The notes beneath the pieces are model-generated. The model saw nothing but the letters and a program-made list of their open reading frames with translations. It made no database searches and was not told the DNA's origin. Positions 1-64,000 of a stretch of 64,000 nucleotides of DNA are shown here, piece after piece. The position numbers and the translations under genes were made by a program. The stretch comes from a virus: the IMG/VR virus record IMGVR_UViG_3300030012_002528, positions 1-64,000 of that record. One strand, given 5' to 3'. Each line of letters opens with the position of its first letter. The first letter of the stretch is position 1.

Positions 1-3000
1 TCGTACATAAGTCCTTTAGCTACAATAGATTTATTTATCTTAATGTCTCCTCTAAATATTTCGTAGTGCGTTATAGAGTTTCTAAAGTCTTGAGTAATTA
101 AATCATTTGTCACCGCCACATCCAAAAATGCTTTAACAACCTCGTTGTCAATATGAAAACCTATAGGGAATATTTTTGTCTCAGTAAAAGGAATTGGCTG
201 AGAAAACAATCCATCATCAGTACCGAAAGTAGGAGATACTGCAAAATCAGGAAACTTAAAGTGTCTAATCGGTTTGCACTTGAAGTTAGCATTAGAGCTT
301 AAGTTATAATAAGGCGTACCTGACATGTAAGTACCAGTAGTGAATGTGTTTCTGAACTCTGTTTGAATACTTGCAGGTATCAGGTTAGAGTCTACCAATA
401 ATGCAGTACCATCGTCTTTAGTGGTGCTGTTGTATAGGTATTCGTTATTCGGGTACTGGTCTGTGGACTCCCAATAAGAAAAGGCTCCCTCTGTTCTTAC
501 AAAAGGGTCGCACTGTATATTTTCATAAGTTTTAAGAGGGCAGCTTGATGTGAAAAAACAACTTTTCTCAAATGATATAGAAGTGTTTGCAACAAATGCT
601 TCTATTTCTTCAATAACTTGGCCCTGAGTTTTAACATTAAAGCAATATGTGGGAGAGGCATAAATATATTTAAATTGGCCTCCATCATTAACGTGAGGAT
701 TACCCCCAAGTCCTTTTCCTCTAAATTCAGACTTCTTTTGATTACCGTCATGTTTTACCCTTACGAGAGGACTGTCTACAGCTATGTATATTGTGTTGCC
801 GTTAAATGGGGACGACAGTCTATCTCTTGCTGCCTTTATATCTAACTCAACTACTCCGTGGATACTTGTATTTATCTCTATTAAGGCAGAATTAAAATCG
901 TCTTCTCCTCCACAATGGTCTAAATCGGTAAAAGGTACTGAACCAGAACCTAAACTTTCAAAGAAAGATACTCTTACTTTTTCAGTATACCACAAGCAGT
1001 CTCTTTTGGACTTTTGTTTGTCTGCCTCTGATGCTTTCGACAAAGAGAAGTATACTTTATCTTTGTTTGTAACATCTATCTTGTACCACATAGCATTAGT
1101 ATGGACTCTTCCCCTAGACCCATAAATAGGGCTTGGAGCAAATCCAACTGTAGTATCATTTATGAATATACCTTTGTAGTCTATGTCATTTTCCTTTACA
1201 CATTGTAGTTTTTTGATTCTTCCCCCTGGCTGTTCAGGTGTGGCTGGAAAAGAACTAGCAAGATAGTTTCTTTCTAGTAATTGAACGGCTTGGTCTAGAT
1301 ACAAGTCGTTATCAGCCATAGGTATTACATCAGTGTCAACGTCATATACTATGTCGGGAAATTCTGGAATAATATAAGTAGAAAAGGCACTATCGTACTC
1401 ATCAAAGTCTACTGGCAAGGTCGTAGCATTTAAAGGCTCTATGCCTCCACTAATAGGAGTTTGTCTTTCAAAAACAAGGTCAAACCTGTCCTTTTTTCCT
1501 CTTTGACCTACAAAGAATTCATATAAAGATAACTTGTCTCCACTATCAAACTCTATCTCTCCTTTCGCATTGATACTCTTAAAGTCTCCTCCGTCATCTA
1601 GTGTAAATGGGAAACAGAAATCAGACATTCCTACTCTATCGTAGTAATCGCAGTCATAATACTTAACATTGACACAAGGGTCTTCGTTTGCAGAAATAGC
1701 TTCAATGACAGTATTAGTCAAACTAGCCTCCCCACAATCATCAGGAAAACCTGGGTCGCAGCAAGGGTATTCTCCTGCAAATAAACCTGTACCCTGATAA
1801 TTATCAAATATAAACCTTTGTGCTAAATTAACTTGGTTAGCTGTAGAGGCAGGGTCAGTGACAATGTCTTTAAATACATCTTGATTTTGTTGAACGTACT
1901 CTTCAAAGTTTAGATAACGTTGATTACCATTCACACAGTCGTCTCCTTCTCCAAAAGAAGGAAGCTCCGCACCTTCTTGAAAAGTTAAGATGAGTGGAGT
2001 TATAGAAGGAATAGCAGGGTCTACTTTTGTTTCTTCTATCTTAGAACATACTTTACTTACATCTCTTTGTATGACAATAGGTTCTAAATCAGTACACCCA
2101 TCGATGATTCCTCCCTGTTGATATGCTGTATTATAATACTGCCATTTAAATATTCTTTCTACGTCAGCGCAATTCTCGTTACCGTATTTTAAAACAGAGT
2201 ATACATCTCTAGCCCATGCTCCTGTAGCAGTCACATCTCCATAGGTGGCTGAAGACTTTATTTGTTGTATAACTGAATTAGTACCATCTGTAGGGCTGTA
2301 TCCTGCTTGATGTGTTGAGTCAAAGAAGTTATCTGCATCCGTGGCTATTCTAGATATTAAAGGGTATACTGGGGTTACATACCCATTGGTTGTAAGAAAT
2401 CGAATACCAAAAGGTACCACCTCGTCTCTCATATACCCTCTAAAATTAGAACTACCAAAAGACTTTTCATACAAGTCTTCATTAGCTATAACAGTTCTCC
2501 ATTTTGCAAACTGACCCATGAAGTTTACCACAGGCTGAAGGTTGGGGTCAGGTCTTGCTTCAAGGTCCCCGAACAATAAAGTGTTGTTAGTAGCCGTTAC
2601 TAACTTAGCTTTAAGGTAATCAGGAAACGCTCTAACTATTTCTGCTGAAGATATTCTGTCTTCGTTTCGATTTACAGACCCACTATATACTACCTCGCTC
2701 TGAGAAGTAGGAAACACTCCCACCGAGTAATAAGACTTAGTTCCGTCCACAGAAGTCGTCTCGACCACTGCTACTTTGTAATGCTCAAAATCAGGATTGA
2801 GGTTTTCAATATTAAGTTTAATGGAAAAATTAGTAAGAGCATCTAATGATGGCTGCTCATAGACTAATCGATTAGGGTCATTAATAGATACGGTGTTAGT
2901 TGCTGAGAGATACCGAGTCATCATATTGCCATTGATGTCTGAGTACCCCACAAAGAATGCGTACTGCCCGTGTCTTAAATTACCTCCTATTACCGTGCCA

Positions 3001-3740
3001 TCTACATTTATACATAAAGGCTCATGCTTAGGTAAAACGTTTAACCTGTCACAATTTATACATACTGGTTTATCTACTGACCCACAATCACAATCAGGGT
3101 CATAGTCTGGACTAGAAGGGTCATCGCTACAGAACTCTGTTTCTACATAATACTGGTCTAAGAAATCAATTTCTAGTCTTCTTCTAGGATTAAGGTCATC
3201 CGTAAAATAAAGTATCTTGTTTCCCTTATCGTCTTTCAATACTGAAGATATTGGGTAATTGATATTGAAGTTAAGACAGTTTGATGCCGCTGCTCCATTA
3301 GGACAATTGTAGTCACTTATAAGAGTTACATATTGACATGTTGCAGCCTGTGCTATATTCTCAAGACCATCTGCTAGTACAGCCTCTACGCTGCACCCAC
3401 ACTTACGAAGAGAGTCCGTAAATGATTGCTGGTTCTCTAGTTCTGATATATAACCTATTTCCGACTGACCTGTTGAGGGATTAGTCAAAAAGAAATAAGT
3501 CCTGTCTGCTGTGATGTCTTTTTGGAAGCCAATGACTTTGAACCCTGTCTTAAATTTAGAACAAAGGATGTTACTCTCCTCATTCTGTAAATTAATAAGG
3601 TCTCCATCTTGCCCTTCATAATTAGCATTGAGGGCGTGGACGTAGCTTTTTTCATCTAGAGAAGTAGGATGATTATCTTTATTCATCCCTATCTTAGAGA
3701 CAGCTACCTGTCTATCGATGTTGTTCCGCTGTCTAGCCAT
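1..3740 (-). CDS. Large virion protein, C-terminal part beyond the window
   Basis: This is an uninterrupted minus-strand reading frame of 1246 codons that starts at 3740 and leaves the window at its left edge. The start overlaps the stop of the upstream gene by one base (TAATG), so they are translationally coupled. The protein opens with MARQRNNIDRQVAVSKIGMN and contains many Cys residues (CSVEAVL, DCDCGSVDKPVCINC) and beta-rich stretches, including an Ig/fibronectin-like segment around residues 300-350. I do not recognise a named domain. Size and position at the end of the late block after ring-like proteins suggest a tail, stabilisation or muzzle-type virion component, as in Bacteroidota podoviruses. 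That role is inference. Confidence 0.85.
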   Translation of the reverse strand, partial: MARQRNNIDRQVAVSKIGMNKDNHPTSLDEKSYVHALNANYEGQDGDLINLQNEESNILCSKFKTGFKVIGFQKDITADRTYFFLTNPSTGQSEIGYISELENQQSFTDSLRKCGCSVEAVLADGLENIAQAATCQYVTLISDYNCPNGAAASNCLNFNINYPISSVLKDDKGNKILYFTDDLNPRRRLEIDFLDQYYVETEFCSDDPSSPDYDPDCDCGSVDKPVCINCDRLNVLPKHEPLCINVDGTVIGGNLRHGQYAFFVGYSDINGNMMTRYLSATNTVSINDPNRLVYEQPSLDALTNFSIKLNIENLNPDFEHYKVAVVETTSVDGTKSYYSVGVFPTSQSEVVYSGSVNRNEDRISSAEIVRAFPDYLKAKLVTATNNTLLFGDLEARPDPNLQPVVNFMGQFAKWRTVIANEDLYEKSFGSSNFRGYMRDEVVPFGIRFLTTNGYVTPVYPLISRIATDADNFFDSTHQAGYSPTDGTNSVIQQIKSSATYGDVTATGAWARDVYSVLKYGNENCADVERIFKWQYYNTAYQQGGIIDGCTDLEPIVIQRDVSKVCSKIEETKVDPAIPSITPLILTFQEGAELPSFGEGDDCVNGNQRYLNFEEYVQQNQDVFKDIVTDPASTANQVNLAQRFIFDNYQGTGLFAGEYPCCDPGFPDDCGEASLTNTVIEAISANEDPCVNVKYYDCDYYDRVGMSDFCFPFTLDDGGDFKSINAKGEIEFDSGDKLSLYEFFVGQRGKKDRFDLVFERQTPISGGIEPLNATTLPVDFDEYDSAFSTYIIPEFPDIVYDVDTDVIPMADNDLYLDQAVQLLERNYLASSFPATPEQPGGRIKKLQCVKENDIDYKGIFINDTTVGFAPSPIYGSRGRVHTNAMWYKIDVTNKDKVYFSLSKASEADKQKSKRDCLWYTEKVRVSFFESLGSGSVPFTDLDHCGGEDDFNSALIEINTSIHGVVELDIKAARDRLSSPFNGNTIYIAVDSPLVRVKHDGNQKKSEFRGKGLGGNPHVNDGGQFKYIYASPTYCFNVKTQGQVIEEIEAFVANTSISFEKSCFFTSSCPLKTYENIQCDPFVRTEGAFSYWESTDQYPNNEYLYNSTTKDDGTALLVDSNLIPASIQTEFRNTFTTGTYMSGTPYYNLSSNANFKCKPIRHFKFPDFAVSPTFGTDDGLFSQPIPFTETKIFPIGFHIDNEVVKAFLDVAVTNDLITQDFRNSITHYEIFRGDIKINKSIVAKGLMY

Positions 3741-4696
3741 TAGAATCTATATGGGTTAGGGTTTTGCATAGTTCCAAATCCTGTCACTGCACCTGACTGA
3801 ATGTAATTAGTTTTCAGCGCACCAAGATAAACATCGTATTTATGCATTCTAAACCTATTGTTACCCATTGCTTTAAATAGCGCAACCATATCAATTTTAG
3901 AAGTATCAGCTTTTGCTTTTGCGTGTAAGTCAGTTTCTTGTTGCATATAAGAACTGTAGATGTATTGTTTGTTTACAGTGTCATCTGATAACATTGCATC
4001 TTCCAGAATTTTACGTTTTACGTGATATTCTAGATACTCTTCTAAGTATCCATTAGGAGTGATTGGTATAACTGGTAGACAATCATCGTCCATCGGTATA
4101 CCATAGTATTGAATATATATCGCTCCTTTTTTGAAATTTGCGTATACTGTCTTTCCTTTTATATTTATAGAATAGGGGCTATCTTTTACGTGTCTATTTA
4201 CACAATTAGCCTCACATTGGCTTCTTATTAAATCGTGTCCTATTTTTACATAAACAGGGTTTCGGTAAAGAACGTTTACATTTGTAGTAGGGTTGAGGTA
4301 TAGGTTCTCTACAACTCTATCTGCACAGCTTCCTTCTTCACAAGATGGAAGACATTCTGTACATATGCTATCTTCTGGGCAACTAATTTTTTCTGCATAC
4401 AGTCTTGACTGAACTCTAAGTGGTTCAGTATCTTCTGGCATACTAATTAAATGTGGTTCGCAAAATACAGCAAGAAAAAGAGAGGCAAAGTTTTCAGGAA
4501 GTTCTGCTCTATAATTATCTACATGGATGACTCTTTCGTACTTATCCATAATGTTTCTCCCAAAGTTCTTTAACTTCATAAACACCCACCTAGCGATAGA
4601 TGCATCATCTACGACTTGAGGGTTGTCTTTGAAGTAGTTACTAGCTTTTAAATCAGCTATGAAACTTTCTAGTGGGATGTAAGTTCCTTTGTCCAT
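3740..4696 (-). CDS. Probable tail/ring virion protein, 318 aa
   Basis: The frame is complete, with its N-terminus overlapping the preceding gene by 44 bases. The start of the protein (acidic and aromatic helices, residues 1-75) followed by a beta-rich middle (IKGKTVYANFKKGAIYIQYY, residues about 185-205) and a helical C-terminus resembles the layout of phage head-tail connector and tail-ring proteins. There are several Cys pairs between residues 105 and 175 (CTECLPSCEEGSC). No catalytic motif is visible. The assignment rests on position between a beta/alpha ring-like protein and the giant terminal protein, and is moderate only. Confidence 0.8.
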   Translation of the reverse strand: MDKGTYIPLESFIADLKASNYFKDNPQVVDDASIARWVFMKLKNFGRNIMDKYERVIHVDNYRAELPENFASLFLAVFCEPHLISMPEDTEPLRVQSRLYAEKISCPEDSICTECLPSCEEGSCADRVVENLYLNPTTNVNVLYRNPVYVKIGHDLIRSQCEANCVNRHVKDSPYSINIKGKTVYANFKKGAIYIQYYGIPMDDDCLPVIPITPNGYLEEYLEYHVKRKILEDAMLSDDTVNKQYIYSSYMQQETDLHAKAKADTSKIDMVALFKAMGNNRFRMHKYDVYLGALKTNYIQSGAVTGFGTMQNPNPYRF

Positions 4697-5144
4697 TACC
4701 TACTATATTTTTAATATTGTTATGATGACACTTGTATGTTACCCCTTCTTTGCACTTCGCTTGCCATCTTTTCTTATGCTTTCTAATAAGCTCAAAACTT
4801 AGCCCTTTAAGAAAAGTTCGATTAAATATGTAACCGAAGAATTGATTATAATACAAAAGTCCTTTGTTTATAAAATTTGTTTTGTTGACATAAGGTAGCT
4901 TTGCTTTTTTGCTGTAAGCTGGAAAGGCAAAATACCCCATACCATCTAAGACAACTCCGTTGTCTTGTTCTATTAATATGTCTACCACAGTTTGAAAAAA
5001 CTCATCTCTTATCTTGTACCACTCTTGCTCAGTGTATCTACCTTTAAGATGAGGATACTTCTTATGTACTTTTGCATGAAACCTACCTGACAACAAGGAT
5101 TTTACAGGTCCCCAAGAACTTGCTTTTCTCTTAGTTGGTTTCAT
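4653..5144 (-). CDS. Basic virion-region protein, possibly HU/IHF-like
   Basis: The 163-residue protein is strongly basic at both ends (MKPTKRKASSW; KHKKRWQAK). Residues 40-80 read FFQTVVDILIEQDNGVVLDG followed by MGYFAFPAYS, which resembles the helix, Gly turn and G-[FM]-G-x-F strand of the HU/IHF DNA-binding fold. Crass-like phages of Bacteroidota carry IHF-like genes beside their tail genes, so this would fit, but I cannot confirm homology. It is followed by the 318-residue virion protein with a 44-base overlap. An alternative is an uncharacterised basic structural protein. Confidence 0.75.
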   Translation of the reverse strand: MKPTKRKASSWGPVKSLLSGRFHAKVHKKYPHLKGRYTEQEWYKIRDEFFQTVVDILIEQDNGVVLDGMGYFAFPAYSKKAKLPYVNKTNFINKGLLYYNQFFGYIFNRTFLKGLSFELIRKHKKRWQAKCKEGVTYKCHHNNIKNIVGNGQRNLHPTRKFHS

Positions 5145-5147
5145 TGT

Positions 5148-5840
5148 TTATTTAGCTTGTAGCCCTGCCTTTTGATTCGAATCAAGGTCCGAATTTTCGT
5201 CAGCTGGTATTGACTTTCTAGTTTTAACTAAATACTGTACAACCTGGTCTTTGACTGTTGATATATACTTGTTAGGTATAATTATTTTGTAATCCAAGGC
5301 TGACTCACAACTATCAGCTTCAGAACAAGCTGAAAACTGCTCTGCCTCTAATTGGTCTTCAAAAAGCCCTACTATTGAAATTCTTTCTGGAGTACTACCT
5401 ACAATATAGATATGTCCGTTTGCTATGTAATAGTAGCTAGTAGCTTTTTGAAATTGTCTCTTTTGTTGGCTTTTATAATCAGCCGCAGTCCTTAATGCCT
5501 GATATTCTGTTTCTCCTGTGATATTAGAAACTGAAATAATTATAGGACCAATAGAGGAATTAAAAATATTAGGAAGTTTGCATTCGGATTTCATTACTTT
5601 GTCGCATTTTCTAAATTCTGCAACATCACATTTATCAGAACGAATTTGATTCATTTCGACACAAGTCACCTCTGTAAAGATGGTGCTGTCTCTAAATACA
5701 TCTCTTAATTGTCTTTGAGATAAAATATAACTCGTATAGTCTCTAGCTAAAGAATGAATGAACTTATTACTTATTCTATCATCCTTTCTAATTGCTTGAA
5801 CAGAGTTTTTTACATCTGATATGAATTCTCCTACAGTCAT
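5148..5840 (-). CDS. Probable tail/ring virion protein, 230 aa
   Basis: The first 75 residues are helical and the rest is mixed, with the segment YYYIANGHIYIVGS near residues 136-150 typical of the beta hairpins of connector or ring proteins. It opens the last late sub-operon, just after the terminator at 5894-5914, and is followed by three further virion genes with gaps of 3 bases or overlaps. Cys residues are frequent, as in the neighbouring fibre and tail proteins. The function as a virion ring or adaptor protein is inferred from position. Confidence 0.8.
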   Translation of the reverse strand: MTVGEFISDVKNSVQAIRKDDRISNKFIHSLARDYTSYILSQRQLRDVFRDSTIFTEVTCVEMNQIRSDKCDVAEFRKCDKVMKSECKLPNIFNSSIGPIIISVSNITGETEYQALRTAADYKSQQKRQFQKATSYYYIANGHIYIVGSTPERISIVGLFEDQLEAEQFSACSEADSCESALDYKIIIPNKYISTVKDQVVQYLVKTRKSIPADENSDLDSNQKAGLQAK

Positions 5841-5872
5841 CTCTTAAAAATACGTAAAAATAATGGTTTATA

Positions 5873-5880
5873 CAAATTTA
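5873..5880 (-). promoter_or_regulatory. Possible -7 box for the tail sub-operon
   Basis: Read leftwards this is TAAATTTG, a match to the Bacteroidota -7 consensus TAnnTTTG, 33 bases before the start at 5840. The expected -33 TTG would lie at 5901-5903 but the sequence there reads GTG, inside the terminator hairpin, so the promoter is weakly supported. Confidence 0.35.
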
Positions 5881-5893
5881 TTACAAATACAAA

Positions 5894-5914
5894 GGGGGTT
5901 CACTAAGAACCCCC
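5894..5914 (-). terminator. Hairpin terminator after the fibre genes
   Basis: GGGGGTTC and GAACCCCC form an eight-pair stem with a five-base loop. On the minus strand it is followed by a T-rich but interrupted tail (TTTGTATTT). It separates the fibre genes from the tail-ring genes. Confidence 0.7.
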
Positions 5915-5950
5915 AGCGAGTGGAAAACCAACCAAAACCACCCTTTTATT

Positions 5951-6784
5951 TTATATATAATAACTAAACTCTACAGAAATAGAACCTAAGCCTGTAGCTC
6001 CTGTCACACTTGCTGTGCTTAAATCCTCAGCTAGTACCCTGATTTGAGTAGTCGGTGCTCCTGTATCATTTTGAACAAACACTGGATAAAATTTATTTTC
6101 GTTAGCTGCAGCAAATAATTGTGCAGTACCCGTTCCGTGTAAATTTGAAATTCCTGCAGCAGAAGGTCTAACAGGTACATCTATTGTAAAATCAACATTA
6201 TCATCTACAATAGGTAATAACGACCTATCGCTAATAGATAACTGTAGGTTACCCGTAACTACATTACCTATCCTTTGCCAAATATAAGTAGCATCCGAAA
6301 TGCCAGTAGCTGGTGAAGTTATAGAGAACCTTCCTGACCTCAATGGTCCTACTATATCACTTACTCCTGGTGTGTATAATACTGGGGCAATTGTAAGGAA
6401 AGGAGTGACGAAAGGGTCATTAGTCCTATCTACTAAAATAGTATTAGTCCAAGCAGCCCCATCATATACAGAAACTACATATAAATCAGAAGCTGTTTGT
6501 CCTGCTCCTGTCCCATTTTCTATACAAGTCAAATACTCTGGAATCACTGTGCCGTTAATAGTAACTGTTCCTGTTCCCGAGGAGCTGACGTTAGCAATAT
6601 AGTTTGTAATGATAGTTTGTCCTGCGACTGTTCCTGTGTAAGTAACACTCCAATTATTAGCCCCTAGTGATACGTGGCCAGTAGACTTTATAACATAACT
6701 ACTATGTGGGTCTGTAGTTAAGACCGTGTTTGTGCCCCCAGCGGCTAATATTTCAAATTGTTTTTGATATCTAAAACTTCCCAT
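5951..6784 (-). CDS. Fibre or adhesin-like virion protein, 277 aa
   Basis: The protein is rich in Gly, Thr, Ser, Val and short beta strands (for example GTVAGQTIITNYIANVSSSG), with very few charged residues, as in phage fibre and surface proteins. It starts 3 bases after the collagen-like gene and is the last gene before a terminator. There is no signal peptide and no enzyme motif. I infer a surface fibre or decoration protein that may act with the collagen-like protein upstream. Confidence 0.8.
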   Translation of the reverse strand: MGSFRYQKQFEILAAGGTNTVLTTDPHSSYVIKSTGHVSLGANNWSVTYTGTVAGQTIITNYIANVSSSGTGTVTINGTVIPEYLTCIENGTGAGQTASDLYVVSVYDGAAWTNTILVDRTNDPFVTPFLTIAPVLYTPGVSDIVGPLRSGRFSITSPATGISDATYIWQRIGNVVTGNLQLSISDRSLLPIVDDNVDFTIDVPVRPSAAGISNLHGTGTAQLFAAANENKFYPVFVQNDTGAPTTQIRVLAEDLSTASVTGATGLGSISVEFSYYI

Positions 6785-6786
6785 TA

Positions 6787-7851
6787 TTATGCTTTAAAGT
6801 GTTTGACTGATATTTGAGTAAGACTAGAAGTGTCTGCCAAACTGCTTGCATCAATTTGATATTGAATACTAATGTTCTGGCTGAAGTCTAGAGTAAATGA
6901 GGCAGACTTTGGTGGTATAAACATAGAACCATTAAAATCATTATCAGGAGCATCTTGAAAGTTCAAAGCAGCTGCTGAAGAGTACTCCATCATTAATCCT
7001 GCAGTAGTGGCGTTAACTCGATTTAAGATAATCTTAAACATTCCCCCTTGTTGAACGAGACCGTACATTCTGCCTAGATAAGATACACCACTTCTAGTGA
7101 TATTTGTAGTCGTAGTGCCGTCTGATATTACAATCCTAAATTCATCTATGTTAGCTATACCGTTTGGTGTATCAAAAGTTACAATAATTTCTAAATGTTC
7201 TCCATCTGAATCTATAGGGTTAGACGCTACTAAAATATTAGTAGTACGCACAGTATCAAATCCTGCACCTGTAGGGGATAATGGTCCTAATGCATAATCA
7301 AGAATAGCGATATTATTGGCTCCTGTAGCTCCCGTTGGACCTGTTGGTCCTGTAGGTCCTGTAGGTCCTGTTGGACCTGCTGGTCCTGCTACACCTGTAG
7401 CTCCTTGTGCGCCTGTTGCGCCAGCAGGGCCTGTGGGTCCTGTTGGACCTGTGGAACCTGTTGGACCTTGAATACCTGCACCAGTTGGACCTACGGGGCC
7501 TATTGTTCCTGTGGCTCCTGTTGGTCCTGCAGGTCCTGTTGGTCCTGCTGGTCCTGTTGCTCCTATACTTCCTGTTGGTCCTGCTGGTCCTGTTGCTCCT
7601 GTAACAGAAGTACTACATATTGTGTCTACTATTGTTTTGATTGCAGAATCATAGTAAGTTCCTGCTGGTATAGTCACTGTCCCACAAACACTAAGAGCAT
7701 TAGTCAGTCTTATACATTTGTCATTAAGGAGATGGCTGCATCCTAAACTGCCACAATTACACCCAGTTTTACAGGTACAAGAGCTGCAATTAGAGTTGCA
7801 GGTGCTGCAAGTATCAACGCAGCTAGAACTATTACAATTACTACAAGCCAT
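6787..7851 (-). CDS. Collagen-like fibre protein with Cys-rich head
   Basis: Residues 1-45 are extremely Cys-rich (about 14 Cys, for example [13 protein letters not shown]). After a short linker, residues about 83-178 are some 30 uninterrupted Gly-X-Y triplets dominated by GPTG, GATG and GPAG, the signature of a collagen triple helix. The remaining 175 residues form a beta-rich C-terminal domain. Collagen-like stalks trimerise and are common in phage fibres. Here the Cys-rich head is shared with the next virion gene upstream, so it may be a common docking module. The repeats are encoded by near-identical codon blocks, which makes the tract prone to length change. Confidence 0.9.
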
Positions 7852-7855
7852 TTTA

Positions 7856-8005
7856 TTATTTTTCTTTGTCTTCTAATTTAGAAAGGTTTTGTAGTTTATT
7901 CATAATGGTAATTATTTGTTGAGCTGTTGCTACTTCTTGTTTACCGTTTAGAATTACTGTTTTTATATCATTTACTAAACCTTCCTCTATAATAAATTTT
8001 TGCAT
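7856..8005 (-). CDS. Small protein, 49 aa
   Basis: A short frame fills the gap between the two Cys-rich fibre genes. It begins [20 protein letters not shown] and continues as an amphipathic helix. It starts 17 bases after the upstream gene and ends 4 bases before the collagen-like gene, as expected for a real operon member. Function is unknown; a helical chaperone or trimerisation peptide for the neighbouring fibre is possible. Confidence 0.6.
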
Positions 8006-8022
8006 TGGTTTTTTAATTTATT

Positions 8023-8781
8023 TTATACAGATAGAGTCCATGCAACTACTAACTTGTCACTAGCAGTTAATGTTCTACTTAATTGCCATCCCACTACAAG
8101 TAGGTCTGAGCCTTTAGTAATGCCACCTGCAGGAACAGTGAACTCCTTTCTAAAGCACGTTGAGTACATAGTCTCCCCATAAAAGTTTTCCATCACTATA
8201 TCATTATTAGCAGGTGTAGATGCTTCCACAAGTGGAGTTATTGTGCGAGGCAAAGATGTATCACTACCTGAACACGGACTGAATCCTACCTCTACCTTGC
8301 CATTTACTTGTACGTTGTGGAAGTTACTAAATGTACCCGTAAGAACTATCTTCTCCCCTGCAGCAATATCAAAAGGTACAGGTATACCTGCCATTCTTTG
8401 GTCTGATACAGTAGTAAACCCTGTTTTTGGGGCATCAAGACCTTCTGTGTAATTGTTCTGGTCCCATAAATTCACACCTGTGACTATCTCTCCAGCCCAT
8501 CTGTAATCATCCCCTGGACCTGGAAAGTTAGCCGTACCATCAGTTGCGAAAAACTGATTAGATGCAATTGTATTAAGGCTATCCCCTAATTTATCACTAA
8601 GAGAATCAAGTACAGTGTTTAAGTCTTTACAGTTAAGATTAGGAGCTATACCAGGTAAGTCTGATGTTATAGTGATACATCTATCAGCTAATTTTATTTT
8701 ACACGGAGTACATACGCTATCATCACAATAACATGTTCCGCAAGATGCTGGAGTCACTTCATTACAATTTTTACAAGCCAT
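8023..8781 (-). CDS. Cys-rich-headed fibre protein, 252 aa
   Basis: The N-terminus (MACKNCNEVTPASCGTCYC) parallels that of the collagen-like protein ([18 protein letters not shown]) and continues with the similar DRCITIT / DKCIRLT segment. The remaining 190 residues are a beta-rich domain similar in flavour to that at the end of the 278-residue protein at 14221 (both contain VPFDI...G..I.L). It is likely a virion fibre or head-decoration protein that docks by the shared Cys-rich head. Confidence 0.8.
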   Translation of the reverse strand: MACKNCNEVTPASCGTCYCDDSVCTPCKIKLADRCITITSDLPGIAPNLNCKDLNTVLDSLSDKLGDSLNTIASNQFFATDGTANFPGPGDDYRWAGEIVTGVNLWDQNNYTEGLDAPKTGFTTVSDQRMAGIPVPFDIAAGEKIVLTGTFSNFHNVQVNGKVEVGFSPCSGSDTSLPRTITPLVEASTPANNDIVMENFYGETMYSTCFRKEFTVPAGGITKGSDLLVVGWQLSRTLTASDKLVVAWTLSV

Positions 8782-8794
8782 TTTCTATTATTTT

Positions 8795-9283
8795 TTAGGG
8801 TAACAATGTTGGGTTAGCAGGACACGTAATAGAATCACAGCATAGGCAAACCTTATTTATGATAATTTGAAGCAACTGCTCTAAAGTTGTAGGTGTAGTG
8901 CCGCAAGGGTCTGGAGCTAGACAACATAATTCTAACTTACTAATATCAAACTCAGGAATAACTTTCAAAGTTCCATCAGTATTTAACAGACCTTCCAATG
9001 GTTTTAAATCGCAAATTTCTTCTGTAAGTTTATTTAAGACATTTATAGGCTTAATATCTGCATCAGCCAGTGGAGAATAATCCAAGCAACCTTTTGCGTA
9101 AGTAGACATATCTACATAACTATTGTCTACAAGAGTATACAAATCAGAAATCACTGAATCTAGGTCAGTACAAGTCTCACTTGATAGTGAAGAAATAGTA
9201 GGAAAAGTTTGTTCTACATATACACAAGGTGCAAATATAGACTCTCCACAAGTATCGCTGTATTTATAACTGTTACAACTCAT
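8795..9283 (-). CDS. Cys-rich virion protein, 162 aa
   Basis: The protein contains about 17 Cys residues, at the N-terminus (MSCNSYKYSDTCGESIF) and in a C-terminal cluster (CCLAPDPC, CLCCDSITC). It overlaps the preceding gene by 4 bases. It has no domain I recognise. Its Cys pattern and operon position group it with the two Cys-rich fibre proteins that follow; metal binding or a disulfide-linked virion part are both possible. Confidence 0.8.
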   Translation of the reverse strand: MSCNSYKYSDTCGESIFAPCVYVEQTFPTISSLSSETCTDLDSVISDLYTLVDNSYVDMSTYAKGCLDYSPLADADIKPINVLNKLTEEICDLKPLEGLLNTDGTLKVIPEFDISKLELCCLAPDPCGTTPTTLEQLLQIIINKVCLCCDSITCPANPTLLP

Positions 9284-9564
9284 TTTTTATTTTTTTCTAA
9301 GTATATGTTCATTTTCTCTAACATGCAGTCAGTGACCTTATAGTCACAGTCTAAGTCTTGGCAAATCACTGCTTCCATTGTTTTGACAATTAAAAACTCT
9401 TTCATATCAAGATTGTAAGGCTTATCAAAAATATACCTATGGAGAAGTTTATCAGACTGTTTCTGATAATGTCTCTGTATCTTTTCGTAGATAGAGTTTT
9501 CTGTATTAATATGCCGTTGTAGTGTATCCATTTCCGCAATCGTGACCGCAGTCGCATTTTTCAA
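9280..9564 (-). CDS. Small helical protein, up to 94 aa
   Basis: The frame is predicted mostly helical with many charged residues and a Cys pair (CQDLDCDY). The longest version overlaps the preceding gene by 59 bases; an internal ATG at 9531 (MDTLQRHIN) would reduce the overlap to 26 bases and is equally plausible. It couples to the next gene by a 4-base overlap. Its function is unknown. Confidence 0.65.
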   Translation of the reverse strand: MKNATAVTIAEMDTLQRHINTENSIYEKIQRHYQKQSDKLLHRYIFDKPYNLDMKEFLIVKTMEAVICQDLDCDYKVTDCMLEKMNIYLEKNKK

Positions 9565-10081
9565 TATCTTCTACAATATCACAAGCTTTCTTAAATTTTC
9601 GTTGAGCAGACTTCATATTGCCAAATAGCAAATCAGCTTTAGCTCCTCGAATCATAAATTCAGCTTCCATTAATTTATTTAAACAACTAGAATTAGGCAT
9701 ACAGTCAACATCAAGAGCCATTAACTCTTTCTGTAATTTAACTTCTAACTTAACTGTTCTTAAGTAATGTCTTTCATAAGAAAAATCAGCTCCGTCACAA
9801 GCATATATTTTGATACAATATATGCCATCTGGTAAGTCGGGTAAGTTATCATCGCACCCATTACTACACCCATAATTAAGACTACTACCATTGAAGGTAG
9901 TTACTTTGTTTTTAGGGAAAGGATGTGTGACGGCTGTCTTTGAGCCAGGTAAAGTTACATCTATATATGTAGACTCCTCTACAAGATGTTTCCAGTCAGA
10001 AATATCTGCAATAATAAGCACCCTAGCATCATACGTAGGAAATACTTCAAAATTTAATACTGGCTCTAATGCGCTACTCAT
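9506..10081 (-). CDS. Virion-region protein, 191 aa
   Basis: The first 100 residues look beta-rich (FEVFPTYDARVLIIADIS, IDVTLPGSK, GIYCIKIYACDG), like an Ig-type domain, and residues 105-175 are helical, ending in a Cys/His cluster (CDIVEDIEKCDCGHDCGNG). The layout resembles small phage tail-assembly or adaptor proteins. It starts with a 4-base overlap with the membrane-protein gene upstream. No further function can be given. Confidence 0.75.
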   Translation of the reverse strand: MSSALEPVLNFEVFPTYDARVLIIADISDWKHLVEESTYIDVTLPGSKTAVTHPFPKNKVTTFNGSSLNYGCSNGCDDNLPDLPDGIYCIKIYACDGADFSYERHYLRTVKLEVKLQKELMALDVDCMPNSSCLNKLMEAEFMIRGAKADLLFGNMKSAQRKFKKACDIVEDIEKCDCGHDCGNGYTTTAY

Positions 10082-10545
10082 TTCAATAGTTTAATAGTCG
10101 TTATTATGGCTCCAACCTGTAGGAAGTTAAACCCTAAAGATGTCATTCCGACTGCCCTCCATCTGTACCATTTCCTCACCGCCTTCTCTAGTTTGTCTTC
10201 AGTAACATCTGAATATTTTTTGAAACTCTTTTGTAAGTCCGTAGCAATTAATTTTAAAGAGTCTAGGTTTTCCAAAAGTGTTTCGTACTCCATCACAAAC
10301 ATATCGATGTTCCCTACAAGTGCATCGTAGCTTATTGTGAGAGAGTCTTTTATTTCGTTTAGTAAAACATTTTCTCTACCTATCTCAAGAAGTTTTTTAT
10401 AATCATCAGCATAAAACATCACATACGTGGTGTCATCAGCTTCAAACCTAAAGACCTCCATTGTCTCCACTATATTCGGGGATTCCTGAGAGTATGCTGT
10501 CCAAGGGAGTATTGCGAATAATAATAAGAGTAGAATCGGTTTCAT
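10078..10545 (-). CDS. Secreted or membrane protein, possible spanin partner
   Basis: The protein starts with a clear signal peptide (MKPILLLLLFAILPWTAYSQ), has a helical, coiled-coil middle (residues 60-125) and ends with a hydrophobic segment (AVGMTSLGFNFLQVGAIITT). Its 5' end lies inside the upstream gene in another frame (98-base overlap), the arrangement seen for Rz/Rz1 spanin genes. It lacks a lipobox Cys, so it is not a classical outer-membrane spanin. A role in envelope disruption is inference; an envelope-anchored accessory protein is the alternative. Confidence 0.75.
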   Translation of the reverse strand: MKPILLLLLFAILPWTAYSQESPNIVETMEVFRFEADDTTYVMFYADDYKKLLEIGRENVLLNEIKDSLTISYDALVGNIDMFVMEYETLLENLDSLKLIATDLQKSFKKYSDVTEDKLEKAVRKWYRWRAVGMTSLGFNFLQVGAIITTIKLLK

Positions 10546-10855
10546 AAATGTTTTCAGTTAGTAGGTTTTCAAAGTTGGTTAATTCAGTATAAATACTTAT
10601 TTGCAGACTGTCCATTTTAGACTGACTGCTTTTTATATCTTCGGTCATTTCAAGAAGAGCGTCTAACTCTTTCTCTACTTTTTTACGTTTATTGATAATG
10701 TCTTGGTCTATGTAACTGTCTTTAAAGTTGCAACCCTTAGTTAACAGTATGCCTATTAAAATTAATAGAATAGAGACACGTAGTAGAAAGTCTAAAACTT
10801 GGTATCCTCCACGCTCTTTAAAATTACGTAAAATATTCTTAATATCCAAATTCAT
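10448..10855 (-). CDS. Inner-membrane coiled-coil protein, possible i-spanin
   Basis: One transmembrane helix (residues 22-40, LDFLLRVSILLILIGILL) is followed by a Lys/Glu-rich coiled coil (residues 55-110) that would face the periplasm. This is the topology of phage inner-membrane spanins, and the downstream secreted gene overlaps its end by 98 bases. It lies 1 base from the gene upstream. The lysis role is inferred from topology and gene overlap; no lysozyme gene is next to it. Confidence 0.75.
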   Translation of the reverse strand: MNLDIKNILRNFKERGGYQVLDFLLRVSILLILIGILLTKGCNFKDSYIDQDIINKRKKVEKELDALLEMTEDIKSSQSKMDSLQISIYTELTNFENLLTENIYETDSTLIIIRNTPLDSILSGIPEYSGDNGGL

Positions 10856-11448
10856 TACAAAATGTTCTGTATCTGACTGATGACGTTTCTGACTGCATCT
10901 AAGTCCTCATCGTTAAGCGTTGCACCCATATTAACATCAACAGCCAAGAAGATATAACAAAAATTGTTTTTATTATGGATTTCCTTCACATGAAAACAAT
11001 GTGTTTCTGACACTTTTTGTGTTACTAATAAAGGTCGAAGTAATCCATTTTTATTTAAATCCTTTATACTTCTTATAGCTTTACCATCTTGATATATTTC
11101 TTGTACCATGTGTATGTACTCATTATCAAGAGTTTGTTTGTTAAATGTGTGAGTGAATTCTGTGGGGTTAATAATTGTTCCGTAAAGGAGCCCCTCTGGT
11201 TTCACCATGGTCCCCCCGTTAGATACGTGTACAAGAACCGCTTTGTTAACATTAGCCCTGTTTTGTAACAATCTAGCTAACGTATCAAGGTGTAATTTTG
11301 TAGATACTACTTGACCGAAATCAGTTTCCTTCCTCCATCTTTTTGGTAGCATATATTTAAAGGCATCGAAGTTTGAGCTTACCACCCCTAGAATTCCACC
11401 TACAAAAACACTCAAAAGCCCTATAATGGCTATCCATAATTCAATCAT
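10855..11448 (-). CDS. Membrane-anchored protein, 197 aa
   Basis: An N-terminal transmembrane helix (residues 3-25, LWIAIIGLLSVFVGGILGVV) is followed by a soluble alpha/beta domain. That domain has strands such as VNKAVLVHVSNGGTM (residues 66-80) and CYIFLAVDVNMGA, which suggest a GAF/PAS-like sensor fold, although I cannot confirm it. It is followed without a gap by the spanin-like gene. It may be a membrane protein acting in lysis timing; the function is unknown. Confidence 0.75.
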   Translation of the reverse strand: MIELWIAIIGLLSVFVGGILGVVSSNFDAFKYMLPKRWRKETDFGQVVSTKLHLDTLARLLQNRANVNKAVLVHVSNGGTMVKPEGLLYGTIINPTEFTHTFNKQTLDNEYIHMVQEIYQDGKAIRSIKDLNKNGLLRPLLVTQKVSETHCFHVKEIHNKNNFCYIFLAVDVNMGATLNDEDLDAVRNVISQIQNIL

Positions 11449-11471
11449 CTTAAAATATTTTATATATATTA

Positions 11472-11738
11472 TTAGTCAATGTCACCATCAACCCAACCTG
11501 AATAAACACTAAATGTTCCGTCTAAGTTATAAACATACTTACCTATGATAAACTCATCATCAGGAAGTTGAGTTCCTTCAGGTACATCAACTATTTCTAG
11601 GGGGTCTGTTGAGTTAGCTCTTGTCACTTTATGTGGTGTTGCGTTATCCCAAGCATAGTATACCCCATCACTCTCTAATATAATATTCTCTGCGATTAAA
11701 CAAATTTGCCTATCTGATTGTGTTACTAAAAATTTCAT
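11472..11738 (-). CDS. Small virion-region protein, 88 aa
   Basis: A short protein with beta-strand character (MKFLVTQSDRQICLIAENII; VYYAWDNATPHKV). The start codon shares one base with the stop of the fibre gene upstream, so it is translationally coupled. Small beta-rich proteins directly after a fibre gene are often fibre caps or assembly factors, but no such function is demonstrated here. Confidence 0.75.
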   Translation of the reverse strand: MKFLVTQSDRQICLIAENIILESDGVYYAWDNATPHKVTRANSTDPLEIVDVPEGTQLPDDEFIIGKYVYNLDGTFSVYSGWVDGDID

Positions 11739-13135
11739 TACGAATTTGTTATTTCAAAGTTATTCATTACTACACCTCTAAATGCTGTACCTGCTCCTTG
11801 TGTTCTATAAGAAGATATTGCTGCTCCGTGGTCCTTGTCAACTTGACCTATAAATGGCTGTCGCATTGGATGCCCACTTGTTGGATTGGTTGTGTCTTCT
11901 AATACAATGTCTGAATCAAGTGAGTTGTATTTTGACACATCCCAGGTGTTTGCACTTGAATCATAGTACACAGGAAATACTTCCATATCACCTGTGCTTG
12001 AGCCACTATTCCAAAAGGTTGTTCCTAATATATAGTCAGTTTTGCTGTCTTCTTGGCCATTATAATATTTACGCAAAGTATGCTCAAGACCTCGCCTGCT
12101 ACTGTTTCCAAAACTTGCGGGTGTGGCCACTGTAAAGGTTGTGCCATCGTAGGTGCAAGTAGTTAATTCTACATCATAGTTAATCCTATCTAAATACATT
12201 AAAGGAGCCCTACCATCTTCTATGCTCCAAGGAGCATCAAGCATAGGGTGATTAGAGCCGCTTTTATATAGGGTATCACCTATAACTTCTACAAGCGTAT
12301 TGGTGCTTGCATTGTACTCGTATACAGCGTAATACAACACACCTGTCGAAGTTGCTGACTTTACGTAAAATATAGCAAAGCAATGCTTGCCTCCTATCGT
12401 TCCTAAGTTGACAAGTTGATTCATACCATTACCTGAGCCACTTGTACCCATTGGATAAAGTATGCCTCGACTTGTAATTGTTTGTGAACTTATGTCTAAA
12501 TCCCACACTCGTGCATATGGAAAAGCTCCTGGTTTTGTTAGGCCTGTAGATGCAATTGTATATACATTGGCACTTGGGTTATTTATAACTGCAAATTTAG
12601 GTAGCCTGTCTATATAGTTGTTTGTATCTCCATCATTTACTGTGAAGTCTATGGTTATGTTATTTGTACCACCATTATATGTGCACACCTTAAATACGTT
12701 ACCTATCCCTACTTGTGGGACAATCATAACACATTTAGAGTCTGTTAACCTAATCATGCCAAAAGCTTGTCCCCTAGCGTAAGGGTCAAAGTCAGCTGTA
12801 CCGTTAAAAACAAGAGTTGAACTAGAACTTGTGGTCAGAGTTGAACCACTTTGCGTTACACCAATCGCTGTTAAATCTTGGTTGTCTGCATTACCTGCTT
12901 GTGCAAGTATATATACATATCGACCTAATTGAAGTTCAACGCCTCTACCATTTATATTGGCATCGTTACCGCCAGTTATAATATTTGATTGTGTACCAGC
13001 GTTAGTAATCCCAGATATTGTAGAACCACTTGCAAATAGCATCCCATTAATGCTTGTAATAGCAGATGCACCTACATTATCCACTGATGCAATATCAACA
13101 GCTGTTACTCCATTAAGTCTATCTATAGTAGACAT
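11738..13135 (-). CDS. Large fibre / receptor-binding candidate, 465 aa
   Basis: The first 50 residues (MSTIDRLNGVTAVDIASVDN) contain a trimeric-attachment-like segment. The rest is a long series of blade-like repeats with aromatic and Asp-rich turns (for example DPYARGQAFGMIRLTDSKCV and GKHCFAIFYVKS), which suggests a beta-propeller or sialidase-like fold. There is no Cys-rich head. It is the largest protein of the fibre cluster and the best candidate for the receptor-binding protein. This is inference from composition and context. Confidence 0.8.
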   Translation of the reverse strand: MSTIDRLNGVTAVDIASVDNVGASAITSINGMLFASGSTISGITNAGTQSNIITGGNDANINGRGVELQLGRYVYILAQAGNADNQDLTAIGVTQSGSTLTTSSSSTLVFNGTADFDPYARGQAFGMIRLTDSKCVMIVPQVGIGNVFKVCTYNGGTNNITIDFTVNDGDTNNYIDRLPKFAVINNPSANVYTIASTGLTKPGAFPYARVWDLDISSQTITSRGILYPMGTSGSGNGMNQLVNLGTIGGKHCFAIFYVKSATSTGVLYYAVYEYNASTNTLVEVIGDTLYKSGSNHPMLDAPWSIEDGRAPLMYLDRINYDVELTTCTYDGTTFTVATPASFGNSSRRGLEHTLRKYYNGQEDSKTDYILGTTFWNSGSSTGDMEVFPVYYDSSANTWDVSKYNSLDSDIVLEDTTNPTSGHPMRQPFIGQVDKDHGAAISSYRTQGAGTAFRGVVMNNFEITNS

Positions 13136-13138
13136 AGA

Positions 13139-13423
13139 TTATTCTTCTAACGGTTTAAATCCTCCGTATTTCTTGCCTTGTTTACTTGCTTCTGTTCTAG
13201 CAGCTTCTAAAAGTTTCCTTATAAATATTTCCTGAACAGGTACAACTTCTATATGAGTTGTAAGGTGATTATTTTTATCAGCGTCAAATGTTTTTTTATC
13301 TGCATACACTTTGTATTCCATGTTAGCAGACATAGTCTCCACGTCTATAACAATTTTGTGAACATCAAGATATGCTTTTGGTACTGTTAAACCTTTGAAT
13401 GTGATTGAACCTTGTAATGCCAT
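13139..13423 (-). CDS. Small virion-region protein, 94 aa
   Basis: The protein begins MALQGSITFKGLTVPKAYLD and looks like a small beta-sandwich with a helical C-terminus rich in Lys and Glu. The pattern (short strand, 'I.F.G...P.AY', then KVYADKKTFDADK) is typical of small phage tail-fibre and baseplate-associated proteins. It lies 3 bases before the large fibre gene. Function unknown. Confidence 0.75.
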   Translation of the reverse strand: MALQGSITFKGLTVPKAYLDVHKIVIDVETMSANMEYKVYADKKTFDADKNNHLTTHIEVVPVQEIFIRKLLEAARTEASKQGKKYGGFKPLEE

Positions 13424-13436
13424 TTTTTCTAAAATT

Positions 13437-14132
13437 TTAAGATAATAATATAAAGTCAGGAGATGGGTTAAAATAAATTATTGCGTCACCTAGAAGAGGA
13501 GCAGCAACACAATAACCAGCTATTCTAACATATTGTCCTGTAGTTGATGGTGCAGTACCAGAAAAACCTCCATTTACAAAATATACAGGTTGACCTATAC
13601 CTGCTCCAGGTGCACTTGTTCTAACTAACCCTTTTATAAGAAGAGTGTTACCAGTAACTCCTATAGGACTAGGAACAACAACTCCTATCATGCGACTCAT
13701 CTGGGTGGGTGATGTTATATCATCAAGTGCGGCAGCAGAACTATTCTCAAGAAAACCTGTAAGATAAGCAGGAGCTCCTAATGTAAGAACAGTTCCAGTT
13801 GTTGTTTCATATACATCTCCTTTATACTGTCCTGTAAAAGCAGCTATATCAGTATTCTTAAATATAGTAGTTGTAGTATCTGCATCATCCTTCCAAATGG
13901 GTTCTAAGGAAGCATTTAATGCTAACACTTGTCCTTCTGTTCCTGGTGCTGGAAGTTCTCCTTCATCTTTCCATACAGGGTCTAAATCAGAATTAAGTGC
14001 AAGAACTTGTCCTTCTGTACCAGCTGTTGCTGGTTGTTTAATAAAATACTTTGACAAAAGGTCATACTTACTAGAATAAGTACAACTTCCGTCCCATATC
14101 CATTTTTTTGGTATTAATACTTCTTTTGTCAT
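13437..14132 (-). CDS. Fibre protein with duplicated GTEGQVLAL motif, 231 aa
   Basis: Residues 30-75 contain two tandem copies of a 23-residue unit built on GTEGQVLALNSDLDPVWKD and GTEGQVLALNASLEPIWKD, a repeat type found in phage tail fibres and in trimeric adhesins. The C-terminal 140 residues form a Gly/Ser/Thr-rich beta domain. I place the start at ATG 14132 (MTKEVLIP): the frame is open to a TTG at 14156, but that extension runs through the terminator T-tract at 14145-14150. Confidence 0.8.
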   Translation of the reverse strand: MTKEVLIPKKWIWDGSCTYSSKYDLLSKYFIKQPATAGTEGQVLALNSDLDPVWKDEGELPAPGTEGQVLALNASLEPIWKDDADTTTTIFKNTDIAAFTGQYKGDVYETTTGTVLTLGAPAYLTGFLENSSAAALDDITSPTQMSRMIGVVVPSPIGVTGNTLLIKGLVRTSAPGAGIGQPVYFVNGGFSGTAPSTTGQYVRIAGYCVAAPLLGDAIIYFNPSPDFILLS

Positions 14133-14144
14133 TTTATATACATT

Positions 14145-14182
14145 AAAAAACCCCAATCCCTACTGATAGTAGAGATATGGGG
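14145..14182 (-). terminator. Rho-independent terminator within the fibre genes
   Basis: CCCCA (14151-14155) pairs with TGGGG (14178-14182) around an inner CTAC/GTAG stem. On the minus strand a run of six T follows. It ends transcription after the 278-residue gene, before the repeat-bearing fibre gene. Confidence 0.85.
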
Positions 14183-14220
14183 CTCTTACTTTAATAATTA
14201 ATTGAGCATTTTCATGTTGT

Positions 14221-15057
14221 TTAAATTTCTACGCTCATATTCCATGAACACTGTAGGGTTGTGTTCTGTAATGCATTTAAATTGTTCATTGCCAGTCCTA
14301 ATAACAAAACATCCCCTGCTTCTACTTTCTCAGTAACTGTATGAGAGAGTGTAAAGTTAAAATAGAATTTATCATTTGATGAACAAGATATGTCTGGTGC
14401 TCTATCAGAAATAGACTCCAACATTACTATTGTACTATCACAAGCAGCTGCCTGCATTACATTCGCTTTAGGGAGCTTCATAATAGCACTACAGGCTCCA
14501 AGAGTGTTAGCTGCGACTCCTGCTCTAATTGCTGCAATGTTCCAAGATAAATTGATAATAGAGCCTACTGGGATATCAAAAGGTACAGTAATTCCTGCCC
14601 CTAAGTCTTCTTCAGTAATTACTGCCGTAGACCCACTAGCTGTGTTTATAGTTGCGGTAGACGTGTTTGAACCCCAATCAACTGATGCCCACGTAGAAGC
14701 TACTTTTACTGAGGGAAGACCTGAAATAAAAGAAACTGCTATTGCATATTCTTGAGGAGAAGCTATTGTTTGTGGAAAGTCCACACTTCCTGCGGAAACA
14801 CGAAAGTTAGATGCGCCTAACAATAATTTATCTTTAGCTGGAGAAGCTGTTTTCTTCCCATAAGCTACAATGTTTCCTTCTTCGTTGATATATATTTGGC
14901 AATTTACAAGACCTTTTTCTTTAGCTTCAGCATCGTCTTTGTAAACTGGTAAAGAACCCAAGATAGAAGATAGTCTCACATATCCTGCAGGTATATTACA
15001 GTTTAAACCTAATACTTCCGATTTAGGTATAGCAACATCGAAATTTTTTTTAGACAT
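14221..15057 (-). CDS. Virion protein with VPAGYVRLSS domain, 278 aa
   Basis: Residues 1-60 (FDVAIPKSEV, CNIPAGYVRLSSILGSLPVY, then a D..A...GL..C motif) form a small domain that occurs in three tandem copies in the plus-strand protein at 35739. Residues 90-278 form a beta domain similar in style to that of the protein at 8023 (VPFDIPVGSIINLSWNI). The gene stands alone between two strong terminators. I infer a head-decoration or fibre protein in which the N-terminal domain docks to the virion. Confidence 0.8.
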   Translation of the reverse strand: MSKKNFDVAIPKSEVLGLNCNIPAGYVRLSSILGSLPVYKDDAEAKEKGLVNCQIYINEEGNIVAYGKKTASPAKDKLLLGASNFRVSAGSVDFPQTIASPQEYAIAVSFISGLPSVKVASTWASVDWGSNTSTATINTASGSTAVITEEDLGAGITVPFDIPVGSIINLSWNIAAIRAGVAANTLGACSAIMKLPKANVMQAAACDSTIVMLESISDRAPDISCSSNDKFYFNFTLSHTVTEKVEAGDVLLLGLAMNNLNALQNTTLQCSWNMSVEI

Positions 15058-15069
15058 AATAATATTTTT

Positions 15070-15098
15070 TAAAAAAAAGGGGGAGGAAACCCTCCCCC
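15070..15098 (-). terminator. Strong terminator after the 801-residue virion gene
   Basis: GGGGGAGG and CCTCCCCC form an almost perfect stem, followed on the minus strand by eight T. This is one of the strongest terminators of the late block. Confidence 0.9.
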
Positions 15099-15114
15099 GA
15101 TTTAGTTAGGTGAA

Positions 15115-17520
15115 TTATGCTAACGCTTCGCAATCAAGAGACCCTCCGAGAGCATCTATGATTTGAGTGTAGCTACAACCTGCAGCGTGGGGAATCAAGA
15201 AGATATATCTAATGTCTTCTCCCATTCTGCGGCTTGCAGTGCCAGCATAGTTGTTTCTTCTCAACTTAACTGTGAACTTGTCGTACTGAACGCAAGGCTC
15301 AAGTTTAGTTTCGAATCCACTTAAGTAACCTTCAGCGTAGCTCTTTCTTGGAGAGATACCAGCGAAGTATTCTGCAGAAGCTTTCTCTTGCTTCATGTAG
15401 TTGATACCCCAACCAGTTCCATCGAAGTCTCTCTCGTGACGAGTTACTCTAAATGGAGTAGTTACGAATTTGTAACCTTCCATCAACACTGCAGGAGCTT
15501 CACCGCCAGAAACTTGGATTTTAACTCCTTTAGGAGTGAAAGTACCAATTTGGTCAGCAAGCATTGCTGGAGGACACAAGAAAGCGTTCTTAGCAACGAA
15601 TTTGATACCACATTCGCAGTCGTCTGGGAACTCTCCACCAACTCCTGTGATAGTAAGAGTAACTGAACCTACATTTAAAGCATTAAAATCAGCAGCATTT
15701 GTAATGTCGATAACAATTGTATCTCCTATTGAAAGACCTGAGCTAGGATTTCCAGCATCTAGAGTTACAACAACTGCATCTACTGCAGTAGTGCTTAGAG
15801 TTACATCAATGTCAAACTCTGAACCTGCAGGAGCTGTGACAGATGGAGATGCTTCAGTTAAAGCTACTGCACCAGTTGTATCAGCGTTAACTGTAGCTGC
15901 AGATGTATCAATAGAGAAAGAAGTAATCTCACTAGCACCGACTGTTCTTTCAGACCATGCAGAAAACTCATAGTCATCTGGCATAGCTGGGAAAATTGGG
16001 TCTGGAGTTTCACAATCGTCACATACATGCCCAGATGTTAATGTGCCTGTGAAACGTGCTCTACACTCCCCAATATCAGCAGTAGATAAAGCTACGCTTA
16101 ATTCAGGATAAGCAGCTTGCAATTCAGCAAGTTTTGCGTTTGCAGCAGCAGTTCTTGCAGCAGCAGTAGCGAATGGTCCGCAATCTAGGTCTACGTCAAG
16201 CTCGATAGTCTTATTGAAGACATCACACTGCTTTCCTTCAACCCAAGGAATCTCAGTAGCAGAGTAAGTAACAATACAAACATTGTCTCCTTCTCCTACA
16301 AATGATACTTCAATATCACTTGCAGTAATACTAGGGTTAATTCCTATAACAGCTGCTATAATCGCATCAAGACCTGGGTCTGCATCTGCAACTAATACCC
16401 AAGTTACAGAGTTAAGAGGCCCGTCAGCTCTTCCTTGTGAATGAGCTGCAGAAGTAGTAACACCTGCAATAAGGTTAAGGGCATTTACAAGGTTACCATC
16501 ATTAATGTTTCCATCCTCATCGTCTGCAACAAGTTTCCATACATAACCTCCTGGTATTTCTGTAGCACCGCCTGGACAAGTGTCACAGTCAGTAAGAATT
16601 TTAGTTACTTCAGAAGTTCCATTTCTTAATAATGTAGCAGGCTCTCTAAAGTCATTTGCTGGCCCATTAGCGTCAATAACTTGGTAAGTTGAAGTAGAAC
16701 CTTCTCTTGAGATTCTTTCTACAACAACATCGTCAGATAAATCAGGGTCTGTAAGTGCCCAGGCTTGTACTTGAGCAAGTGCTTCGCCAGTACCTTCGTC
16801 ACATCTCTCTAATGTAGAGAAAGTAACTGTACTTGCTGGAGTTAACTCAGGAGCACAAGAGTAAGTACCAATAACTTCTACTAAGTCACCTACTTTGATA
16901 GATGCGCCTGTACCCATATCAGAACCTGTACGAAGTTCGTGCTCTCTGATAGTTTCAACTAAGTCATGTGTAATAGAATGACAAGAAGTGGTAGCACAAG
17001 GGTTAAGACAGTTGTCGCATGCTTCAGGAGAACCTGAGAATACGTTAAATGTCATGTTTGCGATTCCATCTCGGAAACCAAGGTAAGAAAGCTGCTCACC
17101 AAATAATTGTAATGAAACTGTAGTAGCTTCATTCTCTTTCAATTGGATTCCAGTACCAGCTGTACCATTATAACCTAAAGTTACTTCAGAGTAAACTGGT
17201 GCTTTTGCTGTGTCATATGTCACATCAAGAATATCCTCTCTTTTGAAAGGAATGGTAGCAAAGTTTTTGTTTGTCATGTTACCAGCATCCTGAGTTCTTC
17301 CAGTACCTACTTGGATTTGGAATAATTCATTTTTGCCGTAAGCATCCAAACCGTTAACAGCTGCCATACCATTTGCAGTTTTTGAAGCTACTCGGAAAAT
17401 ACCTACCTGCCCATTGGCAAGTCTTAGTGACCCTCTGCCTGCAGGGGCCACTGATTGTTGTCCTAAATCCGATAGGACCATCAGCCTTGAATATGCTGAG
17501 TTGTGGGAACGTGAATTCAT
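15115..17520 (-). CDS. Major virion protein candidate, 801 aa
   Basis: The N-terminus (LSDLGQQSVAPAGRGSLRLA, residues 17-36) and the C-terminal 150 residues (PFRVTRHERDFDGTGWGINY, IRYIFLIPHAAG) look like the globular scaffold of a structural protein. Between them lie Cys-rich beta modules (CDNCLNPC, CDTCPGG, CDDCETPDP) and an Ig-like domain at residues about 540-620 rich in Thr and Val. No catalytic motif is seen. The gene is followed by a very strong terminator and has clean boundaries, which fits high expression. It could be the major tail protein or an abundant head protein. Confidence 0.85.
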   Translation of the reverse strand: MNSRSHNSAYSRLMVLSDLGQQSVAPAGRGSLRLANGQVGIFRVASKTANGMAAVNGLDAYGKNELFQIQVGTGRTQDAGNMTNKNFATIPFKREDILDVTYDTAKAPVYSEVTLGYNGTAGTGIQLKENEATTVSLQLFGEQLSYLGFRDGIANMTFNVFSGSPEACDNCLNPCATTSCHSITHDLVETIREHELRTGSDMGTGASIKVGDLVEVIGTYSCAPELTPASTVTFSTLERCDEGTGEALAQVQAWALTDPDLSDDVVVERISREGSTSTYQVIDANGPANDFREPATLLRNGTSEVTKILTDCDTCPGGATEIPGGYVWKLVADDEDGNINDGNLVNALNLIAGVTTSAAHSQGRADGPLNSVTWVLVADADPGLDAIIAAVIGINPSITASDIEVSFVGEGDNVCIVTYSATEIPWVEGKQCDVFNKTIELDVDLDCGPFATAAARTAAANAKLAELQAAYPELSVALSTADIGECRARFTGTLTSGHVCDDCETPDPIFPAMPDDYEFSAWSERTVGASEITSFSIDTSAATVNADTTGAVALTEASPSVTAPAGSEFDIDVTLSTTAVDAVVVTLDAGNPSSGLSIGDTIVIDITNAADFNALNVGSVTLTITGVGGEFPDDCECGIKFVAKNAFLCPPAMLADQIGTFTPKGVKIQVSGGEAPAVLMEGYKFVTTPFRVTRHERDFDGTGWGINYMKQEKASAEYFAGISPRKSYAEGYLSGFETKLEPCVQYDKFTVKLRRNNYAGTASRRMGEDIRYIFLIPHAAGCSYTQIIDALGGSLDCEALA

Positions 17521-17531
17521 AGTGTTAAAAT

Positions 17532-18200
17532 TTAATTGTTGTTAATAATCCTGTCCTTGTTAATTGTTACTAAATTGGCATCGCCATAATTTCTAAAGAA
17601 TGATTCAGCACACATAGAAATTACTTTGTTGACCCACCAATCGGTGCCTTCTGGGTCTATGTTTGTAGATGCAGTATCATCTATTTTTATGTAACCTTCA
17701 ATATCAATTGGACGAGGGAACCTGTAATAAGTTACTATACCTCTGTCAATTGTGAAGTCTTTTGTGTAGACATTTAGGTTGTTATTACCTATATAATAAG
17801 GTGCTTCTCGGTACCTTATAGAGGGGGCGTTATTAGCGTCTATAGCTAATTGCTCTTGGTCAAAGTTTTTTATCTCGAATAAACTAAGACGGATGTTTTT
17901 ACATTCGTCTGTGTCTACATAAGCATACGCACTTGACACCTCAAACCAATCATCGTTAAGGTCTAACGGTACTATATTATCTATAGCTGGTAAAGGTTGA
18001 ACATTACTATCGACCTCTAAGAACGTCTCGACATCTATAATGTCTTCATCATTTCTGAAGTCTAGACAATAATCGAGGAACCTAATTTGTTCTTCATTAT
18101 AAAGAAGTACGAACCTATCTTTAGAAGCTACTATATTATTAGAGCTTAAGTTTCTATTTACTTTAGTTAGAAATCTTAAGTATGCTTCTTGTACGTTCAT
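17532..18200 (-). CDS. Head-tail connector or adaptor candidate, 222 aa
   Basis: The mixture of N-terminal helices (residues 1-50), a central beta segment (KDFTIDRGIVTYYRFPRPID) and C-terminal helices ending in NKVISMCAESFFRNYGDAN matches the usual shape of portal-adaptor proteins (gp4/gp10-like). Its place soon after the capsid genes agrees. No motif allows a firm family call. Confidence 0.8.
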   Translation of the reverse strand: MNVQEAYLRFLTKVNRNLSSNNIVASKDRFVLLYNEEQIRFLDYCLDFRNDEDIIDVETFLEVDSNVQPLPAIDNIVPLDLNDDWFEVSSAYAYVDTDECKNIRLSLFEIKNFDQEQLAIDANNAPSIRYREAPYYIGNNNLNVYTKDFTIDRGIVTYYRFPRPIDIEGYIKIDDTASTNIDPEGTDWWVNKVISMCAESFFRNYGDANLVTINKDRIINNN

Positions 18201-18202
18201 TA

Positions 18203-19114
18203 TTATTCACTCTGCAATTGCTCTAAAAGCTCTTCGTTTCCGACTTTTGTAAGGGTGACGTAAGCTTGTTGAGTAGTTCTTCCTAGCTTTTCTCCTTCAA
18301 AATAGAAGGTGCCTTCTTCTTTAATAATTTTTCTTCTCTTTATAAAGTCACTAATTCTGTTTTTAATTAGTACTTCTTCGTAATCAGTATTTTTGATTGT
18401 CTCTAGAATGTAATCTAGGTTTCTAACATCAGATACCCATCTCTCAAGAAGTGATAACATTACACCTTTTGTGGCACTCTGTCCTCTACGTAAAGCTCCT
18501 ACATATTGTAAATATTGCTTTAGTTTGTCAGTGTCTTTTGCGTACATGTTACCAAACCAAGTCATAACTTCTAATTTCTTTTCAGAAGTAGAAGTTTGGT
18601 CATTGGTAGTCTTTGTAGTATCTACAATAGCATACAAAGAACCGTTGTATCTTGGGTTACTACCATCGCAGCTAGGTGTGATTTGTCCTCCTCTATAAGC
18701 TAAATAAAGCTTAAAGTATTGGTCCATATCTGCTGTATCGATAATAGAATTGTGAGATAAATCAATACCACAGTGTTCTGAAGCTAAAAAGTCCTTTTCA
18801 GTTAAATTAGGATTAGTCTTAATGTAGTTAGCAAGTTTAGACTCATACCAATCGATAAGGTTCTTTCTTTCTTTAAGAATTTTAGTTATCTCTGTTTTAG
18901 ACTTACCTCTAAATTCTGATGAATTTTCATCAAATCCAGTGTCATATCTACCAGTCTCAGGGTTACCTACGAACAAGCATCTTGCTGGTTCAGCTGTGTA
19001 TGATACCATTTTATACCTATTGATTTCTCTCAAGGCTCCTGGTGTTGAATCGTCTACTTTTTCTACAATACGATAAATTCTGTCTTTAGCGACTTCAAAG
19101 CATTCTGAATACAT
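18203..19114 (-). CDS. Virion-assembly protein, 303 aa
   Basis: The protein is largely helical and charged, with a Lys/Glu-rich segment (residues 75-105, KSKTEITKILKERKNLIDWY) and a final helical part (ISDFIKRRKIIKEEGTFYFE). It sits 2 bases before the connector-like gene. I do not recognise the family. A head-completion or structural role is inferred only from position. Confidence 0.75.
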   Translation of the reverse strand: MYSECFEVAKDRIYRIVEKVDDSTPGALREINRYKMVSYTAEPARCLFVGNPETGRYDTGFDENSSEFRGKSKTEITKILKERKNLIDWYESKLANYIKTNPNLTEKDFLASEHCGIDLSHNSIIDTADMDQYFKLYLAYRGGQITPSCDGSNPRYNGSLYAIVDTTKTTNDQTSTSEKKLEVMTWFGNMYAKDTDKLKQYLQYVGALRRGQSATKGVMLSLLERWVSDVRNLDYILETIKNTDYEEVLIKNRISDFIKRRKIIKEEGTFYFEGEKLGRTTQQAYVTLTKVGNEELLEQLQSE

Positions 19115-19154
19115 AATTGGTTAATTTAAGTGGTTTTTAATGTTGTAAGTTTCC

Positions 19155-19427
19155 TTACTTTAATTTTTTAAGGGTTAGAGCCAGCCGAGCTCTTTGCCCC
19201 ATTTTATCTTTGCGTTTAGCTGTCTTTCTGAGCCAAGATACTTTTATGTTGCCATCTTTATCGATAGCTTTGTCTCTTTTGGCTGCAGCTTTTAGTGCTC
19301 CAGGTTTCTTGATGGCCCCTTTAATCCAGTTTTTGGACTTTCCTTGTTTACCTCCGCTTCTTTTTCTAGAGCAAGAAGATATTCCGTGGGTACCATCACC
19401 TTGAGGATTACTAAATGGAGACCTCAT
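19155..19427 (-). CDS. Small very basic protein, 90 aa
   Basis: About a third of the residues are Lys or Arg (KRSGGKQGKSKNWIKGAIKK; KTAKRKDKMGQRARLALTLK). It belongs to a run of three adjacent Lys-rich genes behind the capsid gene. The SCSRKRSGGKQGKSKNWI segment resembles small nucleic-acid-binding proteins seen in Bacteroidota phages. A role in DNA condensation or packaging inside the head is plausible but not shown. Confidence 0.75.
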   Translation of the reverse strand: MRSPFSNPQGDGTHGISSCSRKRSGGKQGKSKNWIKGAIKKPGALKAAAKRDKAIDKDGNIKVSWLRKTAKRKDKMGQRARLALTLKKLK

Positions 19428-19437
19428 AGGGTATTAA

Positions 19438-19956
19438 TTACCCTCTGAAAGGTGACTTTTTGCCTCCCATTTCTTGGACTCCAAAACCTCCTTTGGTATC
19501 TTTACCTCCAGACATTTTTCTTTTAGCATGACCTCCAGACATTTTTCTTTTAGCCTTCTTAGCTTTCTTTTTCTTGCCCCCATCTTTTTCTTTAGTAGCA
19601 AGTTCTTTTCTAAGAGCATCAAGAGACTCCGTATACCCTGCCACTGGTTCGCCTCCGTATTGTGTCTCCATAATGTTTGTAACAACAGGGTCTCCCTTAC
19701 CTAACAAAGGATTTGAAGGTGGTGAACTCACATTAGCAAACGTTCCCGTTCCCTTAGTAGCAAGTTCTTTTCTAAGAGCATCAAGAGACTCCATATATCC
19801 TGGTACTGTAGTACCCCCGTATTGTGTCTCCATAATTCTTGTAACAGCAGGGTCGCCCTTGCCTAACAAAGGGTTATAACGGGTGGTGTCTGCTACTTGC
19901 TTTCTTGATACTTTTTTTCTTTTTGCTTTACTTTTTGATTTCTTATGATAAGGCAT
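19438..19956 (-). CDS. Basic protein with two 45-residue repeats, 172 aa
   Basis: The N-terminus is Lys-rich (MPYHKKSKSKAKRKKVSRKQ). Two near-identical units follow, each beginning NPLLGKGDP, passing through IMETQYGG and ending ESLDALRKELATK (residues about 30-75 and 84-128). The C-terminus has a repeated KRKMSGG. The DNA encoding the units is also nearly identical (around 19600-19715 and 19740-19875), so the duplication is recent. The two basic ends with repeats between suggest a packaged DNA- or capsid-binding protein. Confidence 0.75.
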   Translation of the reverse strand: MPYHKKSKSKAKRKKVSRKQVADTTRYNPLLGKGDPAVTRIMETQYGGTTVPGYMESLDALRKELATKGTGTFANVSSPPSNPLLGKGDPVVTNIMETQYGGEPVAGYTESLDALRKELATKEKDGGKKKKAKKAKRKMSGGHAKRKMSGGKDTKGGFGVQEMGGKKSPFRG

Positions 19957-19973
19957 TGTTACGAATTATATTA

Positions 19974-20186
19974 TTATTTAAAAGGAGACTTCTTAGAGTT
20001 ATCAACACCCATTCTTTGTGTTTCATCTTTTTTAGGAGAAGTCTTTTTAACCGCTACTTTTTCTTGTTTAGAAGAAGAAGAAGAAGAAGAAGAACCTGCT
20101 TCGCTTTTAAGCTGATTAGCAATTTTAATTAATTGATTAGCAATTTTTTCTGCTTTACCTCCGTCCATTTTTCTTTTGTAGCCCAT
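19974..20186 (-). CDS. Small basic protein with poly-Ser tract, 70 aa
   Basis: The protein has a Lys-rich start (MGYKRKMDGGKAEKIANQLI), a duplicated IANQLI heptad, a run of Ser residues encoded by a TCT/TCC repeat at 20080-20095, and a basic tail. The low-complexity tract is a simple repeat that can change length. It is the first gene after the terminator of the capsid gene. Function unknown. Confidence 0.7.
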   Translation of the reverse strand: MGYKRKMDGGKAEKIANQLIKIANQLKSEAGSSSSSSSSKQEKVAVKKTSPKKDETQRMGVDNSKKSPFK

Positions 20187-20201
20187 TACTTAAAATTTAA
20201 A

Positions 20202-20225
20202 AAGTGGGGGAGGGTTACTCCCCCA
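20202..20225 (-). terminator. Terminator after the major capsid gene
   Basis: GGGGGAG and CTCCCCC form the stem (20205-20225), and on the minus strand the sequence continues ACTTTTTAAATTTT. It lies 15 bases after the capsid stop. Confidence 0.85.
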
Positions 20226-20239
20226 TTTTAAAGGTTATC

Positions 20240-21919
20240 TTAAAACTCGTTAGTTTCAAGTTTTTCAATCATTACGACTCGAGACTTGTCTGGAATCCAG
20301 GCTGACATTGAAGACATGCAGGTGAACTCTCTACCAGGCTGTGGTCGTGAGTAGTTGAAGCCTTGCTCAAATACTGGTCCGTTAGTAGAACCGTAAGCGA
20401 AATCAGGCACATTTTTAGGCTTAACGATGTAAAGGTTATTTGTACCTTTTGAAGCCTCGTCAATTTCAACTCCTTTTGGCATTACGCTTCTGTCGAAGAT
20501 GTTGCTGTACATTGGGTCAGTGATATCCCACATAACCAAAGTCCAAGAACGCTTAGACAACCCAGCAGAGTATCCTCGGCTGATGTAGTCGCCAAAGCTA
20601 TCGTAGTCAAGAGATGGGTCGTGCTCAACTCTTACGTTTCCGATTCCGTTAAGGAATGCTTCACCGATAGCATATGATTGATACTGTAAGTTGTATCTGT
20701 CGTTACCAGAAAGAACCTTCACTGGAAGAGCCTCTTGGTCGATGTGTACTGGAGTAGTATTCTTGAATTCTTCTTTGAATAGCTCACGAACTAAGTTGTG
20801 TGCGTTGAATCCAGCTTTGAATACCATTCGTCTGTCATGAATCTGGATAGATGTACCATGATAGATGATTTCAGCAGCTTTTTGAATGTACTGACGCAAT
20901 TCGTTAACATTTTTGTAGATGAATCTGTGACCTCTACGTAATTGGTGGTAAAGACCTTCGTTAACAATCTTAGAACCGTTGATTCCTGTGATTGTAGCAC
21001 CTCGGTCAAACATCATACCCATTGCAGTAAGCTTCATTAACTCAGCCATTGCAAGAGCTTCCATGATAGGCTGAACTCGAACTGTGTTCTTAAGTAGTTT
21101 ACCGTTTCTTGGGTTCATTTGACCAACGAAGAAGTAATCACCTCCAAGTTTGTCTTGCATTCTTTGAATTCTGTCTGTCAAGTAAGAAGCTTCTTTACCG
21201 TTTACAGTAAGAACGTCAGCGTAAGAAGAGTATCCTACTTGTACCGCACGGTAGTCTCCTAAAGTATACTGAAGTTTAACAGAGTTCTCAGACATTCCCA
21301 TCATGTTAGGAGCAGAGTATTGAGTATCAAACTCACCAGCAACGTGGTCAATTTTTACATACTCAGTACCTGGCTTCAATTTAGATGCTGGGAAGTACTT
21401 GCTTCTGTCTCTTGTTACAAGCTGTACAGTGTGAACGTATCCGTCACCTTCGTCTACAACTTCTGAATCTTCTACAACGATTACTTGCTCGCCATCAACT
21501 GGGTCATAAGTAAGGATGTCACCAGGAGAGAAGGGGTGAGATAATTTGATATCGAAGTATGAACCGTCAATACCTAAGTAGCTGCCTTCTTCTACATTCT
21601 GTACAACGCAAGGCTTTTCAATATCCATTGCGATTTCGTAGTCGAAACTTCCTCTAATACCATTAACATAGATTTTATCAGAGTTCTTTAACGCATCCTT
21701 AATGAAAGGAACGTTTACGATGCGAGCATTTTCAAATAGCTCAAGCATCCCTAAAGATGTTCTGTCATCTACATAGTCAGAAGCTTTGAGAGCTACTGAA
21801 TCAAGGTAACCAAATTGAGACTGGATGTCACTCTTATTGGTGACCCCAATCACAGTGGAGTCATTAAAGTTGGCTCCAATAAATTGTCCGTTAAAATTTT
21901 CTTTTCCCATTGTACTCAA
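20240..21919 (-). CDS. Major capsid protein, 559 aa
   Basis: It directly follows the scaffold-like gene and precedes a strong terminator, the canonical place of the major capsid gene. Its length and composition fit an HK97-fold capsid protein: an N-terminal arm (residues 1-55), a beta-rich domain around residues 110-180 (HPFSPGDILTYDPVDGEQVI), a long central helix region (residues 265-400) and a mixed C-terminal domain ending in FTCMSSMSAWIPDKSRVVMI. I infer the fold from context; there is no single diagnostic motif. Confidence 0.85.
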   Translation of the reverse strand: MSTMGKENFNGQFIGANFNDSTVIGVTNKSDIQSQFGYLDSVALKASDYVDDRTSLGMLELFENARIVNVPFIKDALKNSDKIYVNGIRGSFDYEIAMDIEKPCVVQNVEEGSYLGIDGSYFDIKLSHPFSPGDILTYDPVDGEQVIVVEDSEVVDEGDGYVHTVQLVTRDRSKYFPASKLKPGTEYVKIDHVAGEFDTQYSAPNMMGMSENSVKLQYTLGDYRAVQVGYSSYADVLTVNGKEASYLTDRIQRMQDKLGGDYFFVGQMNPRNGKLLKNTVRVQPIMEALAMAELMKLTAMGMMFDRGATITGINGSKIVNEGLYHQLRRGHRFIYKNVNELRQYIQKAAEIIYHGTSIQIHDRRMVFKAGFNAHNLVRELFKEEFKNTTPVHIDQEALPVKVLSGNDRYNLQYQSYAIGEAFLNGIGNVRVEHDPSLDYDSFGDYISRGYSAGLSKRSWTLVMWDITDPMYSNIFDRSVMPKGVEIDEASKGTNNLYIVKPKNVPDFAYGSTNGPVFEQGFNYSRPQPGREFTCMSSMSAWIPDKSRVVMIEKLETNEF

Positions 21920-21944
21920 TTAGTGTTTGTGAATTTTATATTAT

Positions 21945-23120
21945 TTAAAGAAAGGGATTTTTAGTTTGCCTATCCCTCGTAGGTCTAAATGAAAAGTCTT
22001 TTTTCTCATTCTGAACTTTTTTAGACTTTTTAATGTCTGTAAATACTTTCTTTTTAGCCTGCTCCACTCTTGATGAAGCTGCCTCCTCCATAAAAGCATC
22101 GAAATCAGTGAGAAATCTATATAGCAATACAGATGCTTGAGGATTGTTTCTAAATTGTAAGAATGCCTTATCAATTTCGGCAAAACCTGTGTCATCTATT
22201 TTAGTCAACCCATCGATAACATTCTTTATTTGATTGTTATTCATGTTTTGACCTTTAAGAGTTTCTCGTACCGTCTTGCGGTAACTCTTAATTGCTTTTG
22301 CTTTTTCAGCGGATACCTTTTGTTGGTTATCCAACAATTGCTGGTGCCTCTGTTTTGCAGCAGTTTGGATGTGGTCGTAAGACATTTGAGCTTCTTCTTC
22401 CAAATCATCCGCATCTCTCATTACTCTAGAAAGATGTTTATTTATCTTTGCATCATCCCATCCTACAAAATTTTTATAGTATGTATAGATAGAGTTAAGT
22501 TTTCCGTTCTTAGAATCAAGGTCTAAATTATCTAATCTATTTACTACAGTTCTAGATTGATAGTAAGAGTCTAAGTCTCCTCCAGCTTTTTTAAAAGCTA
22601 GATATTCTTTTTCGTCTGGGTCTAAGTTAGAAAAAAGGCTACTAGCCAAGGATTCTCTTTTCCAAGCATCTTGTTGTTTAGATAACTGTTCAAAAGTCTC
22701 TTTGTCTATAGTAGTATCTTCCCTACCTTCAAAGTCTTCCCAAAATCCTGATTTAATAAGTTTTGTTGCTACTTCATTAAAATCAAAATCTGAGTCATCA
22801 GAGGATAGTGCCACTTGTACAGCTTCTTCAGCTTGTTTGTCTTGTGTTTCGGCCTCAGCACTACTACCATCATCAAACTCGACTTTTTTATCAAGAACGT
22901 CCTCGATTTCAAGACCCTTATTTTCTTCTTGTGTCGTTTCTTCAGAATCGTTGTCTGCTTTGGGAGCCTGCTCCTCTACAACGTTTTCTACAGGGTCTGG
23001 AGTTGTATTTTGTTCCTCCTCTTTAACATCGTCCTCAGTTATTGTGTTTGTTGATTCTTCGTCAAACTCGATGTTAAAAGGCTTACCAATGGTAAACGGA
23101 TTTTTGTTTTCTTCTGACAT
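21945..23120 (-). CDS. Capsid scaffold-like protein, 391 aa
   Basis: The first 120 residues are extremely acidic and low in complexity (EDDVKEEEQNTTPD, DDGSSAEAETQDKQAEE), and the rest is helical and coiled coil with a basic C-terminus (KSKKVQNEKKDFSFRPTRDR). This acidic-helical-basic layout, between portal and capsid genes, is that of a scaffolding protein. I place the start at ATG 23120 (MSEENKNP); the frame could be extended five codons to a TTG at 23135. Confidence 0.85.
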   Translation of the reverse strand: MSEENKNPFTIGKPFNIEFDEESTNTITEDDVKEEEQNTTPDPVENVVEEQAPKADNDSEETTQEENKGLEIEDVLDKKVEFDDGSSAEAETQDKQAEEAVQVALSSDDSDFDFNEVATKLIKSGFWEDFEGREDTTIDKETFEQLSKQQDAWKRESLASSLFSNLDPDEKEYLAFKKAGGDLDSYYQSRTVVNRLDNLDLDSKNGKLNSIYTYYKNFVGWDDAKINKHLSRVMRDADDLEEEAQMSYDHIQTAAKQRHQQLLDNQQKVSAEKAKAIKSYRKTVRETLKGQNMNNNQIKNVIDGLTKIDDTGFAEIDKAFLQFRNNPQASVLLYRFLTDFDAFMEEAASSRVEQAKKKVFTDIKKSKKVQNEKKDFSFRPTRDRQTKNPFL

Positions 23121-23216
23121 GGTGGTGATTTTCAAGTGTAAAAGTATTAATAAATTTTAAATTATACAATTTTAAAACAATTGTAATTATGGTATTTAAA
23201 ATTATTACAATTATTG

Positions 23217-25940
23217 TTATGATTTCACATCATAACGATTTTTGTTAGTTTCTGCTACTTGAAGTTCTTTTTGGGCCACTTGTTGTCTTGTTTGTAGCTC
23301 TTTTTCCTTCAAGTTTATTTCTCTTTGCTGTATTTGATACCTCCTATCGGAGTCTATTGCCTGCCTTCTCACCATTTCAGCACTCTGAGTATTCTTATAC
23401 TGTTGATTAAGTGCATCTGTTGAAGCTTTAAGCTGGTCAATTACAAGTGATGTCTCTTGAGCAGGCTGTCCCTCTTCAGTAGGCTTAGCAAACCCAAGTG
23501 CTAAAATAGCTTGCTTGTTCAAGGCTATTTCTCCTTTGATTTTTTCTATTTGTATCTTATGCTTCTGCTTAAGCTCTTCTTTTTCCATATCTGCAGCTTT
23601 CTGCATTTCAATAGCTTGCATCTGTTGTTGCTGCTGTTGTTGTTGCATTAGCTCAGTTTGTTTTCTAGAGAGTCTAGCTAATTGTAGTACTTTAGCTGTG
23701 GAGTCTGCTGAAATAACAGAAGCCATGTCTTCTAAAGTCTTAGATATAGTATTGTCTCTGAAGTAGGTTTGCTTTAGTAACTCTAATTCACTTCTTCTCT
23801 TAGAATTATTTTGCGTGTATATTTTAAACCTTCTTAAAGGTAGGTTAGCATCAATCAATGAAACAAATTGTCTCATTCTGTCGCTATCTGTAAAGTTAAC
23901 AGTATTATCTATACCATAACTTTGTACCCACTGTGCAACATTGATATACATTTCTGCTGCTCTTTGTTGGAACTTGGCAAACTTATCAAACCATACTTCT
24001 GTCTGAGAGTAGGATGCATCTTGTGTCACTTGAACACCTGTTGCAGTAGTCTGTTCAGTGGGCATAGCCATTCGTTGAGGAGATAGTCCTAATTTTTCAA
24101 AGGCTCTATTTTTGATAGCTTGGGCAAAGTTTAGTTTACCCATCATGGCTGCTGTAAGGTCCATGTTTACCATCTGAAAATTATTGAAAGCAGTACCTCT
24201 AGCTTGAGAGGAGTCTACAGGAAGAAGACCAAGGTTTCTTGTTACTTCCATTAGTTTACCAATAGCTTCATCTCCTCCGTAGTCTTTTAGAAACTCAGGC
24301 ATATATGCTAGGTCCATTAAGAAAAACAATCCAAGCTCTTTAGACATATAGTCTCTAGCCATATTCATAGAAAGAGAATATTCAATTTGGTCTATCTCTA
24401 CTCTAGATACAAGTGATGTATTTTCCAACATACCACATACAGGCAAAAGAGTATCAAACATTGAGCTTTCTCCTTTTAGCTGATGCTTAATTGGTTCTCC
24501 GTAAAGGTATAGATTTTCTTTTAAGTCTGTGTTCTCCCTAAGAATTTTAACTCCGTATCTTACTTCTGGGATGTAGTCCCACACAATAGTATTTTCTCTA
24601 GGATTCTTTGAGTTTTGGTCTAATGTTACACTCTTTAGTCTTTTTATCCCATACTCATTGATAAGCTCTTTTAGTATCTCATCAGTAACAATTTCACTGT
24701 GTATTTTATTTTCTCCTGGTCTAGAATATGTTAAGTAGCCTATTCTTTTGTAAGAAACCCAGTATCCTTCTACCACTCTGATAAGGTCATATCTATTATC
24801 ATAAGGATTAAAGAACATGTTGACAGCTAGATTTTGGTTAGGGAAACTTCCTCTATAACCTAGGTCAACTCCTGTTTGGTCTTGTATTACCCCGATGTTT
24901 TCATATGGGATGTAGTCAGCGTAAGGCACTCTTTTTAAGTAGCCACCATTGTTTTCCATCCAAGATTGTGTATCTTTTATACCTGATACAGCAACCTCAT
25001 CTGATTTACTGTAATGCTTGGACTTTAGAAGGTCTCTTTTTTCATCTTCTGTAAGCTTATGTCCAAAGTTTTGTATTACCTGGTTCGGTGTGAGGTATTG
25101 TACTCTTCCTACATACTCACCTAGCTCGGTGTATCTTTCGTCTTGAGTTATGGAGGTAAAAGTATTTAGAGGAGACCATCTTTCTGGTCTGAAGTAATCG
25201 TGTCCTATTCGAAAGTGCATAAAACATCTTCCTGTAATAAGATAGTCTCTGAAAAGTTCCCTGTAAAGTTCGTCTAGATGGAAACGTGTTTCTGACTCTT
25301 CTAAGGTTTGTTCAGCCCACTCAATGTACATAGGCTTCCATTCCGTATTCATGTATTTTTCTACATCTGCTGGAATATTCTTTTGCCTTATCTGTTGTAA
25401 CTTTTGAGTATAAGCTTGTTTTTCTTCTTCGCTTTGGAAATTTTGCTTATTAGGGTCAACACCCATTTTTATAAGCTTGAGTTCTAACTCAGCGTTAACT
25501 GCCTCAGATACATTTTTCCATAATGCATCTCTTTTCTTTCTTAAATATTCATTTGTAGACGTAGGGTCATTTGCATGAATAATTGTAGGGTTAGGCTTTT
25601 TAATGTATTCACCGATAAGGGTGTTTACAATAGGTTCAATAAAACCATAATGCTGGAGGTCCTCTGATAGTTCTGACTGTGAGCGTAACATATCTACCTC
25701 AGATAAAAAAGCAGAGGTATTAGTTACATCACTATATGCGTAACTTCCTTCGACTATTCTATAGGCATCTTCAAACCTTCTTCGATATACATTTAATTGT
25801 CTTATGCCTATAGTTTCAAGAGTGTCCATGCAGTCTTTAAACCACGCTTTATTCTTTTTACTATTTGGCAAAGCTTGGGCAGGTAGCCTGAGACTACTGC
25901 CTAAGAAGGGTGCATCTTTTAGATTTATGTCGAAAAACAT
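23217..25940 (-). CDS. Portal protein, 907 aa
   Basis: The gene lies directly after the terminase and before the scaffold, and the protein has the long helical and crown-like layout of large P22-type portals. A helical region (residues 130-240) leads to a mixed core (residues 240-560). The C-terminal 220 residues are coiled coil, including a run of eight or more Gln near residue 757 and then KEELKQKHKIQIEKIKGEI, which would form the barrel. At 907 residues it is large for a portal. The portal forms the DNA entry ring at the capsid vertex. Confidence 0.85.
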   Translation of the reverse strand: MFFDINLKDAPFLGSSLRLPAQALPNSKKNKAWFKDCMDTLETIGIRQLNVYRRRFEDAYRIVEGSYAYSDVTNTSAFLSEVDMLRSQSELSEDLQHYGFIEPIVNTLIGEYIKKPNPTIIHANDPTSTNEYLRKKRDALWKNVSEAVNAELELKLIKMGVDPNKQNFQSEEEKQAYTQKLQQIRQKNIPADVEKYMNTEWKPMYIEWAEQTLEESETRFHLDELYRELFRDYLITGRCFMHFRIGHDYFRPERWSPLNTFTSITQDERYTELGEYVGRVQYLTPNQVIQNFGHKLTEDEKRDLLKSKHYSKSDEVAVSGIKDTQSWMENNGGYLKRVPYADYIPYENIGVIQDQTGVDLGYRGSFPNQNLAVNMFFNPYDNRYDLIRVVEGYWVSYKRIGYLTYSRPGENKIHSEIVTDEILKELINEYGIKRLKSVTLDQNSKNPRENTIVWDYIPEVRYGVKILRENTDLKENLYLYGEPIKHQLKGESSMFDTLLPVCGMLENTSLVSRVEIDQIEYSLSMNMARDYMSKELGLFFLMDLAYMPEFLKDYGGDEAIGKLMEVTRNLGLLPVDSSQARGTAFNNFQMVNMDLTAAMMGKLNFAQAIKNRAFEKLGLSPQRMAMPTEQTTATGVQVTQDASYSQTEVWFDKFAKFQQRAAEMYINVAQWVQSYGIDNTVNFTDSDRMRQFVSLIDANLPLRRFKIYTQNNSKRRSELELLKQTYFRDNTISKTLEDMASVISADSTAKVLQLARLSRKQTELMQQQQQQQQMQAIEMQKAADMEKEELKQKHKIQIEKIKGEIALNKQAILALGFAKPTEEGQPAQETSLVIDQLKASTDALNQQYKNTQSAEMVRRQAIDSDRRYQIQQREINLKEKELQTRQQVAQKELQVAETNKNRYDVKS

Positions 25941-26001
25941 ACTATTACAAACTAGTTTGCAAATTTAAGTAAAACTTATGTATTTACCAAATTCATTACA
26001 A

Positions 26002-28149
26002 TTACCTGTACTTACTTCGTCCAAACTTATTGTTGGTAAGTTTTTGGAAAGTATCTCTTTTTATTACGTACTTATCTTCTGACCCTCTAATATTATTAAT
26101 AGATAATTCTTCATCCCATATCAATACGTGACCAAAAGACATTATACGGTCATAGTTTTTGTAGTTACCAAACTTAATAATTTCTTCTAGCAACATAGGG
26201 TCTGTTATTCTAGATACTCCTAGAACAGTTATCTCTTCTCCATTAGGTCCTAGTTCGCCAGTTGGTATCTGTTCCCAGCAATAAGTCTTAAGAAGTTTTA
26301 ACAGATGTTCTTTATTTCTAGCAGTAGCTGGTAATCCATAATCTACATTCGCTCTACTGTTTTCATTTATTCTTAAGTTGGTGCCTTTTGCCTGTGCTAT
26401 AAGATACTCTGCTTTTTGGCTTCTTAGATACTTTACAAATGGTACGTCTGCCTCTGGGAGACACTCTGCATTGTAAAGTTTTAACAGAAGCATGGCCTGT
26501 CTGTAGTATAAACTATCCATGTGAGGTCTACCTGTAAGTTGTGCGACTATTTGATTCTGATATCCTGATACACCAGCCTGTCTTTTAAATATGTACAAGC
26601 AATTCAAAGAATCAGATGTTGTAGATGTAGCGACTTTTGCACCGTCAAATCCTGCAATATAAGTACCTCTTTTAATTTGTCTAGGGTCTTCAAATATAGG
26701 CCTTTCGTATATTACAGCAGGAGCTTCATATGCTCCTCCCCTAAATGGATACTCTTCTACAGGTTCCAACTTAGAAGGGGTTACTGTTATCAGTCCTCCG
26801 TTAATCATATCTAAAGTAACATACTCACCAGTTTGTCCTTCAATTCTTATGAGGTCTTGTTTCTTTTTAGCTTGTTCCACGGGGAACGGATTGTTACCAG
26901 AAAATAGGAAGCAGTCTTCTGGCTGGAAGGGATAGTACATTCTTGCTTTCTTCCCTTTGTCTGGAGACTTGTCATTTTCTGAGTTAATAAATCCTTTTAC
27001 TTTGTCTTGTGATTGTTCCCAGTCAGTGACGAATATATTGAACCCATCCAATGCTTCAATTTGTTCAGCTGTGAAGGTTCTGTCGAGATATTGTACCAAA
27101 GGTATTTCTTTCTTCTGGCCTCCCTTGTTAGACATTTGGGCAGGAACAAATAGGCTAACTTTTTTATCAGTGTCTTGAACATATCTAAAGTGTTCTTCTT
27201 TTACTTCTTTTAAATATTCTTCTACATCAAAGTGAAAGAAACTAGACTTTTCTGTGTACAAGAAATCCATCTCTGCATCTGCTGCAAAGTCTGTGTTACC
27301 CCCTGTACCAATCAATAATTCTACAAATCGTCTTTCACCAAGGTCATTTTCGATAGCAGGTAAAAGTGCAGAACGTTGTTTAGAGTACAAATACTTACCT
27401 ACCTCATCCCATACAGCCTCAGTAGGCGTAATACCTGCTAGTAACTCTTCCTTTGATGTAACTTGACCTTGTTGGAGGTTCCTAACTGATATCCTAGAAA
27501 AAGCAAAAGAGTTATCATTCGGTTTATCAGCAATAGGAAAAAACTCGTAACTAATAGGATTAATTGGGTTTCTGCCTTTTGTTACAATTCTTTTGTTAAA
27601 CTCTATCTCAACGTCCGAGGATGTTGCTTTGTTCCAATCGTTTATTTTTACAAAATCAGAAAAGCAATCAGGTCTCTTCTCGTAGAACTCATCTAAGTAT
27701 TTGGTAATGTTGTTAAGGTCAGACTGTGACCCACCAATAATTAGAGGGTTACTATACTGAAATATAAAAGTATTATAAGCAACTCTTGATGAAATAAAAG
27801 ATGTCTTAGCGAAACGTCTTGTACCAAATGCAAGAATAGGTTGTTTGTCTCTAGAATCAGCTTGTTCATAGCACCAATTGATTAACCATTCATTATCTCT
27901 TAAGTTAGGATTAGTTACTACCCTAACTGAATTACCAAATTCATCTCTCTTATCTATTGATAACTTAAAAAAATTAAGATGCCAATACAGCCAACCAGAA
28001 ACATAAACACCACCGACATGTACACCCGATTTACAATAATTTATATGCTTTATCCAAAAATCAACGTAAGAACCATCCTCTCTGGCAGGCTCAACCTGAT
28101 TAATAAGAAACTCTTTATATGATATATTAGGAATTTCCCTCTTCTGCAT
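26002..28149 (-). CDS. terL: Terminase large subunit, 715 aa
   Basis: The packaging ATPase and nuclease. The Walker A region is GTRRFAKTSF (residues about 109-118), and the Walker B motif with catalytic acidic pair is EAVWDEVGK (about 256-264). A TGGNTDF coupling-type motif follows near residue 294. The nuclease domain begins near residue 500 with the first acidic residue in IAGFDGAK. It overlaps the upstream helical gene by 23 bases. Length is within the range of Bacteroidota phage terminases, which are longer than T7 or lambda types. Confidence 0.92.
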   Translation of the reverse strand: MQKREIPNISYKEFLINQVEPAREDGSYVDFWIKHINYCKSGVHVGGVYVSGWLYWHLNFFKLSIDKRDEFGNSVRVVTNPNLRDNEWLINWCYEQADSRDKQPILAFGTRRFAKTSFISSRVAYNTFIFQYSNPLIIGGSQSDLNNITKYLDEFYEKRPDCFSDFVKINDWNKATSSDVEIEFNKRIVTKGRNPINPISYEFFPIADKPNDNSFAFSRISVRNLQQGQVTSKEELLAGITPTEAVWDEVGKYLYSKQRSALLPAIENDLGERRFVELLIGTGGNTDFAADAEMDFLYTEKSSFFHFDVEEYLKEVKEEHFRYVQDTDKKVSLFVPAQMSNKGGQKKEIPLVQYLDRTFTAEQIEALDGFNIFVTDWEQSQDKVKGFINSENDKSPDKGKKARMYYPFQPEDCFLFSGNNPFPVEQAKKKQDLIRIEGQTGEYVTLDMINGGLITVTPSKLEPVEEYPFRGGAYEAPAVIYERPIFEDPRQIKRGTYIAGFDGAKVATSTTSDSLNCLYIFKRQAGVSGYQNQIVAQLTGRPHMDSLYYRQAMLLLKLYNAECLPEADVPFVKYLRSQKAEYLIAQAKGTNLRINENSRANVDYGLPATARNKEHLLKLLKTYCWEQIPTGELGPNGEEITVLGVSRITDPMLLEEIIKFGNYKNYDRIMSFGHVLIWDEELSINNIRGSEDKYVIKRDTFQKLTNNKFGRSKYR

Positions 28150-28507
28150 CTTTGGTATTTGACTTGTCTACAGCATTTTTAATGAAATCGGTCATTTCAT
28201 TTATTTCCATACCAGACACGTTCATTAGCTTATCTTTTTCCAAATAGAACGCAGGTTTTATGTCTCTCAACAGTGTTTCTATTTCTTTAGGTACGTCTAT
28301 TACTTCGTTAAATAATTGCTTACAGTGTGTGTAAATTTCTTTTATTTTGAAAAGACACTCTTGGGAAGTAGATACAAGTAAAAACTTAACATACTTATCT
28401 GACTCTTCTTCTTCAGACAATTCCTGTGCTTTTTCCATAAGTTTTTCGTATAACTCAACGTTGTACTTTACAACGTTTTCTACATACTTTAATTGCTCTT
28501 TATTCAT
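28127..28507 (-). CDS. Helical protein before TerL, possible small terminase
   Basis: The 126-residue protein is almost wholly helical and acidic (KLMEKAQELSEEEESDKYVK). It sits immediately before and overlaps the large terminase, the usual site of the small terminase subunit. No clear helix-turn-helix is visible, so the small-subunit role is only a positional inference; the winged-helix protein at 29714 is the alternative candidate. Confidence 0.75.
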   Translation of the reverse strand: MNKEQLKYVENVVKYNVELYEKLMEKAQELSEEEESDKYVKFLLVSTSQECLFKIKEIYTHCKQLFNEVIDVPKEIETLLRDIKPAFYLEKDKLMNVSGMEINEMTDFIKNAVDKSNTKDAEEGNS

Positions 28508-28509
28508 AA

Positions 28510-28725
28510 TTACTTATTTTCTTTAAGGTCTCTTACTGTGTCTTCTAATGCTCTTGATAATTGCTCATCTGTCGCATGTAAAAAGAACTTATCAGCTTGA
28601 CCTGTATTTCTATAATTTTTAACTCTGAAAGTTGCTCTTAGTATTTCCATTACCGAAAGGTCTTGGTTATTTTTGATAGCTTCTGACATCAAGTCTGCAA
28701 TATGTGATTTTCTTAGTGATTCCAT
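28510..28725 (-). CDS. Small protein, 71 aa
   Basis: A short helical, charged protein (MESLRKSHIADLMSEAIKNN) with closing acidic residues (LEDTVRDLKENK). It lies between the Zn-ribbon protein and the TerL-adjacent helical protein with a 1-base overlap and a 2-base gap. No domain is recognised. Confidence 0.7.
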   Translation of the reverse strand: MESLRKSHIADLMSEAIKNNQDLSVMEILRATFRVKNYRNTGQADKFFLHATDEQLSRALEDTVRDLKENK

Positions 28726-29333
28726 TATTCTTCGATTACATCTCCTTTAATTCTTATAACAAACACATCTTTATCCGTGTGTACTTTTAACCTTTTATCT
28801 ATTAGTCCAGGTATCTTTGTATTATACTTTATAGTCATAGTCATATTCTCTCCTTCTTTCAAAGATTTCTTATTATGGACAACAGAAAAACAAGAACAAA
28901 CCTTAGTAAAGATATTATTAAGAGGTATTTCATCAGTTGTAAAATGCTCATAGTCTCCTCTACAATTTATTAAATCAATTTTAAACGCTGAAGTAGATAC
29001 AGGAGCGTTGAGGGTAAGGGGTTCTCTGTAATCTATAACTATGATATCCTCCACAATATCTATGCTGGTTTTTTCAAAATCATGGACTCTTACAGCTACC
29101 CCTCTCCCCTCAAACTCCTTAATGTCGTGCCATAAATTTTCTGGACAAACTTCTTCTGCAACTTTTGTCTTGGCTTTTAACACACACCCACACTGGTTAC
29201 AAGTATCAAGAGCTTTGTTCCTATGTTCACACGCTAAACATGTCTCGTATCTTATCTCGTTGAAAGGAAGCTTTTTACCTAAGAAGTGGTTAGCCCACCC
29301 CTTCAATATTCTTTTTGGCCTTATCTTACCCAT
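28725..29333 (-). CDS. Zinc-ribbon plus DUF1573-like protein, 202 aa
   Basis: Residues 31-70 hold a zinc-ribbon-like Cys set (CLACEHR, CNQCGCVL, then a later Cys). Residues 95-202 look like DUF1573, a one-sheet Ig-like domain widespread in Bacteroidota: an edge with KVCSCFSVVHN (family CGC motif), a central GENMTMTIKYNTKIPG and a final strand VFVIRIKGDVIEE. A fusion of these two parts in a phage late operon is unusual. The role could be virion assembly or periplasmic interaction, but there is no signal peptide. Confidence 0.8.
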   Translation of the reverse strand: MGKIRPKRILKGWANHFLGKKLPFNEIRYETCLACEHRNKALDTCNQCGCVLKAKTKVAEEVCPENLWHDIKEFEGRGVAVRVHDFEKTSIDIVEDIIVIDYREPLTLNAPVSTSAFKIDLINCRGDYEHFTTDEIPLNNIFTKVCSCFSVVHNKKSLKEGENMTMTIKYNTKIPGLIDKRLKVHTDKDVFVIRIKGDVIEE

Positions 29334-29730
29334 TCTTCATTAGTTTTGGATTAAACCTAGTCCTAAAAAACCATATTTTATTAACTTTTTCTTTTTTAGC
29401 TTTCTCTATCAAGGTAGACATTCTTTCTAACTTAGACTTGAATATTGATAAGTTTTTTTCTATCTTACCCTTGTCTTCTTGATTTCTATACGAACCTTTA
29501 TCCACAACTCTTTGTAACATATTTATTGAGTTGTGTAATGAGGATAGTGTGTAATATAAGGTTCCAAAGTTAGGAATTCTGTAGGTGACGTTATCTGTTT
29601 TGGATATATCTTCTAGAAGCTCTTCTAACAGTGTCCAATAAAAAGCTTCTGCAGCTTCTCTGTCCCCTCCCCTCTTTTCAAATTCATCTAGGACATCACC
29701 TAAGAAATATATCTTATCCTCTAATTTCAT
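29326..29730 (-). CDS. HU-like or helical phage protein, 134 aa
   Basis: Residues 24-60 (RDAEAFYWTLLEELLEDI-like helix, then TYRIPNFGTLYYT) match the helix plus G-x-F turn of HU/IHF-type proteins, as does the gene at 4653. The second half is a Lys-rich coiled coil ending in a basic tail. It overlaps the winged-helix gene upstream by 17 bases and the zinc-ribbon gene by 8. The HU resemblance is weak and I cannot confirm it. Confidence 0.7.
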   Translation of the reverse strand: MKLEDKIYFLGDVLDEFEKRGGDREAAEAFYWTLLEELLEDISKTDNVTYRIPNFGTLYYTLSSLHNSINMLQRVVDKGSYRNQEDKGKIEKNLSIFKSKLERMSTLIEKAKKEKVNKIWFFRTRFNPKLMKNG

Positions 29731-30094
29731 CCTTCATGTACAGCATCTGAACTGCAATATTATCATAATCCTTAATAGATTCTTTTAGCTTCTCTAAATC
29801 AGGATTTAATAATTTTCTATTTTTCTTAGGGTGAAGTAAGATTAATTCTTTTTTCTTTAGCCTAGAAATCATGGTAGTCACATTTTGATGTGTTTTTATA
29901 CCTAAGTTAGCAGAAATAACTTTATTTTTAAAGTCTTTAGAATTTATATCATATAAGAAACATAAAGTAAGTAAATCAATGTCTCTTTTTGTCATATGTA
30001 TTGTTGTAGCACTGTATATTTCTAATAACTTTTGAATTAAATCAACTTTATCTGAGTACCTTAGAAAAAAAGGTAATGTTCTAAATTGAGCCAT
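29714..30094 (-). CDS. Winged-helix DNA-binding protein, 126 aa
   Basis: This is the first gene of the whole late block. Residues 34-85 (MTKRDIDLLTLCFLYDINSK, then NVTTMISRLKKKELI) fit a helix-turn-helix with a following wing, as in MarR-type or replication-initiator winged helices. Its position makes it a candidate late regulator or a small terminase subunit, which also uses HTH folds. It is preceded by a G-rich leader and a consensus promoter. Confidence 0.75.
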   Translation of the reverse strand: MAQFRTLPFFLRYSDKVDLIQKLLEIYSATTIHMTKRDIDLLTLCFLYDINSKDFKNKVISANLGIKTHQNVTTMISRLKKKELILLHPKKNRKLLNPDLEKLKESIKDYDNIAVQMLYMKDEIRG

Positions 30095-30126
30095 ATGTTT
30101 TCTTTAAAAAGCTTTCTTAAATCCTA

Positions 30127-30180
30127 CCCCCTACAACCCTTCCCCTCAAACCCCCTATAGTCCCCCTTTCTCCCCTTCCC
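30127..30180 (-). other. G-quadruplex-type tract in the late operon leader
   Basis: The plus strand carries seven runs of 3-5 C, separated by 2-6 bases. Read as minus-strand RNA it is seven G-runs with loops of 2-6 bases, which satisfies the common G-quadruplex consensus several times over. It lies between the late promoter and the first late gene. Confidence 0.7.
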
Positions 30181-30194
30181 TTAAGAAGACAATG

Positions 30195-30225
30195 CAATTA
30201 TAGTAAAAATATATGACATTTGCAA
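30195..30225 (-). promoter_or_regulatory. Late promoter, minus strand
   Basis: On the minus strand TTG is followed by exactly 20 bases and TATAATTG. This matches the Bacteroidota promoter layout with one deviation in the -7 box. Transcription would begin near 30188 and run through the G-rich leader into the late block. Confidence 0.7.
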
Positions 30226-30230
30226 GCGTT

Positions 30231-30239
30231 TGTGGATAA
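30231..30239 (-). promoter_or_regulatory. DnaA box between the divergent promoters
   Basis: TGTGGATAA is the exact reverse complement of the DnaA box TTATCCACA. It lies between the late minus promoter and the early plus promoter, so a DnaA-type protein bound here could affect both. Confidence 0.5.
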
Positions 30240-30280
30240 ACATTGGTTTATATAAAATAGAAATAAAATATGTAATTTAC

Positions 30281-30311
30281 TTGTGTATGTCAAAAGTGTT
30301 TTGTATATTGC
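30281..30311 (+). promoter_or_regulatory. Early promoter, plus strand
   Basis: TTG (30281-30283), 20 bases, then TATATTGC (30304-30311). It drives the recA-phoH operon and shows that the first gene starts at the ATG at 30331 and not at the in-frame GTG at 30283, which lies inside the promoter. Confidence 0.75.
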
Positions 30312-30330
30312 AGAAAATAAACCTTTAGTT

Positions 30331-30561
30331 ATGTATAATGATGTAGAATTACTAGATAGAGAGTACTTCCATGATTATAGGGATTGTGTATTAGATTATG
30401 TATCAGATGATTTATTAGACGATGACCTGTATGACGAAATAGGACAACAATTAGAAGATGTTGTGTTTGAAATGTTTTTATTCAGCATAAAATGTGGTAT
30501 AGCAACACATTTAGTAGAAACTTTTTTGAAAAAATTTAAAGACCAATTGAATAATGAGTAG
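30331..30561 (+). CDS. Small acidic protein, 76 aa
   Basis: An Asp-rich protein (FHDYRDCVLDY; SDDLLDDDLYDEIGQQLED). The start was chosen at ATG 30331 because a consensus promoter covers the upstream GTG extension. It overlaps recA by 8 bases. Acidic mimic-like composition is seen in some phage inhibitors of DNA-binding proteins, but no function is known. Confidence 0.7.
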   Translation: MYNDVELLDREYFHDYRDCVLDYVSDDLLDDDLYDEIGQQLEDVVFEMFLFSIKCGIATHLVETFLKKFKDQLNNE

Positions 30562-31543
30562 TAGACTCGATGATGCTCTAGCCAAGCTAAACAAAAACTT
30601 CGGCTCAGGTTCGGTATTTCATTTAGGAGAAAATGAAGCATTTGAAAAACTAGAAAGAATACCAACAGGCTCGCTTGGTCTTGATGTTATTACAGGAGGA
30701 GGCTATCCCCTTGGACGAATCATTGAGCTATTTGGGTGGGAGTCTTCAGGAAAGAGTACACTGTGCATACACGCGATAGCACAAGCTCAATCAATGGGAC
30801 AGAAGTGTGCATTTGTTGATATGGAACATGCATTCGATAAAAACTATGCAGAATCATTAGGAGTAGACACCGAAGACCTTATATTTTGTCAACCAGGTAG
30901 TGGAGAAGAAGCTATAGAAATAACTAAAACACTCGCTGACACAGGAGAAGTGGGGTTAGTTGTAGTAGATTCAGTAGCCACTATGGTTCCTTCTGTTGAA
31001 GCAGAGGGAGAAGCTGGCGAAAGCAAGATGGGCGTACACGCAAGACTTATGTCGCAAGCTATGCGTGTTCTATCCCCTATTGCAAGTAAAAATAACTGTA
31101 CACTAATTTTCGTAAATCAGCTCCGACACAAGATAGGAGTTATGTATGGTTCCCCAGATGTTACCACTGGTGGAAATGCACTTAAATTTTATTCATCAAT
31201 ACGTATTAAACTTACTTCTAGCAAGTCTGCTGGTAATAAAGAGAAGGTTGACGGTGTTGATAGACAAGTATCTAACTTAGTTACCGCAACAACGGAGAAA
31301 AACAAAACACATCCTCCGCTACAAAAGCATTCTTTTCAGCTAAGATTCGGTATAGGTATAGATGCAAAAGAAGAAATAGTAGACATGGCTATAGGTCTGG
31401 GTCTCATAGACAAAAAAGGCGCATGGTATAGTTATGAAGGAACACAACTTGGTCAAGGAAAAAAAGCAGTGTTTGCTTTACTCGAAGAAAACCCTGACCT
31501 TGAAGATACTTTGAAAGAGCAAATAATTAAACATTACAATTAA
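30554..31543 (+). CDS. recA: RecA recombinase
   Basis: A RecA-family strand-exchange ATPase, 329 residues, with near-bacterial layout. Walker A is GWESSGKST (about residues 58-66). The VDMEHAFDKNYAESLGV segment corresponds to the bacterial AEHALDP motif. LVVVDSVATMVPSVEAEGE contains Walker B, and GNALKFYSSIRIKL is the C-terminal core. It functions in homologous recombination and recombination-dependent replication in the cytoplasm. It lacks most of the acidic C-terminal tail of cellular RecA, as expected for a phage protein. It overlaps phoH by one base. Confidence 0.95.
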   Translation: MSSRLDDALAKLNKNFGSGSVFHLGENEAFEKLERIPTGSLGLDVITGGGYPLGRIIELFGWESSGKSTLCIHAIAQAQSMGQKCAFVDMEHAFDKNYAESLGVDTEDLIFCQPGSGEEAIEITKTLADTGEVGLVVVDSVATMVPSVEAEGEAGESKMGVHARLMSQAMRVLSPIASKNNCTLIFVNQLRHKIGVMYGSPDVTTGGNALKFYSSIRIKLTSSKSAGNKEKVDGVDRQVSNLVTATTEKNKTHPPLQKHSFQLRFGIGIDAKEEIVDMAIGLGLIDKKGAWYSYEGTQLGQGKKAVFALLEENPDLEDTLKEQIIKHYN

Positions 31544-32217
31544 TGAGAGAGGACTTAAGTACTAGAAGGACAAAAACCAACCCGTCTTTTAAGTACGAAT
31601 TAAGTGAGGAACAAAAGCTAGCAAAAGAACAAATTCTTGACTCTAAGATTGCTATTATCACTGGGAAGGCAGGTACGTCTAAGACATTCCTAGCATCACA
31701 GATAGCTTTGGATTTATTTCTAAAAGGTGGAGTAGAAAGAATGTTTATAGCTAGGCCTCAAGTCTCTACAGAAGACATGGGTTACCTTCCAGGTAACAAA
31801 GACGAGAAGATGCGCCAGTGGTGTGCTCCTGTTATAGAAAATATGGAGATACTGAGAGAGAACGGTAAGAAGGAGGTAGAAAAGTGGCTAAAAGATGGGC
31901 AACTAGAACTACTTCCCCTACAGTTTGCTAGAGGTAGAACCATAACTAATAGTATAATGATTGTAGATGAAGCACAGAACCTAACTAAACTTCAGACATA
32001 TCTATTTTGTACAAGACTTGGTAAAGGTTCTTTGATGATATTTACAGGAGACCTTAAACAGAATGACTTAAAACAACCTAGTAGAAGTGGCTTTGCTCAA
32101 CTGATTGAAACTTCGAACAAACTAGACGAGATGGTTCATGTGGAACTACAACAAAATTATAGAGACCCTATTGTTGCTAAATTTATGGAACAGTATGAAA
32201 AAGTTTGCGGCTGGTAA
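31543..32217 (+). CDS. phoH: PhoH-like ATPase
   Basis: The 224-residue protein shows the PhoH pattern: Walker A ITGKAGTSKTFLA (about residues 39-51), RPQVSTEDMGYLPGNKDEKM, Walker B SIMIVDEAQNL and the TGDLKQ segment near residue 165. PhoH proteins are P-loop ATPases common in marine phages, with a proposed role in RNA or nucleotide metabolism that is not settled. The start overlaps the recA stop and the stop overlaps the next start, so the operon is tightly coupled. Confidence 0.93.
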   Translation: MREDLSTRRTKTNPSFKYELSEEQKLAKEQILDSKIAIITGKAGTSKTFLASQIALDLFLKGGVERMFIARPQVSTEDMGYLPGNKDEKMRQWCAPVIENMEILRENGKKEVEKWLKDGQLELLPLQFARGRTITNSIMIVDEAQNLTKLQTYLFCTRLGKGSLMIFTGDLKQNDLKQPSRSGFAQLIETSNKLDEMVHVELQQNYRDPIVAKFMEQYEKVCGW

Positions 32218-32693
32218 TGTGGATTTACGATGATAAAAAGATAGACTCTATAGAAAGAGTTCCCAAAGAAGCTATTGGATTTGTTTATTGTATAACTAAC
32301 TTATCCAAGAACAGGATGTATATAGGCAAGAAAAGTTTATACCATTGGAAACGAGTTGGAATAAAACGTTTTCAAGAATTTAAACTCAATGGTATAGAAG
32401 TTAAAAGACATAAAAATAAAAAAAAGTCTAAAAAAGGCTTGCCTGTTTGGGTTTATAAGGCTAAATTAGAGTCCGATTGGTTATTGTATACAGGTTCTAA
32501 CGAACAACTAAACAAAGATATAGCTAATGGAGACCAATTTGAAAAACACATATGGGAGTTTTCTAACTGTGAAAAGAAACTTTCTTTTTTAGAAACGGAA
32601 GCTCAATTTAAGATGGACGTTATTAGGGACAACGGTAAGTATTATAACGGAAACATCTTAGGGAAATATTTCCCAAATGACCTAAATTGTTAA
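32217..32693 (+). CDS. GIY-YIG family endonuclease
   Basis: The GIY-YIG core appears as GFVYCITNLSKNRMYIGKK (residues about 19-37), where FVY and YIG are the two defining triplets. A basic stretch (KRHKNKKKSKKG) and a late Glu within SFLETEAQF agree with the catalytic domain of this nuclease family. The start at 32217 overlaps the phoH stop; upstream in-frame codons at 32205 lie inside phoH. It may be a free-standing homing-type or Holliday-junction-like nuclease. Confidence 0.85.
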   Translation: MWIYDDKKIDSIERVPKEAIGFVYCITNLSKNRMYIGKKSLYHWKRVGIKRFQEFKLNGIEVKRHKNKKKSKKGLPVWVYKAKLESDWLLYTGSNEQLNKDIANGDQFEKHIWEFSNCEKKLSFLETEAQFKMDVIRDNGKYYNGNILGKYFPNDLNC

Positions 32694-32694
32694 G

Positions 32695-33684
32695 ATGGCT
32701 ATAAAGGATATTATACGTAAAAATATCGCTGAAATACTAGAGATATATGCTAAACATGGTAATTTTACATACACAGCAGAGGAGTTTTGTAAAAAGCATA
32801 AGTACAAATACTCTGATTCTTGGAGAAGAGCTGTAAGTAGATACATAAACTCTTTACCTGAAATTGAAGCTGACGAAGCATTAAAAGAAGAAGCACAAAG
32901 TATTAGTCCTGCAAGAGTGCTAATATTTGATATAGAGACAGCCCCTCTAATGGCTAACATATGGAGCCTATGGAATCAAAATGTAGGGTATAATTTATCT
33001 ATGCTAGAGTCAGACTGGTTTATCATTACGTGGTCTGCTAAGTGGCTCTTTGAAGAAAAAATATACACAGGAAAACTTACCCCAAAAGAAGCTAAAGAGC
33101 AAAACGATTCTAGAATAGTAAGAAACTTTTGGGAACTATTAAACGAAGCAGACATAGTTATTGCACACAACGGAGATAAATTTGATATCAAAAGAGTTAA
33201 CACTCGCTTCCTGAAGCTAGGACTACACCCCCCAGCACCGTACCAGACTATTGACACTCTTAAACATGTCAGGAAGAAGTTTAACATCTCTTCGAACAAA
33301 CTAGATTATGTAGCACAGTTCCTTGAATTAGGGGAGAAGATGAAAACTGGTGGCTTTGAGTTATGGAAAGGTTGTATGGAAGGACAACAAGAGTCACTAG
33401 ATAAGATGGAGGAGTATAACATCAAAGATGTAACCCTTCTAGAGGAAGTATATTTAAGAATACGTTCTTGGATTACCCCCCACCCAAATATGGGACTACA
33501 TATAGGGGAGAATGTTACTTGTTGTGCAACGTGTGGAAGCTCAGACCTATCTGTTGTAGGCACCTATAAGACTTATATGTCTGAGTATGATGCACTTAGA
33601 TGTAATTCTTGCGGAAGTGTTAACAGGTCAAGAGCCAGTTCACTTACAACAGAAGCTCGTAAACTCCTAACTAAATCAATATAA
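32695..33684 (+). CDS. DnaQ-like 3'-5' exonuclease with zinc ribbon, 329 aa
   Basis: The exonuclease core begins at ARVLIFDIETAP (Asp-x-Glu, about residues 73-84), continues with VIAHNGDKFDIKRVNTRF (Asp in FD) and ends with YNIKDVTLLEEVYLRI (final Asp). All three DEDD-type acidic positions are therefore kept. An N-terminal helical domain (residues 1-70) precedes it, and the C-terminus carries two CxxC pairs (CCATCGSS, CNSCGS), a probable zinc ribbon. It probably trims DNA in recombination or repair next to RecA. It contrasts with the degenerate relative at 59180. Confidence 0.88.
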   Translation: MAIKDIIRKNIAEILEIYAKHGNFTYTAEEFCKKHKYKYSDSWRRAVSRYINSLPEIEADEALKEEAQSISPARVLIFDIETAPLMANIWSLWNQNVGYNLSMLESDWFIITWSAKWLFEEKIYTGKLTPKEAKEQNDSRIVRNFWELLNEADIVIAHNGDKFDIKRVNTRFLKLGLHPPAPYQTIDTLKHVRKKFNISSNKLDYVAQFLELGEKMKTGGFELWKGCMEGQQESLDKMEEYNIKDVTLLEEVYLRIRSWITPHPNMGLHIGENVTCCATCGSSDLSVVGTYKTYMSEYDALRCNSCGSVNRSRASSLTTEARKLLTKSI

Positions 33685-34043
33685 TGAGTAAGCCAATATT
33701 TTTAGAAGTACAAGCCTACTACCACACTAAAGAAACTTCTTTAAAAGAAGATGCGTGTATGGAATGTCTGAAAGAAGCTAACGAAAAAGCAGAAGTTCTA
33801 GGACTTCCTGCAGAAAGCTTAGAAGAAGAGTGTGATAGTATATGTGGAGAAACCATAGATGAAGATACTACTGGTTTAGAAACTGAATCTATGATTATTA
33901 AACTACAAGATATAAAGAGTATATCTAAGTCTAAGAAGGGTAATGCCATTATACAGACTCAGGGGTCTTTTTTGCCAAGAATGTACGCAACGAAGTACAA
34001 GGATTTAATGGAAAAAATAAAAGACTTAATTATCATTATATGA
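33684..34043 (+). CDS. Acidic conserved-looking protein, 119 aa
   Basis: The first half has Cys residues spaced as CMECLKEANE and CDSICGE. The second half is basic and beta-rich (IKLQDIKSISKSKKGNAIIQ). The start overlaps the exonuclease stop by one base. No family is recognised; membership in the recA operon suggests a DNA-metabolism accessory role. Confidence 0.75.
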   Translation: MSKPIFLEVQAYYHTKETSLKEDACMECLKEANEKAEVLGLPAESLEEECDSICGETIDEDTTGLETESMIIKLQDIKSISKSKKGNAIIQTQGSFLPRMYATKYKDLMEKIKDLIIII

Positions 34044-34252
34044 CCTTAGAGGGAAAACATATAAAGATATTATCAGACATATCTCGTGCGTGGTATGAGT
34101 ACTCTCAAAAAGGTTTGACTGGGGAGGAAATAGAAGAAGTCTTATTTGAATCCCTTCAAGTGTACAAAGAAATAGACGATTTTGATATTCAACTAATTAT
34201 TGATGAGGTAAAGCTTAGAATAAAGCACGATATTGATAAAAACCTCAACTAA
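34040..34252 (+). CDS. Small helical protein, 70 aa
   Basis: A helical, acidic protein (GLTGEEIEEVLFESLQVYKE) with a 4-base ATGA overlap with the gene before it. It ends the recA operon; the next gene has its own promoter. No domain is recognised. Confidence 0.75.
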   Translation: MTLEGKHIKILSDISRAWYEYSQKGLTGEEIEEVLFESLQVYKEIDDFDIQLIIDEVKLRIKHDIDKNLN

Positions 34253-34261
34253 CGTAATAAA

Positions 34262-34293
34262 TTTGGATAATTAAAATATTATTATTATCTTGT
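34262..34293 (+). promoter_or_regulatory. Promoter for the 34.3-37.5 kb operon
   Basis: TTTG (34262-34265), 20 bases, then TATCTTGT (34286-34293), about 60 bases before the start at 34355. The -33 flank (AATTTGGATAA) is the same as in most promoters of the next 10 kb. Confidence 0.65.
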
Positions 34294-34354
34294 AGCTTAG
34301 TTTTCTATTAAAATTAGGCTATAATATTTTCTATGTGTTTAACAACAAGGTCAA

Positions 34355-34612
34355 ATGGCTAGAAGAGGAAAGTATAAACCTATAAAAGAAGAAAACTTTT
34401 GGGAGGCAAGGGGTAGATACGAAGACATGAAACAATCGGGGGAACTGTACAAAATGGACCCTAAAATGGTTGGATTATGGGCGTATGACATGCCTAAATT
34501 TTTAGAGTTAGATGCAACTCTAGAAAAATGGGAGGAAGAAAAAACAGAGGAACCTATAGATTCCAAAGAGAATAAAGGAGTTGTTTGGTATAATAACAAT
34601 GATTTAAAATGA
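34355..34612 (+). CDS. Small charged protein, 85 aa
   Basis: A protein rich in Glu, Lys and Trp (ENFWEARGRYEDMKQSGELY; LEKWEEEKTEEP). It opens the operon behind the promoter at 34262. The stop overlaps the start of the next small gene. Proteins of this type occur near late or lysis genes of Bacteroidota phages, but I cannot name a family. Confidence 0.75.
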   Translation: MARRGKYKPIKEENFWEARGRYEDMKQSGELYKMDPKMVGLWAYDMPKFLELDATLEKWEEEKTEEPIDSKENKGVVWYNNNDLK

Positions 34613-34692
34613 AAAGAAGAATTTGTTTATTTGTGAAATGGATTACATCAGGTAAAGTTTGCCTTGGATGGTGCACACTTAAAAAAGACTAG
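34609..34692 (+). CDS. Very small Cys/Trp protein, 27 aa
   Basis: A 27-codon frame starts with a 4-base ATGA overlap with the preceding gene, which is the main support. It is basic and carries two Trp and three Cys (for example CLGWCTLKKD). It may be a membrane-associated peptide or just a coupling leader. Confidence 0.5.
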   Translation: MKRRICLFVKWITSGKVCLGWCTLKKD

Positions 34693-34698
34693 ATAAAA

Positions 34699-34773
34699 GT
34701 GTCAATAGAAACTGCTATAGTGATGCTAATATTATTATCGTATATAATTATTGACAAAATAAGACAAAAATGA
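34699..34773 (+). CDS. Very small membrane peptide, 24 aa
   Basis: Starting at GTG 34699, a 24-codon frame encodes one hydrophobic helix (AIVMLILLSYIIIDKIRQK). Its stop overlaps the start of the holin-like gene (ATGA). Topology and place suggest a lysis-cassette peptide. Confidence 0.5.
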   Translation: MSIETAIVMLILLSYIIIDKIRQK

Positions 34774-35012
34774 GAAAGTTTTTTAAAGCAATGTTTTCAG
34801 AAGGAGGAGAAGTATCCTCTAAGAGAGTAGTAACAGCGATGTGCCTGCTTTTTATGCTAATTGCTTTTACATCAAACTTGTTTTGTGATTACACTGTAGA
34901 ACAACACATGTTTGAGTCCTTACAATGGATAGTTATGGCAGGACTAGGGTTCACAGCCTCAGAAAAATTTTCCGAAATAATAAGTAAAAGAAAAAACCAA
35001 AACCATGAGTAA
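34770..35012 (+). CDS. Holin-like two-helix membrane protein, 80 aa
   Basis: A short charged N-terminus (MRKFFKAMFSEGGEVSSKR) leads to two hydrophobic helices (VTAMCLLFMLIAFTSNLF; WIVMAGLGFTAS) and a charged basic tail (ISKRKNQNHE). Length and topology are those of small phage holins, which open the inner membrane at lysis. No lysozyme gene is adjacent; the best candidate is 21 kb away at 56165. The holin call is inferred from topology. Confidence 0.7.
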   Translation: MRKFFKAMFSEGGEVSSKRVVTAMCLLFMLIAFTSNLFCDYTVEQHMFESLQWIVMAGLGFTASEKFSEIISKRKNQNHE

Positions 35013-35727
35013 AAAAGTTTACACTATTGTAGGTAACCGATACGGGGGAGAAATAACAATAGGGAAAGTTTCTCAAGAATTTTGTGATTATTGGAAATAT
35101 AAGGACCCAGAGGAGATTGAGTCTTACATCCTTGAAGGGTGGGAAGACAATGAAGATGAGTCTATTCCAAACATGATTAATGGCGAGGACAAATATTGGC
35201 ACGACCTAGACGATATCTTACATTTTTATGGAAGCCACGCTGAAGGGAGCTTAACTTTGATAGACACAGACACCGAAGAAGAAAGAAAGGTAGAACATCA
35301 ATTCTTATGGGGCCGAGAAGGCGGTTTCTTTGATACTGAGGAGCCTGATTGGGATAATTTGTATGCAGAGCTCACTGAAGAGGATTACGTGCCTGTAATC
35401 GCTTGTATGAGCCAAGAGAAGGGATGGATAAATACTTGGACTCTAGAGCTTGAAGAAGGAGAAGAGTTTGATGATAAGAAACTTTCTGCTGGAATACTTG
35501 AAACTAACTTTGGAGAGTTTGTAGAAAAGCTCTACTATGATGGTAAAGAATTAGAAGACGATGGTGGGGGGAGTACTAATGGGAAAGGATTCATTGTAAA
35601 CCTTGGATGGTTTAACACAAAATGGACAGATAGTCTTGAACAATATGCCCCAGGTAGTGAGGGGCTTAAAGAAGCATTACAAGAATTAACGGAACAGCTA
35701 AAATGGGAAGCTGAAAATAACATTTAA
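35005..35727 (+). CDS. Acidic protein of unknown function, 240 aa
   Basis: The protein starts MSKKVYTIVGNRYGGEITIG and is rich in Asp, Glu and Trp throughout (DPEEIESYILEGWEDNEDES; YWHDLDDILHFYGSHAEGSL). The repeated EEDY, W and DDGGGS segments suggest a compact alpha/beta domain. There is no catalytic motif I recognise. The 8-base overlap with the holin-like gene couples it to the membrane cassette. Confidence 0.8.
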   Translation: MSKKVYTIVGNRYGGEITIGKVSQEFCDYWKYKDPEEIESYILEGWEDNEDESIPNMINGEDKYWHDLDDILHFYGSHAEGSLTLIDTDTEEERKVEHQFLWGREGGFFDTEEPDWDNLYAELTEEDYVPVIACMSQEKGWINTWTLELEEGEEFDDKKLSAGILETNFGEFVEKLYYDGKELEDDGGGSTNGKGFIVNLGWFNTKWTDSLEQYAPGSEGLKEALQELTEQLKWEAENNI

Positions 35728-35738
35728 AAATAAATAAA

Positions 35739-36443
35739 ATGCCTAGTTACGATATATCTATTAAACAAGAAAACCTAGTTAAACATGGTTGCGAAGTGCC
35801 TGCAGGGTACGTAAGATTAAGCTCAGTGATAGCAAGATTACCTGCATTTAAAAATGAGGAAGATGCAAGAGCAGCAGGCCTAAAAAACTGTGATATGTAT
35901 TCAATGAGCACTGTTAACTCTATTGCTATTTTGGGTACAGGGGGCACAGGTGGTACAGGAACAGGAAATAGAGACTTTACAAATGCTCTTGACATTGCTA
36001 TTCCTCAAGAGGAAGTTGTAAAGTATGGTTGCCAAGTACCAAATGGTTATGTAAGGTTCACATCTGTTTACGGAAGTTTGCCTGTATACGCTACTGAAGC
36101 AGATGCCGTAGGGGACGGACTTAAAAAATGCGACCCTTATCTTGGAGCAGCTAGTGGAGACTTACGGTTAGTAGTTAGTGACCTTGCCCCCACTAATAAT
36201 GGTGCGGTGGAAAAGAAGGTACCTTACTTTGATATTGCAATTAAAAAAGAGCAAATTCTATACAGAAACTGCAATCTTCCAAAAGGATACATAAAACTTA
36301 GCCAAGTATTGGCTTCATTCCCTGTTTACTCAAAAGAAAAAGCAAAAACTGTTTTACCTGAGTGTGGAGGATACCTTCGTGTAAATACAGCAGGTAAAAT
36401 TACTGATGCAAATGTTTCTTTCAATAGACAAATTGTACCTTAA
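35739..36443 (+). CDS. Three-repeat VPAGYVRLSS-domain protein, 234 aa
   Basis: The protein is three copies of a domain of about 55 residues: VPAGYVRLSSVIARLPAF (residues 19-36), VPNGYVRFTSVYGSLPVY (about 99-116) and LPKGYIKLSQVLASFPVY (about 184-201). Each is preceded by a D-I-[AS]-I-[KP] strand with an upstream Cys and followed by a Cys. Linkers are Gly/Thr-rich (GTGGTGGTGTG). The same domain is the N-terminus of the late virion protein at 14221. I infer a structural protein with three docking domains, although it lies outside the late block and on the other strand. Confidence 0.8.
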   Translation: MPSYDISIKQENLVKHGCEVPAGYVRLSSVIARLPAFKNEEDARAAGLKNCDMYSMSTVNSIAILGTGGTGGTGTGNRDFTNALDIAIPQEEVVKYGCQVPNGYVRFTSVYGSLPVYATEADAVGDGLKKCDPYLGAASGDLRLVVSDLAPTNNGAVEKKVPYFDIAIKKEQILYRNCNLPKGYIKLSQVLASFPVYSKEKAKTVLPECGGYLRVNTAGKITDANVSFNRQIVP

Positions 36444-36445
36444 TC

Positions 36446-36748
36446 GTGCCGAGAAAAAAGAAAGACCCTAAAGTAGGGACTGGCAAGAAGCCTAAAGGTT
36501 CTGGTAGAAGGCTTTATACGGATGAGAATCCAAAAGATACTGTTCGTATAAAGTTTGCTACGCAGAAGGATGCTAGAGACACTGTAAAGAAAGTCAAAGG
36601 CAGTGGCAAGTCTTTTTCCAGAAAAATACAAATCTTAACTGTTGGCGAACAACGTGCTAAAGTCATGGGAAAAGATAAGGTGGTGGAAATTTTTAAGAAA
36701 GGCAAGAACAGTGTAAGAAGAAAGCACGGTAAACCAACTAAAAAATGA
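36446..36748 (+). CDS. Small very basic protein, 100 aa
   Basis: A Lys/Arg-rich protein (MPRKKKDPKVGTGKKPKGSG; KKGKNSVRRKHGKPTKK) with a GTG start at 36446, two bases after the stop of the three-repeat protein. The central segment (RIKFATQKDARDTVKKVKGS) is probably a folded helix-strand unit. It resembles the basic genes behind the capsid gene and may bind DNA or capsid. Confidence 0.75.
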   Translation: MPRKKKDPKVGTGKKPKGSGRRLYTDENPKDTVRIKFATQKDARDTVKKVKGSGKSFSRKIQILTVGEQRAKVMGKDKVVEIFKKGKNSVRRKHGKPTKK

Positions 36749-36903
36749 AAGACTGGAGTGTAGACATATCTCTTCATTGGCCACACAACAGATGTGCTTT
36801 GGGGTGGCAATACTTGGGGCCTACAGAAGAGGTATGTTGGCATACAACAGAGATATTTTTATTTATAATCACAATAACAATTAACTTAGAACAAAAAAAT
36901 TAG
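36745..36903 (+). CDS. Small Trp-rich protein with hydrophobic tail, 52 aa
   Basis: The start overlaps the previous stop by ATGA. It has several Trp and His residues (MKDWSVDISLHWPHNRCALG) and a hydrophobic C-terminal stretch (IFLFIITITINL) that could be a membrane segment. No family recognised. Confidence 0.6.
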   Translation: MKDWSVDISLHWPHNRCALGWQYLGPTEEVCWHTTEIFLFIITITINLEQKN

Positions 36904-36908
36904 AAATT

Positions 36909-37076
36909 ATGGCGGATAAGAAAAGAGTTCCAGCACCCAAGGGGTTTCACTGGATGAAAGGTACAGGAGGCAAGTTAAAACTTATGAAAGACCCTTCGAC
37001 TGGATATAAAAAGCATCCTGGTTCTTCCAAATATGCTGAGTTTGGTATCCAAAAAGTCCACAGGAAAAAGAAGTAG
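36909..37076 (+). CDS. Small basic protein, 55 aa
   Basis: A Lys-rich protein (KRVPAPKGFHWMKGTGGKLK; GIQKVHRKKK) starting 5 bases after the gene before it. The sequence 'PKGFHWM..G.L.LM.....Y..H.G....A.F..QK.HRKKK' looks like a compact nucleic-acid-binding peptide of a kind frequent in phages. Function unknown. Confidence 0.7.
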   Translation: MADKKRVPAPKGFHWMKGTGGKLKLMKDPSTGYKKHPGSSKYAEFGIQKVHRKKK

Positions 37077-37169
37077 TGGACCACATACCTAATACAAACA
37101 ATACCCTGGAACTGGATAGACTAATCTACACTGTTACGATTACCTACCATCCAGGGCTAATATATACAC

Positions 37170-37487
37170 ATGGCTACGAACAGTAAGAAATACAACAAGA
37201 AGAACTACAAAAAGTACTGGGGAACTAAGAAGGCCGTTTCTGAACGCTCGGAACGCAACAAGGCCAGACGTATTCTTACAAAGGAAGGCCGTATCAAGAA
37301 AGGAGATGGCAAAGAAGTAGACCATAAGAAGCCCATATCAAAAGGAGGGACTAACTCTAAGAAGAATTTATCAGTCACTACACGCAAAGCTAACAGACGA
37401 AGAGGTGCTGCTATTGCCAACGCAAATAAAAAGAAGAAGACTGGTACTACTAAGAGAAAATCCTCTACTAAAAAGACTAAAAAATAA
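37170..37487 (+). CDS. Small HNH-type endonuclease, 105 aa
   Basis: The HNH core is visible as KEVDHKKPISKGGTNSKKNL (residues about 50-69): Asp-His, a GG turn and Asn, which match the beta-beta-alpha metal motif. The usual flanking CxxC pairs are missing, so it is a minimal HNH. Both ends are highly basic (KKYNKKNYKKYWGTKK; KKKKTGTTKRKSSTKKTKK). It ends the operon before a strong terminator. It may nick DNA in packaging or replication, or be a free-standing mobile nuclease. Confidence 0.8.
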   Translation: MATNSKKYNKKNYKKYWGTKKAVSERSERNKARRILTKEGRIKKGDGKEVDHKKPISKGGTNSKKNLSVTTRKANRRRGAAIANANKKKKTGTTKRKSSTKKTKK

Positions 37488-37517
37488 CCGTTAATAGTCC
37501 CATCGTTATTTAGGTTG

Positions 37518-37547
37518 CACCCTCCCCCGTGGAGGGTGTTTTTTTTT
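37518..37547 (+). terminator. Strong terminator ending the early operon
   Basis: CACCCTCC pairs with GGAGGGTG (37518-37538) and is followed by nine T. Confidence 0.9.
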
Positions 37548-37663
37548 ATGCCCCCTCCCAAAAAATTCACGTTGATGTCGTGTGGAAGTAATATATATTA
37601 CAATACCCCGCTAAAATTTTTTGCAAGGTACCCCCCTGTTGATTTTGCAAGTGTTCGCGTGTA

Positions 37664-37800
37664 GGTTTTTGTGTGGGGGTGGGGGGTGTGTGGAGAGGTA
37701 GGTTTGTGGTGTGTGGTGGTGTGGGGGTGGTGGGGGTGTAGGTATGTTGTTGTTGGTAGTGTTGTTTCTTTGTTTGTGTGGTGGCTCGCTGGCGTGCGCT
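37664..37800 (+). other. G/T-rich strand-asymmetric tract
   Basis: About 130 bases are almost free of C and A on the plus strand, with several runs of five or six G (37675-37679, 37681-37686, 37723-37727, 37732-37736) among GT repeats. It holds no gene. It could form G-quadruplexes. Confidence 0.7.
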
Positions 37801-37854
37801 CGTCTTTTCTTATATATATAAGTTATATTTATTATAATAATAATGTCCTTTTAA

Positions 37855-37886
37855 TTTGGATAATAGAAATATAATTCGTATATTCA
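37855..37886 (+). promoter_or_regulatory. Promoter before the 110-residue membrane protein
   Basis: TTTG (37855-37858), 20 bases, TATATTCA (37879-37886). It lacks the TTAACA repeat. The leader starts with a GGAGGGG motif at 37894. Confidence 0.6.
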
Positions 37887-37939
37887 TACTATCGGAGGGG
37901 ATGTATCCTTTGATATTGTTCTTTGAAATCTTGGTAAGT

Positions 37940-37967
37940 CCTACAGATTGTAGGCAGTATTTTTTTA
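37940..37967 (+). terminator. Leader hairpin with T-run, possible attenuator
   Basis: CCTACA and TGTAGG form a six-pair stem with a three-base loop, followed by CAGTA and a run of seven T, all between the promoter at 37855 and the gene at 37986. GGTAA/TTACC can extend the structure. Confidence 0.5.
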
Positions 37968-37985
37968 CCTACTAAATTTTGAACA

Positions 37986-38318
37986 ATGAAATTACGATAT
38001 CAACTTGCGATGTTATTCGCTACATTATTCCAATTACTTGCTATGACATTCTTAGTCTTGTTTTATGACCTTGTCTTTCATACCTGTAATGACATATCGC
38101 CAACCTTCGCGCTTGGCTCTTTATATTGTCAGATAGTTGCATTGGCTCTGTACTTTGTTGCTGATTACTTACTCTCTAAGAAAGGCGACTCTCAGCAAAG
38201 CGCACCAAAGCCTAAGCGACATTATAAAGAGTGGTCAGAACGTAGATTCAATATCTTGTTTGCGCTCTGTATCTTTGCTTTGTATGTTTGCTTTATGGTT
38301 TTTATTTGTAGCCATTAA
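37986..38318 (+). CDS. Three-helix membrane protein, 110 aa
   Basis: Three hydrophobic helices can be seen (residues about 7-30, 40-62 and 88-107), with a basic loop between the second and third (KPKRHYKEWSERR). It stands alone between its own promoter and terminator. Small three-helix proteins are typical of antiholin or superinfection-exclusion genes, but no specific function is supported. Confidence 0.75.
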   Translation: MKLRYQLAMLFATLFQLLAMTFLVLFYDLVFHTCNDISPTFALGSLYCQIVALALYFVADYLLSKKGDSQQSAPKPKRHYKEWSERRFNILFALCIFALYVCFMVFICSH

Positions 38319-38325
38319 TTGTTAA

Positions 38326-38346
38326 GCCCCCGAAAGGGGGCGTTTG
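38326..38346 (+). terminator. Terminator after the membrane protein
   Basis: GCCCCC, GAAA loop, GGGGGC (38326-38341), then GTTTGTTTA. Confidence 0.8.
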
Positions 38347-38367
38347 TTTACCCTTTAATTTTTAAAT

Positions 38368-38610
38368 ATGTCAGTAATTAACATTTATAAAAACGAAGCG
38401 TTACAATATCGTGATGCCTTAAGTAACGCCATTGATACGCTTGAATCGGAATTAAAAAAGTTAACCGATAGAGCACCTACAGTAATTGAAACCATCAGTG
38501 ATGGAGACCTTTACTTAATCGAGAGTTACGCTGAGAGCATTCGATTGCTTGAAAAGATGATGAAGCAGATAGAGGATAATGTTTCCACGCCTGCTGAACC
38601 TATTATTTAA
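38368..38610 (+). CDS. Small coiled-coil protein, 80 aa
   Basis: A helical protein of heptad character (LSNAIDTLESELKKLTDRAP; YAESIRLLEKMMKQIEDN). It has no promoter of its own and would depend on readthrough of the preceding terminator. It is followed by a terminator. Function unknown. Confidence 0.7.
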   Translation: MSVINIYKNEALQYRDALSNAIDTLESELKKLTDRAPTVIETISDGDLYLIESYAESIRLLEKMMKQIEDNVSTPAEPII

Positions 38611-38615
38611 CGCAC

Positions 38616-38650
38616 TAAGCCTCGCCTTCTGGGTGGGGCTTTTTTTTTGC
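38616..38650 (+). terminator. Terminator
   Basis: AAGCC...GGGCTT closes a hairpin with a GC-rich interior and is followed by nine T. Confidence 0.75.
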
Positions 38651-38659
38651 CTCATCACG

Positions 38660-38690
38660 GGCAAGCCGTGATAAAGAATTGAGGCGAGCG
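38660..38690 (+). repeat. GTGATAAAGA 3'-end repeat, copy 1
   Basis: ATCACGG and CCGTGAT form an inverted repeat that leads into GTGATAAAGAATTGAGGCGAG, followed by an A-run. It is one of six similar elements located after small genes. Confidence 0.6.
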
Positions 38691-38715
38691 AGCGAGAAAA
38701 AAATGACATAAAAAA

Positions 38716-38747
38716 TTAGGATATGTAAGAAAAATTTTGTATACGTG
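38716..38747 (+). promoter_or_regulatory. TATACGTG-type promoter upstream of the first 87-base element
   Basis: TTAG (38716-38719), 20 bases, TATACGTG (38740-38747), continuing TGCGTG. The layout matches the other promoters except for CGTG in place of TTTG in the -7 box. Confidence 0.45.
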
Positions 38748-38793
38748 TGCGTGAGCATTTCTTAACAAATTTTAACGAAATTTATTTGCATAG

Positions 38794-38880
38794 TTTAAAA
38801 TGCCGTCAGAAGCCCATAGAGACGTTTTAAGAGCATTTGGTGTGGTTTTGGATCCATCACACACGAGACTCTGAGTTTTG
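38794..38880 (+). ncRNA. Conserved 87-base non-coding element, copy A
   Basis: This non-coding segment aligns without gaps over 87 bases to 43727-43813, with about 77 percent identity. TTAAAA pairs with TTTTAA around an inner CGTC/GACG stem. A second stem, TCTGAG/CTTAGA, starts at the right end and reaches a little past it. No frame is open across both copies. I infer a structured RNA or leader downstream of the promoter at 38716. Confidence 0.5.
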
Positions 38881-38917
38881 CCCTTAGATGCAATTGTTAA
38901 TAACTTTTTCAATTAAA

Positions 38918-38949
38918 TTTGGATAGGTCAATTATTTTTCGTATACGCG
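38918..38949 (+). promoter_or_regulatory. TATACGCG-type promoter
   Basis: TTTG (38918-38921), 20 bases, TATACGCG (38942-38949), followed by CATACGTGTGC. Its -33 flank TTTGGATAGGTCA resembles that at 43887. Confidence 0.4.
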
Positions 38950-38986
38950 CATACGTGTGCATTAGTGTAATGGGTGTTAAAATGCG

Positions 38987-39052
38987 TTAACATTCCTTAA
39001 CACTTTTTTTATACATAGGATTTGTTTTATCCAAATTGTTTTACTATATTCG
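38987..39052 (+). promoter_or_regulatory. Promoter with TTAACA repeat at the 42-base position
   Basis: TTAACA-N4-TTAACA (38987-39002) is followed, exactly 42 bases on, by TATATTCG (39045-39052). TTTG lies at 39021-39024, 20 bases before the -7 box. It serves the gene at 39094, whose leader contains GGAGGGG at 39063. Confidence 0.75.
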
Positions 39053-39093
39053 TAGAAGAGATGGAGGGGTGGCTTTAACTTAAAAACTGTAAT

Positions 39094-39480
39094 ATGACAG
39101 CGAACGAACGAATACTGACTTGTATCAGTAAAGACTTTCCCGAAGCAATAGTGCAAAGGGCAAAGGAATTGGGTACGACTCTTGTTGACTTTAAAATGGG
39201 GGTTTTTGATGCGGAAACTAATTGCTTGATGGCAACCTTTGACAAGGTCGATGTGGACGATGATTCGATAGTGGTGCAAACGGCTATGACCTTGCAACTG
39301 ATGGAGCACGTAGGCTTTAGAATACAAACGGCTGAGGAGTCGAACTTGACTCTAAAACATCCAACCTTAGTTTTCTTCTTATGCTTTCCACCACAAAAGT
39401 TGATAGACCATGTGCGTGTAGAACTTGACCTTGATGACATACTCAGCAAGGCAATGGATGGAGACGATGACGATGAGTAA
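39094..39480 (+). CDS. Acidic protein of unknown function, 128 aa
   Basis: The protein has an acidic tail (MDGDDDDE) and an alpha/beta core (TLVDFKMGVFDAETNCLMAT). Near the end LKHPTLVFFLCFPPQKLIDH is strongly hydrophobic. The gene stands alone behind an activator-type promoter and before a terminator. No family recognised. Confidence 0.75.
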   Translation: MTANERILTCISKDFPEAIVQRAKELGTTLVDFKMGVFDAETNCLMATFDKVDVDDDSIVVQTAMTLQLMEHVGFRIQTAEESNLTLKHPTLVFFLCFPPQKLIDHVRVELDLDDILSKAMDGDDDDE

Positions 39481-39494
39481 AATTGATGGGGTAT

Positions 39495-39523
39495 GGGGCT
39501 ACCTTAACGGTAGCCCCTTTTAT
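39495..39523 (+). terminator. Terminator
   Basis: GGGGCTACC, five-base loop, GGTAGCCCC (39495-39517), then TTTTATAAAA. Confidence 0.85.
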
Positions 39524-39547
39524 AAAAAAATTAAAAATAAAAAACAG

Positions 39548-39691
39548 ATGAAAAAGTTAGTGTATATTGTTATTGGGTTTATTATTGTAGGCATGGTTTC
39601 TACATCATGTAGTAGAATTAACAGTTGTAAAGGACATCCTGGAATAACGCAGGATTTCGAGAACACCCAACCTAAAGGAGAACATTCTTAA
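39548..39691 (+). CDS. Small lipoprotein, 47 aa
   Basis: A basic N-terminus and hydrophobic helix (MKKLVYIVIGFIIVGMVSTS) end in a lipobox-like VSTSC (residues 17-21), so the mature peptide of about 27 residues would carry a lipid at Cys21. The start at 39548 was chosen because an upstream extension would run through a terminator. Small lipoproteins in phages can block superinfection or act as outer spanins; either would fit. Confidence 0.7.
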   Translation: MKKLVYIVIGFIIVGMVSTSCSRINSCKGHPGITQDFENTQPKGEHS

Positions 39692-39712
39692 AATACGGTT
39701 TTTTTGTTCAAT

Positions 39713-39741
39713 GCCTCACCATATGGTGGGGCTTTTTTTTT
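39713..39741 (+). terminator. Terminator
   Basis: CCTCACCA and TGGTGGGG form the stem (39714-39731), followed by C and nine T. Confidence 0.85.
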
Positions 39742-39746
39742 GCCTA

Positions 39747-39780
39747 ATCACGGCTTTGCCGTGATAAAGAATGCGCCCGA
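39747..39780 (+). repeat. GTGATAAAGA 3'-end repeat, copy 2
   Basis: The inverted repeat ATCACGGC/GCCGTGAT runs into GTGATAAAGAATGCGCCCGA. Confidence 0.6.
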
Positions 39781-39797
39781 AAAACACGAAAAAAAAG

Positions 39798-39818
39798 TTA
39801 TCAACATTGTGTGGATAA
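39798..39818 (+). promoter_or_regulatory. Inverted DnaA-box pair, copy 1
   Basis: TTATCAACA, three bases, TGTGGATAA. The right half is a perfect reverse DnaA box and the left differs from TTATCCACA at one position. The same arrangement occurs at 43336. Confidence 0.55.
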
Positions 39819-39823
39819 CTTTA

Positions 39824-39855
39824 TTTGTTTATGTAAATTATTTTTTGTATTCGCG
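39824..39855 (+). promoter_or_regulatory. TATTCGCG-type promoter
   Basis: TTTG (39824-39827), 20 bases, TATTCGCG (39848-39855). It adjoins the DnaA-box pair. Support is by layout only. Confidence 0.35.
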
Positions 39856-39883
39856 TATACGCATATTTAGATGTTAATTTTTT

Positions 39884-39949
39884 TTAACATTCGTTAACAC
39901 GTTTTTTGTTGCTTTTAATTTGGATAAAAGGAATTTATTACTATCTTTG
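39884..39949 (+). promoter_or_regulatory. Promoter with TTAACA repeat at the 42-base position
   Basis: TTAACA-N4-TTAACA (39884-39899), exactly 42 bases, then TATCTTTG (39942-39949), a perfect -7 box. TTTG lies at 39919-39922. It drives the gene at 39970. Confidence 0.8.
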
Positions 39950-39969
39950 TTGAAGTAAAACGAAACATT

Positions 39970-40680
39970 ATGGCAATAAATAATTATAATTTTAGGACAG
40001 GTAACATAGTACATTCTTTAGATGTTAAACATTCGGCAAATTCGAAAATAGGGAAAGGTATAGTATTGCAAACGTATCATTACAGTATTGAACAGGTAGA
40101 AAATAATGATTTTACCTTGGATGCATTTAACTGTATGGACTGTCCATATAGTTTTAATCAAAACAATGGTAAAAGTGGTAAATGCTATACTCATAAAGGT
40201 ATGCAGTTAATGGGGTTATTATCTAAACTTGAAAGCCTACACAAACAAAATTTGCAAGGTAAGATAAAAGAATTTAATTCAGATAATTTTAGAAAGTTTA
40301 TTTCCCATAAATCAATCAAGACAGTTGACCTTATCCGATTCGGTGCCTATGGCGAAGCGGTTACACTACCTTTAGAAGTTAGGGATACATTATTCGATGT
40401 TAAAAATATTCTAAAGTGCAAAGTTACGTCATATACGCATCAATGGAGAACGGCAAACGAAACCCGTTTCATGGCTTCTACGCATAACCTTGCCGAAATG
40501 CTACAAGCGAAAAGACTAGGTTACCGATGCTTTACCGTAACTTCTGAAGCAATAGAAGATGCTTTTAATTGTCCTGCTTCTAAAGAAAGCGAACGTAAAA
40601 AGACCTGTGTACAATGTGGTCTATGCGATGGTCAAGTTAGCGGCAAACGTAAAAAGGATATCTATATCCTTAAGCACTAA
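39970..40680 (+). CDS. Cys-rich protein, 236 aa
   Basis: Cys residues cluster as NCMDCPYSFN and KCYTHKG (residues 56-80) and as CPASKESERKKTCVQCGLCD near the end. This looks like a metal-binding (zinc or Fe-S) protein. The middle contains TVDLIRFGAYGEAVTLPLEV and YTHQWRTANETRFMASTHN, similar to a conserved protein family of phages and plasmids of unknown function. It has its own activator-type promoter and terminator. Confidence 0.8.
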   Translation: MAINNYNFRTGNIVHSLDVKHSANSKIGKGIVLQTYHYSIEQVENNDFTLDAFNCMDCPYSFNQNNGKSGKCYTHKGMQLMGLLSKLESLHKQNLQGKIKEFNSDNFRKFISHKSIKTVDLIRFGAYGEAVTLPLEVRDTLFDVKNILKCKVTSYTHQWRTANETRFMASTHNLAEMLQAKRLGYRCFTVTSEAIEDAFNCPASKESERKKTCVQCGLCDGQVSGKRKKDIYILKH

Positions 40681-40685
40681 AAAAT

Positions 40686-40718
40686 AGGGCAATTAATTTT
40701 GCCCTTTCAATTCTTTTT
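40686..40718 (+). terminator. Terminator
   Basis: AGGGCAA and TTGCCCT form the stem (40686-40705), followed by a T-rich stretch. Confidence 0.8.
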
Positions 40719-40745
40719 ATTAACTTCAATTTAAATTAAAAAACA

Positions 40746-40940
40746 ATGGGATACAAAACAATATTTTATTACGAAACCTACGATGGCATAAGACATCATT
40801 TCCTAACACGATTTTGCTACCGTCCAAGTGCAACATTGGCTTGGAAACAATTAAAGAAAATGCTTAGTGAGAAGAAAGATAATATTCTCTGTATAGGTTA
40901 TGATATAGGAGATGAAAATATTATTGAAATTAAATCATGA
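40746..40940 (+). CDS. Small protein, 64 aa
   Basis: A compact protein (MGYKTIFYYETYDGIRHHFL; LAWKQLKKMLSEKKD) with a strand-helix-strand look. It ends by overlapping the next start (ATGA). No family recognised. Confidence 0.7.
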   Translation: MGYKTIFYYETYDGIRHHFLTRFCYRPSATLAWKQLKKMLSEKKDNILCIGYDIGDENIIEIKS

Positions 40941-41074
40941 ATATATCAGTTAAACTAAACTATAACGGAAGTATAACTTTATTTGCAGTAGTGCAAGGAC
41001 AGTTAATAAGTAAAGAATATTCTTGTGGAGTAGGTAAAGCGAAAAAACTTTTTCAAGAAAAATTTGGAAATTAG
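40937..41074 (+). CDS. Small protein, 45 aa
   Basis: The start overlaps the previous stop by four bases. The sequence (MNISVKLNYNGSITLFAVVQ, then GKAKKLFQEKFGN) has a beta-hairpin then helix pattern like the gene before it. It ends just within the next promoter. Confidence 0.6.
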   Translation: MNISVKLNYNGSITLFAVVQGQLISKEYSCGVGKAKKLFQEKFGN

Positions 41075-41094
41075 AAAAACATTTTGTAACTTAG
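41063..41094 (+). promoter_or_regulatory. Promoter
   Basis: TTTG (41063-41066), 20 bases, TAACTTAG (41087-41094), followed by AGGAAACAATG. No TTAACA repeat precedes it. Confidence 0.65.
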
Positions 41095-41110
41095 AGGAAA
41101 CAATGAAACA

Positions 41111-41314
41111 ATGAAAAAAGAAATTTATAAAATAGGAACACTACTAAAAGAGACTAAACTATCAAATGCTCAATTAACGAAAGTTATACAGACAAGTATG
41201 GATGACTTAATCCAAGCAGGAGATACAGAAGACGAAGCCCTAGATAGACTATCCAAGATAATGAATATATCAGGAGTCAAAGTAAGGAAAGCATACCTAG
41301 GGAATTTGAAATAA
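41111..41314 (+). CDS. Small helical protein, 67 aa
   Basis: A helical protein (IGTLLKETKLSNAQLTKVIQ; DEALDRLSKIMNISGVKVRK) that could contain a helix-turn-helix, which makes it a possible small regulator. It starts 16 bases after the -7 box. It is followed by a complex structured terminator. Confidence 0.7.
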   Translation: MKKEIYKIGTLLKETKLSNAQLTKVIQTSMDDLIQAGDTEDEALDRLSKIMNISGVKVRKAYLGNLK

Positions 41315-41334
41315 TTTGTTTCGTTGTTCATTTG

Positions 41335-41406
41335 AGCCTTGCTCTCACTAGACCGAGATGCTTTAGATTAGCACGGGGTCTACCGAGGGTAAGGCTTTTT
41401 TTTTGC
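41335..41406 (+). terminator. Branched terminator structure
   Basis: AGCCTT (41335-41340) pairs with AAGGCT (41391-41396), AGACC (41350-41354) with GGTCT (41377-41381) and TGCT (41359-41362) with AGCA (41370-41373), so three helices are nested. Nine T follow. It is larger than a plain terminator. Confidence 0.7.
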
Positions 41407-41436
41407 CACGATAAATCGTGATAAAGAAGTGAGGCA
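41407..41436 (+). repeat. GTGATAAAGA 3'-end repeat, copy 3
   Basis: CACGAT and ATCGTG form an inverted repeat that leads into GTGATAAAGAAGTGAGGC, followed by an A-rich stretch. Confidence 0.6.
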
Positions 41437-41466
41437 AATAAAAAATAAAAAAAACAGGCGTAAAAA

Positions 41467-41498
41467 CAAAGATACGACTTTTTTTTAAATTATCCAAA
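41467..41498 (-). promoter_or_regulatory. Convergent minus-strand promoter 1
   Basis: On the minus strand TTTG, exactly 20 bases, TATCTTTG. The promoter points left into the repeat and the 3' end of the plus-strand gene. Confidence 0.65.
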
Positions 41499-41552
41499 TT
41501 TTTCTTGCGAAAGTTACCAACATATTGTCGCTGAGAATGTTGATAAGTTTTA

Positions 41553-41584
41553 TTTGGATTTTAAATTTATTTGTTTTATATTAG
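41553..41584 (+). promoter_or_regulatory. Promoter
   Basis: TTTG (41553-41556), 20 bases, TATATTAG (41577-41584), then AGGAAACAAATG. The start of the next gene may be the second ATG at 41606, since the first lies only 9 bases after the -7 box. Confidence 0.65.
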
Positions 41585-41593
41585 AGGAAACAA

Positions 41594-41947
41594 ATGAGAT
41601 ATATTATGCAATTAAACACTATTGAAGACTTGAGACATCACGGAGACTTGGCTCTCTTATTACTTAAGATAAGAATGACCTTAACCTATAAGAAGGTAGA
41701 AGGATTCATTGTACACGCTGACGAGGATAAGATAAGTTTTATTCCCGAAGGAGAGTACCATCCAACTCTTTGTAAAAAAGAACTTGCACCCAGTGGTTAC
41801 GAATGGGACGAGGGGAGAGATGTTCTTGAAATTTGTGTAAACTGCGAAGAGAACTACGAAGGATGCGAGCCCACCTTACCATACAATAAACTTGCGGAGG
41901 TATTATGTGGAGGCAAGTTTTACGGAGACGTTGCTTTCGGTAAGTAA
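41594..41947 (+). CDS. Protein of unknown function, 117 aa (or 113)
   Basis: The sequence (LNTIEDLRHHGDLALLLLKI; EGFIVHADEDKISFIPEGEY) shows a helical start and a short beta segment, with Cys pairs (EICVNCEENYEGCEP) that could bind a metal. Start at 41594 or 41606 cannot be decided; the promoter at 41553 leaves almost no leader for the first. A single gene between promoter and terminator. Confidence 0.75.
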   Translation: MRYIMQLNTIEDLRHHGDLALLLLKIRMTLTYKKVEGFIVHADEDKISFIPEGEYHPTLCKKELAPSGYEWDEGRDVLEICVNCEENYEGCEPTLPYNKLAEVLCGGKFYGDVAFGK

Positions 41948-41979
41948 CGCACACTGGTAGCACTGTTTTCGGTTAGAGT

Positions 41980-42007
41980 CCTCACCCAATGGGTGGGGAT
42001 TTTTTTT
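41980..42007 (+). terminator. Terminator
   Basis: CCTCACCC, three bases, GGGTGGGG (41980-41998), then A and eight T. Confidence 0.85.
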
Positions 42008-42030
42008 AACTTTTTTTTTGAAATTTTTTT

Positions 42031-42056
42031 TGTGATAAAGAGTGTGCGCCCGAGGT
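42031..42056 (+). repeat. GTGATAAAGA 3'-end repeat, copy 4
   Basis: TGTGATAAAGAGTGTGCGCC followed by CGAGGTG and an A-run. This copy has no inverted repeat on its left. Confidence 0.6.
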
Positions 42057-42076
42057 GAAAAAAAAAGAGTCCTCCA

Positions 42077-42108
42077 CAAAGATACAACTTTTTTTCGATA
42101 TATCCAAA
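42077..42108 (-). promoter_or_regulatory. Convergent minus-strand promoter 2
   Basis: On the minus strand TTTG, exactly 20 bases, TATCTTTG. The predicted RNA would begin near GGACTC and run antisense through the repeat. Confidence 0.65.
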
Positions 42109-42127
42109 TTATTTTAGATAAATTTTT

Positions 42128-42193
42128 TTAACGTTTATTAACAGCGTGGTAATAAATTAAGTTTGGTATTTCCATTTATTTTAACTAACTTTG
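42128..42193 (+). promoter_or_regulatory. Promoter with TTAACA-type repeat at the 42-base position
   Basis: TTAACG-N4-TTAACA (42128-42143), exactly 42 bases, then TAACTTTG (42186-42193). TTTG lies at 42162-42165, 20 bases before it. Confidence 0.75.
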
Positions 42194-42194
42194 A

Positions 42195-42228
42195 GAGGTC
42201 AACGACCTCGAACGGGGTTGCTTTTTTT
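42195..42228 (+). promoter_or_regulatory. Leader with alternative hairpins, possible attenuator
   Basis: GAGGTC/GACCTC (42195-42209) and the overlapping CAAC/GTTG hairpin followed by seven T (to 42228) cannot form together. The arrangement is that of an attenuator in front of the gene at 42246. Confidence 0.4.
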
Positions 42229-42245
42229 AACCTTAAATGTAAACA

Positions 42246-42497
42246 ATGAAACATTTAGCATTAAGTGAGATGAATGGAAATACTTTCTATTCAAATTCGT
42301 TAGGAATGACTCTTAGCGTAAAAGACAACAAAGTCTTTGATTACAAAGGTATTGAGATGCCTATTGATGACTTGCAAGTAGACACCTTGTACGTTGAATT
42401 TCTTGACCAACCAAAGTTTCAAGAACAAAGGTACAAAGAGTATCTTGCAAAGGTAAAAGAAATGGGCAACTATTCGCCTCTATTGTTTAACTCTTAA
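42246..42497 (+). CDS. Small protein, 83 aa
   Basis: The protein (MKHLALSEMNGNTFYSNSLG; MPIDDLQVDTLYVEFLDQPK) appears to be a mostly beta domain with a helical end. It has its own activator-type promoter and leader. No family recognised. Confidence 0.7.
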   Translation: MKHLALSEMNGNTFYSNSLGMTLSVKDNKVFDYKGIEMPIDDLQVDTLYVEFLDQPKFQEQRYKEYLAKVKEMGNYSPLLFNS

Positions 42498-42508
42498 ATT
42501 GTTTTCAA

Positions 42509-42772
42509 ATGGAAAATGCTTTAAACCCAAATGTCACTGGCATTTACATCTTGGAAGGTAGACCTACCCTTCCCTACCGTTACTATCTCAAGAAGATAGA
42601 TTCTACTCATTTTCAAATGGCATACGTTGCTGATGGCGAGGATGCTTCGATTGTGAATGATGCTTTTTGTTACCATATTGGCGAGCATCGTCAGAGACCT
42701 TACTATGCTGACGTTAGGTCTTGGCTAAAAGGAGGCGAAGCCCCAACTGACAAGACCTACACTTGGGAATAG
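42509..42772 (+). CDS. Small protein, 87 aa
   Basis: A protein rich in Tyr, Pro and Asp (GIYILEGRPTLPYRYYLKKI), 11 bases after the gene before and so probably cotranscribed. It ends just before a hairpin with no T-run. No family recognised. Confidence 0.7.
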   Translation: MENALNPNVTGIYILEGRPTLPYRYYLKKIDSTHFQMAYVADGEDASIVNDAFCYHIGEHRQRPYYADVRSWLKGGEAPTDKTYTWE

Positions 42773-42780
42773 GCTCACGT

Positions 42781-42822
42781 GCCCACCGAGAGGTGGGTAT
42801 CGTGATAAAGAGTGTGCGAGAA
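42781..42822 (+). repeat. GTGATAAAGA 3'-end repeat, copy 5, with hairpin
   Basis: A hairpin CCCACC, GAGA loop, GGTGGG (42782-42797) is followed by ATCGTGATAAAGAGTGTGCG. The opposite strand from the next promoter also contains GTGATAAAG at 42891-42899 in reverse, which could pair with this copy. Confidence 0.6.
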
Positions 42823-42903
42823 AAGACCGAAAAAAAAAGCAATGGGAGGGCGAGAAAAGAAAAAAATCAAAAATGTCTTTATCACAAATTCAAGACTCCT
42901 CCA

Positions 42904-42935
42904 CTAAGATACAAAATACTTTTCAATAATCCAAA
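42904..42935 (-). promoter_or_regulatory. Convergent minus-strand promoter 3
   Basis: On the minus strand TTTG, exactly 20 bases, TATCTTAG. Confidence 0.6.
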
Positions 42936-42962
42936 CACTTTAACATTTTTTTTAATTTAATT

Positions 42963-43039
42963 TTAACACTCGTTAACTTGTTTTTAACACCCTTTAACAT
43001 TTTGGCTATTGCATATGTCCTTACAATGTACTACTTTTG
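42963..43039 (+). promoter_or_regulatory. Promoter with four TTAAC half-sites
   Basis: TTAAC-type half-sites start at 42963, 42973, 42984 and 42994 (steps of 10, 11 and 10 bases). TTG at 43009-43011, 20 bases, and TACTTTTG (43032-43039) follow. One half-site ends 42 bases before the -7 box. Confidence 0.6.
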
Positions 43040-43062
43040 TCTTAAACAAATTATTTAAATTT

Positions 43063-43224
43063 ATGAAAGCAGTAATCCGTAATATCAAGACAGGTAAGTA
43101 TCGCGTAGCCCCTGTGTACGCACGTTATAAAAAAGACCGCGTTGAGGTCATACGCGCGTTGGAGCAGTCGCTACCCGCCCACGAGCGGGTGGTGGAGGTG
43201 CATCTGAACGAAAGGGGCAAGTAG
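43063..43224 (+). CDS. Small basic protein, 53 aa
   Basis: A basic protein (MKAVIRNIKTGKYRVAPVYA) starting at ATG 43063. An in-frame extension to 43009 is excluded because it lies in the promoter. The pattern of the second half (EVIRALEQSLPAHERVVEVH) is a helix and strand. Its GC content is higher than that of its neighbours, with several GCG and CGC codons, which may indicate recent transfer. Confidence 0.7.
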   Translation: MKAVIRNIKTGKYRVAPVYARYKKDRVEVIRALEQSLPAHERVVEVHLNERGK

Positions 43225-43230
43225 CCCCAA

Positions 43231-43274
43231 GCCCACCGAAAGGTGGGCATCGTGATAAAGAATGTGCGTGAGCA
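43231..43274 (+). repeat. GTGATAAAGA 3'-end repeat, copy 6, with hairpin
   Basis: A hairpin GCCCACC, GAAA, GGTGGGC (43231-43248) leads into ATCGTGATAAAGAATGTGCG and TGAGC plus a run of 15 A. Confidence 0.6.
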
Positions 43275-43298
43275 AAAAAAAAAAAAAATTATCCCATA

Positions 43299-43330
43299 CT
43301 AAGTTACGATTTTTTTTTGATATATCCAAA
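43299..43330 (-). promoter_or_regulatory. Convergent minus-strand promoter 4
   Basis: On the minus strand TTTG, exactly 20 bases, TAACTTAG. Confidence 0.6.
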
Positions 43331-43335
43331 TAAAG

Positions 43336-43356
43336 TTATCAACACGATGTGGGTAA
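43336..43356 (+). promoter_or_regulatory. Inverted DnaA-box pair, copy 2
   Basis: TTATCAACA, three bases, TGTGGGTAA. The arrangement and spacing equal those at 39798. An AT-only stretch lies 110 bases to the right. Confidence 0.5.
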
Positions 43357-43635
43357 GTTGTAGGTGTTAAATTATGTTATATATTAGGTTATATCAGATA
43401 AATTAACTATATGGGGGTGTCGGCATTTCGGCAAAGTTATTTTACCTACAATAGTTAACATACTTTAACTATATATATTATTATATATAACATATATATA
43501 CTATAGAGCCATATAACGGCATATTCCTTTTCCTTTTAGATAAATTAACGTGTTGCGTTAACACTTTTTAACGCAGAATACTTGCGTATGTGCAAGTTGT
43601 GACAGGTAGAGTCTTCTCACACTCGGTTTTTTGGG
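43355..43635. other. Non-coding stretch with AT-rich block, origin candidate
   Basis: No gene is visible in this stretch. It contains an almost pure A/T block (43466-43505) with repeated TATATA, a TTAACA-N4-TTAACT repeat (43455-43470) at its left edge, a TTAACA-N4-TTAACG repeat (43558-43573) and several short inverted repeats. Together with the DnaA-box pair at 43336 it has the parts of a replication origin. This is inference. Confidence 0.4.
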
Positions 43636-43667
43636 TTTGGAAAATAGTGGTAAAATGTGTAACTTAG
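43636..43667 (+). promoter_or_regulatory. Promoter upstream of the second 87-base element
   Basis: TTTG (43636-43639), 20 bases, TAACTTAG (43660-43667). No gene follows for 400 bases, so the product is likely non-coding. Confidence 0.6.
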
Positions 43668-43726
43668 TGGGTTATTATAAGCATACTTTTGCAATTAACG
43701 ATTTTTAACACAATATATTTGGATAA

Positions 43727-43813
43727 TTTAAAATCCCTTGAGAGGCTCATATTTGCGTTTTAAGGGCATTTGAGGTTCTTTTGGAACAACCACACACGAA
43801 GGTCTGAGTTTTG
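43727..43813 (+). ncRNA. Conserved 87-base non-coding element, copy B
   Basis: It aligns without gaps to 38794-38880 (about 77 percent identity). TTAAAA/TTTTAA and CCCTT/AAGGG can pair. At the right end GTCTG pairs with CAGAC just beyond the element, a different sequence but the same position as the stem of copy A. It lies about 55 bases after the predicted start from the promoter at 43636. Confidence 0.5.
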
Positions 43814-43886
43814 AGCATACAGACGATTTGACCTATGATTAGGACATATGGTGTTGGTAAGTTGTTAGTAACTATATATATGTATA

Positions 43887-43917
43887 TTTGGATATGTCAT
43901 ATATTCTTATATACGTG
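43887..43917 (+). promoter_or_regulatory. TATACGTG-type promoter
   Basis: TTTG (43887-43890), 19 bases, TATACGTG (43910-43917), continuing TGCGTG. It is the counterpart of the promoters at 38716 and 38918. Confidence 0.4.
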
Positions 43918-43961
43918 TGCGTGTATTCCTATTGTAGGTAAATTTCTTAGCCGAAATTTTT

Positions 43962-44027
43962 TTAACATCTGTTAACACGTAGATTGATAATTTAATTAGA
44001 ATAATTCAAAATGAATCACTATATTTA
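43962..44027 (+). promoter_or_regulatory. Promoter with TTAACA repeat at the 42-base position
   Basis: TTAACA-N4-TTAACA (43962-43977), exactly 42 bases, then TATATTTA (44020-44027). TTAG lies at 43996-43999, 20 bases before the -7 box. The leader contains GGAGGGG at 44038. Confidence 0.75.
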
Positions 44028-44068
44028 CATCAGCGATGGAGGGGATGCCTAATACTAAATAATACATT

Positions 44069-44974
44069 ATGAATTTAGAAAACTTATTGAACAACATTGA
44101 AAACGCTAACGCAAAGGCTACTGAAAACCTTAATGGTATTCGTGAGAAGTTATTCGAAGTCCAAGACATCACGATTGATGCTCCTTTCGAAAACTATGAG
44201 AATCCAAAAACGCAAGTCATCTACACAAGCGATGGGCGTTACTTAGGAACGTGTGGAGATAAGTACAAGTCTATACAGCCAAGTACGTTTCTTGACCAAG
44301 TGGTGCAGTCTGTAGAGGGTTGTGGTTCTGAGAAATTTGATTTATCCAAATTAACTTACAGGGAAGTAAAAAACGGATGCGAAATTATCTTCCGACTACC
44401 TTTAGGTAATTCAACTTGGATTAATCGAAATGGCAAAAGTGAGGATAGACAAAACTTCATTGACTTCCGAACAGGGTTTGGAGGTACGGCACGTACTCAA
44501 ATCAGCACATACGAATATCGTCTGATTTGCTCTAATGGAATGATGGGATGGGCTGAGCAGTCTATGCTACAAGCGAAGCATACGGAACGTATGAATGCCA
44601 AAGCATTGCTTTTCTGTGATGCGATTGTTCAACTTGCTGAGTCTATTGAGAACACTACGGAGTTGTACAAGCACTTAGACAAGATATCGGTAACTGATAA
44701 GGAAATTGATGCCTTTGCTCGAAAGTTATCTAAGATAAATTTAACTGAGGATATGGATAAGGTGTCCACACGTAAAACGAACATCTACAATTCACTACGT
44801 GAGTCCATCGCTATCGAATTTGCTCGGAGTGGTACATCAGCATATGGATTGCTACAAGGTGCCACGCACTTCACTAACCACGTTGCAAGTGGTCATGGAG
44901 AGGAATATATCCTTGCTCGGAGTGGTGCCAAGACTAACGCACTTGCTCAGTCTTTGGTAACTGCAATGGTATAA
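44069..44974 (+). CDS. DUF932-type phage/plasmid protein, 301 aa
   Basis: Features of the DUF932 family (also called phage/plasmid-like protein) can be seen: a start segment with YTSDGRYLGTCGDKYKSIQP (residues about 51-70), then GFGGTARTQISTYEYRLICS followed by NGMMGW (about 131-156), and a C-terminal helical part. The family is common in phages and plasmids and its biochemical role is not established. The gene has its own strong activator-type promoter and a terminator, which implies high separate expression. Confidence 0.85.
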   Translation: MNLENLLNNIENANAKATENLNGIREKLFEVQDITIDAPFENYENPKTQVIYTSDGRYLGTCGDKYKSIQPSTFLDQVVQSVEGCGSEKFDLSKLTYREVKNGCEIIFRLPLGNSTWINRNGKSEDRQNFIDFRTGFGGTARTQISTYEYRLICSNGMMGWAEQSMLQAKHTERMNAKALLFCDAIVQLAESIENTTELYKHLDKISVTDKEIDAFARKLSKINLTEDMDKVSTRKTNIYNSLRESIAIEFARSGTSAYGLLQGATHFTNHVASGHGEEYILARSGAKTNALAQSLVTAMV

Positions 44975-44982
44975 AGTAAAAT

Positions 44983-44998
44983 CCCCTCTTCGGAGGGG
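44983..44998 (+). terminator. Terminator-like hairpin
   Basis: CCCCTC, TTCG loop, GAGGGG, followed by a T-rich stretch that is also the left half of the next operator. Confidence 0.75.
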
Positions 44999-45043
44999 TT
45001 AACTTTCTTTAACAATTGGATTGATATATTATCCTTAACTTAG
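44999..45043 (+). promoter_or_regulatory. Promoter with TTAACA-type repeat at the 21-base position
   Basis: TTAACT-N4-TTAACA (44999-45014), exactly 21 bases, TAACTTAG (45036-45043). There is no TTG at the 20-base distance. Confidence 0.7.
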
Positions 45044-45057
45044 ATAAAAATAAAGCA

Positions 45058-45417
45058 ATGAAATTACACGAATTAAAATCAGTAGGCAGTTGGATTGACC
45101 TTGAAGGGGGTGTAGTGTTTCCCTCACTAAAGCAAGATAGGTACATAGTTAGGTGGTATAGTCACATTAAAGGCGATTACGAAGAAGTGTATTTGGGTAA
45201 GTCCATATCTGATGCAGAAGCAAAGATAGATTCCTTAAAGGGGAGTGGTTATCCATCTTATCTACAAAACATTGAATTTACAATCGCTGATGTGCGTTAT
45301 CCTACCTCTCTAAAAGATGATGAAGTTTCTGAGGAGTGGTATAGTAAATTAAGTGAAAGGGATTACGAAATAATCAGAACATTTTTACCTTACTTAAAAT
45401 TATCTAAAAAGAAATGA
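45058..45417 (+). CDS. Protein of unknown function, 119 aa
   Basis: The first half (GGVVFPSLKQDRYIVRWYSH; DYEEVYLGKSISDAEAKIDS) appears to be a beta-rich domain and the second half is charged. It is the first gene of a small operon under the activator-type promoter at 44999. No family recognised. Confidence 0.7.
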   Translation: MKLHELKSVGSWIDLEGGVVFPSLKQDRYIVRWYSHIKGDYEEVYLGKSISDAEAKIDSLKGSGYPSYLQNIEFTIADVRYPTSLKDDEVSEEWYSKLSERDYEIIRTFLPYLKLSKKK

Positions 45418-45599
45418 TGGCAAAGCAAGGTAAGTGGTACAAGCACAAGAGAAGTGGCAACGTATGGCAATTAAATTGGTTGGACGTTGAAGACAATGAA
45501 GCCGTAATGGTAAAAAGTAGTGGGAAACCTCTGACCAAAAGAATTAAGTTAAAAAACTTTGAGAGCAATTGGGAAGAGTATTCATATAATTTTAGATAA
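45414..45599 (+). CDS. Small basic protein, 61 aa
   Basis: A basic protein with several Trp (GKWYKHKRSGNVWQLNWLDV), overlapping the previous stop by four bases. The pattern looks like a small SH3-like barrel (strand-turn-strand with W). Function unknown. Confidence 0.7.
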   Translation: MMAKQGKWYKHKRSGNVWQLNWLDVEDNEAVMVKSSGKPLTKRIKLKNFESNWEEYSYNFR

Positions 45600-45608
45600 A
45601 AAGAAATA

Positions 45609-45827
45609 ATGGTAAAGTACTTAGTTATACATAATGGCTCACACCATTTCAAGTTAATAGATGCCAATAAAGATACTTACTTTGTTCCGTTTTGGGGAGA
45701 AGATGGTTACCACAAATGGTTGGGTAACTATGTACCTACAGATGAAGAGGTCAAGATGGGAATGATGGAACGTCACGACTCTTGCTTTTCCAAGTTCGTG
45801 GAGGAAGTACACAACATTAAATTTTAG
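45609..45827 (+). CDS. Small protein, 72 aa
   Basis: A protein rich in His and aromatics (VIHNGSHHFKLIDANKDTYF; FWGEDGYHKWLGNYVPT). It is the last gene of the operon before the promoter at 45842. No family recognised. Confidence 0.7.
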   Translation: MVKYLVIHNGSHHFKLIDANKDTYFVPFWGEDGYHKWLGNYVPTDEEVKMGMMERHDSCFSKFVEEVHNIKF

Positions 45828-45841
45828 ATAAAAAGAATTCG

Positions 45842-45886
45842 TTAACATTTTTTAACAAATGAATTCACATTTTATTCATATATTTG
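45842..45886 (+). promoter_or_regulatory. Promoter with TTAACA repeat at the 21-base position
   Basis: TTAACA-N4-TTAACA (45842-45857), exactly 21 bases, TATATTTG (45879-45886). No TTG is present at -33. Confidence 0.8.
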
Positions 45887-45906
45887 TGGAAACAACATTA
45901 GAAAAC

Positions 45907-46071
45907 ATGAAGGAAATATCAATGAGTACATATCAAGAGATGCGTAACGCAGAGTGGGATATGGCAGTAAAAAACAATTTGGTTGAAGATACGAATGACA
46001 ATTGGGAGAACTTTGACGAATCCTACTACGAATATCTTCTTTGGGAAAAAGGCTACACGATAGTCGATTAA
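45907..46071 (+). CDS. Small acidic protein, 54 aa
   Basis: The start was placed at ATG 45907 (MKEISMSTYQEM); an upstream in-frame ATG at 45859 is inside the promoter. ATG 45922 is an alternative. The protein is acidic and aromatic (NWENFDESYYEYLLWEKGY). Function unknown. Confidence 0.65.
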   Translation: MKEISMSTYQEMRNAEWDMAVKNNLVEDTNDNWENFDESYYEYLLWEKGYTIVD

Positions 46072-46092
46072 ATAATTTTAAATAAAAAAGAC

Positions 46093-46392
46093 GTGAAAGA
46101 AAATAAAATAACATTATTTGACCAAGAAATTTACAACACAATTCTAATACATACTGCGAGAACGTGGGAACGTATTAGAGTTAAGCAACCACATCGAGAA
46201 ATGGCTTTAGACAATATAGGCTCAACAGAATGTATTGAACAAGTAGCAATTCATATCATTTATGACGATGTTATCCAAGAGTTCTTAGAAACAAGAGATG
46301 GAGAGGTGTGGGCAAAAGTAGATGGTGGTACAAGTGATTCTTACATCGAATCAATGGCAGAAGAAACAATAACAAAACATTATCTTAAATAA
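46093..46392 (+). CDS. Protein of unknown function, 99 aa
   Basis: A helical protein (FDQEIYNTILIHTARTWERI; EFLETRDGEVWAKVDGGTSD) with a GTG start. It appears to share only the first few residues (MKENKI) with the SWDWLMPVVEK family downstream, possibly by reuse of the ribosome-entry region. No family recognised. Confidence 0.7.
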   Translation: MKENKITLFDQEIYNTILIHTARTWERIRVKQPHREMALDNIGSTECIEQVAIHIIYDDVIQEFLETRDGEVWAKVDGGTSDSYIESMAEETITKHYLK

Positions 46393-46398
46393 AAAGAA

Positions 46399-46542
46399 AT
46401 GAAAGAAATTAAATATCAAGGGATGGAAATTGGAATCTATTACTACATAGATGAAAAAACTAATCAAAAGGTTTACGATGTAGAGTACATCAGAGAAGAA
46501 TTCGAAAGTAAACTTGAGGAACTTTTAAATGAGGACAAATGA
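46399..46542 (+). CDS. Small protein, 47 aa
   Basis: A short acidic protein (KYQGMEIGIYYYIDEKTNQK, then a helix IREEFESKLEELLNED) lying 6 bases after its neighbour. Its stop overlaps the next start (ATGA), which supports it. Function unknown. Confidence 0.6.
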   Translation: MKEIKYQGMEIGIYYYIDEKTNQKVYDVEYIREEFESKLEELLNEDK

Positions 46543-46880
46543 AAGAGAACAAGTTAATAGCAGAGTTTGAGCAGTTACCTACAGAGGTATTCAAGCCAAA
46601 TGATATTTTGAACTATTACCACAATGGTGCTTGGTATGAGGAACACGAACTATCTTATGAAATATCTTGGGATTGGTTGATGCCTGTAGTGGAGAAGATA
46701 AACTTATTAGACGATTATAGATACACTTTCCTTATTGCTTCAATGGATACTCAAATTGTAGACAACATCACGAATGATGTGATTGTAGAGGTCAGTTGCA
46801 AACACTCTGTTGACGAGTTAATTAAAAGTGTGTACGAAGCAGTCGTAGAATTTATTAAACAATTAAATAAGGAATCATGA
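46539..46880 (+). CDS. SWDWLMPVVEK family protein, member 1, 113 aa
   Basis: The N-terminus MKENKLIAEFEQ, the central SWDWLMPVVEKI (residues about 45-56) and the C-terminal VYEAVVEFIKQLNK are shared with the proteins at 46877, 49455 and 49676. The segment between is variable. The family seems to be a small all-helical domain with an insert. Similar proteins occur in several copies in Bacteroidota phages; the function is unknown to me. Confidence 0.75.
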   Translation: MKENKLIAEFEQLPTEVFKPNDILNYYHNGAWYEEHELSYEISWDWLMPVVEKINLLDDYRYTFLIASMDTQIVDNITNDVIVEVSCKHSVDELIKSVYEAVVEFIKQLNKES

Positions 46881-47272
46881 AAGAGAATAAGTTAATAGCA
46901 GAATTTATGGGTGCGAAACCCATTGTACTTGGTAACTCAACCGAATATGAAATGTATGGGATTGTCGAATGCATCAATGATGGTGTAGATGAAAAGCATT
47001 TTTTTATTGATGATGAAATGGAATACCACACATCTTGGGATTGGTTGATGCCCGTAGTGGAGAGGATTAGGGGACTTGAAGAAGGTATGTTAGTAGAGAG
47101 GATAGACATTATGCCAAACGATGGAGTAGCAATTCATTATTCGCACCCACCTAAGATGATTGTAGTAGACACATCAAAACGTGTAAATACTTTAAATGCT
47201 ACCTACGATGCAGTCGTGAAGTTTATTGAAGAATATAATAAAGTAAAAAGAAATGAGTTACAAGGTCTTTGA
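46877..47272 (+). CDS. SWDWLMPVVEK family protein, member 2, 131 aa
   Basis: It overlaps member 1 by four bases. It carries TSWDWLMPVVERI near residue 54 and TYDAVVKFIEEYNKVK at its end. The inserted middle (YEMYGIVECINDGVDEKHFF) differs from the other members. Function unknown. Confidence 0.75.
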   Translation: MKENKLIAEFMGAKPIVLGNSTEYEMYGIVECINDGVDEKHFFIDDEMEYHTSWDWLMPVVERIRGLEEGMLVERIDIMPNDGVAIHYSHPPKMIVVDTSKRVNTLNATYDAVVKFIEEYNKVKRNELQGL

Positions 47273-47339
47273 ATTGCTAATGATATTAGGTATAATTACT
47301 TTGAGTGGAATGTTTTTACTTAGTTTTATTTTGCTTTAA
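47253..47339 (+). CDS. Very small membrane peptide, 28 aa
   Basis: A 28-codon frame encodes a single hydrophobic helix (ELLMILGIITLSGMFLLSFI). It starts within the end of the previous gene and ends at the next operator. Support is limited to its composition and position. Confidence 0.4.
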   Translation: MSYKVFELLMILGIITLSGMFLLSFILL

Positions 47340-47380
47340 CATTTCTTAACAAACGCCCATCGGAATAATTTGTATATTTA
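47336..47380 (+). promoter_or_regulatory. Promoter with TTAACA repeat at the 21-base position
   Basis: TTAACA-N4-TTAACA (47336-47351), exactly 21 bases, TATATTTA (47373-47380). Confidence 0.75.
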
Positions 47381-47404
47381 CATCAGAAAAAAACAACAGA
47401 AAAT

Positions 47405-48412
47405 ATGGAAAACTTAAAACTGATAAAAGAAGGATTAGGGGAATTGAATATGAACCTACTTACATCGTCTGAGATAGACGATATGAATGACCGACTAAGA
47501 CAAGGTCACACAATATGGATGGCGAATGAAAGGATTCGTGAGAAGATATGGAACGAACGTCTATCCCTTAACAATTGGGCAAAGGATACATTCAAAGAAA
47601 TTTTCCAAGACTTAATGTTTGGAATCTTGGAATGCTATGCTGATGCATCTTCAGATGATAGGGGATTAGTGATTGATGGCGATGACTCTGACAAGAGTTT
47701 CTTGATAGAAACTGAGTACAGATACGACCATATGTTTGTAAAATTTAGATGTGGGGAAGCCAAGAATCTACATTGGCATTCCGATGTGACTATTGTACTA
47801 CGTACTCCTCACAAAGGAACTAGTCTTCATGATGCTGAACCTTTGTTCGAAGTAAAAATGGATTTACCTAAATTAAGTTCGAGCAAAGACGATAGAAAGT
47901 TTTTTGACTACGATGATAACATAGAGTTCTTAGAATCGAGAGTAAAAGTATTCGAGTTTATTCGCAGTAAGAAAAGCGAAATAGATAGTTTTTTATTTGA
48001 TTTAAAAATTCGGTACAATCATTTTATTGCGTGTGAAGAAACGCAGTCTAAGTACAAAGTAGAGATTCCAAGAGAGTTTAGTGGTAGTGCTGAGTCAATG
48101 GTAAGAAATGCATTGATGGAAAAGTTTAAGGAAGGTCACGAGATACTTGTACCTACTCAGTTAGGTACTGATAAGTATTTTGGATTGGAAGCAAGGGATT
48201 GGCGTATAAGTGGAGGTCACTCTTTTAAATTACTTAAAACGAATAAGCGAGATGGCGACATCAAAAGTTATCGCATAGAGATAACTGATGGCACATTAAA
48301 GGGTAGAGATATGTTAATCGAATCATATGCTATATACCATCTATTTGATAAGATAGCGAATGAAGATGTAGTGACCACCGAAGCAGAGACTATCGAAGAG
48401 AATTTCAGTTAA
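47405..48412 (+). CDS. Protein of unknown function, 335 aa
   Basis: One of the largest proteins of the middle region. It has a helical first third (EGLGELNMNLLTSSEIDDMN; ERIREKIWNERLSLNNWAKD), a beta-rich middle (YRYDHMFVKFRCGEAKNLHW) and a helical-mixed end. No catalytic motif is seen. It has its own activator-type promoter and terminator, so it is expressed as a single gene. Confidence 0.75.
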   Translation: MENLKLIKEGLGELNMNLLTSSEIDDMNDRLRQGHTIWMANERIREKIWNERLSLNNWAKDTFKEIFQDLMFGILECYADASSDDRGLVIDGDDSDKSFLIETEYRYDHMFVKFRCGEAKNLHWHSDVTIVLRTPHKGTSLHDAEPLFEVKMDLPKLSSSKDDRKFFDYDDNIEFLESRVKVFEFIRSKKSEIDSFLFDLKIRYNHFIACEETQSKYKVEIPREFSGSAESMVRNALMEKFKEGHEILVPTQLGTDKYFGLEARDWRISGGHSFKLLKTNKRDGDIKSYRIEITDGTLKGRDMLIESYAIYHLFDKIANEDVVTTEAETIEENFS

Positions 48413-48431
48413 TTTGTTTTTTCGTGTTTTG

Positions 48432-48457
48432 CCCCACCTGTAGTGGGTGGGGTTTTT
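48432..48457 (+). terminator. Terminator
   Basis: CCCCACC and GGTGGGG form the stem (48432-48452), followed by five T that merge with the next operator. Confidence 0.85.
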
Positions 48458-48500
48458 AACATCTCTTAACATAATAATTAACATTTTATTAATATATTTG
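48456..48500 (+). promoter_or_regulatory. Promoter with TTAACA repeat at the 21-base position
   Basis: TTAACA-N4-TTAACA (48456-48471), exactly 21 bases, TATATTTG (48493-48500). Confidence 0.8.
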
Positions 48501-48520
48501 TGAAAACAAAATTAGAAAAT

Positions 48521-49060
48521 ATGGGATACGTAGCAAACTACACAAAAGAAAGCATTGATTACCGAGAAGACTTAGCACTACTAAGAGTGATAGGTGTACC
48601 ACTAAAGTATAATGAAGAGAAGGGTTGGGAATGCATAATTGAGGATTCTGAATTTACTTACGATTTAAGCCATACTACAGATGACAAATGGCAGTCAGTA
48701 GATTCAATATATAAGTCTTGGAGATGTGTCTTCTTTATTGCGAGAGAAGTATGTACTTCCATAGGGAGTGCAACACACAGAATATCTTCTTTAAAAGAAT
48801 CTTTAGCAGAAGCCTTACTGCATCACGATAAAATTATGGTAATGGATTGTGCCAAACGTCTTGCAATGGAAAAATCAAAAGTAACAGATGCAAAGGTTCT
48901 ACGTGAACGATTGATGCACTATTACGAATTTGATTTAGGTAATAACCTCATTAGTGAGTTAGAGTTGGACAAGTTAATTAAATTGTACTTGACAAATGAT
49001 GCCGAGAGGATAGCATTCCTTGATAGTTACATAGAGTACTTAATTGAGATAAACGCTTAG
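48521..49060 (+). CDS. Protein of unknown function, 179 aa
   Basis: The start is at ATG 48521 (MGYVANYTKESIDYRED), because the in-frame GTG at 48500 is part of the -7 box. The first half includes VPLKYNEEKGWECIIEDSEF and the second half is helical (SSLKESLAEALLHHDKIMVM; LISELELDKLIKLYLTNDAE). No family recognised. Confidence 0.7.
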   Translation: MGYVANYTKESIDYREDLALLRVIGVPLKYNEEKGWECIIEDSEFTYDLSHTTDDKWQSVDSIYKSWRCVFFIAREVCTSIGSATHRISSLKESLAEALLHHDKIMVMDCAKRLAMEKSKVTDAKVLRERLMHYYEFDLGNNLISELELDKLIKLYLTNDAERIAFLDSYIEYLIEINA

Positions 49061-49062
49061 AG

Positions 49063-49260
49063 ATGCAGAGTAACGAATACGTAATTTACGACAGAGCAAA
49101 CGATAGAATGCTACGTTTTGAGGAGAGTGGAGAGGTAATCATCTTTGGCAACAAGCAAGAAGCAATTGATGACTTGTACGGAAACGAAGAGGTTGTAGCG
49201 ATTGCAGACTTGTCAAACGATAATAAACAAATTATCTTAAAACAAATCGAAAATGAGTGA
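49063..49260 (+). CDS. Small protein, 65 aa
   Basis: A small alpha/beta protein (NEYVIYDRANDRMLRFEESG; EVIIFGNKQEAIDDLYGNEE) resembling short phage proteins that modify or bind other factors. It lies 2 bases after its neighbour and overlaps the next gene by 8 bases. No function known. Confidence 0.7.
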   Translation: MQSNEYVIYDRANDRMLRFEESGEVIIFGNKQEAIDDLYGNEEVVAIADLSNDNKQIILKQIENE

Positions 49261-49444
49261 GGTATTGATGGACAACTTTGGATTGGAGTGGAAGACTAGC
49301 AAAGGAGAGATAACCTATGGCGATTGGGCATACAATTGGGATAGTGGCGATGTGGTAGGTGTAGATGAAGATGATGATTTATATCTAAGAAATGAAACTT
49401 GCACAAAGGTAGTTCCGTTTGATGAAGCAAATGATTGGTTTTAA
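49253..49444 (+). CDS. Small acidic protein, 63 aa
   Basis: An Asp/Trp-rich protein (DWAYNWDSGDVVGVDEDDDL). The start overlaps the previous stop. Very acidic small proteins can mimic DNA, but there is no evidence for that here. Confidence 0.7.
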   Translation: MSEVLMDNFGLEWKTSKGEITYGDWAYNWDSGDVVGVDEDDDLYLRNETCTKVVPFDEANDWF

Positions 49445-49454
49445 TTAAAAAGAA

Positions 49455-49679
49455 ATGGAAGAGAATAGATTAATAGCAGAATTTATGGACGTTAATCTCA
49501 TTGAAGGTCAACGTGGAGACTACCACACCTCATGGGATTGGTTGATTCCCGTAGTGGAGAAGTGTTTTCAAGAAGAAGGTAAACACTACGTCATTAACGA
49601 TGCACTACTAACCATCAACATAGATGAAGTTCACGAAGCAGTCGTGAAATTTATTAAGGAATACAATAAGAAATCGTGA
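49455..49679 (+). CDS. SWDWLMPVVEK family protein, member 3, 74 aa
   Basis: The shortest member: MEENRLIAEFMDVN, then YHTSWDWLIPVVEKC and VHEAVVKFIKEYNKK. It shows that the family core needs only about 70 residues and that the others carry inserts. The stop overlaps the start of member 4. Confidence 0.75.
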   Translation: MEENRLIAEFMDVNLIEGQRGDYHTSWDWLIPVVEKCFQEEGKHYVINDALLTINIDEVHEAVVKFIKEYNKKS

Positions 49680-49990
49680 AAGAAAATAAACTAATTGCAG
49701 ACTTTATGGGTGTGCAATACAAGTCAGATGAAGACTACTTTAAAGAGTTGGCAGAGATGCGAGAAGATGGTATCTTCTACGAGCAAGGATATATGGAGAG
49801 TCAACTCAACTACCACGAGTCTTGGGATTGGTTAATGCCTGTAGTAGGTAAAATAACACGAGATGAAAAGTATTGGGAGAACGAATACCGAGAGTATCTA
49901 ATGGATATTATTCCTTACGCAATCATAGAAGATGTCTACGATGCAGTAGTAGGATTTATCAAAAATTGTGTATCTTTAGAGAAAGAATAG
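49676..49990 (+). CDS. SWDWLMPVVEK family protein, member 4, 104 aa
   Basis: It has a GTG start overlapping the previous stop by four bases. The core is MKENKLIADFMGVQ, YHESWDWLMPVVGKI and VYDAVVGFIKNCV. The insert (DEDYFKELAEMREDGIFYEQ) is unlike those of the other members. Function unknown. Confidence 0.75.
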   Translation: MKENKLIADFMGVQYKSDEDYFKELAEMREDGIFYEQGYMESQLNYHESWDWLMPVVGKITRDEKYWENEYREYLMDIIPYAIIEDVYDAVVGFIKNCVSLEKE

Positions 49991-49992
49991 AG

Positions 49993-50484
49993 ATGAATAT
50001 ATTTGTACTACATAAAGACCCAATTGTATCTGCAAAGATGCATTGCGACAAGCACGTACCTAAGATGGTCGTGGAGTTATATCAGCAGATAGGCTCTGCC
50101 TTGCGTAGGTATGGTGCAACAGATGATGTTATGCCGACAACCAAAGGTGGTACGCCATTGAAAGGTGGCTACCACAATCATCCTTGTACACGATGGGTAG
50201 GAGATAGCCGAGATAATTTTAGATGGGCAGTACAACATGGGTTAGCGTTGTGCGAGGAATTTAAACTTAGATACAATAAACCTCACTACTGCGAGGATGG
50301 TATCCGTATGATGGGAGAGTTGGCAGACTTGATTCCTCAAGGGGAGTTGACTGAGTTTGCTCAAGCAATGCCCGATGAATGCAGACAACCAAGTGCAGTA
50401 CTTGCGTATCGTATCTACTACAAAGTAGATAAGTCACGCTTTGCTAAGTGGGAGAGAGGAAGAGAAGCACCGAGTTGGTGGTAA
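49993..50484 (+). CDS. Conserved phage protein with CDKHVPKM motif, 163 aa
   Basis: The start is at ATG 49993. The opening MNIFVLHKDPIVSAKMHCDK and HVPKMVVE, with a later NHPCTRWVGDSRDNFRW, matches a family I recognise as frequent in marine phages and of unknown function. Conserved Cys, His, Trp and Asp residues suggest an enzyme. Its neighbours do not narrow the role. Confidence 0.8.
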   Translation: MNIFVLHKDPIVSAKMHCDKHVPKMVVELYQQIGSALRRYGATDDVMPTTKGGTPLKGGYHNHPCTRWVGDSRDNFRWAVQHGLALCEEFKLRYNKPHYCEDGIRMMGELADLIPQGELTEFAQAMPDECRQPSAVLAYRIYYKVDKSRFAKWERGREAPSWW

Positions 50485-50506
50485 TGTTAATTTTAAATAA
50501 AAAGAA

Positions 50507-50824
50507 ATGACTGATAAGTTAGTTAATTCGCTATGGGAAGCGATAGAAAGAGAAGGATATTTTAAAGAAGATGTTTTAAGTTCGTCACGTAAGCGTGAGT
50601 TTGTAGATGTTCGTGTTGCTTTATCCCAATTACTTTATTATAGATTAGGACTTACGCAGTACAAAATTGCACTAATTCTTAATCGCCATGAGCATTCTAC
50701 TATAAATCATTATGTCAATCACATGGATGAGAGAGATAATTTTGATTACAAAGAACTGACAAGGGTACTCAATAGAGTTGTAGACAAATACGAGGAACAC
50801 ATTGAAAAATTTCAGTACGCATGA
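50507..50824 (+). CDS. Orphan DnaA domain IV-like protein 1, 105 aa
   Basis: The segment SSSRKREFVDVRVALSQLLY, YRLGLTQYKIALILN and HEHSTINHYVNHM (residues about 25-75) follows the pattern of DnaA domain IV: the basic loop, the helix-turn-helix and the DHTTVxHA signature, here EHSTINHYV. The ATPase domain of DnaA is missing. The protein would bind DnaA boxes or related sequences such as the TTAACA sites. It lies in tandem with a paralog. Confidence 0.8.
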   Translation: MTDKLVNSLWEAIEREGYFKEDVLSSSRKREFVDVRVALSQLLYYRLGLTQYKIALILNRHEHSTINHYVNHMDERDNFDYKELTRVLNRVVDKYEEHIEKFQYA

Positions 50825-51192
50825 AAAGTAATTTAGTTGATGAACTTTGGCAAGTCGTTGAGAATCAAGGATTTAACAAAGAAGAAATTGTAGGCAGTTC
50901 ACGTAAGCGTGACTTAGTTGATGTGCGAATAGCAATGGCTCACGTATTACATTTTAGAGTGGGAATGACTCAATCAAAGATAGCCAAGATACTTGGACTT
51001 GCAGACCACACTACTATCAATCATTATGTTAACAAATGTAAAGCACGTAATGATTATGATTATAGAATAATGATGAACGAGTTTGCAGAAGTTATTGAGA
51101 AGTATGAGGATGCTGAAATTTTAAATGAGATAAAAAAAGTTTGGAATAAGCATAAGGGAGGTATGTTAGATTTTTATCCACCAATAGACTAA
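50821..51192 (+). CDS. Orphan DnaA domain IV-like protein 2, 123 aa
   Basis: A paralog of the previous protein, overlapping it by four bases. It has GSSRKRDLVDVRIAMAHVLH, FRVGMTQSKIAKILG and ADHTTINHYVNKC, an even better match to the DnaA signature (DHTT). It has an additional helical tail of about 35 residues. It may regulate transcription or replication by binding DnaA boxes, or it may form a heterodimer with protein 1. Confidence 0.82.
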   Translation: MKSNLVDELWQVVENQGFNKEEIVGSSRKRDLVDVRIAMAHVLHFRVGMTQSKIAKILGLADHTTINHYVNKCKARNDYDYRIMMNEFAEVIEKYEDAEILNEIKKVWNKHKGGMLDFYPPID

Positions 51193-51193
51193 T

Positions 51194-51415
51194 ATGAAAG
51201 CACGATTAGATAAAAAAGACGAGCAACTAAAAGTTGCTAAACATTATCTTTTGGAAGCGAGGACTTCTATCCTCAAGGCAAATAAGATTGCAGAGAACTT
51301 ACACGAGGAAACTCAAAACGAATTAAATAAAAAAGTCATCTTATTGATTACTGAGATTGAGATGATGGAGAAGGCTTTTGAGTGGGAACTTGATGAAAGT
51401 TTTAACATTTCTTAA
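51194..51415 (+). CDS. Small coiled-coil protein, 73 aa
   Basis: A helical protein (KDEQLKVAKHYLLEARTSIL; NKKVILLITEIEMMEKAFEW) with heptad spacing. It ends the operon and its last codons run into the next operator. Function unknown. Confidence 0.7.
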   Translation: MKARLDKKDEQLKVAKHYLLEARTSILKANKIAENLHEETQNELNKKVILLITEIEMMEKAFEWELDESFNIS

Positions 51416-51446
51416 CATTTGATGTCAAAAATAATCCATATATTTG
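51402..51446 (+). promoter_or_regulatory. Promoter with TTAACA repeat at the 21-base position
   Basis: TTAACA-N4-TTAACA (51402-51417), exactly 21 bases, TATATTTG (51439-51446). Confidence 0.8.
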
Positions 51447-51468
51447 TGTAAACAAATTATTAAATACT

Positions 51469-51906
51469 ATGAAACAAGTTTGGAAATTCAATGATGGAGG
51501 TAGAGCAGATGCAGGGTTCAAAGGACTCACAGGGGATTGTGGGGTTCGTGCTTTGGCTATCGCCTTGCAACTACCTTACAAAGAAGTCTATGACAAGGTT
51601 AATGAGTTCTGTAAAGAAGAGAAGCCGAGTAAGAGACGTAGAGGTAAGTCCTCTGCAAGAACAGGTATTCACACTCACACCTTTCATAAGATAACCGAAC
51701 ACTATGGATTAAAATGGATTCCTAAGATGACTATTGGTTCGGGGTGTACCACGCATCTTAGAGAAGACGAATTACCAAAGGGAAGGATTATATGTAGAGT
51801 GAGTAGACATTATACGGCAGTAGTTGACGGCACCATCAACGACACATATGATTGTTCAAGAGGAGGTACGAGAGCCGTATATGGATATTGGGTATTACCT
51901 TGTTAA
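51469..51906 (+). CDS. Papain-fold cysteine peptidase-like protein, 145 aa
   Basis: GDCGVRALAIAL (residues about 22-33) looks like the catalytic-Cys helix of papain-fold peptidases, and SRHYTAVVDGTINDTYD (about 112-128) supplies the His and a following Asp. A basic segment KPSKRRRGKSSARTG lies between. The pattern of C, H and D and the length fit a small cysteine peptidase or transglutaminase-like enzyme. There is no signal peptide, so it acts in the cytoplasm, perhaps against a host protein. The call is based on motifs only. Confidence 0.7.
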   Translation: MKQVWKFNDGGRADAGFKGLTGDCGVRALAIALQLPYKEVYDKVNEFCKEEKPSKRRRGKSSARTGIHTHTFHKITEHYGLKWIPKMTIGSGCTTHLREDELPKGRIICRVSRHYTAVVDGTINDTYDCSRGGTRAVYGYWVLPC

Positions 51907-51947
51907 CATTTTTTAACAAACGATTAACAAGTAAATTATTAACTTAG
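51903..51947 (+). promoter_or_regulatory. Promoter with TTAACA repeat at the 21-base position
   Basis: TTAACA-N4-TTAACA (51903-51918), exactly 21 bases, TAACTTAG (51940-51947). Confidence 0.8.
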
Positions 51948-51963
51948 AGTAAAATTAGAAACT

Positions 51964-52470
51964 ATGGGATTAGATATGTATTTTTCAAGACGTACTTACG
52001 TTGGTAAATTAAAAAACACTAAAGATAGTGACGATAGGTGGAGTGAGCGAGATGTCAACAACATGGAACTTAAATTTGATGATGCTGACCTTTCGCACAT
52101 AAACCTAAAGAATGTTCGGTACATCGAAGAAGTCTTTGGAGAGTTTAGAAAGTTCAATGCTCTTCATGGATATGTAGTAGACAACTTTGCGAGTGGAGTA
52201 GACAACTGCCAAGTTATTTACTTAGATATAAATGAATTGATACAAATACACGAGATGTTATCTTTAGTTAAAGAGAGTCTTAGTATTGGGGATAAGGTTA
52301 TCGCAGGGCAAACACTACCACCACAAGAAGGTTTCTTCTTTGGTAGCACCGAGATAGATAAGTGGTACGAGCAAGATGTGAACGAAGCAGTTGAGGTGTT
52401 CGGTAAAATTATCGAAGAGCATTCGATTGTTGGTTACGATGCAAGTTATTCATATCAAGCGAGTTGGTAG
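51964..52470 (+). CDS. Conserved phage protein with MGLDMYF start, 168 aa
   Basis: The start MGLDMYFSRRTYVG is typical of a family found in many phages and of unknown function. The middle includes RKFNALHGYVVDNFASGVDN CQ-like aromatic and Asn residues, and the end has SIVGYDASYSYQASW. It begins the operon of the 52-55 kb stretch under an activator-type promoter. Confidence 0.8.
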   Translation: MGLDMYFSRRTYVGKLKNTKDSDDRWSERDVNNMELKFDDADLSHINLKNVRYIEEVFGEFRKFNALHGYVVDNFASGVDNCQVIYLDINELIQIHEMLSLVKESLSIGDKVIAGQTLPPQEGFFFGSTEIDKWYEQDVNEAVEVFGKIIEEHSIVGYDASYSYQASW

Positions 52471-52472
52471 TT

Positions 52473-52760
52473 ATGAAGTATGTATTACCTATTGATTACA
52501 CTAAACTACATTCAAGAGAACGTAGAAAAGTCAGAGAGCAATACATTTCAGAACAAAAAGGTAAGTGTTATTATTGTGGGGGTGATTTAAGTAAAGAGCC
52601 TCCACAATACATAACAGAGAAAGAAATCAATTGGGATTTATTTCCACCTAACTTTTTAAAGTATCCTGTTCACTTACAACACAATCACGATACAGGGATG
52701 ACAGAAGGTGCAGTACACGCTTATTGTAATGCAGTTATGTGGGAATACGAAGGAAGATAA
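52473..52760 (+). CDS. HNH / recombination endonuclease VII-like nuclease, 95 aa
   Basis: GKCYYCGGDL and HLQHNHDTGMTEGAVHAYCN (residues about 29-38 and 67-86) show the CxxC plus HxxDH/N pattern of endonuclease VII-type HNH proteins, with a second Cys at the end to complete a zinc site. The start is at ATG 52473; the frame is open nine bases upstream with no better start. The family cleaves branched DNA in T4-type phages or works as a free-standing HNH. Which applies here is unknown. Confidence 0.8.
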   Translation: MKYVLPIDYTKLHSRERRKVREQYISEQKGKCYYCGGDLSKEPPQYITEKEINWDLFPPNFLKYPVHLQHNHDTGMTEGAVHAYCNAVMWEYEGR

Positions 52761-52762
52761 TT

Positions 52763-53068
52763 ATGAGTAAAAAACTTAAAACAGAGCAAGTAAAATTGCA
52801 ATTAGAGGTGCAGTCTAATGGAATTAACATTGTGTGTTGTGCTAACTGCGACACAATTCTACTGCACAGAATAAACGATAAGCATATCGTATGTCACGAT
52901 TGTGGGGAGCATATGGCACTGAATGATTGTTGTGACCTATACTATGAGGATATGCCTAACTCGTTCCCAATAAGGGACAAGGTAAAAGGGGGGATGCCTA
53001 TTCAACGTGATGCTATAAATGTATGGAGGAATAGTAATCCTAATGATGACTATATATTCTATCACTAG
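52763..53068 (+). CDS. Zinc-ribbon protein, 101 aa
   Basis: Two CxxC pairs (CCANCDT and CHDCGEH, residues about 24-50) form a probable zinc ribbon. The start is ATG 52763, 2 bases after the nuclease stop. A role in nucleic-acid binding is likely but not more specific. Confidence 0.75.
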   Translation: MSKKLKTEQVKLQLEVQSNGINIVCCANCDTILLHRINDKHIVCHDCGEHMALNDCCDLYYEDMPNSFPIRDKVKGGMPIQRDAINVWRNSNPNDDYIFYH

Positions 53069-53069
53069 T

Positions 53070-53129
53070 ATGAATGATTTGATAGTATTGGCTATTTGCC
53101 TTTTTGTAACGTGGATTAGTTTAAGATAA
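53070..53129 (+). CDS. Tiny hydrophobic peptide, 19 aa
   Basis: A 19-codon frame (MNDLIVLAICLFVTWISLR) in the short gap before the next gene would be one membrane helix. There is no further evidence for its expression. Confidence 0.3.
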   Translation: MNDLIVLAICLFVTWISLR

Positions 53130-53146
53130 ATTAAAAATTAGAAATT

Positions 53147-53809
53147 ATGCCGAATTGGTGTTTAAATAGATTAGAAGTGTGTGGGACTAAAGAACATATG
53201 TCTGAGTTCTACAGAATAATTGACTTGAGTGGTGGTAACTTTTGTATGGAAAGTTTTATGCCGACTCCAAGAAAACAGACAGACAAGGGTGGAGAAGAAC
53301 TAAGAGATGATTGGTACGAATGGAGATGTTCTCATTGGGGTACTAAATGGGATGTAGATTCTATAAGTAGTTATGAGAATCAAAGAGATGATGATTACTA
53401 TTCAATAGGTTATGATACGGCTTGGTCACCTAACGTAGAGTTTATTTTAACTATCTCTAAAGCATTCCCTAACCTATCGTTTACTTTGGAGTATGAGGAA
53501 TGTGGTTGCCAAATCGCAGGAGAGGTTAAAATACAGAACGGAGAAGAGTTAGAACACACGCACCACCCTTACTATAGCGTATGGTTCAAGTTATTGGAAG
53601 ATAATAAGTTTGAGTTCGTAGAAATAACGATGGCTGATAATGGTAGTGGGGATATGTTGTATGATAACAATTACGAATGTTGTACTGAATTGGCTGATAG
53701 GTTGCCCGAAGCAATAGAAAACGTTACCTATGTAGATGAATTGCAAGGGTGTGGAGAAATAATTAACGAAAATGATTTGGATAAGTCACTGAATAGTCTT
53801 ATTTTGTAA
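53147..53809 (+). CDS. DUF1281 / Api92-like protein, 220 aa
   Basis: The opening MPNWCLNRLEVCG and the WRCSHWGTKWDV motif (residues about 58-69) are signatures of the DUF1281/YubB ferredoxin-like family found in plasmids and phages. The C-terminal half contains further alternation of strands and helices (FILTISKAFPNLSFTLEYEE). The function of the family is not established; a link to conjugative elements and phage defence is often noted. Confidence 0.85.
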   Translation: MPNWCLNRLEVCGTKEHMSEFYRIIDLSGGNFCMESFMPTPRKQTDKGGEELRDDWYEWRCSHWGTKWDVDSISSYENQRDDDYYSIGYDTAWSPNVEFILTISKAFPNLSFTLEYEECGCQIAGEVKIQNGEELEHTHHPYYSVWFKLLEDNKFEFVEITMADNGSGDMLYDNNYECCTELADRLPEAIENVTYVDELQGCGEIINENDLDKSLNSLIL

Positions 53810-53829
53810 AAAGTTTAAAAATAGATACA

Positions 53830-54336
53830 ATGGAATTGCAAACACAATTAGGAAAAGAATTACTTAGTCTTGTGAATAGAACTGCGAATGATGCAGTGCT
53901 TGGCGAAAAGGTAAGAAATTTAGTAACAGAGTACGGACAAACGTGCGACTTTGACAAACCATCATATGGAGAGTCATTCGAATTGTTTATAGATAGTGTA
54001 TGGTACAATTGGGAATCAAACAGATGGATGTTGTTTGGGGAGAAGTTGGGTTGGCGAACAGGAGTTATCAGTCCATCTGAGAACGATAGTATGTTAGGTT
54101 GTTTTACTATTTCAGATGAACACGACAATCCTATTTGGTATTGTGAGATAGTTGGTGGGGATGATGTAGAACCTACACTATACTACAATCCTTACTACCG
54201 AACATTGGATGGTAAAGAACATCAGTTTGATTCTACAACTTCTTTTTGGACTGAGATACAAGACACGAAGAATGATTTAATTGAAATTGATATGTTCGTG
54301 AAGGAAGCAAACAAGCGTTTAAATAATTGTAAGTGA
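53830..54336 (+). CDS. Protein of unknown function, 168 aa
   Basis: A largely acidic protein with a helical start (QLGKELLSLVNRTANDAVLG), a central W-rich part (YNWESNRWMLFGEKLGW) and a helical end. The W-x-E pattern may form a compact alpha/beta fold. It overlaps the next start by one base. No family recognised. Confidence 0.75.
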   Translation: MELQTQLGKELLSLVNRTANDAVLGEKVRNLVTEYGQTCDFDKPSYGESFELFIDSVWYNWESNRWMLFGEKLGWRTGVISPSENDSMLGCFTISDEHDNPIWYCEIVGGDDVEPTLYYNPYYRTLDGKEHQFDSTTSFWTEIQDTKNDLIEIDMFVKEANKRLNNCK

Positions 54337-54677
54337 TGATAGAGAATTTTATAGAGATAGAAGTTTTTAATTTTATTTTAGTTCCCACTACAAATGAGTG
54401 GGTGCTAGAAGCAAATTATTCAACGATAGCGCAGGGTGTCCTTAAAGATTTTAAGTACGGAGAAACGTCAGATAAAACTTTTAGAATAAAAGACGGCAAA
54501 GCACATATACTACAAGCAAAACTTTTCAAGGATGGAGATGTGTATAGGTTGTTGCTTAACCCATTGTACAGAAAAAATAAAAATAGTAAATTGCTTGTAG
54601 ATGAAATGACATCACACGAAATTGATGTTAATTTAATGACAGAGGAGGATTACTTTTCCTATTCTTTCGAAATATAA
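54336..54677 (+). CDS. Protein of unknown function, 113 aa
   Basis: A beta-rich protein (MIENFIEIEVFNFILVPTTN; RIKDGKAHILQAKLFKDGDV) starting with an overlap of one base with its neighbour (TGATG). The alternative start GTG 54333 adds one residue. No family recognised. Confidence 0.7.
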   Translation: MIENFIEIEVFNFILVPTTNEWVLEANYSTIAQGVLKDFKYGETSDKTFRIKDGKAHILQAKLFKDGDVYRLLLNPLYRKNKNSKLLVDEMTSHEIDVNLMTEEDYFSYSFEI

Positions 54678-54678
54678 T

Positions 54679-54981
54679 ATGGATAAAATGATTGATGATT
54701 TTTTTACTTTTAATAAAGACTTTGAATTTAGTTTTGACCCTACATCGTTTAGTTTAAATGTGTGTCGTAAAATTTGCGATGCTTTAGATGAAGGTAAAGA
54801 CCAATGTGATATAGTATCCGTTGGTAAAGATGACTACGAGTTTAATATGATTGCAGAAGAGTCTGAGTTCTTAGACATACTTGAAAAGAATATATCAAGA
54901 GTTGAGGAAACAGAAGACTATGAATTGTGTGGAAGAATTCTATCTTGGATAAATAAATTAAAAGAAAATGGCAAAAGTTAA
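54679..54981 (+). CDS. Acidic protein, 100 aa
   Basis: A helical, acidic protein (CRKICDALDEGKDQCDIVSV; EETEDYELCGRILSWINKLK). It overlaps the next small basic gene by 14 bases. No family recognised. Confidence 0.7.
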   Translation: MDKMIDDFFTFNKDFEFSFDPTSFSLNVCRKICDALDEGKDQCDIVSVGKDDYEFNMIAEESEFLDILEKNISRVEETEDYELCGRILSWINKLKENGKS

Positions 54982-55105
54982 ATACGGAAGCGAAGCGTTG
55001 GCTACTCCTAAAAGGAAGCGTAAAGGTGTTCACGCCAAGAGTAAGAACTCTAAGCATAAGGGGGCTAAGTATTATGCTAAAAAATATAAAGGACAGGGGC
55101 GATGA
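54968..55105 (+). CDS. Small very basic protein, 45 aa
   Basis: Almost half of the residues are Lys, Arg or His (TPKRKRKGVHAKSKNSKHKG; YYAKKYKGQGR). It overlaps its neighbours at both ends (14 and 4 bases), which supports it. It resembles short basic peptides common in Bacteroidota phages and probably binds nucleic acid or ribosomes. Confidence 0.65.
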   Translation: MAKVKYGSEALATPKRKRKGVHAKSKNSKHKGAKYYAKKYKGQGR

Positions 55106-55278
55106 AAAAATTAGGTAAAATAACAAGGTCAGCAATAATTAAAAGACTGATGAATGTGTTACCTAAAGAGTTGGCAGTAGAAGAAGACTTGGAATGCAGG
55201 GGTAATGAATCACTAAGTGATATGTATCTCATAGCCACAGGTCAATTATTTGAAGTTATAGAGAATGATGAAAATTAA
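55102..55278 (+). CDS. Small protein, 58 aa
   Basis: A short helical protein (KKLGKITRSAIIKRLMNVLP; LEVIENDEN-like acidic end). The start overlaps the previous stop by four bases and the end overlaps the secreted nuclease gene by 11 bases. Function unknown. Confidence 0.65.
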   Translation: MKKLGKITRSAIIKRLMNVLPKELAVEEDLECRGNESLSDMYLIATGQLFEVIENDEN

Positions 55279-55702
55279 ACTGACATTTGTCTTTATCACG
55301 TTTTTTTGTTTATCAGTTTTTGGACAATTAAGCGAAGGTGTTTTTTATAAGGTAAAAAAAGTTGTAGATGGTGACACCTTTTGGTTGTACGATTCTGATT
55401 GGGATACTTATAAAGTAAGACTCATCGGTGTGAATACTCCCGAAGCCTACACATTTGAAAATGTAACAGAAGAAGTAGGAGGTAAAGAAGCATCTGCGTA
55501 CACGAGGTATTTAATAGAAGGAGAGTACGTGAGACTTGAATTTGATGTGGAAAAGTATGATAAGTATAACAGAGTTTTAGCGTATGTTTGGTTACACAAC
55601 GGAGAAATGCTAAATGCTAAACTTATAGAAAAAGGTCACGCTGAAGTGGTAAGGTATTATCCTAATGTAAAGTATTTTAATTACTTTAAGCGTTTGGAAT
55701 AA
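55268..55702 (+). CDS. Secreted thermonuclease (SNase) family protein, 144 aa
   Basis: A signal peptide (KIKLTFVFITFFCLSVFGQ) is followed by a staphylococcal-nuclease-like domain: VVDGDTFWLYD, VRLIGVNTPEA with the catalytic Arg, GGKEASAYTR, and DKYNRVLAYVWLHNG and LIEKGHAEVVRYY. These are the Asp, Arg and Glu positions of the calcium-dependent phosphodiesterase site. It would act in the periplasm or outside the cell, on host or competing DNA. The start may be ATG 55265 or 55268 (adjacent). Confidence 0.9.
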   Translation: MKIKLTFVFITFFCLSVFGQLSEGVFYKVKKVVDGDTFWLYDSDWDTYKVRLIGVNTPEAYTFENVTEEVGGKEASAYTRYLIEGEYVRLEFDVEKYDKYNRVLAYVWLHNGEMLNAKLIEKGHAEVVRYYPNVKYFNYFKRLE

Positions 55703-55708
55703 CAATAT

Positions 55709-55782
55709 GCTCCCTTAGCTCAACGGGATAGAGCAACAGATTTCTAATCTGTAGGTTAAAGGTTCGAGTCCTTTAGGGAGTA
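55709..55782 (+). tRNA. tRNA-Arg (anticodon TCT)
   Basis: The acceptor stem GCTCCCT pairs with AGGGAGT, the anticodon stem ACAGA/TCTGT encloses TTTCTAA with anticodon TCT, and the T arm AAAGG/CCTTT encloses TTCGAGT. The CCA end is not encoded. It reads AGA, a common codon in this phage's genes. Confidence 0.95.
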
Positions 55783-55795
55783 CTAAATTTATACT

Positions 55796-55966
55796 ATGAA
55801 AATTTCTAAATCAAATTTAATTATATTAGGTACGGCTGTTATAAGCCTTGTTTTTTCTGAATACTTTTACTTTACAGGTAATGTAGAACAAGCGATGTTC
55901 GTAGGGCAGTGGGTTCCTTCCATCTTATGTGCAGGAGTCTACTTTAACATTCTAAAAAATAAGTGA
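55796..55966 (+). CDS. Small membrane protein, 56 aa
   Basis: Two hydrophobic segments (NLIILGTAVISLVFS; WVPSILCAGVYFNIL) and a short charged tail are visible. The start is 14 bases after the tRNA. It overlaps the next gene by one base. It may be a holin-like or envelope protein. Confidence 0.65.
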   Translation: MKISKSNLIILGTAVISLVFSEYFYFTGNVEQAMFVGQWVPSILCAGVYFNILKNK

Positions 55967-56160
55967 TGGTAGAGTTACTTGCAGTATTCATCACCATAAT
56001 GTTCTCTTATGGTATTTACTCCCTAATGTCAGAGGGTGATACTGAGAATGACCCTGTTGGTGACATAGATTCAAGGTTTATTGGGAAGATGATTAGGTTC
56101 TTCTTGATGTTTATTTTTAGCATATTTACTATTGTAATAGTAGGTTATAATTTATTTTAA
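55966..56160 (+). CDS. Small membrane protein, 64 aa
   Basis: Two hydrophobic helices (ELLAVFITIMFSYGIYSLM; MFIFSIFTIVIVGYNLF) flank an acidic loop (SEGDTENDPVGDIDSR). It is followed after 4 bases by the secreted lysozyme-like gene. Together they may form a lysis or envelope cassette. Confidence 0.7.
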   Translation: MVELLAVFITIMFSYGIYSLMSEGDTENDPVGDIDSRFIGKMIRFFLMFIFSIFTIVIVGYNLF

Positions 56161-56164
56161 TACT

Positions 56165-56590
56165 ATGAAAAAGTTTTTTATATTTGTTGCAACAATGGTT
56201 ACACTAAATGTTTATGCACAAGACCAAGTTCCAATTGAGTTCTTGGTGGATGCAATGATTCACGTAGAGTCACGAGGGGATTCAACTGCGATTGGAGATG
56301 GAGGTAAAGCAGTAGGCGTATTACAGATACATCCTATCATGGTTCGTGAAGTGAATAGGATATTAGGGAAGAATGGTAGTAATGTTCGGTATACCTATGA
56401 TGATAGATATAGCGTAGAGAAGTCTAAAGAGATGTTCTATGTATGGAAAGAATACTATCACCCAAACTCTTCATACGAGAAGATAGCAAGGTGCTGGAAT
56501 GGTGGAACGAATGGGCATATGTTTTATTGTACCAATCGTTATTGGAGAAAGGTAAGTGACCAATTGGAAACTTTAGCAATGGTAGACTAA
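56165..56590 (+). CDS. Secreted lysozyme-like / lytic transglycosylase protein, 141 aa
   Basis: A signal peptide (KKFFIFVATMVTLNVYAQ) precedes a lysozyme-like domain: the catalytic-Glu region is MIHVESRGDSTAIGDGGKAV (Glu in HVES) followed by GVLQIHP, the classic S.G..Q..P-type motif of SLT-like lysozymes, and later RCWNGG. It would cleave peptidoglycan in the periplasm and is the best lysin candidate in the window. Two small membrane proteins precede it. Confidence 0.85.
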   Translation: MKKFFIFVATMVTLNVYAQDQVPIEFLVDAMIHVESRGDSTAIGDGGKAVGVLQIHPIMVREVNRILGKNGSNVRYTYDDRYSVEKSKEMFYVWKEYYHPNSSYEKIARCWNGGTNGHMFYCTNRYWRKVSDQLETLAMVD

Positions 56591-56778
56591 TGAAATATAA
56601 AGTAATAGTAGACGGAGTAGAAAGATATCTAAGTAGTTTAGATGTGGATTGGATGGTGTCAAGGGAATATGTTAAGTTCCGTTACGACCATTATGAGTCT
56701 CACGATGATAGCGTGGATATGGTTTGTAAAAAGTTCAACCTAAAAAAAGAGTTGGTTGAACATATGGTTTTAAATTAA
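56590..56778 (+). CDS. Small protein, 62 aa
   Basis: An acidic protein (VDGVERYLSSLDVDWMVSRE; DDSVDMVCKKFNLKKELVEH), overlapping the previous stop by one base. No family recognised. Confidence 0.65.
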   Translation: MKYKVIVDGVERYLSSLDVDWMVSREYVKFRYDHYESHDDSVDMVCKKFNLKKELVEHMVLN

Positions 56779-56783
56779 ATAAA

Positions 56784-57233
56784 ATGGGAGAGAAAAAAGA
56801 ACACACCCTTTTTGCAGATGGGTTTGATGATGCGATATTAGGATTTAGTCACGAATGGACTGAAACACCAAAGGTAGTTTATTCTAAATTAAAAATGGTG
56901 GAGGTTTGTGAGGAACAAGGCATGAGCGTAGAGGAAGCCATCGAATACTTAGAGTATAATGTGTGGGGTGCTTATGTCGGTGATGGAACTCCCATCTACG
57001 CTGATGACCTTGCAGGTACTAAGAGAGAGGACGTTGCGTACACTCTCGACCTATATATGGGTGGAGATGGTAGTGGATATAACCCTACCTTTCCTTTATG
57101 CCCTCCTGAGGACTCCCCACAACTTAGTGAGAGCGACTCCGATGGCAATACCACCGAGAAGGGGCAAACCCTTAAAGAAAACGACTCCACCGAGAACAGC
57201 CGAAGCAGTAGCGATGAAGATGTCAGAAGTTAA
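56784..57233 (+). CDS. Protein with disordered Ser/Glu tail, 149 aa
   Basis: Residues 1-100 form an acidic, mixed domain (YLEYNVWGAYVGDGTPIYAD). The last 45 residues are low complexity, rich in Ser, Glu, Asp and Pro, and probably disordered. The core pattern 'EEAIEYLEYNV.GAYVG..TPI' is like a conserved phage protein but I cannot name it. Confidence 0.7.
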   Translation: MGEKKEHTLFADGFDDAILGFSHEWTETPKVVYSKLKMVEVCEEQGMSVEEAIEYLEYNVWGAYVGDGTPIYADDLAGTKREDVAYTLDLYMGGDGSGYNPTFPLCPPEDSPQLSESDSDGNTTEKGQTLKENDSTENSRSSSDEDVRS

Positions 57234-57279
57234 TACCGATTTAATTTTATCTGTGATTTTCATGTTGTTATTTTTTTAA
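57220..57279 (+). CDS. Tiny hydrophobic peptide, 19 aa
   Basis: A 19-codon frame (MSEVNTDLILSVIFMLLFF) overlaps the end of the previous gene. Only its hydrophobic composition supports it. Confidence 0.25.
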   Translation: MSEVNTDLILSVIFMLLFF

Positions 57280-57330
57280 TAATTTCATTTAAAAGTACTA
57301 ATTTTATTTGAATTAAACAAATATGTTACA

Positions 57331-57690
57331 ATGTATAAAAAGAGTAAATTTGGAAGACTAAGAAAACATAATTTGAAACCTTTAATTGAAAGCAAAGTAC
57401 CATTGGTTGTTTGCGAACAGGAGGAAACAAGGTTTACAGGTTACAATGTTAGACCTATAGATGTTTTCGTAGCATTCCCAAAAAAATACACAAGCATGGT
57501 TGAAAGCCCTTTAAAAGTAAAAGACCCTAATAGGAAAGACCTTGTTATACTGCCCCTGTCAGTAGTAGACAAGGCATATTTTGAAGAAAACTTAAATAAA
57601 TTTAATAAGTCTTATGAAACAGCAGGAGAGAGAGTATATGAAACTTCATACAAATCACTCAAAGAATACCTCAACAAAGGAAAGGTTTGA
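57331..57690 (+). CDS. Basic protein of unknown function, 119 aa
   Basis: A Lys-rich protein (KKSKFGRLRKHNLKPLIESK; VKDPNRKDLVILPLSVVDKA) with a beta-rich middle and a basic helical end. It starts 97 bases after its neighbour but has no clear promoter. No family recognised. Confidence 0.7.
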   Translation: MYKKSKFGRLRKHNLKPLIESKVPLVVCEQEETRFTGYNVRPIDVFVAFPKKYTSMVESPLKVKDPNRKDLVILPLSVVDKAYFEENLNKFNKSYETAGERVYETSYKSLKEYLNKGKV

Positions 57691-57862
57691 GAAAAGAAAG
57701 AGTGGTGATTTTATTTTCATTTACGACAATAAAAACAAGAAATACATACCTAAAGAATTTTATGCACCAAGTGGTGGAGAAATAGGTTGCAACATTTTCT
57801 TGCGTAAGTTAAAAGAAAATAGTAAATTAGCGTACAATACAAATAAAAGAAGAAATGGTTAA
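57638..57862 (+). CDS. Small basic protein, 74 aa
   Basis: The frame overlaps the end of the previous gene by 53 bases in another frame; an alternative start at 57614 adds eight residues. The protein is basic with one beta segment (KRKSGDFIFIYDNKNKKYIP). The long overlap makes the start uncertain. Confidence 0.55.
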   Translation: MKLHTNHSKNTSTKERFEKRKSGDFIFIYDNKNKKYIPKEFYAPSGGEIGCNIFLRKLKENSKLAYNTNKRRNG

Positions 57863-58286
57863 TTTTAATAAGACAGGTAGAAAGGATTATACAGAATATG
57901 AAGTTTATACTGACGAGTATTCTGGAGGTAATGGTACAGAGCAATTAGCAGGTTATGTTACCAAGTTTGGAGACAAGAAATGGGCATTTAGAACCATTGA
58001 CCCTTTCTTTACTGATGTAATGCCTACTGATACCTTTGATTCTCGTAAAGATGCAGTATTTAATGGAATAGAGTCTCTACGATTTGTAGCAGTTGCTAAA
58101 CCTGTTTCTGAGCCTATAGAAAAGGAAATAGACTTATCTATGCTAGGTCAGTATAGAAGAGTCAATAATAATAGAAAGCCAACAAGAGGTAGAAAAATTC
58201 AATATATCCAACGTGCTAAACGATTGGACAATGGCGAGTTAGTTTATTTAAATTCATATAAGAAAATACATCACGAGCGTGTATAG
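57855..58286 (+). CDS. Protein of unknown function, 143 aa
   Basis: The first 75 residues (EYEVYTDEYSGGNGTEQLAG; WAFRTIDPFFTDVMPTDTFD) are beta-rich and acidic. The C-terminal third is basic (NNRKPTRGRKIQYIQRAKRL). It overlaps the primase-like gene by 8 bases and lies at the head of the replication cluster. Function unknown. Confidence 0.7.
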   Translation: MVNFNKTGRKDYTEYEVYTDEYSGGNGTEQLAGYVTKFGDKKWAFRTIDPFFTDVMPTDTFDSRKDAVFNGIESLRFVAVAKPVSEPIEKEIDLSMLGQYRRVNNNRKPTRGRKIQYIQRAKRLDNGELVYLNSYKKIHHERV

Positions 58287-59202
58287 ATATGAGTATGCCA
58301 AAGCAAGGCACGGAAGAAATTTCAAAGTCAACTGCCCTCGATGTGGAGGAGTTAAACGATTTAATTTATTCTTTGACAATAAAGAAGATAAGTTATGTGA
58401 TTCGCAGTATGGTAAATGCGACAGAGTTTACCAATGTGGGTATGAGAATCGTCCACAAGGTCAAGCAGTTTTAAAACAAGATGAAATAAAAACAGAAAAA
58501 CCTCCACTTTCTGTTATGCCCTTGTCTATTGTCAAGGATTCTATACAAAAATGTTGGAGCAACACAGATGCTCTCTTAGGCTTTATAATGGACAAGTGGG
58601 GAGTAGATATCGCTACTAAGGTGTTCGTGCGTTACAACCTTGTTTCTGTGCCTTTTAATGGGGGTTTTGCCCCTATGTTTTGGTTCATAGATGACAAGAA
58701 GCAAGTTCGTAGTGGTAAGATAATGAATTATGAATTAAGAGGAGGAGAACCTCGCAGGACTAAACACGACAAGGCTTGGAAAAATGTGAAATGGCTACAC
58801 TCTAAAATAGATAATTACAATTTTGAAATGTGTTTCTATGGCTCGCATATTCTCACAATGATGCCCGATGCAGAAGTACACATAGTAGAGTCAGAGAAAA
58901 CTGCATTGATAATGTCTTGTGTAAAGCCTCAACACATTTGGTTAGCGACATCATCTGTTACTAACTTGCAAGAACACTTTTTACCTAATTTAAAAGACAG
59001 AAAAGTGGTACTGCACCCCGACAAAGGAGAAAGGAGTTTTGGATATTGGAAACTTAAAGCAGAAGAGTTTAGAAAAAAAAATTTGGCAAAGTCAATAAAT
59101 ATATCTACCTTTGTACAAGATACAGAATTTTTAGGTGAGGGAGATGACCTTGCCGATTACGTTTTAAAAACAACAAAGTATGAGAGCATTAAAAAACATT
59201 GA
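58279..59202 (+). CDS. Toprim primase-like protein (DUF6371-like), 307 aa
   Basis: An N-terminal zinc finger (CPRCGGVKRF, later CDRVYQCGYE) leads to a primase-like fold. A TOPRIM segment is visible at AEVHIVESEKTALIMS (residues about 204-219), with Glu in VESE, and a second acidic part at LHPDKGERSF near 244, where Asp is the metal ligand. The pattern resembles the DUF6371 proteins of Bacteroidota mobile elements and phage primases. It would synthesise primers or handle DNA at the fork. The GTG start overlaps the gene before. Confidence 0.8.
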   Translation: MYRYEYAKARHGRNFKVNCPRCGGVKRFNLFFDNKEDKLCDSQYGKCDRVYQCGYENRPQGQAVLKQDEIKTEKPPLSVMPLSIVKDSIQKCWSNTDALLGFIMDKWGVDIATKVFVRYNLVSVPFNGGFAPMFWFIDDKKQVRSGKIMNYELRGGEPRRTKHDKAWKNVKWLHSKIDNYNFEMCFYGSHILTMMPDAEVHIVESEKTALIMSCVKPQHIWLATSSVTNLQEHFLPNLKDRKVVLHPDKGERSFGYWKLKAEEFRKKNLAKSINISTFVQDTEFLGEGDDLADYVLKTTKYESIKKH

Positions 59203-60031
59203 GTTAGGAAAGGTACTATTCATCAGTATTGAGTGCGTACCCCAAGAAAATGACTTCCCTATTGAAGGACTACTCTATGATAGTTGGACAGACGGAGGCA
59301 ATGAGACAGAAGCGTATGCAGAGACAGCACCATTATTCCCTGAGTATGGTAGAATTTTCTGTGTGTCTTTAGGATATGTTAGTAATCATCAATTAAATAT
59401 CAAGACAATTAAGGGGGAGGAGAAGGAAATCATTGAGACATTATTCAAAATGGTGGATGCTTTTCAAAATAGTTGGAGTACTATTCATCTATGTGGGCAC
59501 TCTGTAAAGAGTTTTATTTTACCTTATGTTATGCGTAGAGCAATCGTCAACGATATTCCTGTTCACTACTTATTTGATGCTTCGGGTCTTAAACCTTGGG
59601 ATATCACTTGGATGTACGACATCAAAGAGTTATGGCAAGGTACTGCTTACAAATCAGCCTCTCTTCTATCACTTGCTCACACTTTTAACTTAGACTATGC
59701 AGAAAGTATTATTTTAGGTAAAGATGTGTCTACTATGTACGTGAATGATGAGATAGAAGAAATCACTCACCGATGTGAAGTAAATGTTCGCCTATGTCAC
59801 GATGTTATAAAAAAGATGGCAGGAATCAAAACTGATTGGAAAGACGAGGTGATTGAAGATAAGAACTTAGGCACATTAGAAAAGGCATATTATAATGTAA
59901 TTAACATAAAAGACATAAAGGGTTTAAGAGATAAATTGGCCTCAATGAATCTAGATAAGGATGCTACTAAGAACATTTTAGAAACAATGTTTAAAGGGAA
60001 TGTGCCTTCAGAATTACAAGAACTCTTGTAA
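59180..60031 (+). CDS. Degenerate PolB-type 3'-5' exonuclease, 283 aa
   Basis: The order of motifs is that of the predicted 3'-5' exonuclease family related to PolB exonucleases. However, the expected FDIETVP reads FISIECVP, so the first Asp is Ser. The GxxxKxFD position reads GHSVKSFILPY, so Asp is Ile. The final YCxxDV reads HRCEVNVRL. Only the Glu of motif I and the Asp of YDIKELW remain. It is probably catalytically inactive and may be a fork-binding or scaffold protein. It overlaps the primase gene by 23 bases. Confidence 0.75.
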   Translation: MRALKNIELGKVLFISIECVPQENDFPIEGLLYDSWTDGGNETEAYAETAPLFPEYGRIFCVSLGYVSNHQLNIKTIKGEEKEIIETLFKMVDAFQNSWSTIHLCGHSVKSFILPYVMRRAIVNDIPVHYLFDASGLKPWDITWMYDIKELWQGTAYKSASLLSLAHTFNLDYAESIILGKDVSTMYVNDEIEEITHRCEVNVRLCHDVIKKMAGIKTDWKDEVIEDKNLGTLEKAYYNVINIKDIKGLRDKLASMNLDKDATKNILETMFKGNVPSELQELL

Positions 60032-60276
60032 TGAGAACTATATGTTTTCTTGTTTCATTTTTATTTTGTATATTTGCAAAAGGTCAGCACATCTATTTTG
60101 ATGTGACCCTTGAAGAAATTGATACAGTGGCAAATGAAGATGGATATAGGGTAGTTAAAACCCTAGAACAAGGAAACATAGTGTGCTATCTATACTTAGA
60201 AAGTGACACGATTAAAATAGGATACAACAACGAGATGAGTAAACCCTCATTCATAATTTATAGAAAAGAAGAGTAA
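60031..60276 (+). CDS. Small secreted protein, 81 aa
   Basis: A signal peptide (MRTICFLVSFLFCIFAKGQ) is followed by a 60-residue beta-rich domain (HIYFDVTLEEIDTV; IVCYLYLESDTIKIG). The start overlaps the previous stop by one base. It might act in the periplasm as an exclusion or envelope factor; there is no direct evidence. Confidence 0.7.
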   Translation: MRTICFLVSFLFCIFAKGQHIYFDVTLEEIDTVANEDGYRVVKTLEQGNIVCYLYLESDTIKIGYNNEMSKPSFIIYRKEE

Positions 60277-60277
60277 G

Positions 60278-60406
60278 ATGTTTAGTGCAATAATTATTAT
60301 AGTTTGTTTAACAATCATATTTGGTATATTTTACTATGCAGGTAAGACTATGCCCGAAGGAGACTTCTTAGAGAATGATGATTTTAACATAGATGACGAA
60401 GAATAA
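60278..60406 (+). CDS. Small membrane protein, 42 aa
   Basis: A short frame with a hydrophobic helix (MFSAIIIIVCLTIIFGIFYY) and an acidic tail. It starts one base after the previous stop and ends one base before the next start, which supports it. Confidence 0.6.
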   Translation: MFSAIIIIVCLTIIFGIFYYAGKTMPEGDFLENDDFNIDDEE

Positions 60407-60407
60407 G

Positions 60408-61142
60408 ATGAGTTTAGAATTACCTAAAACGTATAGTAAAGAACAATGGGAACGTGGGGGCAGTCGTCCCGAACACGAGAAGTTCATAGGGATGCCTGTA
60501 ACAAGTTGGTCACAAGTAGAGTCTTGGACGGCTAAGAAAGGATTCAACACAGGTATGGTAGGTAACAAAGAGTATATGATTAGATACTTTTTAGGTGAGC
60601 GATTCCCTGATATGGGTTGGGGACAGTTTGGTACTGAGGTGGAGGATTGTGTTACTCTTGGCGATTGCGAACCATTTACTCCTAAAGAACTTGAAACTAT
60701 AAAAGACATCAAACCTCTTGGGGTATTTCAAGAAGAGATAGTCATTGATTTTGGTGACTTCTGTCTTCTTGGTTATATTGATGATATGTCTGAACCAAAA
60801 GATGGTGTAGTAGATATAGTGAGAGACTATAAGACTAAATCAAAAAGTTCTAAGGCTGACTTACACGACCCAAAGAAACTTCAATTAGAATTATATATCT
60901 TAGGTCTTCAGCAAAGAGGATTAAAAGTAGAGAACGCAGAGTATGTTATCATAGAAAGGTTGGGGGGTAGAGAGTGTATGAATGGTGCAGGGAGAAAGTC
61001 TTTACGTATAGGCACTAATGTTTGGAGAGAAACATATATGTTTTCTGATAAGTCTATAGCAAGAGCAGAAGCTATTGTAAGAGAGACGGTGAAGGAAATA
61101 TCTAATCATTATAAGATATTTAAAATATTAAATGCTAAGTAA
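60408..61142 (+). CDS. PD-(D/E)XK nuclease, Cas4/RecB-like, 244 aa
   Basis: The catalytic core appears as FGTEVED (residues about 73-79), GYIDDM (about 120-125), then IVRDYKTKS (DxK near 140) and QLELYILGLQ (about 157-166), the motif series of RecB/Cas4-type exonucleases. The start at 60408 was chosen because the upstream extension overlaps the membrane protein. It would process DNA ends in recombination with RecA or in replication. Final Cys residues for a Fe-S cluster are not obvious. Confidence 0.85.
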   Translation: MSLELPKTYSKEQWERGGSRPEHEKFIGMPVTSWSQVESWTAKKGFNTGMVGNKEYMIRYFLGERFPDMGWGQFGTEVEDCVTLGDCEPFTPKELETIKDIKPLGVFQEEIVIDFGDFCLLGYIDDMSEPKDGVVDIVRDYKTKSKSSKADLHDPKKLQLELYILGLQQRGLKVENAEYVIIERLGGRECMNGAGRKSLRIGTNVWRETYMFSDKSIARAEAIVRETVKEISNHYKIFKILNAK

Positions 61143-61365
61143 GTATGATTATATCAAACTTTTCAGGGGAGAAAAGGCGAATGATAAGACTAGAATGGTT
61201 TTCTTGAAACATTGGTGTAAACAAGAAGGAAAAAACTTCTATGATTTAAAGTTAATCCTTAACTTTACTAATTATGGGTTTGATAATATGACTTATTATT
61301 TTGATAATAAATATAAAGTTAGTATATTAGTAGACCAAAACGGTGTTAAATTAAAAGTTATATGA
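61132..61365 (+). CDS. Small basic protein, 77 aa
   Basis: A protein with aromatic and Lys-rich content (YIKLFRGEKANDKTRMVFLK; YGFDNMTYYFDNKYKVSILV). It overlaps the nuclease by 11 bases. No family recognised. Confidence 0.7.
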   Translation: MLSKYDYIKLFRGEKANDKTRMVFLKHWCKQEGKNFYDLKLILNFTNYGFDNMTYYFDNKYKVSILVDQNGVKLKVI

Positions 61366-61931
61366 GTGATACAGCAAAACAATTGGTAGACAAGATAGTC
61401 GAATGTACAGACCAACTATGTGCAGTAGATATTATAAAAGAGGTTATAAGTAACCTAAAAGTATCTAGAAACTATCAAAGAATGGTGGAAGTGGAAGGAG
61501 GTATTAGAGAATTAGAAAGAGCTTTCTCAAAACTTCAAGAAGAGTTCCACAGGATGGAGTTACCAAGACAATATAACCTTGTTCAAGAGACAAGAACAAA
61601 AGCTAATTTCATTTATCGTGAATTAGTAGACCACTATGTTCACGAAGTTAATCGTGTAAAGATGCTTTTAGAAGAATCAAAGACAGTTGAAAGAGCAAAA
61701 GCCTTGCAATATCTAAAAGAAAGTAGTACCTTTGGCAGTATAGCGAAATCAACATTAAGAGACTACCTTGGGGCATCACCTAATTACGAGGAGTGGATTA
61801 GGGATTATTCAATGGCATATGCAAATTATCAGTATTTGTCGAAAGTTTTAGAAAGTATTCGTATATTTACCGATACTTGTGCATCCGAGCTTAGGGGTCT
61901 CGGTGTAGTGGAGAAAAAAGATGTAAAGTAA
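61362..61931 (+). CDS. Coiled-coil protein, 189 aa
   Basis: A long helical protein (ELERAFSKLQEEFHRMELPR; VERAKALQYLKESSTFGSIA) with heptad repeats. It starts with a 4-base overlap with its neighbour and sits between the exonuclease and the SSB-like gene. It may act as an accessory factor in recombination. No family recognised. Confidence 0.7.
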   Translation: MSDTAKQLVDKIVECTDQLCAVDIIKEVISNLKVSRNYQRMVEVEGGIRELERAFSKLQEEFHRMELPRQYNLVQETRTKANFIYRELVDHYVHEVNRVKMLLEESKTVERAKALQYLKESSTFGSIAKSTLRDYLGASPNYEEWIRDYSMAYANYQYLSKVLESIRIFTDTCASELRGLGVVEKKDVK

Positions 61932-61949
61932 ATTTTTAAAATCAGTATT

Positions 61950-62591
61950 ATGACACATTACTTAAAAGTAAATTATTCAAACGGAGCAATCCAAGAAAGT
62001 TCAAAGGAGCCACAAGAGGGGTTTGAGAAGAACGAGTGGTCAGTTGGCAACAAGTCAGGAGTCAACTATAAGAAAATTTATAGAGAGCCTGTAGAGGGAA
62101 CTCTTGTAGATGTAAAATTTAGAGACACTCAGTATGGACAAAGAGTTTCATTCACTCTTAAAGGAGATGAGTATTACAACATAGAGTTCCCTTTCCTTAT
62201 GGGAGAAGAGGTGAACCCTTTCACAACTGATTTCGTTCGTCAGCTACCTAACCTACAGAAAGGTCGAACTTACACAGTCAATGCTTATGTATATCAGCCT
62301 GAGAATGCTAAGTATCCTTACAGAGGGTTTACGTTCCGAGTTGACGGAGAAAAGGTAGAAAAAGCTCTATCATATCAGTCAGCTAAAAACGAAGACGGAG
62401 ACATCCCTTCAATTGTGTGGGAAGAAAAAATGGGTAAGAAGAAACCAAACTTCGATAACAGAAACGAATACCTATACAACTTCCTACAAAAACAAATTGG
62501 TGAAAACTTCGCTAAAGATGAAAATTCCTCAACACCTGAACCAACAAAAGCTGAGGTTAAAAAGCCAAGTATTGAAGACTTACCATTTTAA
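61950..62591 (+). CDS. SSB-like protein, 213 aa
   Basis: Residues 40-135 form a beta-rich domain that could be an OB fold (EGTLVDVKFRDTQYGQRVSF, KGDEYYNIEFPFLMGEEV, KGRTYTVNAYVY). The C-terminal 60 residues are acidic and disordered and end in SIEDLPF, which matches the SSB tail pattern (acidic plus I/L-P-F). It would coat single-stranded DNA at the fork and recruit partners by its tail. I do not see the canonical SSB family sequence, so it is a functional inference. Confidence 0.75.
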   Translation: MTHYLKVNYSNGAIQESSKEPQEGFEKNEWSVGNKSGVNYKKIYREPVEGTLVDVKFRDTQYGQRVSFTLKGDEYYNIEFPFLMGEEVNPFTTDFVRQLPNLQKGRTYTVNAYVYQPENAKYPYRGFTFRVDGEKVEKALSYQSAKNEDGDIPSIVWEEKMGKKKPNFDNRNEYLYNFLQKQIGENFAKDENSSTPEPTKAEVKKPSIEDLPF

Positions 62592-62599
62592 TTTAAATT

Positions 62600-62911
62600 A
62601 TGACTAGAGAAGAAGTTTATAAGCGTTACGCATTCCTTGAAGAAAAAAGAAGGGATATTGAAAAGGAACAAGCTGAGTTGAAAGAAAGACTCAGTGAATA
62701 CTTACCCGAAGAGGGTACGAAGTTTTACTTCGGCTCATACTCTTGGCAGAATAGAAAAAAGTGGTCTTATTCTGAAAAGGTAACTGAAATGGAGACTGAA
62801 TTAAAGTCTCTGAAGAAGCTAGAAGAGAAGGAAGGGACTGCCTCTTGTGAAGAAAAGAAGTCAGTTGTATTTAGGTACAATAAGCCTGTAAGAGATAATT
62901 TACCTTTCTAA
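62600..62911 (+). CDS. Coiled-coil protein with LPF tail, 103 aa
   Basis: A helical, charged protein (EEKRRDIEKEQAELKERLSE) with one aromatic segment (FYFGSYSWQNRKKW). It ends PVRDNLPF, so it also has an SSB-like last motif as in the gene before it. It may bind the same partner. Function unknown. Confidence 0.7.
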   Translation: MTREEVYKRYAFLEEKRRDIEKEQAELKERLSEYLPEEGTKFYFGSYSWQNRKKWSYSEKVTEMETELKSLKKLEEKEGTASCEEKKSVVFRYNKPVRDNLPF

Positions 62912-62927
62912 TAACAATTGTTTCTTA

Positions 62928-62959
62928 TTTGGAAAATTCAATTGTTCTTAGTATATTGC
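62928..62959 (+). promoter_or_regulatory. Promoter before nrdB
   Basis: TTTG (62928-62931), exactly 20 bases, TATATTGC (62952-62959). No TTAACA repeat precedes it. Confidence 0.7.
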
Positions 62960-62967
62960 ATCTCTTT

Positions 62968-62994
62968 ACCCATCGAATTTTCGGTGGGTTTTTT
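62968..62994 (+). terminator. Terminator between promoter and nrdB
   Basis: ACCCA and CGAA pair with TTCG and TGGGT (62968-62989), with six T following. It lies just after the predicted transcription start, so it may end the previous operon or act as an attenuator for nrdB. Confidence 0.75.
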
Positions 62995-63018
62995 ATCTAA
63001 TTTTGTTAAACTTAAACT

Positions 63019-63972
63019 ATGTATTTAAACTCTAAGGATTTAGGGAAGAGGTATTCTATTTTCCCATTGTCCCATACTGATTTGTGGGATTATTATAAAA
63101 AAGCAGAAAAGCAAACGTGGGTTGCTGAAGAGGTTGACTTGAGTTCTGATGACTTCGATGCGTTGTCAGAAGATGAAAAAAGTTACTTGAAAAACATCCT
63201 TGCATTCTTTGCTATCTCTGATGGTCTTGTGATAGACAACTTGGCTACCAACTTTATGAATGAAGTAGAGCTACTTGAAGCTCAGTATTTTTATGGACAT
63301 CAAACATTCATTGAGCAGGTTCACGCCAATGGGTATTCACTCCTTATTGATACATACATTAAAGACAACCAAGAAAGAAACGATTTATTTAATTCAATGT
63401 CTACCAACCAAGCAGTAAAAGACAAGGCTTCTTGGGCAGAGAAGTGGATTGACCATCCATCATTTGCTCACCGACTTGTGGCATTTGCTTGTGTGGAAGG
63501 TATTGCTTTCTCCTCTGTATTCGCAGGAGTGTTTTGGTATAGGTCACGTAACAAGATGAATGGCTTGGGTTCTATGAACGAATTAATCCTTAGAGATGAA
63601 TCCTTGCATTATGAGTTTGCTCAGTACCTATACAACAACTACATCAAGGATGAGTACAAGATTCCTACCCACGAAATTCAGAAAATCATTCTTGAGTGTT
63701 TCGATGTAGAGCAAAAGTTTGTTTTAGATAGTATGCCTAACGGCTTACAAGGTCTTACAAAGGAAGAGATGCTGGAGTACGTTAAATACGTTACTGATAT
63801 CGTCTTAGAAGACTTCGGATGTGGTAAGTATTTCAATGTTAGAAACCCACTTGACTACATGGCTCGTATTGGGTTGTCAGCGAAAAACAATTTCTTTGAA
63901 CAAAGAACAGGTCAGTACACTAGAGTAGATATTCCTACTACTACTGAAGGCATGTTCACAGACGAGTTTTAA
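63019..63972 (+). CDS. nrdB: Ribonucleotide reductase small subunit (beta)
   Basis: A class I R2 protein of 317 residues. The metal and radical residues are in place: Asp in FFAISDGLV, Glu/His in FIEQVHANGYSLL with the radical Tyr four residues after His, Glu in CVEGIAFSS, and Glu/His in LRDESLHYEF. It supplies the radical cofactor to reduce ribonucleotides to deoxyribonucleotides for phage DNA. It is followed one base later by nrdA, as expected. The protein is complete and lacks a long N-terminal extension. Confidence 0.95.
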   Translation: MYLNSKDLGKRYSIFPLSHTDLWDYYKKAEKQTWVAEEVDLSSDDFDALSEDEKSYLKNILAFFAISDGLVIDNLATNFMNEVELLEAQYFYGHQTFIEQVHANGYSLLIDTYIKDNQERNDLFNSMSTNQAVKDKASWAEKWIDHPSFAHRLVAFACVEGIAFSSVFAGVFWYRSRNKMNGLGSMNELILRDESLHYEFAQYLYNNYIKDEYKIPTHEIQKIILECFDVEQKFVLDSMPNGLQGLTKEEMLEYVKYVTDIVLEDFGCGKYFNVRNPLDYMARIGLSAKNNFFEQRTGQYTRVDIPTTTEGMFTDEF

Positions 63973-63973
63973 G

Positions 63974-64000
63974 ATGAGGATTACCAAGAGAGACGGAAGC
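63974..64000 (+). CDS. nrdA: Ribonucleotide reductase large subunit, first 9 codons
   Basis: The visible residues MRITKRDGS match the typical start of class I large subunits (ATP-cone beginning K-R-D-G). The gene starts one base after the nrdB stop and runs beyond the right edge, so the rest cannot be judged. Confidence 0.75.

Follow-up and report, generated by a model that had tools for sequence, protein, structure and literature searches.

The window analysed here covers positions 1-64000 of a virus record that is 92,261 bases long. Between about 3.7 and 30 kb it carries, on the minus strand, the genes for terminase, portal and virion proteins, whose relatives include the gut phage csAssE-Sib and two Cellulophaga phages, phi17:2 and phi4:1. 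The portal protein is 80% identical to that of G001, the record with the most distant copy of the gene pair studied here, and 30-36% identical to those of phi17:2, csAssE-Sib and a Leptolyngbya phage. From these relatives and from the signal peptide of one protein of the pair, we infer that the host belongs to Bacteroidota. The pair, P1 and P2, lies in a block of four genes:

10855-11448, minus strand: 197-aa orphan protein with an N-terminal membrane segment (residues 6-24), directly upstream of P1 and accompanying P1/P2 in every record
10448-10855, minus strand: P1, 135 aa, one N-terminal membrane helix, kept in all six copies
10448-10545, minus strand: 98 bases shared by P1 (frame 0) and P2 (frame +1) and coding in both, with synonymous change suppressed in each frame
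10078-10545, minus strand: P2, 155 aa, with signal peptide, helices and hydrophobic C-terminus, kept in all six copies
9506-10081, minus strand: 191-aa virion structural protein, phrog_31752 (E=1.8e-14), directly downstream of P2

The coordinates of the pair and its 98-base overlap in another frame, as given in a preliminary description of this DNA, were exact on recheck; that description left out the strand, which is minus for both genes. P1 comes first and P2 second, in the +1 frame of P1. Since the stop of the 197-aa gene and the start of P1 share TAATG, and the stop of P2 and the start of the 191-aa gene share ATGA, all four genes look translationally coupled. Gene lengths and junctions of this block are equal in six of six records (the window and five related records, not all independent, L003 and L004 being nearly identical), and the genes upstream vary. 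The 197-aa protein, 91-94% identical between the window copy and its relatives, gave no family match; it might serve this module as a holin or as a regulator. The downstream side of the pair holds the virion protein and tail-fibre genes. Among the late-arm genes of at least 70 aa, only P1 and the 197-aa protein pass the membrane cut-off, and P2 falls just under it.

Several features of the flanks were recorded along the way. Between 11472 and 15057 (minus strand), the genes upstream of the block are swapped between close relatives (88-aa, 94-aa, 184-aa, 395-aa and 465-aa types); some of the exchanged genes share a CN-I/M-P-x-GY motif, and the region resembles a variable surface-protein cassette. 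On the other side, the minus-strand ORFs 9280-9564 and 9506-10081 overlap by 59 bases if a TTG start is used; in four relatives the first-start call is a later ATG (83 aa), and the true start is uncertain. A tail-fibre-like gene at 6787-7851 (minus strand) is Cys-rich at its start and then runs into collagen-like Gly-X-Y repeats.

We examined selection on the pair by comparing the window with L010, the most distant copy (P1 63% and P2 79% identical). The dN/dS ratio was 0.23 in the P1-only part and 0.12 in the P2-only part. Synonymous divergence (dS) was 1.28 and 1.04 in these two parts, versus 0.25 in the P1 frame and 0.33 in the P2 frame of the overlap, where base identity was 82.7% (68.4% in the P1-only and 79.7% in the P2-only part). 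Because synonymous change collapses in the overlap, and because the reading frames, starts and stops of both genes are intact in all six copies, this comparison shows purifying selection on both frames and real dual coding in the overlap. At the level of sequence, the locus thus encodes a conserved, dual-coding pair of a predicted membrane protein and a predicted secreted protein.

The membrane segment of P1 spans residues 20-38 (Kyte-Doolittle 2.65), with a helix span of about 18-39. An AlphaFold model of P1, made without Met1 and numbered as the full protein minus one, consists of the membrane helix, a single 57-residue helix (about residues 49-105) and a short C-terminal tail; its mean pLDDT is 59, with about 69-79 within the long helix. 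Heptad bias over residues 48-104 is modest (shuffle p 0.025). The topology first proposed for P1, one N-terminal membrane helix followed by a coiled coil, therefore holds by hydropathy and AlphaFold, with only modest heptad bias for the coil. P1 is predicted to be a type II (N-in) membrane protein with a long periplasmic helix, so that, by prediction only, it has the N-terminal membrane helix and helical, coiled-coil periplasmic domain that mark an i-spanin. All six copies keep Cys42, at the edge of the membrane, and four have Cys31 in addition; the residues before Cys42 are T-K-G or T-R-S, which is not a lipobox.

P2 begins with MKPILLLLLFAILPWTAYSQ↓ESP, a signal-peptide-like start whose predicted cut (arrow) falls after residue 19. 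In L010, nine of the first 32 residues are changed, yet the hydrophobic core and the A-F-S↓Q end are retained, which supports the view that the signal peptide is in use. A model of low confidence (pLDDT 41) gives P2 a weak beta hairpin (29-45) and helices at about 49-61, 73-107 and 116-136. The predicted signal peptide and the hydrophobic C-terminus noticed earlier were both found again, and the coiled coil also ascribed to P2 was borne out in part, with heptad bias in 73-128 (shuffle p 0.006) and none in 48-64 (p 0.98).

The C-terminal hydrophobic segment (131-151) has a Kyte-Doolittle mean of 1.39 over 19 residues, under the membrane cut-off of 1.6. In all six copies its Eisenberg hydrophobicity is 0.51-0.58 and its helical moment low (0.13-0.19), and by these measures the segment looks membrane-embedded rather than amphipathic. 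It is preceded by a cationic VRKWYRWR and followed by K-LL-K or K-VL-K. Cleavage of the signal peptide would leave the cationic flank facing the periplasm. A strongly positive flank on that side disfavours an inner-membrane anchor under the positive-inside rule, and P2 may instead touch the outer membrane. Read literally, on the other hand, a cleaved signal peptide plus a C-terminal helix could place P2 in the inner membrane too, with nothing reaching the outer membrane. The lipobox Cys, said at the outset to be missing from the second protein, is missing from every copy: P2 has no Cys in six of six, so by its sequence it is not a lipoprotein.

We searched for homologues of both proteins. By tblastn against 50,697 phage records, neither P1 nor P2 gave a match at E<=1; the matches at E<=10 were to Streptococcus and Enterococcus phages (P2) and one Mycobacterium phage (P1), all with E>=2, and were attributed to chance. 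P2 had no match among plasmids, and IMG/VR searches with P1 or P2 as queries yielded either the same five records or a subset of them. The single genome-contig match, L064, had 24% identity and an E value of 3e-6 within the candidate set only; it coincides in part with an autotransporter-like gene of a Selenomonadaceae MAG and was rejected. With HMMs of P1 and P2, G001 alone matched among 11 records; in a second set of 11 the P2 HMM matched three, all known carriers, and the other eight are terminase-found fragments of 9.7-26.6 kb that perhaps do not cover the locus. The searches run thus detected no relatives of P1 or P2 outside this small phage group.

Family and structure searches gave a similar picture. 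Neither protein has a Pfam or NCBIfam spanin match. Among PHROG Rz-like families the best were phrog_89 (E=0.06) and phrog_13 (E=0.18), each through one of six members. NCBIfam TIGR00153 matched P1 at E=0.0014 with 18.4 bits against a cut-off of 104.3, which we read as coiled-coil similarity. A PDB sequence search returned nothing for P2, and its best hit for P1, a histidine-binding protein at E=0.053, was taken as chance.

The phage encodes lysis enzymes of its own, which lie outside the window on the plus-strand arm, some 60 kb away from P1/P2:

record 71877-72587, plus strand: M23 peptidase, membrane-anchored at its N-terminus (E=3e-27)
record 73017-73898, plus strand: peptidoglycan-binding (PG-binding) Amidase_2 protein

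The amidase is 95-97% identical in three of the five related records, the other two being 34-42-kb fragments. A pattern scan of all six frames of the 92-kb record found no lipoprotein gene fit for an ordinary o- or u-spanin; its sole lipobox match, on the plus strand at 89335-89637, is antisense to a gene of 2379 aa that encloses it. The scan used a home-made pattern that recovered three of four known or likely phage lipoproteins (lambda Rz1, bor and the lipobox ORF of B40-8; phage P2 LysC was missed).

We then compared the DNA upstream of phrog_31752 homologues in the seven lineages outside the window's group with readable upstream sequence: phi17:2/phi4:1 (taken as one), csAssE-Sib, MT838154, Lbo-JY46, G005, G006 and G008. 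A lysis enzyme lies at most four genes upstream of phrog_31752 in five of them. It is an annotated amidase endolysin in phi17:2/phi4:1, an Amidase_3 protein (E=6.4e-31) in G005, and a Muramidase (6.5e-51) with a Phage_holin_4_1 protein (4.9e-10) in G006. Two assignments are weaker: the annotated M15 endopeptidase of csAssE-Sib has no Pfam match at E<=0.1, and the protein of G008 has PG_binding_1 (2e-6) as its only match. In MT838154 and Lbo-JY46, no lysis gene was recognisable upstream of phrog_31752. The phage's own endolysins are thus far away, yet five of seven related lineages have a lysis locus at this place, a position that favours a lysis role for P1 and P2.

In four of the seven lineages, the lysis enzyme and phrog_31752 have between them an N-terminally membrane-anchored, lipobox-free protein. 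It belongs either to a family of 238-241 aa (phi17:2 gp59, G005 and G006) or to DUF6808 (csAssE-Sib). In G005 a GIY-YIG-like gene (identified by eye) precedes the protein of the first family and a 117-aa gene follows it; in G008 the enzyme is followed only by a 64-aa ORF without a membrane segment. The gp59/gp57 family (phrog_38578; members at L012 5262-5978, L013 4262-4978, L050 5887-6612 and L052 867-1583) has an N-terminal membrane segment, a beta-rich C-terminus and an invariant K-L-V-A-D-T-L-T-K motif, and follows the lysis enzyme in three lineages. Its phi4:1 member gp57, the positional counterpart of the pair, is annotated as structural from MS/MS, the sole piece of experimental evidence on any such counterpart; the adjoining endolysin is annotated by similarity only.

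For DUF6808 (PF20647), a tblastn search with the csAssE-Sib protein matched seven records, itself included, and we examined the neighbourhoods in five of the other six, leaving out the Inovirus record MT135313. A lysis-enzyme gene lies within two genes of DUF6808 in csAssE-Sib and in all five: an annotated endolysin in BF1-TP2, BS-TP1, BS-TP4 and BKO1-TP3, and an M15-like ORF (by eye) beside a Phage_holin_4_1 gene in MT835674. The DUF6808 genes (L011 5108-5560, L073 2860-3327, L074 2842-3363, L075 2725-3273, L076 2707-3273 and L077 3001-3480) encode proteins with an N-terminal membrane segment, no lipobox and a beta-rich C-terminus ending in or near an aromatic residue. We regard DUF6808 as a candidate spanin family of Bacteroides phages. 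Since a lysis enzyme accompanies it in all five records examined, lipobox-free proteins with a predicted N-terminal anchor beside endolysins are a recurrent feature of Bacteroidota phages.

P1 and P2 themselves share position and general build with these families and nothing detectable in sequence. Like DUF6808 in csAssE-Sib, the pair neighbours phrog_31752, has an N-terminal membrane segment and lacks a lipobox; DUF6808 differs in being a single protein with a beta-rich end, and neither P1 nor P2 has a DUF6808 Pfam match (hhalign probability 0.2-0.25%). The gp59/gp57 family likewise occupies the place between endolysin and phrog_31752 and differs in length, in its beta-rich C-terminus and in profile; against both sets of positional counterparts, hhalign of P1 and P2 stayed below 2%. 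In Bacteroides phage BS-TP1, a GAF-annotated gene for an N-terminally anchored protein lies two genes from DUF6808. Its product resembled the 197-aa protein in no more than the 15 N-terminal residues (blastp up to E=1, and hhalign), and a blastp match to P2 (22.6%, E=0.003 in a 17-protein set) was taken as chance between helical membrane proteins.

The pair resembles lambda Rz/Rz1 and phage P2 LysB/LysC in that an inner-membrane coiled-coil protein with an N-terminal helix comes first and an exported partner follows in an overlapping frame; in phage P2, too, a tail gene comes directly after the pair. The embedded, overlapped or adjacent order of Rz/Rz1 genes, i before o, is present here as the 98-base overlap in the +1 frame. 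In contrast to both systems, the window's P2 has no Cys, no lipobox and a hydrophobic end, shows no sequence similarity to either, and is encoded far from the endolysin. An o-spanin is an outer-membrane lipoprotein with a lipobox Cys, which P2 lacks in six of six copies, and as encoded the pair is thus without the defining feature of Rz/Rz1, the lipid anchor. This lowers the case that the pair is an Rz/Rz1 and leaves unaffected the case that it works like one. The likeness to Rz/Rz1 drawn in the preliminary description thus survives for arrangement and P1 topology and fails for the lipid anchor and for membership in a known spanin family, and the synteny of the locus adds support that the description did not have. 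Compared with unimolecular spanins of the T1 gp11 type, P2 shares an N-terminal export signal and a hydrophobic C-terminal segment; unlike them it has no lipobox, is predicted to be mostly helical rather than beta, and is paired with P1. The N-terminal lipoylation of u-spanins is absent from both proteins, P2 having no Cys and Cys42 of P1 lying outside a lipobox.

A 2018 survey (PMC6139136) defines o- and u-spanins by their lipobox, counts 228 overlapped pairs among 677 phages, and lists B124-14 (Bacteroides) and P2559S/P2559Y (Croceibacter) as spanin-less; it adds that its criteria miss other topologies, since spanins might also be found among outer-membrane proteins or among type I inner-membrane proteins whose helix is C-terminal. 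The same survey predicts a two-component pair in Bacteroides phage B40-8, with genes about 1 kb apart and a lipoprotein as the second; by our own assignment, a lipobox ORF (17380-17796) and an N-anchored coil ORF (15801-16406) fit it. This disagrees with a 2025 survey (PMC12596118), in which Bacteroidetes phages use unimolecular spanins exclusively and o-spanin candidates without a lipid box were discarded by the filter. Elsewhere, unimolecular spanins are annotated in flavophages (PMC8776804), and crAss-like lysis is described as apparently proceeding via spanins and lysins among the late genes (PMC10136315). In the open-licence literature we found no paper joining a spanin with DUF6808, csAssE-Sib or a non-lipoprotein, and o-spanin and Bacteroides occur together only in PMC6139136. 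The suggestion that the pair could be a new type for Bacteroidota is weakened by the B40-8 pair predicted in that survey, which limits novelty.

Taken together, a spanin-like, lipid-independent late lysis pair is the candidate function that we tentatively favour, as plausible without being probable. P1 would use its N-terminal helix as an inner-membrane anchor, with the long helix reaching into the periplasm; P2 would be exported via the Sec pathway, pair with P1 through its helices, and hold a membrane, possibly the outer one, by its cationic, hydrophobic C-terminus. The endolysin would cut the cell wall first, and the P1-P2 complex would then join the inner and outer membranes and open the outer membrane, with lysis as the presumed outcome. 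We favour this reading because the genes overlap in i-then-o order and the +1 frame with both under purifying selection, because P1 has a spanin-like anatomy at a locus with a lysis enzyme in five of seven lineages, and because the block is kept in six of six records and the scan of the 92 kb found no ordinary lipoprotein spanin. The two genes, their dual coding, topology signals, Cys-free P2, co-conservation and operon position are observations; a lysis role would be read from position and topology. Against it stand the distant endolysins, the lack of a lipid anchor on P2, the chance that P2 as well as P1 is an inner-membrane protein, the structural MS/MS annotation of phi4:1 gp57, the two lineages without a recognised lysis gene, G008 with no membrane protein after its enzyme, and the absence of any sequence or profile relation to known spanins or positional counterparts.

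The strongest alternative, which we consider unlikely, is a role for the pair as envelope or tail-associated proteins, virion-borne or aiding genome entry. The virion protein and tail-fibre genes downstream, and the annotation of gp57 as structural, speak for such a role; the sequence of gp57, however, has no relation to those of P1 and P2. Signal peptides and N-terminal inner-membrane anchors, both predicted here, are moreover unusual in virion parts, and virion preparations can be contaminated by spanin-like membrane proteins. P1 might instead be a single-pass holin of the T4 T type and P2 a secreted, antiholin-like partner or regulator, the pair timing inner-membrane opening rather than disrupting the outer membrane. 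T4 holin T is an N-in, single-pass protein with a periplasmic domain, as P1 is predicted to be; P2 is probably exported, its C-terminal helix perhaps retaining it at the inner membrane, and the late arm showed no multi-pass membrane gene. This is quite improbable, given that Pfam and NCBIfam gave no holin match up to E=1, that a 110-aa ORF with three membrane segments (37986-38318) or other plus-strand ORFs could supply the holin, and that the overlapping +1-frame arrangement is a spanin pattern. Similarly doubtful is another envelope change, such as superinfection exclusion, or a u-spanin-like P2 with P1 as accessory: P2 has the u-spanin order of parts and Bacteroidetes phages are said, in PMC12596118, to use only unimolecular spanins, but P2 has no lipobox, P1 is always alongside (six of six copies), and the late structural operon argues against an early exclusion gene.

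If P1 and P2 do act as a spanin-like pair, a more specific proposal is that they form a lipid-independent two-protein spanin, in which a secreted, Cys-free partner with a cationic, hydrophobic C-terminus stands in for the outer-membrane lipoprotein. It would then be one among several ways in which Bacteroidota phages do without a lipobox at the spanin position, DUF6808 and the phi17:2 gp59 family being others; we hold this to be rather unlikely. How Bacteroidota phages open the outer membrane is poorly known, and the pair bears on whether a spanin can work without lipid. As read from its sequence, P2 would fit the type I, C-terminal-helix topology that PMC6139136 allows, and the positional counterparts suggest the outer-membrane-protein option.

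Elsewhere in the window, a G-rich/C-rich hairpin followed by eight T (15079-15098, minus strand) separates two late genes and has the look of a strong terminator, and the stretch scanned holds 13 such sites versus 3.2 expected. A G/T-rich tandem repeat lies at 37659-37747, and a single tRNA-Arg (tct) gene at 55709-55783.
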